A stretch of DNA of 35,229 nucleotides from an uncultured Methylococcaceae bacterium. GTDB lineage: Bacteria > Pseudomonadota > Gammaproteobacteria > Methylococcales > Methylomonadaceae. Below the pieces are notes generated by a model. It saw only the letters and a program-made list of their open reading frames with translations. It made no database searches and had not been told where the DNA came from. Location: contig CAIMEB010000092.1 of NCBI GenBank assembly GCA_903839855.1, positions 1 to 35,229 on the forward strand, written 5' to 3'. Shown piece by piece: positions 1 through 35,229 of the stretch. The first letter of the stretch is position 1. Every line of letters begins with the position of its first letter. The translations under genes were made by a program, and so were the position numbers.

Positions 1-1
1 A

Positions 2-130
2 TTTTCTGAATTTAAGGAAGCTATTGACGATTGTCTCAACAAGGTGAAATCGACTTATAAGGATCAGGTGAAAACGCTTTTGAATCCAAAGTTTCAGCTT
101 TTTACAAAATCCGCATCTATGCCCGCGTGA
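2..130 (+). pseudogene. IS630-type transposase, C-terminal fragment (cut by window edge)
   Basis: An open frame runs from the first bases of the window to a TGA at 128-130 and gives 42 residues. The pattern is a predicted amphipathic helix with regular Lys and Asp, then a 'LLNPKFQLF' motif and a short basic tail. I recognise this as the usual C-terminus of IS630/Tc1-mariner-like DDE transposases, where a 'LL...F..F' segment closes the protein. The N-terminal part lies outside the window, so I cannot tell whether the gene is intact. A second IS630-type gene starts at the right end of the window. No inverted repeat matching that element's end is visible here, so the two need not be the same IS. 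The family call rests on recognition of a short tail. Confidence 0.55.
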
Positions 131-235
131 AGTATATTTATTATTTTATAATGGCGGGCATAACGCCTGAAGGTGTCACTGATTTTTGTGAGCCTGTTTC
201 TATTATTGTCACTTAAGCGACTTAAGTCATTTTAA

Positions 236-262
236 AACTCACAAACCAGCGACTTGTGAGTT
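236..262 (-). terminator. Putative intrinsic terminator downstream of hipA
   Basis: Nine-base perfect inverted repeat, AACTCACAA (236-244) and TTGTGAGTT (254-262), with a 9-nt loop. Read on the minus strand it lies 14 nt beyond the hipA stop and is followed by TTAAAAT, a weak T-tract. The stem is clear but the tail is poor, so termination is plausible rather than certain. Confidence 0.45.
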
Positions 263-275
263 AACAGAGGTCTAT

Positions 276-1499
276 CTAACGGCTCATTAAACTATACTGC
301 TTAAATAAGTCATTAAAACGTTGCTGGATTTCATTAGTATGAACGCTATCAATAACTAACTGCTTCGCTAAAGATTGCCATTCTGATAAAGCTTCAAAAG
401 TATCAGTAAAGATTTGTCTTACACCGGTGTCATCAAACTCACATAAGCGGCCTAACTTTAAAAACACCTGCTCAGGAATATGCTTTCCATATCCGTCTAC
501 AGACATACTTTGTTCGCCACTGTAACCACGATTAAAAGTTACATCATAAGCGGGAGATAATCGCCAAACACCTTGGCTATCCATAATGAAAGAGAAATTT
601 TTAGTGTGATCATCCTGATTATTGGCCAGTATATTAAATACCATCTGCCTATAAACCCGCTGTGCATCCTCTACATTTCTGGTTAATATTAACGTTAAGC
701 GGATTAGTTTTTCGTAATCAAAATCGGGAACTCTAAAATCGGCCTGTGTTAATCCGGCCAGACTATGCACGTGTAAGCGTTGGTTATTGATTCGATCAAA
801 GCGTTTAACGGCAAAATACTGTGTATTATTAGCCGACATTAATTGTGTTTCTGGCATCGTAATGTGTGCCAACTTAAGCATTCTGGCGTACGCCTCTTCA
901 ATTAAACCCTCTTCAGCATGAGTAGCATGAAACTTGATCAGCCATGCCTGATAATCTTCTGGCAAATCCTGCTCACCCGAGATCATTTGATCGCCTTTAA
1001 TACCGACCACTACTTTGGGTCTAGCCCCGCCAGGCGAACCACCTGCTCTTAATAACTCAGGTAAAATACCTGTCTGCTTCCCCGCATAAACTTCATTTGC
1101 CTCATGGCTTAATACACTTAAATCCAGGTTATCATAAGAGGAAGGTGCAGAGCGGTCAGGTTCATACGTGAGTGCCCCCATGCCTGTTGAACCGATATAA
1201 AGCAATCTATCTAACGGCGTGATATCGGCAATATTGAAACCCTGTTGTCTTAAAAATCGATCCATTAATAACAACCCCCAACCATCAGGAAGAGAATCGG
1301 CAAAGACACCTTGCAAACCATTAAAAGGTTTCTGTGGCGCTTTATTAACCTGATTATTAAGCGGTAAATGAAAAGGGGATAATTGTAGTCCAGTGGCAAT
1401 AAATTCAGGATTGTATTGAAAATAAGTCTGTTTATCTTTGCTTACTAAACGCCCCACTGCTAATTTTTGTCCGTTAATGTTTATAAAAACATTAATCAC
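276..1499 (-). CDS. hipA: HipA-family serine/threonine kinase toxin
   Basis: 407-residue HipA-type toxin of a type II toxin-antitoxin operon. HipA proteins phosphorylate a translation factor or aminoacyl-tRNA synthetase (GltX in E. coli) and cause growth arrest or persistence. The N-terminal HipA subdomain covers roughly residues 1-110. A glycine-rich GGSPGGARPK segment at 153-162 matches the phosphate-binding loop of the family. The catalytic segment NNQDDHTKN lies near 293-301, with Asp296/Asp297, and a metal-binding SPAYD motif follows with Asp319, so the kinase looks intact. Length is close to the family norm of about 410-440. The start overlaps the stop of the antitoxin gene by 4 nt (ATGA), indicating translational coupling. 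About 93% of a 127-nt piece of this gene is repeated at 4442-4568. The cellular target cannot be deduced from sequence. Confidence 0.9.
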   Translation of the reverse strand: MINVFININGQKLAVGRLVSKDKQTYFQYNPEFIATGLQLSPFHLPLNNQVNKAPQKPFNGLQGVFADSLPDGWGLLLMDRFLRQQGFNIADITPLDRLLYIGSTGMGALTYEPDRSAPSSYDNLDLSVLSHEANEVYAGKQTGILPELLRAGGSPGGARPKVVVGIKGDQMISGEQDLPEDYQAWLIKFHATHAEEGLIEEAYARMLKLAHITMPETQLMSANNTQYFAVKRFDRINNQRLHVHSLAGLTQADFRVPDFDYEKLIRLTLILTRNVEDAQRVYRQMVFNILANNQDDHTKNFSFIMDSQGVWRLSPAYDVTFNRGYSGEQSMSVDGYGKHIPEQVFLKLGRLCEFDDTGVRQIFTDTFEALSEWQSLAKQLVIDSVHTNEIQQRFNDLFKQYSLMSR

Positions 1500-1816
1500 A
1501 GGTTTCCCCTGCGACGTTTAACTGTGGGTTTTTGTTTAAGTATATCGTCTAATGAGGTGTATACGGGTTCTTCACTTGCAAATAGCTCTTTTAATTTATC
1601 TAAATCCCCCAATACAAAAGTAAGCATTAAAAACTGATTGAGTGAAATATCCCCAGTCAATTCATAGCGTTTAAGGGTCGATAAGGGGATGCCGGTTTTT
1701 TCACTTAACGTGTCTCGCTTCCACCCGCGTTTTAACCGCGCCTCTTTAGCGGCTTTAGCTAATTCAAGTTTAGCATCATGGGGAACCCAATCATTAATAG
1801 ATATTATTTTGTCCAT
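1496..1816 (-). CDS. hipB: HipB-type XRE-family antitoxin
   Basis: 106-residue DNA-binding antitoxin preceding hipA. Residues about 17-72 form an XRE/Cro-type helix-turn-helix (segment KTGIPLSTLKRYE is the helix-turn-helix core). The C-terminus ends in a basic KRRRG tail. HipB proteins bind HipA and repress their own promoter. A 20-bp inverted repeat lies 22 nt upstream of the start and is a natural operator candidate. The gene overlaps hipA by 4 nt, so the pair is one transcription unit. The start ATG (1816) is the first in frame; no strong Shine-Dalgarno sequence is visible. Confidence that it is the antitoxin comes mainly from the gene order antitoxin-then-toxin and the overlap. Confidence 0.85.
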   Translation of the reverse strand: MDKIISINDWVPHDAKLELAKAAKEARLKRGWKRDTLSEKTGIPLSTLKRYELTGDISLNQFLMLTFVLGDLDKLKELFASEEPVYTSLDDILKQKPTVKRRRGNL

Positions 1817-1837
1817 TGTAAAGATAAGTTATATTCT

Positions 1838-1857
1838 ATGGCTAATAGGATAGCCAT
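1838..1857 (-). promoter_or_regulatory. Candidate HipB operator
   Basis: Perfect inverted repeat ATGGCTA (1838-1844) and TAGCCAT (1851-1857) with a 6-nt spacer, flanked on both sides by ATAT. It lies 22-41 nt upstream of the hipB start, where an autorepressor site would overlap the promoter. It does not match the E. coli HipB consensus (TATCC-N8-GGATA), so assignment rests on position and symmetry. Confidence 0.5.
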
Positions 1858-1951
1858 TATATGACTTTATTGGATAAGCGGGTATAGGGAATATTAACTG
1901 GGCTTATTTTTATGGTGCTATACCTCAATGAATTAATTAATGGAGCTAAAC

Positions 1952-2047
1952 ATGAGTAAGGTGGCTTTCGATACTTTAAAGGCGCTAGTAACGACTATAC
2001 TGGGCGTCATAAACTCTTTAGAGGGTGATAGGTATGGGGTATTATAG
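1952..2047 (+). pseudogene. 31-codon relic ORF resembling the N-terminus of a DUF1640-type coiled-coil protein
   Basis: ATG at 1952 with a good ribosome binding site (GGAG, 6 nt spacing) opens a frame that stops at TAG 2045-2047 after 31 residues. The first ten residues, MSKVAFDTLK, resemble the conserved start of small DUF1640/CCDC90-like coiled-coil proteins that often occur near toxin-antitoxin and mobile regions. After that the similarity is lost and the frame ends, which suggests a truncated copy. It lies alone between the hipBA and higBA operons. The family link is from memory of a short motif, so it is tentative. A functional micropeptide cannot be excluded because the translation start is intact. 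Confidence 0.3.
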
Positions 2048-2086
2048 TTTTTTAATGGGTCATGCGGAGTGAATGTACTATTACAT

Positions 2087-2109
2087 ATTGTAACTAGTTA
2101 AGTTACAAT
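2087..2109 (+). promoter_or_regulatory. Candidate HigA operator upstream of higBA
   Basis: Perfect inverted repeat ATTGTAAC (2087-2094) and GTTACAAT (2102-2109) with a 7-nt AT-rich spacer, ending 6 nt before the toxin ATG at 2116. HigA-family antitoxins repress their own operon by binding such palindromes at the promoter. The symmetry and position are seen directly; binding is inferred. Confidence 0.6.
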
Positions 2110-2115
2110 GAATCC

Positions 2116-2394
2116 ATGATTAAAAGTTTCGCACACAAAGGCTTGGAAAAATTCTTCACCTTAGGTAATCAATCGGGTATTCAGATCATTCATGCCAAGC
2201 GGCTGCGTTTGATTCTGGCGATTCTTCATGATGCCAAGGTGATCAGTGATATTGATTCACCTGCTTTGCGACTTCATACCCTGAAGGGCAACCGGGGAGG
2301 TTTCTGGGCAGTTACTGTTCAAGCTAATTGGCGAGTAATCTTTAAATTTGAAGAGGGCAACGTTTATGTTGTCGACTATCTTGACTATCACTAA
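2116..2394 (+). CDS. higB: HigB-type toxin, RelE/ParE superfamily
   Basis: 92-residue toxin with the RelE-like fold characteristic of HigB (also called plasmid maintenance killer protein). HigB enzymes bind the ribosomal A-site and cut mRNA during translation. Visible family features are the N-terminal segment SFAHKGLEKFF, the central 'LHTLKGNRGGFWAVTV' strand region, the 'NWRVIF' segment with the conserved arginine, and the C-terminal 'VDYLDYH' ending with the terminal histidine. Length matches the family. The antitoxin gene follows 12 nt downstream, giving the toxin-first order typical of higBA. The window thus contains two different type II systems side by side. A palindromic operator candidate lies just upstream. 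Confidence 0.92.
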   Translation: MIKSFAHKGLEKFFTLGNQSGIQIIHAKRLRLILAILHDAKVISDIDSPALRLHTLKGNRGGFWAVTVQANWRVIFKFEEGNVYVVDYLDYH

Positions 2395-2406
2395 CGAGGT
2401 ATTTTT

Positions 2407-2691
2407 ATGCGAATGTTTAACCCGCCGCATCCCGGTGAAATTTTAGCTGAATTATGGCTCGATCCGCTTAAATTGAGCATTACTCAGACCGCAAAAAATT
2501 TGAATGTAACGCGTAAAACCGTTTCTTCTCTGGTTAATGGCAAAACAGGCATTAGCCCAGAAATGGCATTGCGACTAGAGTTGGCTTTTGGAAAAAGCGC
2601 TGAGTCCTGGCTTTCTGCACAGGCGGCTTACGACTTATGGAAACTGGAAGCGAAACGTGACAGTTTGGGCGTTCATAAACTGGCCGCCTGA
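2407..2691 (+). CDS. higA: HigA-type XRE-family antitoxin
   Basis: 94-residue antitoxin with a central XRE helix-turn-helix. The N-terminal '[14 protein letters not shown]' motif is the family signature, followed by '[22 protein letters not shown]', which is the DNA-binding helix-turn-helix (roughly residues 25-46), and '[16 protein letters not shown]', the typical end of the domain. HigA neutralises HigB and represses the operon. Translation follows the toxin gene after a 12-nt gap that contains an AACGAGG ribosome binding site. Length and layout are normal and nothing is broken, so the pair is likely active. Confidence 0.92.
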
Positions 2692-2702
2692 TTATCTCTC
2701 TG

Positions 2703-3037
2703 CGGAATGATGACGTGGAGAACCCTCGCCTTATGACTGTCCTGAGCATGTGCTTGGCTTTGATTTTGACGGAGCAACCTTTAGCCATATAGAAGGACGA
2801 GTGACCTTTGAAGTTTTGCTAGCGAGTTTTGATATTGAAACACCTGCGCTAAAACGTTTGGGCGCACTGGTACATTTTTTGGATGTTGGCGGTGTTCAGC
2901 CACCTGAAGCGGCAGGTATTGAAAGTGTTTTGGCGGGTTTACGCGACACTATCAACGATGATGAACAACTACTGACAGTTGCCACTTCGGTGTTTAACAG
3001 TCTACTGATCACTTTTGAAAAGGGCGAGGGTACTTAA
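2703..3037 (+). pseudogene. chrB: ChrB C-terminal domain, 5'-truncated chromate resistance regulator
   Basis: The frame opened by GTG at 2750 encodes 95 residues matching the C-terminal part of ChrB: motifs LGFDFDGATFSH, RVTFEVLLASF, and LGALVHFLDVGG with a following P-EAAG stretch. Full ChrB proteins are about 300 residues; they sense chromate and help regulate or support the chrA efflux gene. ChrB-like sequence seems to continue upstream. In frame are residues YDCPEH back to about 2732, and then NDDVENPRL in another frame at 2706-2732, as if one base had been lost near 2732. No N-terminal domain exists upstream, where higA ends at 2691. The stop lies 2 nt before chrA. I read this as the tail of a chrB whose front was removed when the higBA segment arrived. 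A translated stand-alone domain is possible, as short ChrB-domain proteins exist. Confidence 0.65.
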
Positions 3038-3039
3038 TA

Positions 3040-4431
3040 ATGGCAGACCATGACAAACAATCAGTTGATACTCACTTGACCCGACCTGATCCGGTTAGTT
3101 TTTGGGAAGCCTTTCTGTTCTGGTTAAAGCTCGGTTTTGTGAGTTTTGGTGGGCCAGCCGGACAAATCGCCATCATGCATCAAGAGCTGGTGGAAAAGCG
3201 GCGCTGGCTTTCCAATAAACGTTTCTTACATGCCTTAAACTATTGCATGCTATTACCCGGGCCAGAAGCTCAACAATTAGCAACCTATATCGGTTGGCTC
3301 ATGCATGGCAGTTGGGGTGGTATTGTTGCCGGTGGATTGTTTGTTTTGCCCTCGCTGTTAATCCTGATTGGGTTAAGCTTTATTTATATGGCTTATGGTC
3401 ATATTACAGGGATTGCTGGGGTTCTTTATGGGATCAAGCCCGCAGTGACTGCCATTGTTATCTTTGCCGCCTATCGAATTGGTTCAAGGGCTCTCAAAAA
3501 TTGGCTGCTTTGGTCTATGGCTGCCTTGGCTTTTCTCGCTATCTTTCTTCTCAAAATGCCTTTCCCTTTGATTGTACTGATAGCTGCCATTTTAGGCGCC
3601 ATAGGCGGTAAAGTTGCGCCGCAGAAATTTATAATTGGTGGCGGACATGGCTCAGCCCAGCAAAGCTATGGACCCGCATTAATCGATGATGATACCCCTA
3701 CACCCGCTCACGCTTTATTCAGCTGGTTAGGTTTCTCAAAGTTGATGTTGGTTGGACTCAGTTTATGGGGTGGAGCCATTGGTTTTCTTTGCAGTCGTTA
3801 TGGTTGGGAGGGGGCATTAACCCAAATGGGGTGGTTCTTTACTAAAGCGGCATTACTCACCTTTGGTGGCGCTTATGCGGTGTTGCCTTATGTCTATCAA
3901 GGGGCTGTTGAGTATTTCCACTGGTTAACACCACGTCAAATGATTGACGGCTTAGCCTTGGGAGAAACCACACCCGGCCCACTCATTATGGTGGTGACCT
4001 TTGTGGGGTTTGTAGCTGGATGGGCAAAGGAAATCTTTGGCCCTGACCATCTACTGCTAGCTGGGAGTGTTGGCGCAACGGTGGTGACTTACTTTACCTT
4101 TTTACCCAGCTTTCTATTTATTTTAGCGGGAGGGCCTTTTATAGAAACCACTCATGGAAATCTAAAATTTACGGCACCCTTAACCGGCATTACGGCTGCT
4201 GTAGTCGGTGTGATTCTGAATTTAGCCCTGTTTTTTAGTTGGCATGTGTTCTGGCCGCAAGGATTTTCCGGGAATTTCGATGCGGTTTCAGCAATCATCA
4301 GCATTGTCGCATTTTTAGCTTTAATGCGTTACAAAGTCAGTGTTATATCGGTTATCGCAGCCTGTGGAGCAACCGGCCTGTTGTTAAGTTTCATCAAAAT
4401 CTGGTTAAACCAGCAAGGAGTTACTCTATGA
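3040..4431 (+). CDS. chrA: ChrA-family chromate transporter
   Basis: 463-residue inner-membrane protein of the long-chain CHR family, which exports chromate. Two homologous CHR halves are visible. The first begins near residue 25 with 'LGFVSFGGPAGQIAIMHQE', followed by 'LLPGPEAQQLATYIGW'. The second begins near residue 270 with 'ALLTFGGAYAVLPYV' and 'LGETTPGPLIMVVTFVGF'. A hydrophilic linker of about 40 residues separates them, and many hydrophobic segments suggest about 10-12 membrane spans. Length is in the family range (about 400-450). It follows the chrB remnant with a 2-nt gap, so the two were one operon. Its stop overlaps an ATG (4428) of a gene that no longer exists downstream. The transporter itself looks complete. 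Chromate as substrate is inferred from the family. Confidence 0.92.
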   Translation: MADHDKQSVDTHLTRPDPVSFWEAFLFWLKLGFVSFGGPAGQIAIMHQELVEKRRWLSNKRFLHALNYCMLLPGPEAQQLATYIGWLMHGSWGGIVAGGLFVLPSLLILIGLSFIYMAYGHITGIAGVLYGIKPAVTAIVIFAAYRIGSRALKNWLLWSMAALAFLAIFLLKMPFPLIVLIAAILGAIGGKVAPQKFIIGGGHGSAQQSYGPALIDDDTPTPAHALFSWLGFSKLMLVGLSLWGGAIGFLCSRYGWEGALTQMGWFFTKAALLTFGGAYAVLPYVYQGAVEYFHWLTPRQMIDGLALGETTPGPLIMVVTFVGFVAGWAKEIFGPDHLLLAGSVGATVVTYFTFLPSFLFILAGGPFIETTHGNLKFTAPLTGITAAVVGVILNLALFFSWHVFWPQGFSGNFDAVSAIISIVAFLALMRYKVSVISVIAACGATGLLLSFIKIWLNQQGVTL

Positions 4432-4466
4432 AATCATTCAATCGTAATCAAAATCGGGAACTCTAA
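4428..4466 (+). pseudogene. Start of a lost gene downstream of chrA
   Basis: An ATG at 4428 overlaps the chrA stop (ATGA), the usual sign of a translationally coupled next gene, and is preceded by a good AAGGAG ribosome binding site. Only about five codons remain before the sequence turns into hipA-like DNA at 4442, and the frame then stops at 4464-4466. The third gene of the chr operon was therefore probably replaced by the hipBA fossil. What it coded for cannot be told. Confidence 0.4.
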
Positions 4467-4585
4467 AATCAGCCTGTAATCCGGCTAGACTATGCACGTG
4501 TAAGCGTTGGTTATTGATTCGATCAAAGCCTTTAACGGCAAAATAGTGTGTGTTATTAATCGGTATTAAGAGATATTATTTTGTC
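4442..4585 (-). pseudogene. Fossil second copy of hipBA with internal deletion
   Basis: Positions 4442-4568 align to hipA positions 712-841 with 9 substitutions and one 3-nt gap (about 93% identity), in the same orientation. Positions 4571-4585 then match 1799-1813, the first codons of hipB, base for base. The joint skips about 955 nt of the intact operon. In the intact copy the two ends of that gap are both CATTAAT (837-843 and 1792-1798); the fossil shows TATTAAG at the joint. This is what a deletion between short direct repeats leaves. The remnant has no open frame of use. It fills part of the 361-nt gap between chrA and the efflux operon; the rest (4586-4792) is AT-rich with no gene that I can support. 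Confidence 0.85.
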
Positions 4586-4792
4586 GCATGCCGGCAGTAT
4601 ATCAACAAATTATAAAGCTAATGGTGAATTTAAGTTATGTGCACCACCCAATAGGGTGTATATAAACCTCTTTTTATCCAAATAAAACATAAGCAATTGA
4701 TTCTATAATTATAATTATATGGCATTAACTTTGCTATATCATAGAGTTGAACACAGTTTACTTTATTCACCTCAGCAACAAGCAGAATTAAT

Positions 4793-5932
4793 ATGTTGAT
4801 AAATCCGAATTTTTGTTTAGCTCTATCCTTAAGCACGCTAAAAACGATCATTAAAACATTCGTAGTTCTAAGCTTGCTTGCTACGCTATTAAGTGCTTGC
4901 AATCAAGCAGAAAAAGAAGCGCATGAAGAAATACTCACATTAGAGGCAACCACACCGTTCCGTGAAGACACCTCTGTCACGAAAGAATATGTCTGTCAAA
5001 TCCATGCTATTAGACATATCGAAGTAAGGGCCTTGGAAAGAGGCTACTTACAGAATATCTTTGTGGACGAAGGACAATTCGTGAGTAAGGGGCAGCCTAT
5101 GTTTAAAATCATGCCCAACATCTATCAGGCAGAACTCCTAAAAGAGCAAGCCGAAGCCAGCACGATGAATATCGAATACCTTAATACCAAAGGTTTGGCT
5201 GATCAAAAAATCGTATCGTCCAATGAATTGGCTTTAGCAAAAGCCAAATTAGACAAGGCTAATGCGGAAGTGAAAATGGCGGAAACCCACTTAGGATTTA
5301 CCGATATTAATGCTCCTTTTGATGGCATTATGAACCTTTTAGCGGTTAGAAACGGAAGCCTTCTTGACGAAGGTACGGTATTAACCACACTGTCCGACAT
5401 TAGCAAATTATGGGTCTATTTCAACGTCCCTGAAGCTGAATATCTGGATTATAAAATGCACAGCTCTGGAGATGAGCGTACCAAGAAAGTCCAGATAAGA
5501 ATGGCAAATGGTCAGATTTTCAATCAACCGGGCATCATTGAAACGATTGAAGCTGATTTTGATAATACTGCTGGCAATATTCAATTCCGAGCCACCTTCC
5601 CCAATCCTGACAAACTGCTTAGGCATGGCGAGACCGGAACGATTTTAATGCTCAAGCCCTACAATAACGCCATGCTCATTCCCCAAAAGGCGGTATTCGA
5701 AATTATGGATAAAAACTATGTCTACATCATCAACAAAGAAGGTAAGCTGGAACAGCGATTAATCAAAATTGAAGCCGAAATACCGCATCTTTTTATCGTA
5801 AACGAAGGGTTGCAAGACGATGATAAGATCTTGATCGAAGGCTTGCGCAAAGTGCATTCCGGTGAAGAGATAAAAATCGATTTAAAGTCGCCCGATAAGG
5901 TTCGCTCAGAGCTTGAACTGTATACAGAGTAA
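4793..5932 (+). CDS. RND efflux adaptor (membrane fusion lipoprotein, AcrA/MexE-like)
   Basis: 379-residue periplasmic adaptor linking an RND pump to its outer-membrane channel. The N-terminus is a lipoprotein signal with a hydrophobic stretch at about residues 21-34 and a lipobox LLSAC with Cys36, so it should be anchored in the inner membrane by lipid. The lipoyl half-motifs 'GYLQNIFVDEGQFVSKGQPMF' (about 78-98) and 'FDGIMNLLAVRNGSLLDEGTVL' bracket a short alpha-helical hairpin (about 110-160). A beta-barrel and membrane-proximal domain follow, ending in 'GLQDDDKILIEGLRKVHSGEEI'. The hairpin is short, as in AcrA-type adaptors. First of a three-gene operon with the pump 21 nt downstream. No TetR or LysR regulator is adjacent. 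The start codon has only a weak ribosome binding site. Confidence 0.9.
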   Translation: MLINPNFCLALSLSTLKTIIKTFVVLSLLATLLSACNQAEKEAHEEILTLEATTPFREDTSVTKEYVCQIHAIRHIEVRALERGYLQNIFVDEGQFVSKGQPMFKIMPNIYQAELLKEQAEASTMNIEYLNTKGLADQKIVSSNELALAKAKLDKANAEVKMAETHLGFTDINAPFDGIMNLLAVRNGSLLDEGTVLTTLSDISKLWVYFNVPEAEYLDYKMHSSGDERTKKVQIRMANGQIFNQPGIIETIEADFDNTAGNIQFRATFPNPDKLLRHGETGTILMLKPYNNAMLIPQKAVFEIMDKNYVYIINKEGKLEQRLIKIEAEIPHLFIVNEGLQDDDKILIEGLRKVHSGEEIKIDLKSPDKVRSELELYTE

Positions 5933-5953
5933 CCTTTTAATCAGAGACTCATT

Positions 5954-8900
5954 ATGTTTAATATATTTATCAAAAGGCCCGTAATGGCGATTGTTTTATC
6001 GCTGGTGTTTCTGTTCATGGGAGCATTGGCGATCCGAACCTTGCCGATTGCCCAATTTCCTGATATTGCACCGCCACGGGTGACGGTTGCGTTGTCGTTT
6101 CCCGGTGCCAGTGCTGATGTTCTGGTTAAGTCATCTCTGATTATGATCGAACGCGCTATTAACGGTGTGCCCGGTATGAGGTACATCACTTCGGATGCAA
6201 CCAGTGCCGGTGAATCGACTATCCAGGTTTATTTCAATCTGGGGGTTGATCCAAATATCGCCATGGTCAATGTCAAGACGCGTGTTGATCAGATGATGAG
6301 CAGACTACCAGACCTGGTGCGCTTGGAAGGCGTGATTGTAAACTTTGTCCAGCCCAGCATGCTGATGTATGTCAATCTCTACAGCAAAGACAAAAACGCC
6401 GACCAGAAGCTTTTATTTAATTATGCGTACGTCAATGTTCTTCCAGAAATTCAGCGCATATTTGGTATAGCCCAAGCAACCATATTGGGCGCTCGCCAAT
6501 ATGCAATGCGAATTTGGCTAAATCCCGACCGGATGCGGGCCTATAGCGTCTCGGTAGACGAGGTAATGGATGCCATATCAAGTCAGAGTATTATTGGGCG
6601 GGCGGGTCGATTAGGTCAAAGTACAGGTATATCAGCCCAGTCCAAAGAATATGTGCTGATCTATAAAGGCCGTTTCAGCAAGCCGGAAGAATACGAGGAC
6701 ATTATTATCCGCGCTAACCCAAATGGTGAAATCTTACGTATTAAAGACATAGGAAAGGTCGATTTAAACAGCGAGTTCTATAATATTTACTCCGATAAAG
6801 ATTCGTTCCCTTCTGCTTCGATCGTACTTAAGCAAAACTATGGAACTAATGCCAGCAAGGTCATAGAAGACGTAAAGGAAAAACTGAAAGAATTGAAAAA
6901 AACGTTCCCCGAAGGCATGGACTATGAAATCAACTACGACGTATCCAGATTTGTCGATGCGTCTATTGAGAAAGTCCTGCACACTTTAGCCGAAGCTTTC
7001 GTGCTGGTATCCTTGGTAGTGTTTGTTTTTCTGGGCGACTGGCGTTCCACATTGATCCCGATCCTTGCAGTGCCGGTTTCTCTGGTTGGAGCCTTTGCCG
7101 TTATGTCGGCGTTTGGGCTTTCGATAAACCTTATTACTTTATTTGCCTTAGTGTTAGCAATCGGTATCGTGGTAGATGATGCGATTGTGGTGGTCGAAGC
7201 CGTACATGCAAAAATGGAAGCTGAAAACGTGACCCCTTATGTTGCTTCAAAAAAAGTATTGGGCGAAATCGGTGGTGCCATTGTTGCTATAACCTTAGTC
7301 ATGGTGTCAGTGTTCATTCCTATTGCTTTTATGTCAGGACCGGTAGGCGTATTTTATCGGCAGTTCGCTATTGCTATGTCGTCTTCGATCGTTATTTCAG
7401 CGGTTGTGGCCTTATCGCTTTCTCCCGTGTTATGCGCGATGATCCTTAAAAACACGCATGGACAACACAAACGCAGAACGCCAATCAGTCTGTTCATTGA
7501 TGCATTCAACACCGTCTTTGAAAAGGTCACCGGGCGATATATAAAAATTCTTAATGTCGTCGTGATGCGGCGCTTGCTAACATTTTCGGTTTTAGGTGCG
7601 TTTTGCTTTGGTATTTATTCGGTCAGTCTAACCTTGCCTTCCGGTTTTATTCCCGGCGAAGACCAAGGCATGATTTATGCGATTATCCAAACACCACCGG
7701 GATCAACCATAGAAGTGACCAACAAAGTGGCGCGGCAACTTGAAATGATCGCCGAAAAAATTGACGGCGTACAATCGGTTTCATCCTTGGCCGGTTATGA
7801 AGTGCTCACCGAAGGTCGCGGTTCGAATGCTGGCACCTGTATCATCAATCTGAAAGACTGGTCACAGCGTAAACATTCCGTTCTGGATGTAATCCATGAA
7901 CTGGAAGAAAAAACCCATGATATGGGAGCGGTTATCGAGTATTTTCAACCCCCGGCAGTACCCGGTTACGGTGCGGCTTCCGGTTTAGCATTTCGCTTAT
8001 TGGATAAAACCATAGACACGGATTACTTCGAGTTCGATAAAATTAACCATACACTTATGGATGCGTTGCGCAAACGTAAGGAACTGACCGGTTTATTTAC
8101 CTTTTATGCGGCCAATTATCCACAATACGAACTGAAAATCGACAATAAACTGGCTATGCAAAAAGGCGTTTCTATCGAAAAGGCCATGAATAATTTGGAC
8201 ATCATGATCGGTAGTACCTACGAGCAGGGCTTCATTCGTTTCAATAACTTCTTTAAGGTCTATGCACAAGCCCTGCCAGAATTTCGACGCTTTCCTGAGG
8301 ATGTGTTGAAATACTACGTGAAAAACGATAAAGGCGATATGGTTCCTTACTCCGCCTTTATGACCATGGAGAAAAAGCAAGGGCCTAACGAGATCACTCG
8401 CTATAACCTTTATAACTCGGCGGCTATTCGTGCCGAGCCAGCAACCGGTTATACGACTGGCGATGCCATCAAGACGATCCAGGAAGTGGCTGCTGAAGTA
8501 TTACCCAAAGGTTTTGATATCGCCTGGGAAGGTTTGTCATTTGATGAAGCCAAGAGAGGTACTGAAGCGATTGAAATTTTTGTGGTCGTTATCCTGTTTG
8601 TTTACCTGGTATTAGCCGCACAGTACGAAAGCTTTCTGTTGCCGTTAATCGTGCTATTTTCGCTGCCTCCCGGTATTTTCGGTGCCTTCTTCCTGCTGAA
8701 AACATTGGGGCTTGCCAACGATGTCTACTCCCAGTTAGGGATGGTGATGCTTATTGGTTTACTCGGCAAAAACGCGGTATTGATTGTTGAATTCGCTGTA
8801 CAAAAGCAAGCCCAAGGCATGTCTGTTAAAAACGCGGCGATAGCGGGTGCCAAAGCCCGTTTTCGTCCGATTCTGATGACCTCGTTTGCGTTTATAGCCG

Positions 8901-9136
8901 GGTTAATTCCTTTAGCCATGGCAACAGGAGCCGGTGCAATCGGTAACAGAACCATCGGTACCTCTTCCTTGGGCGGAATGCTGTTCGGTACCGTGTTTGG
9001 AGTAATCATTATTCCAGGACTTTATTATATTTTTGCCAAAATGATAGAAGGTAAAAATTTAATTAAAAATGAAGATCTTGATCCATTAACAGAAACTTAT
9101 CACTACACATCAGGGGACGAAAACGATTATGACTAA
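5954..9136 (+). CDS. RND multidrug efflux permease, HAE1 family (AcrB/MexF-like)
   Basis: 1060-residue inner-membrane proton antiporter that captures hydrophobic or amphiphilic compounds from the periplasm. The start 'MFNIFIKRPVMAIVLSL' is typical of HAE1 pumps. TM4 carries the proton-relay pair Asp408-Asp409 in 'GIVVDDAIVVVE', matching AcrB Asp407/408, and the TM10 lysine is present in 'GLLGKNAVLIVEFA'. Two large periplasmic loops follow TM1 and TM7, and 12 membrane spans can be drawn. Length matches the family (about 1030-1060). The 3' end overlaps the next gene by 8 nt, so pump and channel are co-translated. Substrates cannot be predicted. The sequence is full length with no sign of damage. 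Confidence 0.95.
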   Translation: MFNIFIKRPVMAIVLSLVFLFMGALAIRTLPIAQFPDIAPPRVTVALSFPGASADVLVKSSLIMIERAINGVPGMRYITSDATSAGESTIQVYFNLGVDPNIAMVNVKTRVDQMMSRLPDLVRLEGVIVNFVQPSMLMYVNLYSKDKNADQKLLFNYAYVNVLPEIQRIFGIAQATILGARQYAMRIWLNPDRMRAYSVSVDEVMDAISSQSIIGRAGRLGQSTGISAQSKEYVLIYKGRFSKPEEYEDIIIRANPNGEILRIKDIGKVDLNSEFYNIYSDKDSFPSASIVLKQNYGTNASKVIEDVKEKLKELKKTFPEGMDYEINYDVSRFVDASIEKVLHTLAEAFVLVSLVVFVFLGDWRSTLIPILAVPVSLVGAFAVMSAFGLSINLITLFALVLAIGIVVDDAIVVVEAVHAKMEAENVTPYVASKKVLGEIGGAIVAITLVMVSVFIPIAFMSGPVGVFYRQFAIAMSSSIVISAVVALSLSPVLCAMILKNTHGQHKRRTPISLFIDAFNTVFEKVTGRYIKILNVVVMRRLLTFSVLGAFCFGIYSVSLTLPSGFIPGEDQGMIYAIIQTPPGSTIEVTNKVARQLEMIAEKIDGVQSVSSLAGYEVLTEGRGSNAGTCIINLKDWSQRKHSVLDVIHELEEKTHDMGAVIEYFQPPAVPGYGAASGLAFRLLDKTIDTDYFEFDKINHTLMDALRKRKELTGLFTFYAANYPQYELKIDNKLAMQKGVSIEKAMNNLDIMIGSTYEQGFIRFNNFFKVYAQALPEFRRFPEDVLKYYVKNDKGDMVPYSAFMTMEKKQGPNEITRYNLYNSAAIRAEPATGYTTGDAIKTIQEVAAEVLPKGFDIAWEGLSFDEAKRGTEAIEIFVVVILFVYLVLAAQYESFLLPLIVLFSLPPGIFGAFFLLKTLGLANDVYSQLGMVMLIGLLGKNAVLIVEFAVQKQAQGMSVKNAAIAGAKARFRPILMTSFAFIAGLIPLAMATGAGAIGNRTIGTSSLGGMLFGTVFGVIIIPGLYYIFAKMIEGKNLIKNEDLDPLTETYHYTSGDENDYD

Positions 9137-10559
9137 AATGTTTCATATTGTGTTGTTAATTGTGATGGGACTGATGTTGCAGGCTTGCGGTATTCCGGAA
9201 CTGACACAAAAAAATGCAGATACCCAGCTTCCTGATAGTTTTAAACCGAACCTCATCGAACAGGCCAATACGGCCAAGGTAAAATGGAAAGAGTTTTTCG
9301 AAGATCCACATCTAACACGCTTAATTGATACGGCAGTCGCCAATAACAAAGAAGTGAATATGATGATGCAGCGTATTAGCGTTGCAGAAAATGAGATTCA
9401 GGCACGTAAAGGTGCGTATTTACCCTTTGTTAATTTTGGCACCGGTGCAGGTGGTGATAAAACGGCTATGTACACCCGAAATGGTGCCGTTGAGAATAGC
9501 CTGCAATTACCCAATGGTCAGACGTTTCCTACTATGTTGGGTGATTATCAGTTTGGGCTTTTTTCAACCTGGGAAATTGATATCTGGAAGAAGCTGAGGA
9601 ATGTGAAACAAGTGGCTGTGCTGGAATACATGGCTTCAACTGAGGGTAAGAATTTTTTAATCACTAATCTGGTTGCTGAAGTTGCACGCTCGTACTATGA
9701 ACTCATTGCCTTGGACAATCAGCTTGAGAATTTAAATCAAAATATTAGCATTCAGCAAAATGGCTTGGTGATGGTAAAGCAACTACTGCTGTTTGCAAGA
9801 ACAACAACCTTGGCAGTTAAACGTTATGAAGCTGAAGTAGCCAAAAATCAAAGCAGAAAGTTTGAAATACTGCAACAGATTACCGTGACAGAAAATCGAA
9901 TCAACTTTCTGTTAGGAAGAACACCCCAGACTATCCAACGAGCCACATCTGGTTTTATGGATATCAAACCCAAAGTTATTAAGGCTGGTATTCCATCACA
10001 GCTACTACAAAACAGACCAGATATCAGGAAGGCTGAGCTTGAGCTATCGGCAGCGAAATTGAATATAGACGTGGCTAGGGCTAATTTCTATCCATCCTTT
10101 GGAATAAAGGCGGGAGTTGGGTTTGATGCTTTCGCTCTTAAGTATCTGATCAATACGCCTGAGTCCTTGGCGGCTTCTATCGCTGGCGATTTAGTGGCTC
10201 CATTGGTCAATAAGAATGCCATCATAGCAGAATATAAAAACTCAAATGTTAAGCAGATTCAGGCGGTTTATGAGTATGAGCAAAGTATTATTAACGCTTA
10301 CGCTGAAGTGGCTAATCAACTTTCAAATATAGATAATTTGGATAAAAACTATAGCCTTAAGAAATATCAGGTGGAAACACTCGTTCAGTCCATCGATGTT
10401 GCTAATCAGCTATTCAAATCGGCTCGTGCCGACTATCTAGAGGTATTATTGACTCAAAGGGACGCATTGGAGGCTAAAAGAGAACTCATTGAAACCAAAC
10501 AGAAACAGGTTATTGCAATGGTCGATCTTTATAAATCGTTGGGTGGTGGCTGGCAATAA
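9129..10559 (+). CDS. RND outer-membrane efflux lipoprotein, NodT/OprM-like
   Basis: 476-residue outer-membrane channel of the TolC superfamily. A lipoprotein signal is evident, with a hydrophobic core at residues 7-18 and lipobox LMLQAC (Cys20). The segment 'VKWKEFFEDPHLTRLIDTAVANN' at about 50-72 and 'LLQNRPDIRKAELELSAAKLNIDVARANFYPSFG' in the second half are family landmarks. Two repeated outer-membrane-factor halves occupy about 60-250 and 285-470, each with long coiled-coil-forming helices. The start ATG at 9129 lies inside the end of the pump gene (8-nt overlap). It completes the tripartite pump of this operon and is probably the exit duct for it. Confidence 0.92.
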   Translation: MTKMFHIVLLIVMGLMLQACGIPELTQKNADTQLPDSFKPNLIEQANTAKVKWKEFFEDPHLTRLIDTAVANNKEVNMMMQRISVAENEIQARKGAYLPFVNFGTGAGGDKTAMYTRNGAVENSLQLPNGQTFPTMLGDYQFGLFSTWEIDIWKKLRNVKQVAVLEYMASTEGKNFLITNLVAEVARSYYELIALDNQLENLNQNISIQQNGLVMVKQLLLFARTTTLAVKRYEAEVAKNQSRKFEILQQITVTENRINFLLGRTPQTIQRATSGFMDIKPKVIKAGIPSQLLQNRPDIRKAELELSAAKLNIDVARANFYPSFGIKAGVGFDAFALKYLINTPESLAASIAGDLVAPLVNKNAIIAEYKNSNVKQIQAVYEYEQSIINAYAEVANQLSNIDNLDKNYSLKKYQVETLVQSIDVANQLFKSARADYLEVLLTQRDALEAKRELIETKQKQVIAMVDLYKSLGGGWQ

Positions 10560-10607
10560 GGATATCAAATGATTTTGTCTACCCGATAGGCAGCAGACCT
10601 AAAAATT

Positions 10608-10654
10608 AGCATCGAGTGCGAACCGGGAATGAGAATTCTGTCAGCCTCGATGCT
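10608..10654. other. Inverted repeat in the convergent gap between efflux operon and lpxA
   Basis: AGCATCGAG (10608-10616) and CTCGATGCT (10646-10654) form a perfect 9-bp stem around a 29-nt loop that itself contains GAATTC. It lies 49 nt after the outer-membrane gene stop and about 100 nt from the lpxA stop, between convergent genes. No T-tract follows on either strand, so a classical terminator is unlikely. It could be a transcript-end structure or a palindromic repeat relic. Confidence 0.3.
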
Positions 10655-10738
10655 TTGAGCCTCGCAGATAAATAAGTTAATGCTGTTGGGTAAAATAAGT
10701 TATAACCCATTGATATAAAATTTAAAAATAACCTCCAT

Positions 10739-10757
10739 TGATTCATTCATTCATTCA
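10739..10757. repeat. ATTC tetranucleotide microsatellite at the lpxA stop
   Basis: Four to five tandem copies of ATTC end within the last codons of the lpxA gene (minus strand: the stop TGA and the following TGAATGAA copies). Because the first TGA already ends the gene, copy-number change would not alter the protein, although it leaves a string of stop codons just downstream. Confidence 0.7.
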
Positions 10758-11536
10758 TGACTTCTAATTGAAACATCAATAAAACCATGAGTACCACGTT
10801 TAGACTTAATCGCTAACCACTCTTTTAACTGTTTTAATTCTTCAGTTTCTTCCAATGCCTCTAAACTTTGCTTAGTTCTTAACAACCGAAAGGCAGCCGA
10901 TAGCACGTTATAACGCTCACCGGTAATCCCCGCCCGTTTTAAGCCAACAGTGTTTAAACGATAATGCCTAGCGGGTCGACCACCAATCAAGGTAAACGGA
11001 ATGACATCCATATTAAGCCCTGTAGTCCCTTGCACAATAGCAAAGGAACCCACTCGACAAAACTGATGCACCACCACTGCTCCGCCCATAAAAACATGAT
11101 TGCCCACTTCAACATGACCACCAATCGCCACATTATTAGCGAAAATCGTGTTATTGCCAATTTGACAATCATGAGCAACATGACTGTTATTCATAAAATA
11201 ACAACCCGAACCAATACGGGTCACGCCATCCATTTTTGAAGCCCTATGAGCCGTAAATCCTTCTCTAAAGTTATTATTGTCACCAATGATTAACCAGGAG
11301 TCTGTTTCAGGTTTAAACCCGGTATCCTGAGGCAATCCACCTAACACCGCATGGGGATGTAGAATATTGCTCACCCCCATTTTTACATGACTATGTACGA
11401 CAGCATGAGCGCCAATTTGACAATATGCTCCTATAACAGCACCGCTCTCAATCACTGCAAAAGGGCCAACAATCGAATTATCTCCCAGCACAACATCGGT
11501 TGCTATGTAAGCGGTTGGGTGAATATTTTGTACCAT
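10751..11536 (-). CDS. lpxA: LpxA-like acyl-ACP:UDP-GlcNAc O-acyltransferase
   Basis: 261-residue left-handed beta-helix acyltransferase. LpxA adds the 3-hydroxyacyl chain to UDP-GlcNAc in the first step of lipid A synthesis in the cytoplasm. Hexapeptide repeats run through about residues 5-180. The catalytic histidine is His141 in 'IGGHVEVG', in a region that aligns with the E. coli His125 segment. Further landmarks are 'NFREGFTAHR', 'NNSHVAHDCQIGNN' and 'GGAVVVHQFCRVGS'. A helical C-terminal domain with 'GLKRAGI' follows. Length equals E. coli LpxA. It is not in the usual lpxD-fabZ-lpxA-lpxB cluster but last in an ogt-xerD-lpxA set, 5 nt after xerD with an AGAGGA binding site inside xerD. 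A stand-alone copy suggests a paralogue, so its exact acyl specificity is open. Confidence 0.85.
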   Translation of the reverse strand: MVQNIHPTAYIATDVVLGDNSIVGPFAVIESGAVIGAYCQIGAHAVVHSHVKMGVSNILHPHAVLGGLPQDTGFKPETDSWLIIGDNNNFREGFTAHRASKMDGVTRIGSGCYFMNNSHVAHDCQIGNNTIFANNVAIGGHVEVGNHVFMGGAVVVHQFCRVGSFAIVQGTTGLNMDVIPFTLIGGRPARHYRLNTVGLKRAGITGERYNVLSAAFRLLRTKQSLEALEETEELKQLKEWLAIKSKRGTHGFIDVSIRSHE

Positions 11537-11541
11537 ATTAA

Positions 11542-12426
11542 CTATCCTCTGGGATGAAATTTTGAATGTAATTCTTTTAAGCGTTGACTAGCAATATGTG
11601 TATAAATTTGCGTGGTTGATAAGTCTGCGTGCCCTAACAATAACTGTACAACACGCAAATCCGCGCCATGATTTAACAAATGAGTTGCAAAGGCATGACG
11701 TAAGGTATGCGGGGATATTTCTTTATTAATCCCTGATTTGGTTGCGTGACGCTTGATAATATGCCAAAAAGCCTGGCGGGTCATACCATCCGCGCGATTC
11801 GTTACAAATAAATAATCAGACTGCTGCTGTCCCATCAAAACCGGTCTAGCCTGTTCAATATACGTTTCTAAACAACTCATCGCATCCTCACCTACCGGCA
11901 CCAACCGCTCTTTATTACCCTTTCCAACAATTCTTACAACGCCTTGCCTGATACTAATTTGATCAAACTTTAAAGCCACTAACTCGGACACCCTAAGTCC
12001 CGTAGCATAAAGCATTTCAAACATCGCCTTATCTCTACATCCCTGTAAGTTGGATATTTCGGGAGAGTTTAATAATAACTCAACATCATGCTCAGACAAG
12101 GGTGTCGGTAAGGATCGCCCAATGTGCGGAGGCTCTATCAAACCAGTGGGATCAACTGTAATACGATTCTCGCGAATATAATAACCATAAAAGCGCCGTA
12201 GACTCGATAAAATGCGTGCGCTAGAACGATTACCTATGCCTTCTTTATATCGACTGGCCAAAAATGCCGATAAATCCGTAGTCGTTACTTCTAACATTGA
12301 CCTATCTGCAAGCCATTTAGCAAAAATTCGTAAATCACTGCTATAAGCAGACAAGGTATTTTCACTTAAACCTTGTTCAACCCAAACTGCATCAAGAAAC
12401 TGCTCAATCAACGTGCTGGACGTCAT
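11542..12426 (-). CDS. xerD: XerD-type site-specific tyrosine recombinase
   Basis: 294-residue recombinase that with XerC resolves chromosome dimers at dif. The N-terminal SAM-like core-binding domain covers about residues 3-88. The catalytic domain has all six expected residues: Arg145 in 'GLRVSE', Lys169 in 'GKGNKER', His240 and Arg243 in 'PHTLRHAFATHLL', His266 in 'LLGHADLSTTQ', and the nucleophile Tyr275 in 'IYTH'. Length equals E. coli XerD (298). Motifs favour XerD over an integron or phage integrase, and no attachment sites are seen nearby. ATG at 12426 directly follows the stop of the ogt-like gene (TAAATG), so the two are co-translated. Confidence 0.93.
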   Translation of the reverse strand: MTSSTLIEQFLDAVWVEQGLSENTLSAYSSDLRIFAKWLADRSMLEVTTTDLSAFLASRYKEGIGNRSSARILSSLRRFYGYYIRENRITVDPTGLIEPPHIGRSLPTPLSEHDVELLLNSPEISNLQGCRDKAMFEMLYATGLRVSELVALKFDQISIRQGVVRIVGKGNKERLVPVGEDAMSCLETYIEQARPVLMGQQQSDYLFVTNRADGMTRQAFWHIIKRHATKSGINKEISPHTLRHAFATHLLNHGADLRVVQLLLGHADLSTTQIYTHIASQRLKELHSKFHPRG

Positions 12427-13017
12427 TTAGATAAACCTCGACTCATAGTCTAATAATTTGCATTTAATCGCTATCAAATCCCCTGCTATCTGACCAGAAT
12501 AGCCACCCATACCCGAAACAGAGACGACCCGATGACAAGGAATAATAACCGGATAGGGATTATCTCTACAAGCATTACCCACAGCACGCGCGGAAGAATT
12601 TATTTGCTTGGCGAGTGCCGAATAAGTCAATGTTGTTCCCAACGGAATGTTATTGAGTGCAGCCCAAACTCGGTGACGATAATCACTGCCTTGTTTTAGT
12701 AGCTTAACGCTAATGGACTGAGATGGATTTATCCAAAAGGCAGCGAATTTTTGTTGAAGTTCATTATTCTGAAGATCATTAGCCGAAAGATTCAGATCCC
12801 AGTCCATCTGACAGATAACATCCTTTCTATGTGTTAAAAACAAAGTACCTACAGGTGTATTCACTTTAAGCACTTCTTCACATCCCAAACAATGATCAAC
12901 CCATTCAATTATAAATGCCACATTACCTACTGTATTAGAAATAGTGAACGTTCGTACCCATGAAGTACTTCCAGAACGATTAACCAACGAGGCCAAATGA
13001 CGAACTTTGTTTGCCAT
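12427..13017 (-). CDS. ogt: Methylated-DNA-protein cysteine methyltransferase (Ogt-like)
   Basis: DNA repair protein that removes O6-alkyl groups from guanine by suicide transfer to its active cysteine. The signature 'PVIIPCHRVV' carries the acceptor Cys161, preceded by 'ARAVGNACRDNP' with the DNA-binding helix and Asn, and followed by 'GGYSG'. As given from ATG 13017 it has 196 residues with an N-terminal extension of about 50 residues that does not look like the family. GTG codons at 12873 and 12864 would give a start close to 'VNTPVGTLFL', where family proteins normally begin. I therefore regard the start as uncertain. First gene of the ogt-xerD-lpxA cluster, divergent from the exosortase gene. 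Confidence 0.88.
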   Translation of the reverse strand: MANKVRHLASLVNRSGSTSWVRTFTISNTVGNVAFIIEWVDHCLGCEEVLKVNTPVGTLFLTHRKDVICQMDWDLNLSANDLQNNELQQKFAAFWINPSQSISVKLLKQGSDYRHRVWAALNNIPLGTTLTYSALAKQINSSARAVGNACRDNPYPVIIPCHRVVSVSGMGGYSGQIAGDLIAIKCKLLDYESRFI

Positions 13018-13163
13018 TAGGGACTATTTCAGTGATAATCGCTCTGCTCTTTGCCTGTATTTTTGGTTATTTTGTTATTTATCATGAGGACATAATACAA
13101 GATTTCGATAGAGAGTTCTTTTTTTGTCACGCCTTAAGTTGAGTAGCCGTTTGATTTGATCCT

Positions 13164-14819
13164 ATGAATTCTTCAAAATATAACCCTAATACCTGTCGAT
13201 TCGTACTGTTCGGAGTTGCTAGTTTGCTCTTAGCGGTTTTTGAAGTCACCCTATTAACGCTTGAATTTGACACGTCTTCTAGCGCTTTCCAAAATATGCC
13301 ATACCCTCTATATGGCAGCCTTTTGTATTCCAGTAAAGCGTTACGAATAATCATTGCCAGCCTAGGCGCCTTAGTCATTTTAAGCCTTCCTCATATAAAA
13401 CTGATACAGATTAATATTCAAAAGCAACAAAAAAATCCTTATTACTTACGTTTTTTATTTCTGCATTTTTTAACATTAGCAGGATTTTATTATCTCTGCT
13501 GGTTATTGATAGTCGCTATCCCAGGCGGCACAATCACTACAAATTTAATGGTCAATGTTTATGGTATAGGGTGGTTATTCTTGGGGTTGTTGAGTATCAC
13601 CTGTTTATTACTTTTCATTGCTGACATTGAGTTTTGGCTAGAATTGGTCAAAAAAGAAGCTAAAATATTTTTAGCGGCAGCTCTCACCGGGTTAATCTCT
13701 CAAACCATAGGTTTTTTTACTACGACTTTCTGGGAAAAATTACCTAAGTGGTCGTTTTTATTGACAAAGGATCTACTCGGCTTACTATACCCCAATGTAA
13801 TCGATGAAACAGAAAACCTTATATTAGGTGTTAATGACTTTTCTGTGGAAATTTCCCCGCAATGTTCTGGCTATGAAGGCATGGGGTTAATTACGGTATT
13901 TTTGACGTTATACCTATGGATGTTTAGAAAACAGCTACGTTTTCCACACGTGCTTATAATGTTACCGATAGGTGTTATTGCTATCTGGCTATTGAATATT
14001 GTGCGTATTACTTTGCTAATCATTATCGGTGACAAAATATCATCCAAAATTGCAACCGGCGGTTTTCATTCCAGCGCTGGCTGGATCATCTTTGTTGGAT
14101 TGAGTGTGGGATTAATTGTGGTATTACAGAAAATAAGCTTCTTTAACAAAGCGCCCGGCACAACCAGTCTGGCAGTCCAAACAGATAATACTGACAACAA
14201 AGCCTTGGCTTTATTGATACCTTTCGCTGTGTTATTGACTAGTATTTTACTAAGCAATGTTTTCAGTCATGCCTTTGATTGGTTTTATCCCTTAAAAGTT
14301 GTCATCAGTATTATGGTGCTTTGGTATTATCGAAAAATATATTGCACTTATAAGAGAGAACTTAATCCGGTTGCTGTCTTAATCGGTGTAGTAGTCTTTT
14401 TTGTCTGGCTAGCTTTAGTACCCAATACTGAAGAAGCTAATGTTAGCTTTGCCAAGAGTTTATTTTCAGAGTCCCCGACTATTGTTACTGCTTGGTTGTC
14501 ATTTAGGGTGCTAGGCGCCTGTGTAACAGTACCTATCATTGAAGAACTAGTATTTAGAGGCTATATTCTGAGTAAACTAATCAACAAAGATATTACTCAA
14601 GTTAGGGAGGGTACATTTACTTGGTTGTCATTTATCGTTTCGTCAGTGTTATTTGGTTTGTTACACGGAAATTGGCTGGCAGGAACTATGGCAGGCATGG
14701 CTTTTGCTTACGCTTTATATCGACGTGGTCATTTGTTTGACGCAGTGATAGCGCATAGTGTTACTAATTTACTGTTGTCGTTTTATGTTATCTACACTCA
14801 AAATTGGTCACTTTGGTAA
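13164..14819 (+). CDS. xrtE: Exosortase fused to a CPBP-family intramembrane protease (exosortase E/protease type)
   Basis: 551-residue polytopic membrane protein with two enzymes in one chain. The N-terminal part (about 1-325) is an exosortase: the transpeptidase triad is visible as Cys234 in 'SPQCSGYEGM', Arg281 in 'WLLNIVRI' and His302 in 'GGFHSSAGW'. Exosortases cut C-terminal sorting signals of exported proteins at the inner membrane. The C-terminal part (about 345-551) is a CPBP (CAAX-like) glutamic protease with Glu460-Glu461 and Arg465 in 'PIIEELVFRGY', His501 in 'GLLHGNW', and His531/Asn535 in 'AHSVTN'. This fusion is the hallmark of the exosortase E/VPEID-CTERM system. No protein with such a C-terminal signal lies in the window. 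Two glycosyltransferase genes follow. The start lacks a strong ribosome binding site. Confidence 0.85.
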   Translation: MNSSKYNPNTCRFVLFGVASLLLAVFEVTLLTLEFDTSSSAFQNMPYPLYGSLLYSSKALRIIIASLGALVILSLPHIKLIQINIQKQQKNPYYLRFLFLHFLTLAGFYYLCWLLIVAIPGGTITTNLMVNVYGIGWLFLGLLSITCLLLFIADIEFWLELVKKEAKIFLAAALTGLISQTIGFFTTTFWEKLPKWSFLLTKDLLGLLYPNVIDETENLILGVNDFSVEISPQCSGYEGMGLITVFLTLYLWMFRKQLRFPHVLIMLPIGVIAIWLLNIVRITLLIIIGDKISSKIATGGFHSSAGWIIFVGLSVGLIVVLQKISFFNKAPGTTSLAVQTDNTDNKALALLIPFAVLLTSILLSNVFSHAFDWFYPLKVVISIMVLWYYRKIYCTYKRELNPVAVLIGVVVFFVWLALVPNTEEANVSFAKSLFSESPTIVTAWLSFRVLGACVTVPIIEELVFRGYILSKLINKDITQVREGTFTWLSFIVSSVLFGLLHGNWLAGTMAGMAFAYALYRRGHLFDAVIAHSVTNLLLSFYVIYTQNWSLW

Positions 14820-14881
14820 CCCTGCTCTATCATTACCCATAGTGTATTGTGATCACGCTTGCTAATAGTTGAGGTAATCAA

Positions 14882-15985
14882 TTGAAAATTTTACATGTTA
14901 TTGAAAATCTAAATACAGGCGGCGCAGAAAGGATGCTGATTAACTTAGCTATCGCACAAGCGGGTCAAGATCATCAAGTAGCCGTGATCTGCTTATTCGA
15001 GTTAGGTAATCTTGCTCCCAGTTTGACTGATCAGGGGATATCTGTAACCGCTTGCTATAAAAAACCAGGTTTTACACTGTCATTTATTGGCAAACTATGT
15101 TCAAGCGTAAAAAAATTTTCTCCTGACGTTATACACTGCCATAGTTTGATGGCTAATTATTATCTGGCTTTTGTAAAACTTCTATTTGCGCCACGTGCCA
15201 CACAGATTTTAACCCGGCATGGCTTACTGAGAGGCGGAAATATTAATCGTTTAAATTTGTTATTTCATCTGTCCTTATTCATGACAGACTGGGCTGTTGG
15301 GGTCTGTGATAGCGTGAGTCAAGAATTATTTGATAAACACGAATTTTTCTCAAGAAAAATACTCACCATCAACAATGGCATTAATCTTGACACCTTTGCG
15401 CATCATAATTCTCACTCTAAATCGATGTTAATAAATAGTCTTAATCTTGATCAAAATAGTTGTATTATCGGTATCATTGCGCGTTTGAATCCCGTCAAAA
15501 ACCATCAACTATTGATCGACGCTTTTTCTCTAGTAAAAGCTGAAATCGCTCATTCAAAGCTTATTATTGTTGGTGATGGTGTGTTACGACAAGCATTAGA
15601 AGATTATACAAAACAGTTACATCTTGACTCAGAAGTCATTTTTTTAGGTGATCGATCAGATATAAATGACCTACTTGCAAGTTTCGATGTATTTGTGCTT
15701 AGCTCTAACAATGAAGGCAACTCCTTAGCGTTAATGGAAGCTGCAGCTGCTAGTTTACCTATGGTGGCAACCAATGTGGGGGGTAATGCTACTATTGTCT
15801 CGCATAATCACAGCGGTTATATTGTAGAACCCAATGAACCCAACCTGTTGGCAGATGCTTTAATCAGCATTTTGTCAAATCCAAAAAAATCGCGTGAGAT
15901 GGGAGAATTTGCCAGACGTTGGGTTGAGAAAAATGGATCTATTGAAGCGATGACAAATACATATCTAGCACTCTATCGTCACTAA
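14882..15985 (+). CDS. Glycosyltransferase family 4 protein
   Basis: 367-residue GT-B-fold glycosyltransferase of the GT4 type. The N-terminal 'HVIENLNTGGAERMLINLA' is the acceptor-domain glycine-rich start, and the C-terminal half has 'IIGIIARLNPVKNHQLLIDAF', 'LIIVGDG', and 'VLSSNNEGNSLALMEAAAA', the nucleotide-sugar binding segment with the E-x7-E-like pair. Such enzymes are cytoplasmic or membrane-associated and build polysaccharides or protein glycans. The start is a TTG at 14882 with a clear GAGGT binding site six bases upstream; no ATG fits as well. It lies 62 nt after the exosortase gene, and the next glycosyltransferase starts 4 nt downstream. Donor and acceptor sugars cannot be predicted. 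Confidence 0.88.
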   Translation: MKILHVIENLNTGGAERMLINLAIAQAGQDHQVAVICLFELGNLAPSLTDQGISVTACYKKPGFTLSFIGKLCSSVKKFSPDVIHCHSLMANYYLAFVKLLFAPRATQILTRHGLLRGGNINRLNLLFHLSLFMTDWAVGVCDSVSQELFDKHEFFSRKILTINNGINLDTFAHHNSHSKSMLINSLNLDQNSCIIGIIARLNPVKNHQLLIDAFSLVKAEIAHSKLIIVGDGVLRQALEDYTKQLHLDSEVIFLGDRSDINDLLASFDVFVLSSNNEGNSLALMEAAAASLPMVATNVGGNATIVSHNHSGYIVEPNEPNLLADALISILSNPKKSREMGEFARRWVEKNGSIEAMTNTYLALYRH

Positions 15986-15989
15986 ATTT

Positions 15990-17156
15990 ATGAAATCAAA
16001 AATTATTGTTTTTACCAATCTATTCCCTTACCCTTGGGAGCCTCAAAGAGCTACCTTTAATCGTCAACAGATTGAACATTTATCAAACGGGTATGACTTA
16101 CAAGCGTTAGTACCAATATCCTGGCTAGATTGGCTAAAGGTCAGCTTAAAAAAAACGTCTATAAAGAAACCTGTTACTGGAATTAAAGTAACTTATTTTA
16201 GGTACTTTTATATCCCCAAGATGTTACGTTGGAGCTATGGACTTACCTTGCTGATATCAACCTTAAGAGTGTTACCCAAGTTGATTCGAAAACAGCGCCC
16301 TACCGTTATCTATAGTCCATGGGCCTATCCAGATGGTTTCGTCGCCGTTATTTTAGGTAAATTACTGCATATTCCTGTAGTTATAAAAGTTCTGGGAACA
16401 GATATTAATGTGCTACCTTTAATATTCGGTGTTAAATGTCAAATTGCCTGGACATTAAAACATGCCGCTGGGGTTGTTGCTGTTAGTCAGGATTTGGCCA
16501 ACAAAGTAATTAGCTTAGGTAGTTTACCTGAAAATACTCATGTGATTTATGACGGTGTTAATCATGACAGATTTAAACCCATAAATCAGCAATACTGTCG
16601 AGACCAATGTGGTTTGAAACAAAATCTGCGAATTATTTTATACGTTGGTAATTTGTTAAACACCAAAGGTTGTCTTGACTTGGTGGAGAGTTTCTCATTA
16701 GTCAAACAACAAATACCTGATGTAATTTTATTGTATATAGGCAAAGGTGATGACTGCGCGAAAAATATTAGCAAATTAGCAACTCAACGCGGGATAAATG
16801 AGGCAGTGCATATTCTGGGAACCAAAACTCATGATGAAATAGCAATCTGGATGAACGCAAGCAATATTGTTGTCTTACCCAGTTATAATGAAGGCGTACC
16901 TAATGTACTATTAGAAGCTATGGCCTGCGGCGTTCCGGTTGTTGCAACTAACGTTGGAGGAATACCCGAAGTGGTGCCTGATTATGCGGGTGTTTTAATC
17001 AAACCAGGTGATCAACCGCTTTTAGCAGATACATTGATAACTGCTTTGTCAAAGTCTTGGGATACTAACCACATCAGTGATTATATGCTCAAATTCTCTT
17101 GGGAAAAAAATATATCAGAATTAAAATCGATTCTGAATACTAGGAGTCTGAGCTGA
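15990..17156 (+). CDS. Glycosyltransferase family 4 protein
   Basis: 388-residue GT4 enzyme, about the size of its upstream neighbour but clearly different in sequence. N-terminal 'VFTNLFPYPWEPQRATFNRQQ' and 'YSPWAYPDGFVAVILGKLLHIPVV' (about 105-130) belong to the acceptor domain. 'ILYVGNLLNTKGCLDLVESF', 'VLPSYNEGVPNVLLEAMACG' and 'VVATNVGGIPEVV' are the donor-binding part with the conserved Glu pair. ATG 15990 follows the previous stop by 4 nt, so they form one unit. The stop overlaps an ATG by one base (TGATG) that opens a short, dead-end frame. Role is inferred as surface glycan assembly linked to the exosortase locus. Confidence 0.9.
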   Translation: MKSKIIVFTNLFPYPWEPQRATFNRQQIEHLSNGYDLQALVPISWLDWLKVSLKKTSIKKPVTGIKVTYFRYFYIPKMLRWSYGLTLLISTLRVLPKLIRKQRPTVIYSPWAYPDGFVAVILGKLLHIPVVIKVLGTDINVLPLIFGVKCQIAWTLKHAAGVVAVSQDLANKVISLGSLPENTHVIYDGVNHDRFKPINQQYCRDQCGLKQNLRIILYVGNLLNTKGCLDLVESFSLVKQQIPDVILLYIGKGDDCAKNISKLATQRGINEAVHILGTKTHDEIAIWMNASNIVVLPSYNEGVPNVLLEAMACGVPVVATNVGGIPEVVPDYAGVLIKPGDQPLLADTLITALSKSWDTNHISDYMLKFSWEKNISELKSILNTRSLS

Positions 17157-17212
17157 TGAATTCAGGTATAAAAAACAGCAGTTTATTTTTCTTACTAAGT
17201 AGGTTTGAATAA
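17156..17212 (+). pseudogene. 18-codon micro-ORF overlapping the second glycosyltransferase stop
   Basis: ATG at 17156 shares its first base with the TGA of the glycosyltransferase gene and encodes 18 residues before TAA at 17210-17212. The stop/start overlap is the pattern of a coupled operon gene, but the frame is too short for a recognisable product. It may be the stump of a lost next gene or chance. Confidence 0.2.
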
Positions 17213-17259
17213 AATTGATTACTTCTTTGGTAGTGGCTTAGTTATACCGAGAGTTGCTG

Positions 17260-17290
17260 AAAACAAAAAAGGGCCTTACGACCCTTTTAT
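17260..17290 (-). terminator. Intrinsic terminator after pnp (works in both directions)
   Basis: Stem AAAAGGG (17267-17273) and CCCTTTT (17282-17288) with an 8-nt loop. On the minus strand it follows the pnp stop by about 20 nt and ends in TTTTTTG with more T's, a strong terminator. On the plus strand it ends in CCCTTTTATTT and would stop readthrough from the glycosyltransferase genes. It marks the end of the superoperon. Confidence 0.85.
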
Positions 17291-17310
17291 TTAATCGACT
17301 ACTTAACTCT

Positions 17311-19386
17311 TTACGCTTCCTTTTCAACTTCTTTAATGCTTAATCTAACTCTACCTTGACGGTCTATTTCAAGCACTTTAACTTTCACAATATCACCTTC
17401 GTTCAAACGATCACTGACTTTATCAACGTGTTCATCTGAGATTTGAGAAATATGAACCAAACCATCCTTACCCGGCAGGATAGTTACAAAAGCACCGAAG
17501 TCCATCAGTCTAACGACTTTTCCTTCATAGGTTTTACCGACTTCGACTTCAGCCGTAATTTCTTCAATAAGACGACGTGCTTCTTCTCCTGCCGCTTTAT
17601 CAACAGAGGCTATCTTGACAATTCCATCATCAGTCAAATCAACGCTAGCACCGGTTTGTTCAGTAATACTACGAATAGTTGCACCGCCTTTACCGATAAC
17701 TTCGCGAATTTTGCTAGGATCAATTTTAAAGGTAATGATGCGAGGAGCAAAATCAGACATCTCATCACGAGTTCTTGATAATGCCTTATTCATTTCATCT
17801 AGAATATGTAATCGACCTTGTTTTGCTTGTTCTAGAGCCGTTTTCATAATCTCTGCAGTGATACCATCAATTTTGATATCCATTTGCAGTGCAGTAATAC
17901 CATTGACTGAACCCGCCACTTTAAAATCCATATCACCTAAGTGATCTTCATCACCCATAATGTCGGATAAAACGGCAAAGCTATCGCCTTCTTTAATTAG
18001 GCCCATTGCAATACCTGCAACGGGTGAGCTAATAGGGACACCGGCATCCATTAAAGCTAAACTACTACCGCAGACAGAAGCCATAGAGCTTGAACCATTG
18101 GATTCAGTAATTTCAGAAACCACACGTATGGTGTAAGGAAATTCATCCATGTTTGGCAGAACCGCAGCAACACCGCGTTTAGCTAATCTGCCGTGACCAA
18201 TTTCACGACGTTTAGGTGAACCTACAAAACCTGTTTCCCCTACACTATAAGGAGGGAAGTTGTAATGCAACATAAACGGTTCTTTATATTCACCGGCTAA
18301 TGCATCAATAATTTGCGCATCCCGTGCAGTACCTAAAGTAGCAATAACTAAAGCTTGCGTTTCACCACGAGTAAATAAAGCAGAACCATGCGTTCTTGGC
18401 AATACACCCGTTCTGATAGTAATAGGTCTTATTTTATCAAGGGCACGACCATCAATTCGTTTGCTTTCATCAAGAATAGCGTTACGAACAATACGATATT
18501 CTAAATGTTCGATAATACCTCGAATGTCATTTTCAGCATAATTCTCTGATAACTTTTCAATGACCGCATTACGAATACCTTTAAGTTGCTCTTGGCGAAC
18601 CAGTTTTTCTGCAACTGTGTAAGCATCTTTAATGCCCGCTTCAACTTCGTGTGTCACTAACTCAATCAGTTCTGCATTAGCCGCTGGAGCAATCCATTCA
18701 ACTACTCCGGTTCCCGCTAATTGAGCAAATTCATTAATCGCAGTAATAGCCACCTGCATTTGCTCATGGCCAAATAACACCGCCCCCAGCATCACTTCTT
18801 CAGACAGTTCTAATGCTTCTGACTCAACCATTAGTACAGCTTGAGAAGTTCCCGCTACAACCAGTGTAAGTTGAGACTCTAATAATTCCGTTGGAGAAGG
18901 ATTTAATAAATACTCACCGTCTTTGTAACCTACACAGGCAGCACCAACAGGACCATTAAAAGGTAAGCCTGAAACAGCTAAAGCCGCAGACGCTCCTAAA
19001 AGAGCAGCGATCTCAGGATCGACATCAGGATTTAAAGAAATTACTGTAGCAACAATTTGAACTTCGTTAGTATAACCCTCAGGAAAAAGCGGACGAATGG
19101 GTCGATCAATCAATCTTGATGTTAAGGTTTCTTTTTCGCTGGGTCGACCTTCTCTCTTAAAAAAGCCGCCCGGTATCTTACCCGCTGCATACGCTTTTTC
19201 TTGATAATTAACGGTTAGTGGAAAAAAGTCTCCTCCATTAGCTTCTTTTTTGCCAACGACGGTAACCAGCAATGAGGTTCCATCTATATCGATTATGACA
19301 GCGCCATCGGCTTGACGCGCAATTTCACCCGTTTCTAAAGTAACAAGTTTATCGCCGTACTGAAATTCTTTCCTAATAGGATTCAC
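17311..19386 (-). CDS. pnp: Polynucleotide phosphorylase
   Basis: 691-residue exoribonuclease that degrades RNA 3'-to-5' with phosphate and is a core of the RNA degradosome. Two RNase PH-like domains are seen at about residues 12-145 and 310-450, with the second carrying the conserved acidic cluster in '[18 protein letters not shown]' (about 475-492). A KH domain ('[20 protein letters not shown]', about 556-575) and an S1 domain ('[18 protein letters not shown]', about 620-640) follow. E. coli PNPase has 711 residues, so it is full length. The start is GTG 19386, with an AAAGGAACC binding site about nine bases upstream. Last gene of the superoperon, preceded by a 249-nt leader holding a 9-bp hairpin, where PNPase and RNase III autocontrol would act. 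Confidence 0.97.
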
Positions 19387-19426
19387 TATTGGGTTCCTTT
19401 GTTTAAATATTATTTAAAGGCTTGCG

Positions 19427-19450
19427 CTGGGTTAATTGACATTAACCCAG
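19427..19450 (-). promoter_or_regulatory. Hairpin in the pnp leader
   Basis: CTGGGTTAA (19427-19435) and TTAACCCAG (19442-19450) make a perfect 9-bp stem with a 6-nt loop, 41-64 nt upstream of the pnp GTG. No T-tract follows, so it is not a terminator. In E. coli the pnp leader forms a double-stranded structure that RNase III cuts as the first step of PNPase autoregulation; this hairpin is in the right place, although the E. coli structure is longer. Confidence 0.5.
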
Positions 19451-19635
19451 ACTACAGTTGTACCATTTTTAGCTCTGACTTAAGTTACGGAATACCAAAA
19501 CAACTGATAGCCGTCACTTATTCTAATTGATGAGTGATTAAAATCACCAATCCAGACTAATTCAACAGACGTGGCTTAATCATAACGACTTGCATCTTAA
19601 CATCTTAAATATCAGAGCGATTAAGCGAGAAATTT

Positions 19636-19905
19636 TTACTTACGTAAACCTAGGCGCTCAATTAATGAACGGTAACGGTTACTATCTTTGTTTTTTAGAT
19701 AATCTAACAACTTACGACGTTGGTTAACCATCCGTAATAATCCACGACGTGAATGATTGTCTTTTTTGTGAGTTGCAAAGTGCGGTGTTAAGTGCAAGAT
19801 ATGTGCTGTTAACAATGCAATCTGTACCTCAGGTGAACCGGTATCTGTTTCTGATTGACGATACGCTTCAACGATCGCTTTTTTTTGTTCTGCTGTAAAT
19901 GGCAT
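19636..19905 (-). CDS. rpsO: 30S ribosomal protein S15
   Basis: 89 residues, the same length as E. coli S15. It binds the central domain of 16S rRNA and contacts the 50S subunit through bridge B4. The sequence is typical: '[16 protein letters not shown]' and '[21 protein letters not shown]', with the conserved His and Arg residues that contact rRNA. Between truB (119 nt upstream) and pnp (249 nt downstream), which is the conserved gammaproteobacterial order. Its leader has a hairpin with an AT-rich tail. S15 in E. coli represses its own translation through its leader, and control of that kind is likely here but not demonstrated. Confidence 0.98.
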
Positions 19906-19934
19906 TTATAATCCCTAAGATTAAAATTAAAATT

Positions 19935-19956
19935 AAAGTCGCCAGATGGTGACTTT
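19935..19956 (-). promoter_or_regulatory. Hairpin and TTAAAA tandem repeat in the rpsO leader
   Basis: AAAGTC (19935-19940) and GACTTT (19951-19956) pair, with two more GC pairs inside after one mismatch. On the minus strand it is followed by AATTTTAATTTTAATC, about 30 nt before the rpsO ATG. This could be an intrinsic attenuator or the S15 autoregulatory structure. The tail contains three imperfect tandem TTAAAA copies. Confidence 0.35.
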
Positions 19957-20023
19957 GGGTACACTGATTTCCACGATAGGGAGTAGAAACCAATATCTGT
20001 AATAACAACTCACCATTGAATTG

Positions 20024-20977
20024 TTAGTAATTAGTCATATTGAACAACTTTCTCGGAGCTATTTTACCATCTAATCCGATTTCCCCCAACCCCAAAAAGA
20101 TGTCTGCATGATACATCCTTATTACACCTGTTGATATTGTCATGCTGATATCAGAGGCACCGTGATAAGTAATGACTTGACCATAGTGAATGGCAACTGT
20201 TTCGATTTCCGATAATTGCACCGCAGGTAAAAACTCTAAAGGCTTATCAACGGCTATCAATGAATCAAATAAAGCCTGCTCATCCATCGTGATTAACTGC
20301 TCAATCGTTTTGGCTTGTTCAATGTTAAATTGACCGGCTTCCAGTCTACGTAAAGCCTTAACGGTTCCACACGTACCTAAAGCATGACCAATGTCCTCAG
20401 CCAGTGAGCGTATGTAAGTGCCTTTAGAGCAAAACACGTCTAATACCAATTGATCAGAATCACCTAACGCACCTGCTTCAATCTGAACATTTTCCAACAA
20501 GTTCAATTCAAAGATAGTAATACGCCGGGCTTTTCGCTCGATGGTTATCCCTTCTCTGGCTAATTCATAAAGCTTTTTACCCTGATGCTTTAACGCTGAA
20601 TACATCGGGGGAACCTGATCAATTTCACCGACGAATTGCTGCAAACAAGCTATAAGCGATGCCATCGAATAATCAGGAACAGGCTTTGTTAGAATGATCT
20701 CACCTTCAGCATCCCCAGTGTCGGTCATAACACCCAATTGGATTACTACTCGATAACGCTTATTATCATCCAGCATTAAGGCAGATACTTTAGTTGCCTC
20801 GCCAAAACAAAGCGGTAACAGACCGGTCGCTAATGGATCCAGACTACCGGTGTGCCCCGCTTTATTGGCATTAAATAAATGCCTCACTTCTTGTAATGCT
20901 TTATTTGACGAGACACCTAAACGTTTATCTAGCAGTATGATACCGTGAACATTGCGTCCAGACTTGCGTTTACTCAT
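20024..20977 (-). CDS. truB: tRNA pseudouridine-55 synthase
   Basis: 317-residue enzyme that converts uridine 55 to pseudouridine in the T-loop of almost all tRNAs. The catalytic motif 'GHTGSLDPLATGLLPLC' has the nucleophile Asp47. 'KRYRVVIQLGVMTDTGDAEG' and 'CSKGTYIRSLAEDIG' (about 180-195) are also signatures of the family. The C-terminal PUA domain covers about 240-310. E. coli TruB has 314 residues. The start overlaps the rbfA stop by 4 nt (ATGA), so translation is coupled. Part of the conserved superoperon. Confidence 0.97.
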   Translation of the reverse strand: MSKRKSGRNVHGIILLDKRLGVSSNKALQEVRHLFNANKAGHTGSLDPLATGLLPLCFGEATKVSALMLDDNKRYRVVIQLGVMTDTGDAEGEIILTKPVPDYSMASLIACLQQFVGEIDQVPPMYSALKHQGKKLYELAREGITIERKARRITIFELNLLENVQIEAGALGDSDQLVLDVFCSKGTYIRSLAEDIGHALGTCGTVKALRRLEAGQFNIEQAKTIEQLITMDEQALFDSLIAVDKPLEFLPAVQLSEIETVAIHYGQVITYHGASDISMTISTGVIRMYHADIFLGLGEIGLDGKIAPRKLFNMTNY

Positions 20978-21348
20978 AGATCCTTTTGTTCTAAGTCATG
21001 CCTGTCCACTTCACTTAATAACTCAGCAACACGCATACCTTTATCAAAAGAATCGTCATAATAAAAACGCAGCTCGGAAATATGTCTTAGTCGCATTCTT
21101 TTAGCCAATAAATGCCGAATGATGGGGGCGAGTTCATTCAATAATTTCACATTAGCCCGCTTACCCTGTTCATCGACATTGAGTACGGTAACATACACTT
21201 TTGCAACGGCAAGATCCTTGGTTACTTCAACTTCATTGATAGTAATAAAACCTAATCTTGAGTCATCAATATCACGTTGCAAAATGTAAGATAACTCTTT
21301 TTGCATCTGCGATGAAACGCGGGCATTACGACCAAATTCATTTGCCAT
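20974..21348 (-). CDS. rbfA: Ribosome-binding factor A
   Basis: 124-residue KH-like protein that binds the 30S subunit late in assembly and helps 16S rRNA 5' end maturation, needed in the cold. 'SQMQKELSYILQRDIDDSRLGFITINEVEVTKDLAVAKVYVTV' shows the family core, and 'LRHISELRFYYDDSFDKG' is the end of the KH-like fold. Length is near the E. coli protein (133). It starts 4 nt after the infB stop and overlaps truB by 4 nt, so it is tightly embedded in the operon. Confidence 0.96.
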   Translation of the reverse strand: MANEFGRNARVSSQMQKELSYILQRDIDDSRLGFITINEVEVTKDLAVAKVYVTVLNVDEQGKRANVKLLNELAPIIRHLLAKRMRLRHISELRFYYDDSFDKGMRVAELLSEVDRHDLEQKDL

Positions 21349-21352
21349 TAGC

Positions 21353-24085
21353 TTACAGTTCCCGCTTGATTTCTATGCGTTCAAACACTTCGATTTGATC
21401 GCCGGGTCTGACATCGTTGTAATTTTTCACACCGATACCACATTCCATGCCCATTTTAACTTCAGAGGCATCATCTTTGAAACGACGTAAAGATTCCAGT
21501 TGCCCTTCATAAATAACCACGTTTTCACGTAATACACGAATAGGCAAGTTTCTCTTAACAAAGCCATCAACCACCATACAACCCGCAATAGCACCGTATT
21601 TAGGTGATTTAAAGACATCGCGGACTTCAGCAAGACCTACGATTTGCTCTTTAATCTCCGGCGCCAACATGCCACTAATCGCCTTTTTGACTTCATCGAT
21701 TGCATTATAAATGACGCTGTAATAATGCAAATCAATGTTCTTTTCTTCGATCATTTTTCTAGCGGTTGCATCAGCTCGAACATTAAAACCAATTAAAATA
21801 GCACCTGAGGCCAATGCTAGGTTAGCATCACCTTCATTAATACCGCCAACACCACCATAGATCACTTTAACCTCAACCTCATCATTTGACAGGCTAACTA
21901 ACGAACCACGTAAAGCCTCTAAACTACCTTGAACATCCGTTTTAATGACCAGATTGACACTAGCCAGTTCTCCCGTTGCCATTCTAGAAAATACTTCGTC
22001 CAGTTTTGATGCTTGTTGTGCTGCATGTTTACTGAACTTTTTACGATCCTCGCGATGTTTCGCTAACTCTTTAGCAATACGTTCATTTTGAACAACCAGA
22101 AATTCATCACCAGCATTCGGTGTACCAGACAAGCCAAGAATTTCAACGGGTACACAAGGCCCCGCTTCTTTAATCGTTTTACCGTTTTCATTAAACATTG
22201 CGCGGACTCGACCAAATTCTTGACCACATAAAACCATTTGACCATTTTCTAACGTGCCCCTTTGAACCATCACAGTGGCAACAGCTCCGCGTCCCTTATC
22301 CAGTCTTGATTCAATAACTAAACCTGATGCTGCGCCCTCTATCGGCGCTTTTAACTCTAGAATTTCAGTTTGAACGATTAGGGCTTCAATTAAATCATCA
22401 ATACCTTGACCTGTTTTTGCTGAAATTTTAAGGAATTGAACATCACCACCCCATTCTTCAGCCAATACATTAAGAACCGAAAGCTCTTGCATGACTTTTT
22501 CAGGATTTGCGGCAGGCTTATCCATTTTATTGATCGCGACAATAATAGGCACATTGGCTGCTCTAGCATGTTCAACCGCTTCTTTAGTTTGTGGCATCAC
22601 CCCATCGTCGGCAGCAACAACCACAATAACAACGTCCGTTATATCAGCACCACGCGCTCTCATTGCTGTAAACGCAGCGTGACCTGGGGTGTCCAAAAAT
22701 GTTACGGAACCATGATCGGTCTTTACTTGGTATGCGCCAATATGCTGTGTAATACCACCCGCCTCACCTGCCGCAACACGTGTTTTACGAATGTAATCCA
22801 GCAATGAAGTTTTACCGTGATCAACGTGCCCCATAATAGTAACAATAGGAGCCCGAGGCAATTCAACACGATTGTCCTCACTCTGAGCCTCAGCTAACAT
22901 TTCTTGCTCAAGATCGTCATCGCTTTGCATAATCGCTTTATGCCCCATTTCTTCAACTAAAATAACAGCCGTTTCCTGGTCGATACTTTGGTTGATGGTT
23001 GCCATAATACCGAGTTTCATCAAATGCTTAATAACTAATGCAGCTTTCACGCTCATTTTTTGAGCTAAGTCAGACACAATAATCATTTCTGGTATAGCCA
23101 CCTCATGGACGATTGGAGCAACCGGCATTTCAAATTGATGCTTACCATCAGATTGAATCGTATTACGTGAAGGAGGTGATGGCTGCTTACCTTTCTTTTT
23201 ACCTTTTTTCGCATCTTTTCCAGATGAACGAGGTGCCCCCCCGTCTTCCTGTTTTTTTCTGTGCAAGGTTTCTTGTTTAACAGCAGCCTGTTGCCTAACT
23301 TTATCGGCATTTTTTCTAATCGATTCTTCTAATCGACTTTCTTTTTCTTGCTGTTTTTTCCTGGCGTCTTCTGCTTCTTTAGTTTTTATAGACTTTTCCT
23401 GTTTAATTTTCTTTTCTTCTTTTATTTTTAAAGCTTCAAATTTTGCTTCGGATTCGACTGCTTCAACCGGTTCAAGCTCTATGTCAAGATCGATATCGAG
23501 AATAGGAACAATTTCAATCTCTGGATCGGGTGTTGGTTCGGGATCAGCGACAACCACTGTTTCAATAGCAACAATCTCTTCGACTATTTTATCAAGTACT
23601 GGTACAGTGTTTTTACTTTCAATAACGGGTTCAATAACAGGCTCAATGGTTTCAACAGGCAATAATTTTTGAGACTGCTCTATATCTAAATTATCGTTGG
23701 TATTTTGCCCGGCTAAAATTGGAGCGGCGACAACTTCGATTTCTTTCTTTGAGTCCTGCTCATCAATTTTGCCGCGCTTGATATAAGTTTTCTTTTTACG
23801 AACCTCAACGCTAATAGTCTTCGTAGAACTACCAGGCACGCTAGCCTGTTTTATCTCAGTAACCTTTCTACGCTCTAGAGTAACTCGTTTGGGAGAATTT
23901 GCTGAATCGCCCTCTGCCTTTCCATGACGTTTACGCAAATGCGCAAGCAATTGCATTTTCTCACTCTCGTTAATAAAATCATCAGGGGAGCTAGCAGACA
24001 AACCCGCCTCTTTTAGCTGCTCCAATAAACGTTCCAGAGGTATTTTTACTATCTCTGCTAATTGTCTTACCGTCTTATCACTCAT
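21353..24085 (-). CDS. infB: Translation initiation factor IF-2
   Basis: 910-residue GTPase that brings fMet-tRNA to the 30S subunit and promotes subunit joining. The N-terminal IF2_N domain '[27 protein letters not shown]' is followed by a long charged, Glu/Lys-rich coiled-coil linker (about 100-310), and a second IF2_N-like segment near 335-385. The GTPase has G1 'GHVDHGKT' (about residue 418), 'DTPGHAAF' (G3) and 'NKMD' (G4). The C-terminal domains end with '[21 protein letters not shown]'. Length is comparable to E. coli (890). Its gene sits 30 nt after nusA, as in E. coli. The linker is longer and lower in complexity than the rest. Confidence 0.98.
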
Positions 24086-24115
24086 TTTATACCCCTTAAT
24101 TATTCGCTATGTGCC

Positions 24116-25615
24116 TTAAGCAAACCAAGGCTCACGCGCCTTCATAATTAATTTTGCCGCCCGCTCTTCATTAATACCTGAAAAATTTAGCAAATCATCA
24201 ACCGATTGTTCTGCTAAATCATCCATGGTAATAATACCTTGTCCTGCTAACTCATAAGCCAAATCAGAATCCATGCCTTCCATTTCCAATAAATCTTTTG
24301 CTGGTTTGGCTGAATCAATTTTTTCTTCCAGTGCAATTGCACTAATTAACAAGGCATCTTTTGCTCGACTTCTTAATTCATTAACAAGAGCTTCATCAAA
24401 GCCTTCAATTTCAAGCATTTCGCTAACAGGAACATAAGCTATTTCTTCTACGCTGTTAAAACCCTCTTCAGCCAGAATTAATGCAATATCTTCGTCAACA
24501 TCTAATTGGTCAATAAACATTTGTTTTATTTTACCGACTTCTGCTTCTGCACTTTGCACGGCTTTAGAGGCATCAATAACATTTAACTCCCAACCCGTTA
24601 GTTGGCTGGCTAAACGAACATTTTGTCCACCTCTGCCAATCGCTTGGGAAAGATTATCAGAACTCACCGCTAAATCCATACTGTGTTTATCTTCATCTAC
24701 CACAATTGACTGAATTTCTGCAGGTGACATCGCATTAATAACAAATTGGGCTTCACTAGGATTCCAAAGAATAATATCAACCCGTTCCCCAGCCAACTCA
24801 TTAGTAACCGATTGCACTCTTGATCCTCTCATACCAACGCATGCCCCCACTGGATCCAAACGTGGATCATTACTCTTGACCGCCAATTTAGCTCTGGAAC
24901 CTGGGTCCCGCGAGGCACCAATCACAGAAATCAAGCCCTCACCGACTTCGGGAACCTCTAAGCGAAAGAGGGCGATTAATAACTCTGGGGCTGTTCGGCT
25001 TACAAACAATTGTGGCCCACGTGGCTCGGATCTCACATCCTTTAAGTACCCTCTAACCCTATCACCGATTCGAACGGATTCACGCGGGATCATATCTTCT
25101 CTAGCAATATAAGCCTCAATATGACCACCCAGATCTAAATAGATACTGCCTTTTTCAATACGTTTAACAACGCCTGTAATCAATTCACCTACACGACTTT
25201 TATAAGCGTCAACAATTTTACTGCGCTCCGCTTCTCTTACTTTATGAATAATAACCTGCTTGGCAGTTTGAGCAGCAATACGTCCAAAATCAACCGATTC
25301 AATCTCTTCTTCAATAATAGCTCCGACTTGTATCGTTGGGTCATCTAACTGAGCCACCTCTAACAAAATCTGGGTAGTAGGTGATTCAACATCGCCCTCA
25401 CAAGCTGGATTAGCTGCAACAACTTCCCATTGCCGAAAAGTAACGTAATCGCCTGTTTTTCTGTCAATCGCAACACGCGCTTTAATAATATTAGTATGTC
25501 GCTTAACAGTAGCCGCTTCTAAAGCAGATTCTATCGCCTGAAAAACAACTTCCTTTTCGATTTCTTTTTCATTAGAAAAAACCTCAACTACTAACAAAAT
25601 TTCTTTATTTGCCAC
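24116..25615 (-). CDS. nusA: Transcription termination/antitermination factor NusA
   Basis: RNA polymerase-associated factor acting in pausing, termination and antitermination. I place the start at GTG 25615 (499 residues; E. coli 495). It is preceded six bases away by AAGGAGG, and the product begins '[18 protein letters not shown]', the standard family N-terminus. A TTG six codons upstream (25633) would put the binding site inside the gene. Domains run in order: N-terminal RNAP-binding domain, S1 ('[22 protein letters not shown]', about 130-150), two KH domains to about 345 ('[15 protein letters not shown]', '[18 protein letters not shown]'), and two acidic repeats (about 365-425 and 435-495) of the AR1/AR2 type. 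It overlaps rimP by 11 nt. NusA controls its own operon in E. coli. Confidence 0.97.
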
Positions 25616-26090
25616 TGCGGCCTCCTTTTTCAATTAAATATTCAGGCACCAAACGCGCTTTACTCATGGCGTCAAAGGGCACCTCATAAATCTGCTCACC
25701 TTCCTGAAGGGTGATGACATCACCCTCAACTTTTTTTATCAGGCCAGTTATTTTTTTTCTACCGTCTATAGCTCTAAACAGGTTAACCATGACTATTTCG
25801 TTAATATATCGCTCAAACTGACTGACTTTAAAAAAAGGACGATCAGCTCCAGGAGAAGATATTTCTAACTGATAATTACCTTGTATAGGATCTTCAACAT
25901 CTAAAACGCCACTGATTTGATGACTGACCTTAGTGCAATCTTCGACTAAAATACCGTTTTCACTGTCTATATAAATTCTTAATAAACCATGTCTTGGATG
26001 TGGATTGTAGTCAATACCGACACACTCATAACCTAAACCCTCAACAATGGGTTCGATTAAGTTAAGCAAATGCTCGGGAGCCTGCTTCAT
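25605..26090 (-). CDS. rimP: Ribosome maturation factor RimP
   Basis: 161-residue factor required for 30S subunit maturation. I choose ATG 26090, preceded by GAGGAAACC, giving '[28 protein letters not shown]', the normal RimP start. A longer open frame begins at 26129, but its extra residues are encoded by the terminator-like hairpin, so that start is unlikely. Landmarks are '[29 protein letters not shown]', '[14 protein letters not shown]' and a C-terminal SH3-like domain. The gene overlaps nusA by 11 nt. It is the first protein gene after the initiator tRNA, as in the E. coli metY-rimP-nusA-infB operon. Confidence 0.95.
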
Positions 26091-26113
26091 GGTTTCCTCA
26101 CTTATTTTCGCAC

Positions 26114-26135
26114 AAAAAAAAAGAGCCAAAGGCTC
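26114..26135 (-). terminator. Intrinsic terminator/attenuator in front of rimP
   Basis: GAGCC (26123-26127), AAA, GGCTC (26131-26135), followed on the minus strand by nine T's (26114-26122). It is a short but convincing terminator lying only 24 nt upstream of the rimP ATG and inside the operon leader. Since the superoperon downstream must be read, readthrough or antitermination is needed, as described for the E. coli nusA operon. Confidence 0.75.
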
Positions 26136-26180
26136 CTTCCATTAACAATCAACTATAAGCTCCCAAAATCCGAAGCCCAG

Positions 26181-26206
26181 AAAATAAAAAACCCCAAAAA
26201 GGGGTT
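26181..26206 (-). terminator. Intrinsic terminator after the initiator tRNA
   Basis: AACCCC (26190-26195), AAAAA, GGGGTT (26201-26206), with the T-tract at 26181-26189 on the minus strand. It begins 10 nt beyond the CCA end of the tRNA and would release the tRNA precursor. The rest of the operon lies beyond it. Confidence 0.8.
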
Positions 26207-26215
26207 CTAAAAATA

Positions 26216-26292
<77 letters not shown>

Positions 26293-26304
26293 ATTGATTT
26301 TTAT

Positions 26305-26332
26305 ATTATAAAGATTCCTACAGATTTAGCAA
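26305..26332 (-). promoter_or_regulatory. Sigma70-type promoter for the tRNA-rimP-nusA-infB superoperon
   Basis: On the minus strand TTGCTA (26332-26327) and TATAAT (26310-26305) are spaced by 16 nt. The -10 box is perfect. The expected transcript start lies near 26298, about six bases before the tRNA. This is the best promoter match in the window, and its position before metY supports it. Confidence 0.8.
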
Positions 26333-26462
26333 GTACTTTATTAAAAAACTTAAATAACAAATAGTTTTAATATCACAAAGCCTCAATATCGCTCAGAAAA
26401 CTGAAGCCTTGTTTACTACACAAACTGACCAGGAAAAAATTAAGCCCGAAAAATAAATCTGC

Positions 26463-26660
26463 TTATATCAATGAAATTGTTTCGGCACGGTTGATTATGT
26501 CAATTGAAATCTTACCCTCTTGAGCCAACCAGCCAATTCCTCTCTGAATTGTTTTCTCATCAATATCAATTTCTTTAATCAACTTAGCAACGCTAATAGA
26601 CCCCTTCTTATCAAGAAAATTCCAGATCTCACCCGCTGTCGTTCCTACTATTTCAGACAT
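26463..26660 (-). CDS. Small winged helix-turn-helix protein (DUF2582-like)
   Basis: 65 residues from ATG 26660, which has an AAGGTG binding site six bases away; a GTG three codons upstream lies inside that site and is less likely. The sequence 'TTAGEIWNFLDKKGSISVAKLIKEIDIDEKTIQRGIGWLAQEGKISI' fits one complete winged helix-turn-helix domain, as in DUF2582 proteins of gammaproteobacteria and others. It could bind DNA, but no target is known and no DNA-binding experiment can be cited. It is between lysC and the tRNA, with a terminator-like hairpin separating it from lysC, so it is likely its own transcript. Confidence 0.75.
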   Translation of the reverse strand: MSEIVGTTAGEIWNFLDKKGSISVAKLIKEIDIDEKTIQRGIGWLAQEGKISIDIINRAETISLI

Positions 26661-26713
26661 ACTTATCACCTTAAAGTTATTAATTAACGAATTAAACGCA
26701 TGTTATATCATTC

Positions 26714-26734
26714 AAAAAGCTATTCATGATAGCT
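26714..26734 (-). terminator. Probable terminator after lysC
   Basis: AGCTAT (26718-26723) and ATAGCT (26729-26734) with a 5-nt loop, followed on the minus strand by TTTTTGAA. It lies about 80 nt beyond the lysC stop. The stem is short and AT-rich, so it is weak. Confidence 0.5.
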
Positions 26735-26813
26735 CCGCCCAAACCACAATTATATTCATTAACATCACTTCCACAGAATTTATATTGTATGACAGTCAAT
26801 TTCGCAATAATCA

Positions 26814-28043
26814 CTATGCTTCTTCAGCAATTTGATCCAATTCAAATGCTGAATGCAATGATCTCACTGCCAACTCCAGGTATTTTTCATCAACCACGAC
26901 AGAAATTTTTATTTCTGATGTTGCAATCATACGAATATTAATCCCTTCGGAAGCCAGCGTTTTAAACATCGTACTTGCAATACCCGCATGTGAACGCATA
27001 CCAACACCCACGATTGAAATTTTAACAATCGTGTTATCACCCGTAACCTTTCTTGCACCCAGTGCCACACAAGACTCTTCCAATATCGCTTTTGCACGCT
27101 GATAATTATTTCTATCCACAGTAAATGTGAAATCAGTGGTGGCATCATCGGCAATATTTTGCACAATCATATCCACTTCAATGTTAGCATCAGCAACAGG
27201 CCCCAGAATTTTATAGGCCACACCGGGTAAATCAGGGACACCCGTAATCGTTAATTTTGCCTCGTCCCGATTAAAGGCAATACCAGAAATTAAAGCACTT
27301 TCCATTTGTGATTCCTCGTAGGTAATGAGTGTGCCACACCCTTCTTTAAATGATGACAATACACGTAAAGCTACGTTATATTTACCGGCAAACTCTACCG
27401 ATCTAATTTGTAACACTTTTGAACCTAAACTGGCCATTTCGAGCATTTCTTCAAAAGTGATATGGTTAAGCCGACGAGCTTTGGGTTCAACCCTGGGATC
27501 TGTTGTATAAACACCATCAACATCCGTATAAATATGACACTCATCCGCTTTTAAAGCCGTCGCCAAAGCTACTGCGGTAGTGTCTGACCCCCCGCGCCCT
27601 AAGGTGGTGATATTCCCAAGCTCATCAACTCCCTGAAAGCCAGCAACAACAACGACTTTTCCAGCATCAAGGTCTGCCCTCATTTTAGCGCCTTCAATCT
27701 CTCTAATCCGAGCTTTAGTAAACGCGCTATCGGTTAAAATTCTAACCTGAGTCCCCGTGTATGAAACTGCTTTGCAACCCAGTTCATGCAACGCCATACA
27801 CAATAAGGCGACGGTCACCTGCTCACCGGTCGAAATTAAAACATCCATTTCTCTTTCGGTTGGCTGCGTCTGGATTTCTTTAGCCAAAGCAATTAACCGA
27901 TTTGTTTCGCCGCTCATCGCAGACAAGACGACGATAATTTGATCACCTTGATCTTGGACTTTTTTTACTTTCTCAGCGACCGACTTAATGCGCTCAACAG
28001 AACCCACTGAGGTTCCACCGAACTTATATACATATAGTGTCAT
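26814..28043 (-). CDS. lysC: Aspartate kinase
   Basis: 409-residue enzyme for the first step of lysine, threonine, methionine and diaminopimelate synthesis (aspartate to aspartyl phosphate). The kinase domain starts with 'KFGGTSVGSVERIKSVAEK' and has 'GRGGSDTTAVALA' and 'YTDVDGVYTTDPR'. Two ACT domains follow from about residue 265 ('ITGVPDLPGVAYKILGPVADANIEVDMI' and 'ISIVGVGMRSHAGIASTMFKTLA'). This is the single-chain class of about 410 residues that in other bacteria is feedback-controlled by lysine and/or threonine. It follows alaS by 15 nt and is probably co-transcribed. No lysine riboswitch is visible upstream because that space is alaS. Confidence 0.96.
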   Translation of the reverse strand: MTLYVYKFGGTSVGSVERIKSVAEKVKKVQDQGDQIIVVLSAMSGETNRLIALAKEIQTQPTEREMDVLISTGEQVTVALLCMALHELGCKAVSYTGTQVRILTDSAFTKARIREIEGAKMRADLDAGKVVVVAGFQGVDELGNITTLGRGGSDTTAVALATALKADECHIYTDVDGVYTTDPRVEPKARRLNHITFEEMLEMASLGSKVLQIRSVEFAGKYNVALRVLSSFKEGCGTLITYEESQMESALISGIAFNRDEAKLTITGVPDLPGVAYKILGPVADANIEVDMIVQNIADDATTDFTFTVDRNNYQRAKAILEESCVALGARKVTGDNTIVKISIVGVGMRSHAGIASTMFKTLASEGINIRMIATSEIKISVVVDEKYLELAVRSLHSAFELDQIAEEA

Positions 28044-28058
28044 TCAATAAACCTATTA

Positions 28059-30671
28059 TTAAGCGCTTAGTTGCGCTTGTACCCAAGCAGGAACACCCGC
28101 CAACGCTTCAGATAATCCAGATGGGTTATTACCACCTGCCATTGCTAAATCAGGTTTACCGCCCCCTTTGCCACCGACTTGAGTCGCCACAAAGTTAACC
28201 AGGTCACCTGCCTTTACTTTTGCTGTATAATTTTTTGAAACCACAGCAACCAGACTGACTTTCTCACCTTCAACAACCGATAACACAACAGCACAACTGC
28301 CCAGTTTATTTTTCAATTGATCAGCAAGATCACGTAAGGCTTTAGAATCAACTTCACTCAACTTGACAGCCAACACTTTAATTCCCTGCACGTCGACCGC
28401 TTGAGCAATAAGCGAATCACCTGCCGCACTTGCCAACTTTGAGTTTAAGCGCTCAATTTGCTTTTCTAAGCTTCGAGTCTTTTCAAGCAACTGCTCTACT
28501 TTTTCTGGTGCTTTATCGGCTGCGCTTTTCAAAATTCCCACGACACTACTTAACGCAGTATCACGACTGATAATCCATTCAATGCCACCGCTCCCAGTCA
28601 CTGCTTCAATTCGTCTAACCCCAGCGGCAACACCGGTTTCAGAAATAATTTTAAAGCAACCAATATCTCCCGATCTTTTAACATGTGTTCCGCCGCAAAG
28701 CTCAGTCGAGAACTCACCTATTTTCAATACCCTGACTTCATCGCCGTATTTTTCGCCAAATAAAGCCATAGCACCTGCTTGAACCGCTAAATCCTTAGCC
28801 ATGACCTCAGCGGTAACCAGGTTATTTAAACGAATTTGCTCATTAACCAAACGCTCCAGTAGAGTAATTTGTTCAGATGTCACCGGCTCAAAATGAGAAA
28901 AGTCAAAGCGTAAGCGCTCAGGATTGACCAAAGAGCCTTTTTGAGCCACGTGTTCACCCAAAACCCCTCTTAAAGCTGCGTGCAATAAATGTGTAGCAGA
29001 ATGATTAAGCTCAGTTGCTTTTCGGGCTTCGGCATTGACTTTTGCGTGGCACAACTGAGCAACATGCAATGTACCCGACAACACTTTACCGGTATGTAAA
29101 AATAAAGTTCCCCCCTGCTTTTGAGTGTCCGTTACTTCAAAGACAGCATCTGACGCTATAATTTGACCACTATCACCGACCTGACCACCCGACTCACCGT
29201 AAAAAGGTGTTTTATCTAAAACGACCAAGCCTTCTTCACCAGTCTGTAATCTGGAAACAGGTTGCCCCTGACTGTACAAAGCAATAATGTGAGCCTGATC
29301 ATCCAGGTGCTCATAACCGGTAAAATCTGTCTGACTATTCAGATCAATGTCCTGACTGTATTCCGCACTAAAACTACTTGCCGATCGTGCTCTATCTCGT
29401 TGTGCGGTCATAGCCACTTCAAAACCGGCATGATCCACTGTCAAATTATGTTCACGGGCGAAATCAGCGGTTAAATCCACCGGAAAACCATACGTATCAT
29501 ATAACTGAAAGACTGTTTCACCCGGAATAACCGTGCCTTGTAATTTAGCGACACAGGCTTCGAGAATTTTCATTCCTTGTCCAAGTGTTTCTGCAAAACG
29601 CTCTTCTTCTTTCTTTAAAACCTTCTCAACTTGGGCTTGTGCAGCTTTAAGCTCTGGAAAAGCAGACCCCATTTCAGCCACTAAAGGTGCAACTAATTTA
29701 TAAAAAAACACATCCTGAATACCCAAACGGTACCCATGACGAATAGCACGTCGAATAATGCGGCGTAACACATAACCCCCGCCTTCGTTCGAAGGCATCA
29801 CGCCATCCGCTACCAAAAAGGCGCAGGAACGAATATGGTCAGCAACAACACGTAAAGAACTCAGTGTTAAATCAGTCGTATCAACAATTTGAGCTGCTGC
29901 TTTTAAAATACCTTGAAATAAGTCAATTTCGTAATTGTTATGTACACCTTGAAGCACTGCACTAATGCGCTCAAGCCCCATGCCCGTATCAACTGAAGGC
30001 TTAGGTAATGGTGTCAACGTACCATCAGCCGCACGATCATATTGCATGAACACCAAGTTCCACACTTCAATATATCGGTCACCATCTTCATCAGGCGAAC
30101 CCGGAGGTCCGCCCGGAATAGCTTCACCATGATCGTAAAATATCTCTGTACAGGGACCACAGGGGCCGATATCACCCATAGACCAAAAATTATCTTTCGC
30201 GCCTATCTTGGATAGTCTGTCAGCGGGAACGCCGATCTCATTCAACCAGATATTAGCTGCTTCGATATCTTCTTCAAAAACAGTCACCCATAATTTACTC
30301 GCAGGAATTTCCAGTTCTTTTGTTAAAAAATCCCAGGCATAATGAATAGCATCCTTTTTAAAGTAATCGCCAAAGCTGAAATTACCTAACATTTCAAAGA
30401 AGGTATGGTGTCTTGCCGTGTAACCCACATTTTCTAAATCATTGTGCTTGCCACCGGCTCTTACACAACGTTGGGTGGTTGCCGCTTTATTGAAATTACG
30501 CTGCTCTCTGCCTAAAAACACGTCCTTGAACTGAACCATACCGGCATTAGTAAATAACAAGGTTGGATCGTTACCTGGAACAAGAGAACTGGAGGGTTCT
30601 ATAGAATGCCCACGCTGACTAAAAAATTCTAGGAAGGCGGTGCGCAACTCAGCGCTAGTCATTTTTTTCAT
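28059..30671 (-). CDS. alaS: Alanyl-tRNA synthetase
   Basis: 870-residue synthetase, normal length (E. coli 876). The class II catalytic domain is at the N-terminus with motif 1 '[28 protein letters not shown]' and '[24 protein letters not shown]'. The editing domain carries the HxxxH motif '[13 protein letters not shown]' and '[13 protein letters not shown]', with Cys and His for zinc. The C-terminal C-Ala domain includes '[21 protein letters not shown]'. Two start codons three codons apart fit ('MKK' or 'MTSAELR'); the second matches family starts better. It lies 39 nt after recX and 15 nt before lysC. Its place after recX is typical of gammaproteobacteria. Confidence 0.98.
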
Positions 30672-30710
30672 GGTAATAAGTGATTTTTTAAAAGGGTTCC
30701 AACAAACACC

Positions 30711-31190
30711 CTACAATTTAATATTTAAATGCTCAAATAAAGTACTGATCATAGAGCTGGGGAAACCACGCTGCATTAAAAAAAGACTACGTCTCGCCCA
30801 TTCATTATGATCAAGAAGTGCATCATAACCATATTTCTTAATATAAACCTGCTCAAGCAAAGCCATCCAACTTCCGATAGTCTTTTGAACGATCTCGTCA
30901 AGAGAAAACCCACTAACACCCTTTTTCTTTAGCTCATACGCCACATAAATCGGCCCATAACCCTTCTGAATACGATATCGCGCATAGCTTTCTGCATATC
31001 TTAAATCGCTTTGCCAGCCTTGTAGCGTCAAATCTTCAATAACTGCCAAACATTCGTTTTTTTCAAAGCCTTTTGCCAATAACTTATTCAATAACTCAGT
31101 TTGGCTATGCTCCCTCATTGCTAATAGTCGAACACACGTTTGTTCAATTTGCTTAAGGCGACTCTTTTGATCCTCTTGATTCTTAACCAT
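30711..31190 (-). CDS. recX: RecX regulatory protein
   Basis: 159-residue helical protein that inhibits RecA filament growth and ATPase activity. Recognisable are 'CVRLLAMREHSQTELLNKLLAKGF', 'LTLQGWQSDLRYAESYARYRIQKGYGPIYVAYELKKKGV' and 'EWARRSLFLMQRGFPSSMI', which are the three-helix repeats of the family. It lies 28 nt after recA on the same strand, so recA-recX are one operon. The length is near that of E. coli RecX (166). Confidence 0.93.
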   Translation of the reverse strand: MVKNQEDQKSRLKQIEQTCVRLLAMREHSQTELLNKLLAKGFEKNECLAVIEDLTLQGWQSDLRYAESYARYRIQKGYGPIYVAYELKKKGVSGFSLDEIVQKTIGSWMALLEQVYIKKYGYDALLDHNEWARRSLFLMQRGFPSSMISTLFEHLNIKL

Positions 31191-31218
31191 TTACATCAAA
31201 GGTAATCAATGACTAGTC

Positions 31219-32259
31219 TTATATTTCATCTATTTCATAGGCATCAATCACATCAACAATAGGATGTAATTTGCTAAAAGCTTCTGTTCTTATTTTAACT
31301 TCAATCTCTTTAGCTTTTTCAGGATGTTCTTTTAAAAAAAACTTAACATTTTCTTTGCCCTGACCGATTTTCTCATCACCGTAACTATACCAAGAGCCTG
31401 ATTTTTGAATAAAGCCATAACTCACCCCCAAATCAACAATTTCACCCAGAAAAGAAATACCTTCTCCGTATAAAATTTCAAACTCTGCCTGTCTGAATGG
31501 CGGTGCCACTTTATTCTTGACGACCTTTACCCGCGTTTCGTTGCCGATAACCTCATCACCTTTTTTCACAGAACCAGTCCGACGAATATCTAACCTTACC
31601 GAGGCATAAAACTTAAGTGCATTACCCCCGGTTGTGGTTTCAGGACTACCAAACACAACCCCGATTTTCATTCTAATCTGATTAATGAAAATAACAAGAG
31701 TATTCGAACGTTTAATATTACCAGTTAACTTTCTGAGGGCTTGAGACATCAAACGGGCTTGCAGCCCCATGTGAGAATCGCCCATATCACCTTCGATTTC
31801 AGCCTTGGGAGTTAACGCAGCTACCGAATCAATAACCACAATATCAACCGCACCAGAACGCACCAGCATATCTGTAATTTCTAAAGCCTGTTCACCGGTA
31901 TCAGGCTGAGAAACCAATAATTCATCAACATTAACCCCGATTTTTTCAGCATAACCAGGATCCAGGGCATGTTCAGCATCAACAAAAGCAGCAGTTCCAC
32001 CTAGCTTTTGCACTTCTGCAATTACCTGTAGCGTCAAAGTCGTTTTACCGGATGATTCAGGCCCATAGATTTCAACAACCCGACCTCTGGGCAATCCTCC
32101 ACAGCCCAAGGCAATATCCAAACCTAGAGAACCGGTAGACACAACATCAATATCACGAGAGGCAGCCACATCCCCCATACGCATGACCGAACCTTTTCCA
32201 AACTGCTTTTCTATCTGCATCAGCGCTGCACCTAGCGCTTTCTTTTTGTTCTCATCCAT
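31219..32259 (-). CDS. recA: Recombinase A
   Basis: 346-residue recombinase for homologous pairing and SOS induction. Walker A 'GPESSGKT' spans residues 66-73, Walker B '[14 protein letters not shown]' follows, and L1/L2 loops and '[31 protein letters not shown]' are as in the family. The C-terminus is short with a run of acidic residues. A binding site AAGGT precedes ATG 32259. I see no canonical LexA box (CTGT-N8-ACAG) in the 86 nt upstream, so SOS control may use a diverged site or a promoter further upstream. Confidence 0.99.
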
Positions 32260-32345
32260 TACATATACCTTGAAGGTTATAAAAATGTCGGTTAAGTAGT
32301 CTGATTATTATCACATAGACCTATAGGTTCGGGTAGATTAACTGT

Positions 32346-33143
32346 TTAAAAATGGTCCGCTTTGGCTCTAGCTTCTTTTCCCCCCTCAATATCGCCTTGA
32401 ACTTCGCGTGCCCGGGCAATCAACAACCAACTGTGTTTCTTCATATTAGCATCGTTAGACGCCAATAATGCAGCTTTTTTTGCCAAGTCTTCTGCCAATC
32501 GTGGTTTTGACTGTTTTAGCTTCAGTAAAGCCAATTTATAATACAAGGTAGCATTACGAGGTTCAATTCGAATGGCTCGCTCTATGGTAGTTGTTGCGGC
32601 TTCAATGTTTCCCGATTGACTGCTTTGATTAGCGGCGGACGCTAAAGCACCCACAGCAGGCGACAAAGGCGCAAATTTTTGGAGAGGCTCAAAAGCAGGC
32701 GGCTGAATGACAACGGGTTCTGGCTTAGGTTCTTCCACCACAATAGGTTCTGAGGAAGGTTGTTGCGCTGAATTTAATGCCCCCTGTTCAGAAGCTGGTG
32801 CTGGTGCTGGTGCTGGTGGTGCTGCTGCCGGAGCAGTCACTTCTTGTTCTGTTTTCGGCACTTCTGGAACCTTAAACTGAGGCTGCACTTCTTCTAATTT
32901 CGGGTCAAGGCTTTCAACATTGTTCAGTGGTTTCGTTTCTACTACTTCAGGGAGGGGGGCTATGGGTATCGGCTTAGGTACAATAACCTGCGCAGGCATT
33001 TTTGGCTTTTTCAACGGCAGATGTGTTGTTTTACTACGAACAACAGAGCTACTACTCCCATACACAGGAGCTGGTGCCTGAGTCGCACAACCCACTAGCA
33101 ACAAAGTCAATGCACCAAGTAAAATGAATCTTCGAATTAGCAT
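32346..33143 (-). CDS. Proline-rich lipoprotein with C-terminal TPR repeats
   Basis: 265 residues with a lipoprotein signal: hydrophobic core at 6-17 and lipobox LLVGC (Cys19). A long Pro/Ala/Val-rich, low-complexity spacer follows (about 25-165) with repeated 'PAPAPAP' units. The last 100 residues form TPR-like helices ('NIEAATTTIERAIRIEPRNATLYYKLALLKLKQ', 'AEDLAKKAALLASNDANMKKHSWLLIARAREVQGD'). I would call it a periplasm-facing, cell-envelope scaffold lipoprotein; the function is unknown. It sits between recA and ssb, and no functional tie is implied. The spacer DNA contains GGTGCT-type tandem codons near 32800-32825. Confidence 0.75.
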   Translation of the reverse strand: MLIRRFILLGALTLLLVGCATQAPAPVYGSSSSVVRSKTTHLPLKKPKMPAQVIVPKPIPIAPLPEVVETKPLNNVESLDPKLEEVQPQFKVPEVPKTEQEVTAPAAAPPAPAPAPASEQGALNSAQQPSSEPIVVEEPKPEPVVIQPPAFEPLQKFAPLSPAVGALASAANQSSQSGNIEAATTTIERAIRIEPRNATLYYKLALLKLKQSKPRLAEDLAKKAALLASNDANMKKHSWLLIARAREVQGDIEGGKEARAKADHF

Positions 33144-33188
33144 AGTTATATATACAAGGGTTGTTCATTAAGCTGATTATAGTGTCTT

Positions 33189-33683
33189 TTAGAACGGGAT
33201 GTCATCATCAAAATCTTCATAAGCGGGAGGCGAAGGAGGCAAGCCACCCTCTGAATGACTGGGTGCCACAGGCGTTTTAGATTGATACGTGGACTTTGAC
33301 GATGCTGCTGAATATCCAGAAGCGGCTTGGTCAGCACCAAAATTGGCCGTACCACCAGTACGACTATCCAACATGTGCATTTCTGTCGCAATAATTTCAG
33401 TTGTATAACGATCCTGACCGTCCTGTGCTTGCCATTTTCGGGTTTGCAAACGACCTTCTACATAAACCTGTCCGCCTTTTTTTAGATATTCACCCGCTAT
33501 TTCAGCCAACCGATTAAAAAAGACGACTCGATGCCATTCAGTAGACTCTTTTTTTTCACCCGACTTATCTTTCCATCTAAAATTAGTCGCTAACGTTATA
33601 TTGGCTACAGCACCACCTGATGGCATATAACGAACTTCAGGATCAGCGCCCAATCTTCCAATCAATGTAACCTTATTAAGCAT
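33189..33683 (-). CDS. ssb: Single-stranded DNA-binding protein
   Basis: 164-residue SSB. The OB fold covers about residues 1-108 ('[20 protein letters not shown]', '[31 protein letters not shown]'). A Gly/Ser/Pro-rich spacer follows, then the acidic tip 'FDDDIPF', which binds partner repair proteins. The start has a good AGGAG site. Length is similar to E. coli SSB (178). It is 46 nt upstream of the TPR lipoprotein gene. A short reading frame within it in another frame is a shadow. Confidence 0.98.
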
Positions 33684-33882
33684 GTATTCTCCTAAATTTT
33701 ATTCGGTTTACTTCAGTGATGACGTTACCCTCAATAGAATAACGAAGCATAAATTATTTTTTAATGATAGGGTCATATAATACCCGAACATTAACTTTTT
33801 TAGTAACAAATCGCGCGGATCTCAATACGGATTCATGACTGAATAAAAGGCGATTAGCTGAAAATAACTGGAAAATAAATGT

Positions 33883-35100
33883 CTAGCCTAAAAAGCGTTC
33901 TAATACAGAGACTAACTGTTCGGTAACCAGTGGTTTACTCAAATAATCATCCATACCTACGGCTAAACATTTTTCTCGCTCACCTTCCAGCGCATTAGCT
34001 GTCAGCGCAACTACAATTTGTCGATTAGTTCCTTGAACAGCTTCCAGCAAACGCAGTTCATGGGTTGCTGTATAACCATCCATTACCGGCATGTGGCAAT
34101 CCATAAAGATCATATCATAGATATTTTTCTCAAGCAGATTAAGGGCTAGTTGACCATTTTCTGCTACATCAGGATTAAGATCAAATTTGGCTAGCTTAGC
34201 AACTATTACCTTTTGATTGATTTTATTATCTTCAACCACAAGGACTTTTTTACCCTGATAACTGACTAATTGTCGGGGCGGAAACTCAGGTTCTTTGATA
34301 ACCCGGTATAAATGATGCTGAATCGCATTCACCATCGCATCATAAAGTTGCATTTGCCGTACCGGTTTTAATAGGCGTTGACAAATACTAGTGCCCAAAA
34401 ATTCGGCTGGTTCCACCTGATTATCGGATGATAAGATAATAATGGGTAAGTTAGCTAAGGCCGGTATCTGAGCCAGACACTTTGCCAGCGTTAAGCCATC
34501 CATCACCGGCATTTGCATATCTAGCAACATGAGATCGTAGTTAATCCCCTGCCCGGCTGATGTCTGCAAATGAAACAACGCTGCACTGCCGTTATCAATC
34601 TCACTGACTAACAGCCCCCAGCGTGTCAAATAGGTGTTAAGTATTTCCCGGTTGGTGGCGTTATCATCGACAATCAGAACCCGTTTACCCGAAAGATCAC
34701 AGGATAACCCTACTTCCCCTTGGCTATTACTGGGCCGTAGCGGCAAGGTAAACCAAAAGCAGGCACCCTTCCCCAAACTACTCTTAACACCAATCACTCC
34801 ACCCATGAGTTCGACTAGTTTTTTACTGATTGAGAGCCCTAGACCGGTTCCTCCAAAACGCCTTGAAGTAGCGCTATCAGCTTGAGTAAACGACTCAAAT
34901 AAATTCATCTGTGCTTTCGGCGAAATACCAATACCCGTATCACGTACTTCAAAACGTAGCTCAGCCGGATTATCCAGGATAATACTGACAGAGACTTCGC
35001 CCTGCTCGGTAAATTTAACAGCATTACCCACCAAATTAGTGAGTATTTGCCGCAGGCGCATGGGATCTCCCTGCCAACGCATTGGCATGGGAATAAGTAC
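33883..35100 (-). pseudogene. Hybrid histidine kinase, 5'-truncated (HATPase plus two receiver domains)
   Basis: The open frame from ATG 35088 encodes 401 residues. A HATPase_c domain (about 1-117) is seen with N-box 'NLVGNAVKF', G1 'DTGIGI' and G2 'GGTGLGLSIS'. Receiver 1 (about 135-255) has 'LIVDDN', 'LLDMQMPVMDG' and Lys in 'LLKP'. Receiver 2 (about 283-400) has 'LVVEDNKINQ', 'FMDCHMPVMDGY' and 'LSKPL'. No HisKA dimerisation/phosphoacceptor region is present. Sense codons VLIP extend upstream to about 35098, then a stop appears at 35101-35103. The remaining 130 bases belong to an IS630-type element, so insertion probably removed the front of the gene. It should not autophosphorylate without the HisKA region. 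The receivers look intact. Confidence 0.75.
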
Positions 35101-35229
35101 TTATGAATAATTAATTTAACTAAGGCCTGGCATGTTTAGCGTATGATAGAGTCATTTTTAAATTATAAATGCTCTATATAAAACAGCTCACCTCGCAAGA
35201 AATTCTCACCTTAGAAGAGATGCATAAAA
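35101..35229 (+). mobile_element. IS630-type insertion sequence, left end (cut by window edge)
   Basis: The stretch from about 35101 is where homology to the sensor kinase gene stops, and it leads into a transposase start at 35169. TA dinucleotides at 35094-35095 and 35098-35099 are suitable IS630 target sites. The exact end and the terminal inverted repeat cannot be fixed because the rest of the element is outside the window. Confidence 0.5.
35169..35229 (+). CDS. IS630-family transposase, N-terminal fragment
   Basis: ATG at 35169 opens a frame of 20 codons up to the window end, beginning 'MLYIKQLTSQEILTLEEMHK'. I recognise this as the N-terminus of IS630-like transposases, where 'LT..E...LE.MHKNHP' leads into the helix-turn-helix. 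The remainder is outside the window. It reads away from the truncated kinase gene. Confidence 0.6.
   Translation, partial: MLYIKQLTSQEILTLEEMHK

Follow-up and report, generated by a model that had tools for sequence, protein, structure and literature searches.

An exosortase E/CPBP protease fusion gene of a probable VPEID-CTERM system in a Methylococcaceae genome, with candidate targets elsewhere and two glycosyltransferase neighbors

A stretch of 35,229 nucleotides from an uncultured Methylococcaceae bacterium (the window) contains an open reading frame in which an exosortase is fused to a CPBP protease, followed closely by two glycosyltransferase genes. This arrangement raises the questions of what the fused enzyme acts on, what each half contributes, and whether the glycosyltransferases belong with it. 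The features concerned are:

13164..14819, + strand: xrtE, exosortase E/CPBP protease fusion, 551 aa (TIGR04162, PF09721, PF02517, AlphaFold2)
13164..14153, + strand: exosortase half, residues 1–330, with C234 (13863–13865), R281 (14004–14006), and H302 (14067–14069)
14181..14816, + strand: CPBP/Rce1-like protease half, residues 340–551 (TIGR03008; 4cad alignment)
14541–14546, 14556–14558, 14664–14666, and 14754–14756, + strand: protease-half residues E460-E461, R465, H501, and H531, respectively
14882–15985, + strand: GT1, GT4 glycosyltransferase, 367 aa, TTG start (PF00534/PF13439), a neighbor
15990–17156, + strand: GT2, GT4 glycosyltransferase, 388 aa (PF00534), a neighbor

The fusion gene encodes XrtE, the enzyme kind already annotated for the VPEID-CTERM system. 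Its product matches TIGR04162 (exosortase E/protease) at 242.9 bits against a cut-off of 150, a match far above chance that spans residues 92–550 of the protein and positions 73–515 of the 516-position model; the Exosortase_EpsH (PF09721) and Rce1-like (PF02517) domains are also both above cut-off, bearing out the fusion type proposed in a preliminary description of this locus. The protease half scores 60.7 bits against PF02517 (cut-off 22.4) and 152 bits against TIGR03008 (cut-off 81). The same description held both active sites to be complete, and a residue check confirms C234, R281, H302, E460, E461, R465, H501, and H531, that is, the exosortase Cys/Arg/His set together with the CPBP EExxxR motif and two histidines. 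All eight are invariant among seven XrtE family members; among 70 XrtE proteins, selected from 87 available (80 named, the window protein, and six from relatives) by omitting 17, some of them truncated, only H501 varies, with conservation of at least 90%. Foldseek comparison of an AlphaFold2 model (mean pLDDT 91.4, pTM 0.84) with the PDB returned no match at E ≤ 0.001. A second structure comparison gave no usable match for the exosortase half, and its second row aligned Rce1 (4cad) with residues 343–550 of the protease half over 168 residues (rmsd 6.0) at a Z of 5.8, too low to decide alone. A literature search on XrtE found no experiments or biochemistry.

The preliminary description found no substrate near the locus and placed the targets elsewhere in the genome. 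Scans of the window agree: neither open reading frames of at least 45 aa, searched for a P-E motif with a hydrophobic helix and basic residues, nor those of at least 60 aa, searched with a looser motif, yielded a sorting-signal protein. The genome-wide scan for VPEID-like tails that the description had proposed, carried out with a tail profile built here, identified two genes, designated here by their contigs, C82 and C210. C82 encodes an intact secretory mini-protein of 57 aa (E 1.6e-9; absent from the training set) composed of a signal peptide, approximately six residues (DPAPVC), VPEID, a transmembrane helix, and ERRSK. C210 is an apparently frameshifted gene with a PEID-type tail (4.0e-16), and is itself a training row. 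The curated VPEID-CTERM model TIGR04161 passes neither: its two matches in this genome, at 18.6 (C210) and 10.1 bits, fall under the cut-off of 33, and C82 is not reported. Because the profile built here does find tails in this genome, we read this failure as limited sensitivity of the curated model.

The distribution of tails follows that of the enzyme. Strong tail matches (E < 1e-7) occur in 7 of 61 genomes, exactly those with TIGR04162 matches at E < 2e-8; a further 273 genomes of the class had no tail at E ≤ 1e-4 and no XrtE over cut-off. The profile was trained on 38 of 105 tails, chosen by eye for diversity and with clearly unrelated tails omitted; because eight training tails come from G000, G008, G016, G032, and G060, the detection of tails in these genomes is in part built in. 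G018, G033, G000:C82, and G008:C294 lie outside the training set. Among named relatives, the 80 closest kept of at least 251 confirmed, a tail gene lies within 1 kb of XrtE at 68 of 80 loci; tail density in these best 80 of at least 251 is 85 per 149 kb near XrtE versus 6 per 780 kb far from it. Outside the profile, 10 of 11 plasmid xrtE loci have a tail, three of the 11 being Paracoccus loci with a nearly identical mini-protein. In Rhodobacter sp. CZR27, a mini-protein of 64 aa is encoded next to xrtE. The window XrtE, unlike most relatives, has no adjacent target. The locus resembles the described XrtE/VPEID-CTERM system (TIGR04162 with TIGR04161) in domain order, active-site residues, score, and the presence of P-E-I-D tails in the genome, but differs in having no adjacent target, in tails that score under the TIGR04161 cut-off, and in the two GT4 genes that follow. 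Exosortase A or B/PEP-CTERM systems share the exosortase catalytic half and a tripartite C-terminal signal, but have no fused protease, carry PEP instead of PEID, and have an EpsI partner. XrtB occurs on C57 of the same genome, and a TIGR02595 search found one PEP-CTERM protein, adjoining XrtB.

Of the candidate targets found in this genome, C82 alone is intact. Compared with its copy in G033, the mini-protein has a dN/dS of 0.018 over 56 codons; G033 retains this orthologue, but its assembly, 74% complete, yielded no more of XrtE than a 66-aa fragment, which weighs against the pairing. The C82 and C210 tails are equidistant (0.531) from the tail of L037, the nearest XrtE relative. The tail of L038, the second-nearest, lies at 0.087 from C210 and 0.568 from C82, which makes the broken gene the likelier original partner. 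Choosing between the two by similarity to the tails of relatives is therefore indecisive, in part favoring C210. The C82 mini-protein, encoded away from xrtE, is a putative target of the window enzyme, and the C210 gene, now apparently frameshifted, may have been its original partner. A solo CPBP protein on C63 of the same genome could also process the target.

On balance, we consider it somewhat probable that the window gene is the xrtE of a VPEID-CTERM system, performing C-terminal processing on targets encoded elsewhere, with the two glycosyltransferases adjacent and not required. What the data show is the family with its catalytic residues, the candidate targets and their co-occurrence with XrtE, the adjacency seen in most relatives, and the lack of a general glycosyltransferase link; we infer the order of cuts, division of labor, cognate target, and product. 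A precursor would be exported by Sec, lose its signal peptide, and be held in the inner membrane by the helix of its tail. With its catalytic residues (C234/R281/H302) predicted on the periplasmic face, the exosortase half would recognize the near-constant P-E-I-D and cut or transfer there; the CPBP half (E460-E461/R465/H501/H531) would recognize the lineage-variable tail helix and make a second cut or clear the residue.

Covariation bears on this division. With taxonomy and composition controlled, tail distance correlates with distance in the protease half (standardized effect 0.43, 0/1000 permutations) and, under the same controls, hardly with that in the exosortase half (0.03, 386/1000); restricted to catalytic cores, by contrast, it is the exosortase half that keeps a weak signal (0.16, 3/1000). 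These are correlations between distances from a single exploratory set of 62–63 loci, and in them tail divergence tracks the protease half more closely than it does the exosortase half. A precedent exists: in E. coli, the CPBP enzyme MrtX by itself cleaves a C-terminal sorting tag (PMC11980579). MrtX, the myxosortase of the MYXO-CTERM system, is comparable as a CPBP-fold enzyme that removes such a tag, but it is a stand-alone CPBP with a Cys-containing motif, many targets, and no exosortase domain. Given the covariation and this precedent, the earlier suggestion of a second cut or release after sorting is plausible in so far as it gives the protease half a role of its own.

Many targets consist of a signal peptide, a short variable core, a tail, and little else. 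Across 95 targets, among them six hand-added mini-proteins and some genes located as far as 2 kb from XrtE, the core is eight residues or fewer in 41; core lengths are approximate because cleavage and start sites were set by home-made rules. It is possible, if rather unlikely, that XrtE is a peptide-maturing enzyme, with leader/core/follower precursors from which the two active sites would release or attach the core. Core variation fits such a role. Within loci (38 pairs, 14 loci), identity is 0.50 for the leader, 0.21 for the core, and 0.81 for the tail; the core is less conserved than the tail at every one of the 14 loci and less than the leader at 13 of them; these unselected pairs are relied on because 34 others were picked for similar leader and tail. 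Targets also occur in tandem arrays with distinct cores, and one duplicated array keeps two of them (GQAVK/GQAVK, dS 0.67; SIPTHE/SIPMHE, dS 0.48). Cysteine is present in 14 of 67 cores of at most 25 residues, six of the 14 being hand-added and at least three perhaps belonging to the signal peptide. The precedent would be AgrB and MroQ, two membrane proteases, the latter a CPBP protein, that produce autoinducing peptides by processing the short precursor AgrD (PMC10482373). AgrB and MroQ are separate proteins, however, unlike the fused halves of XrtE. AgrD is not known to combine a Sec signal peptide with a PEID tail.

Other observations weigh against a peptide product. Passengers exceed 50 residues in 11 of 95 targets, some being secreted proteins of approximately 250 aa; one large target weakly resembles DUF4114 (16.3 bits, cut-off 27). 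Among 117 of 125 downstream neighbors (eight were removed by hand, either for overlap with a tail or XrtE gene or for great length), Pfam searches found no frequent family, the commonest occurring in six and histidine kinase domains in three. The variable cores may be mere unconstrained spacers. We propose only tentatively, at low probability, that XrtE is a two-cut peptide factory in several phyla rather than a protein-anchoring sortase, acting on precursors of 50–70 residues with the protease half reading the follower helix; on that account follower and protease would evolve together. Short peptides may be its product.

The small size of the mini-proteins, their adjacency to XrtE, and their retained tails would also suit accessory subunits or pseudo-substrates, signal-anchor and tail hairpins that stabilize or regulate the enzyme. 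CPBP copies lacking the exosortase core (G032:C88, G016:C207) likewise keep the adjoining mini-protein, with dN/dS of 0.19–0.20. We regard this as improbable: the same tail is also found on larger proteins (L038, L039, L077), as expected of a processing signal, and the N-terminal signal peptides of the targets seem cleavable on visual inspection and under a home-made rule.

Returning to C-terminal processing as the preferred role, the remaining question is that of the glycosyltransferases, which the preliminary description joined to XrtE in one system, glycosylating sorted proteins or making a surface glycan with them. The local arrangement is suggestive: all three open reading frames are on the + strand, 62 bases separate xrtE from GT1 and four separate GT1 from GT2, and the genes share a low G+C (0.374–0.380, versus 0.413 for the window). 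GT1 resembles the PEP-CTERM/XrtA glycosyltransferase model TIGR03088 (226.1 bits, under the cut-off of 409), and GT2 is TuaC-like (156 bits, under a cut-off of 550). Relatives do not share this arrangement. In flanks of up to 10 kb (less at contig ends) among the best 80 of at least 251 relatives, a GT4 gene borders XrtE in one at E < 1e-8 and three at E < 0.01; none of these 80 has a GT4 gene downstream on the same strand. The check proposed earlier, whether the glycosyltransferases always follow this exosortase, thus comes out negative. No glycosyltransferase family occurs in two or more of the 117 downstream neighbors, and in 40 relatives (E ≤ 1e-40) no match to GT1 exceeds 32% identity. 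Inspection of the region beside pnp in 24 genomes of the same genus, two of them with almost no sequence there, did not reveal GT2. These counts do not support glycosyltransferase linkage as a general XrtE feature. With the C82 target, moreover, offering only about six residues for modification, a joint system is very unlikely, and GT1 and GT2 are probably neighbors outside it. At three of 11 plasmid xrtE loci, a gene for a glycosyltransferase or sugar transferase does lie within about 2.5 kb, in one case a GT4 gene 106 bases away on the opposite strand, so a looser link between XrtE and surface glycan may exist in some lineages. A promoter scan was near chance (17 versus a shuffled expectation of 14.3, sd 3.6); a terminator scan gave seven versus 3.1 expected (sd 1.8), one of these lying on the pnp strand in the interval from GT2 to pnp. 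Neither scan informs the interpretation.

The earlier interpretation is thus partly supported, and a tempting general link between XrtE and glycosyltransferases is removed as unsupported. The tail profile built here finds targets that the curated TIGR04161 does not pass. With these, the XrtE system gains a testable picture, in which targets are often poor in passengers, cores are variable, and the tail evolves with the protease half.

The locus on this contig (C92 of a draft genome, G000, of 3.40 Mb in 294 contigs) is a member of a known family, with its catalytic residues intact and its targets elsewhere. The open reading frame at 13164-14819 scores 242.9 bits with the NCBIfam model TIGR04162 (exosortase E/protease, VPEID-CTERM system; cut-off 150) and is followed by two glycosyltransferase genes:

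13164-14819, xrtE, membrane protein of 551 aa
14882-15985, GT1, GT4 gene, 3' of xrtE
15990-17156, GT2, GT4 gene, 3' of GT1

The preliminary description gave the active-site residues and the gene order correctly. The nearest named relatives of XrtE, among the best 80 of at least 251, belong to MAGs of Methylobacter and Methylococcaceae, from which a Methylobacter-like methanotroph of the Gammaproteobacteria is the probable host; xrtE is annotated under the match in 12 of 13 matching plasmid records (all below 60% identity), the thirteenth being unannotated there. An AlphaFold2 model of XrtE has a mean pLDDT of 91.4 and a pTM of 0.84, and its C-terminal half superposes on Rce1 (4cad; Z 5.8, 168 residues, rmsd 6.0) at a level below that decisive alone. 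By the positive-inside rule (mean of 70 homologues), the loops bearing C234 and H302 are assigned to the outside. The window additionally contains a row of RND efflux genes (4793-10559: adaptor, permease, and outer membrane channel).

Within the best 80 of at least 251 confirmed XrtE relatives (the named loci, from several phyla), 68 have a protein with the C-terminal PEID-type signal (the tail: motif, helix, and basic residues) within 1 kb of XrtE, upstream in 56 and downstream in 13, with one locus in both counts. Tail density is 85 per 149 kb near XrtE versus 6 per 780 kb at distances above 2.5 kb, and four of the 12 loci without a near tail (L065, L071, L081, and L084) are cut on one side by a close contig end. 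Eleven of the 13 plasmid loci were read: a tail protein is present at 10, once 1.7 kb downstream, and absent at L194; two of these proteins (57 and 88 aa) carry a VPEID-CTERM annotation already. It is an established notion that a sorting enzyme can be dedicated to a single neighboring target (PMC3237569). Because a tail gene is usually near in both named and plasmid loci, the window is unusual: scans of its open reading frames of at least 45 aa found no tail-signal target, confirming the earlier statement that no substrate is local. In three genomes an orphan tail gene is found next to, or not far from, an aat-like gene, as judged by eye (L147:9565-9738, L148:3277-3447, and L149:9213-9959), the L149 gene being of a different kind.

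The curated tail model TIGR04161 returned sub-threshold matches only; tails were therefore gathered from beside XrtE in relatives, and a profile of 38 aligned tails was used to search 61 genomes. Strong matches (E<1e-7) were found in G000, G008, G016, G018, G032, G033, and G060, which are also the seven genomes with a TIGR04162 match at E<2e-8; six of these exceed the cut-off, and G033 has a 66-aa fragment (1.2e-8). In the remaining 54 genomes the best tail match was no better than 0.0046, and two tail-negative genomes gave weak TIGR04162 matches (G037, 1.9e-4; G047, 5.2e-4). Eight training tails were drawn from five tail-positive genomes, the independent positives being G018, G033, G000:C82, and G008:C294; a stronger test than the positives comes from the clean negatives. 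In a set of 274 genomes of the class, G000 included, XrtE over the cut-off and tails at E<=1e-4 are each confined to G000; in eight others the protease part alone matched and the tail was absent.

Targets had been expected elsewhere in the genome, and the profile indeed finds two tail genes, on contigs C82 and C210. The C82 product is 57 aa long (MSKSAKIMLFTVLATFSFFVHADPAPVCVPEIDGSLAILGIALVSCLTAIVAERRSK); between it and its G033 orthologue there is a single mismatch in the alignment and a length difference of one residue, and dN/dS over 56 codons is 0.018 (dS 0.44). This near-identity and constraint indicate a real, constrained gene. The C210 protein is longer and resembles one adjoining a solo CPBP in G008; since the N-terminal part of its gene is scattered over different frames, with a CPBP-like remnant upstream, the gene looks broken, sequencing error being the alternative. 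Frame-broken gene fragments, multicopper-oxidase-like by eye, cluster beside it (L024:10917-12816), which suggests a decaying region. Contig C63 carries a solo CPBP of 185 aa near one end. The nearest XrtE relative (L037) has a tail equally far from those of C82 and C210, and the tail of the second nearest (L038) lies at 0.087 from C210 and 0.568 from C82; the C82 protein is preferred as candidate cognate target of the window XrtE only because it is intact. The genome also encodes a second exosortase system (L021:8786-11117, contig C57) with XrtB (312 bits, cut-off 275) and a B-type EpsI; the PEP-CTERM-like protein adjoining XrtB is the sole PEP-CTERM model match in the genome.

The glycosyltransferases had been proposed to belong with XrtE, which as a rule is not supported. 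Rather than always following XrtE in relatives, GT4 genes are seldom in its flanks: with the window genes as queries, they occur at one (L088) of the best 80 of at least 251 named loci at E<1e-8 and at three at E<0.01, and none was found at E<1e-8 at 14 other loci from G000 and its relatives. No glycosyltransferase family with two or more members appears among 117 downstream neighbors of XrtE, in a list showing single-member families only in part. In 40 relatives GT1 finds nothing above 32% identity (E<=1e-40). In the 24 further genomes of the genus where pnp was located, GT2 was never seen 3' of it over the available stretch of up to 1.5 kb, two of these loci (L168 and L181) being nearly without sequence on that side. 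Low G+C (0.374-0.380) is common to XrtE, GT1, and GT2, and on this compositional basis the three may have been acquired as one block. At three plasmid loci a GT4, glycosyltransferase, or sugar transferase gene lies within about 2.5 kb, and in G016 one XrtE copy has three GT2-like genes, so named by eye, nearby on the opposite strand. We read XrtE and surface-glycan genes as occasional neighbors, not a working unit.

In an exploratory analysis of 63 loci, tail distance covaried with the protease half (partial r 0.42; 0 of 1000 permutations); its correlation with the exosortase half, with the protease half controlled, was unclear (0.07; 118 of 1000). The picture was similar when the set was thinned to 39 and 16 sequences, and adding taxonomy and composition yielded 0.43 for the protease half versus 0.03 for the exosortase half (62 loci). 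A weaker exosortase signal persisted in some subsets, at 0.16 (3 of 1000) for catalytic cores only and 0.10 (44 of 1000) for the tail helix only, with protease-half values of 0.30 and 0.39, respectively. This covariation fits an arrangement in which the exosortase half would read the constant motif of the tail and the fused protease half would read its helix. Two other loci agree with such a division of labor: in G032:C88 (L029:9088-10317) and G016:C207 (L032:12904-13956), different deletions have removed the exosortase core, and an open CPBP half and adjacent mini-protein target are retained. The retained parts show purifying selection (dN/dS 0.19 and 0.20), though part of the divergence may be older than the deletions. 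In E. coli, the lone CPBP protein MrtX is reported to be both required and sufficient for cleavage of a sorting tag (PMC11980579). Given the covariation and this analogy, the earlier idea of a second cut or release by the fused protease is reasonable, the cutting itself being putative. In G018, a gene pair that looks by eye like an insertion sequence is present in two inverted copies, with XrtE between them (whole region L026:1739-13024); elsewhere in that genome a second degenerate exosortase half (L027:9615-10475) has its catalytic Cys replaced by Tyr.

Targets near XrtE are often very small. The PE motif falls within 30 residues of the likely start in 30 of 85, with almost no passenger left; the core, between signal peptide (leader) and tail, is at most eight residues in 41 of 95 and exceeds 50 in 11. 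Mean identities of leader, core, and tail are 0.50, 0.21, and 0.81 within loci (38 pairs, 14 loci) and 0.50, 0.24, and 0.81 between related loci (nine pairs). Two arrays share this pattern of similar leaders, near-identical tails, and different cores:

L102:8655-9435, tandem array of four mini-genes, XrtE locus of a Marinicaulis MAG
L105:7298-8085, tandem array of four mini-genes, another XrtE locus of the same MAG

Two matching members of the two arrays have kept their cores (GQAVK/GQAVK, dS 0.67; SIPTHE/SIPMHE, dS 0.48), and a third matching core, of 25 residues with two cysteines, is 64% identical (dS 0.93). The short precursor AgrD is reportedly processed by AgrB together with MroQ, another CPBP protein (PMC10482373). 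Short peptides may be a product of XrtE.
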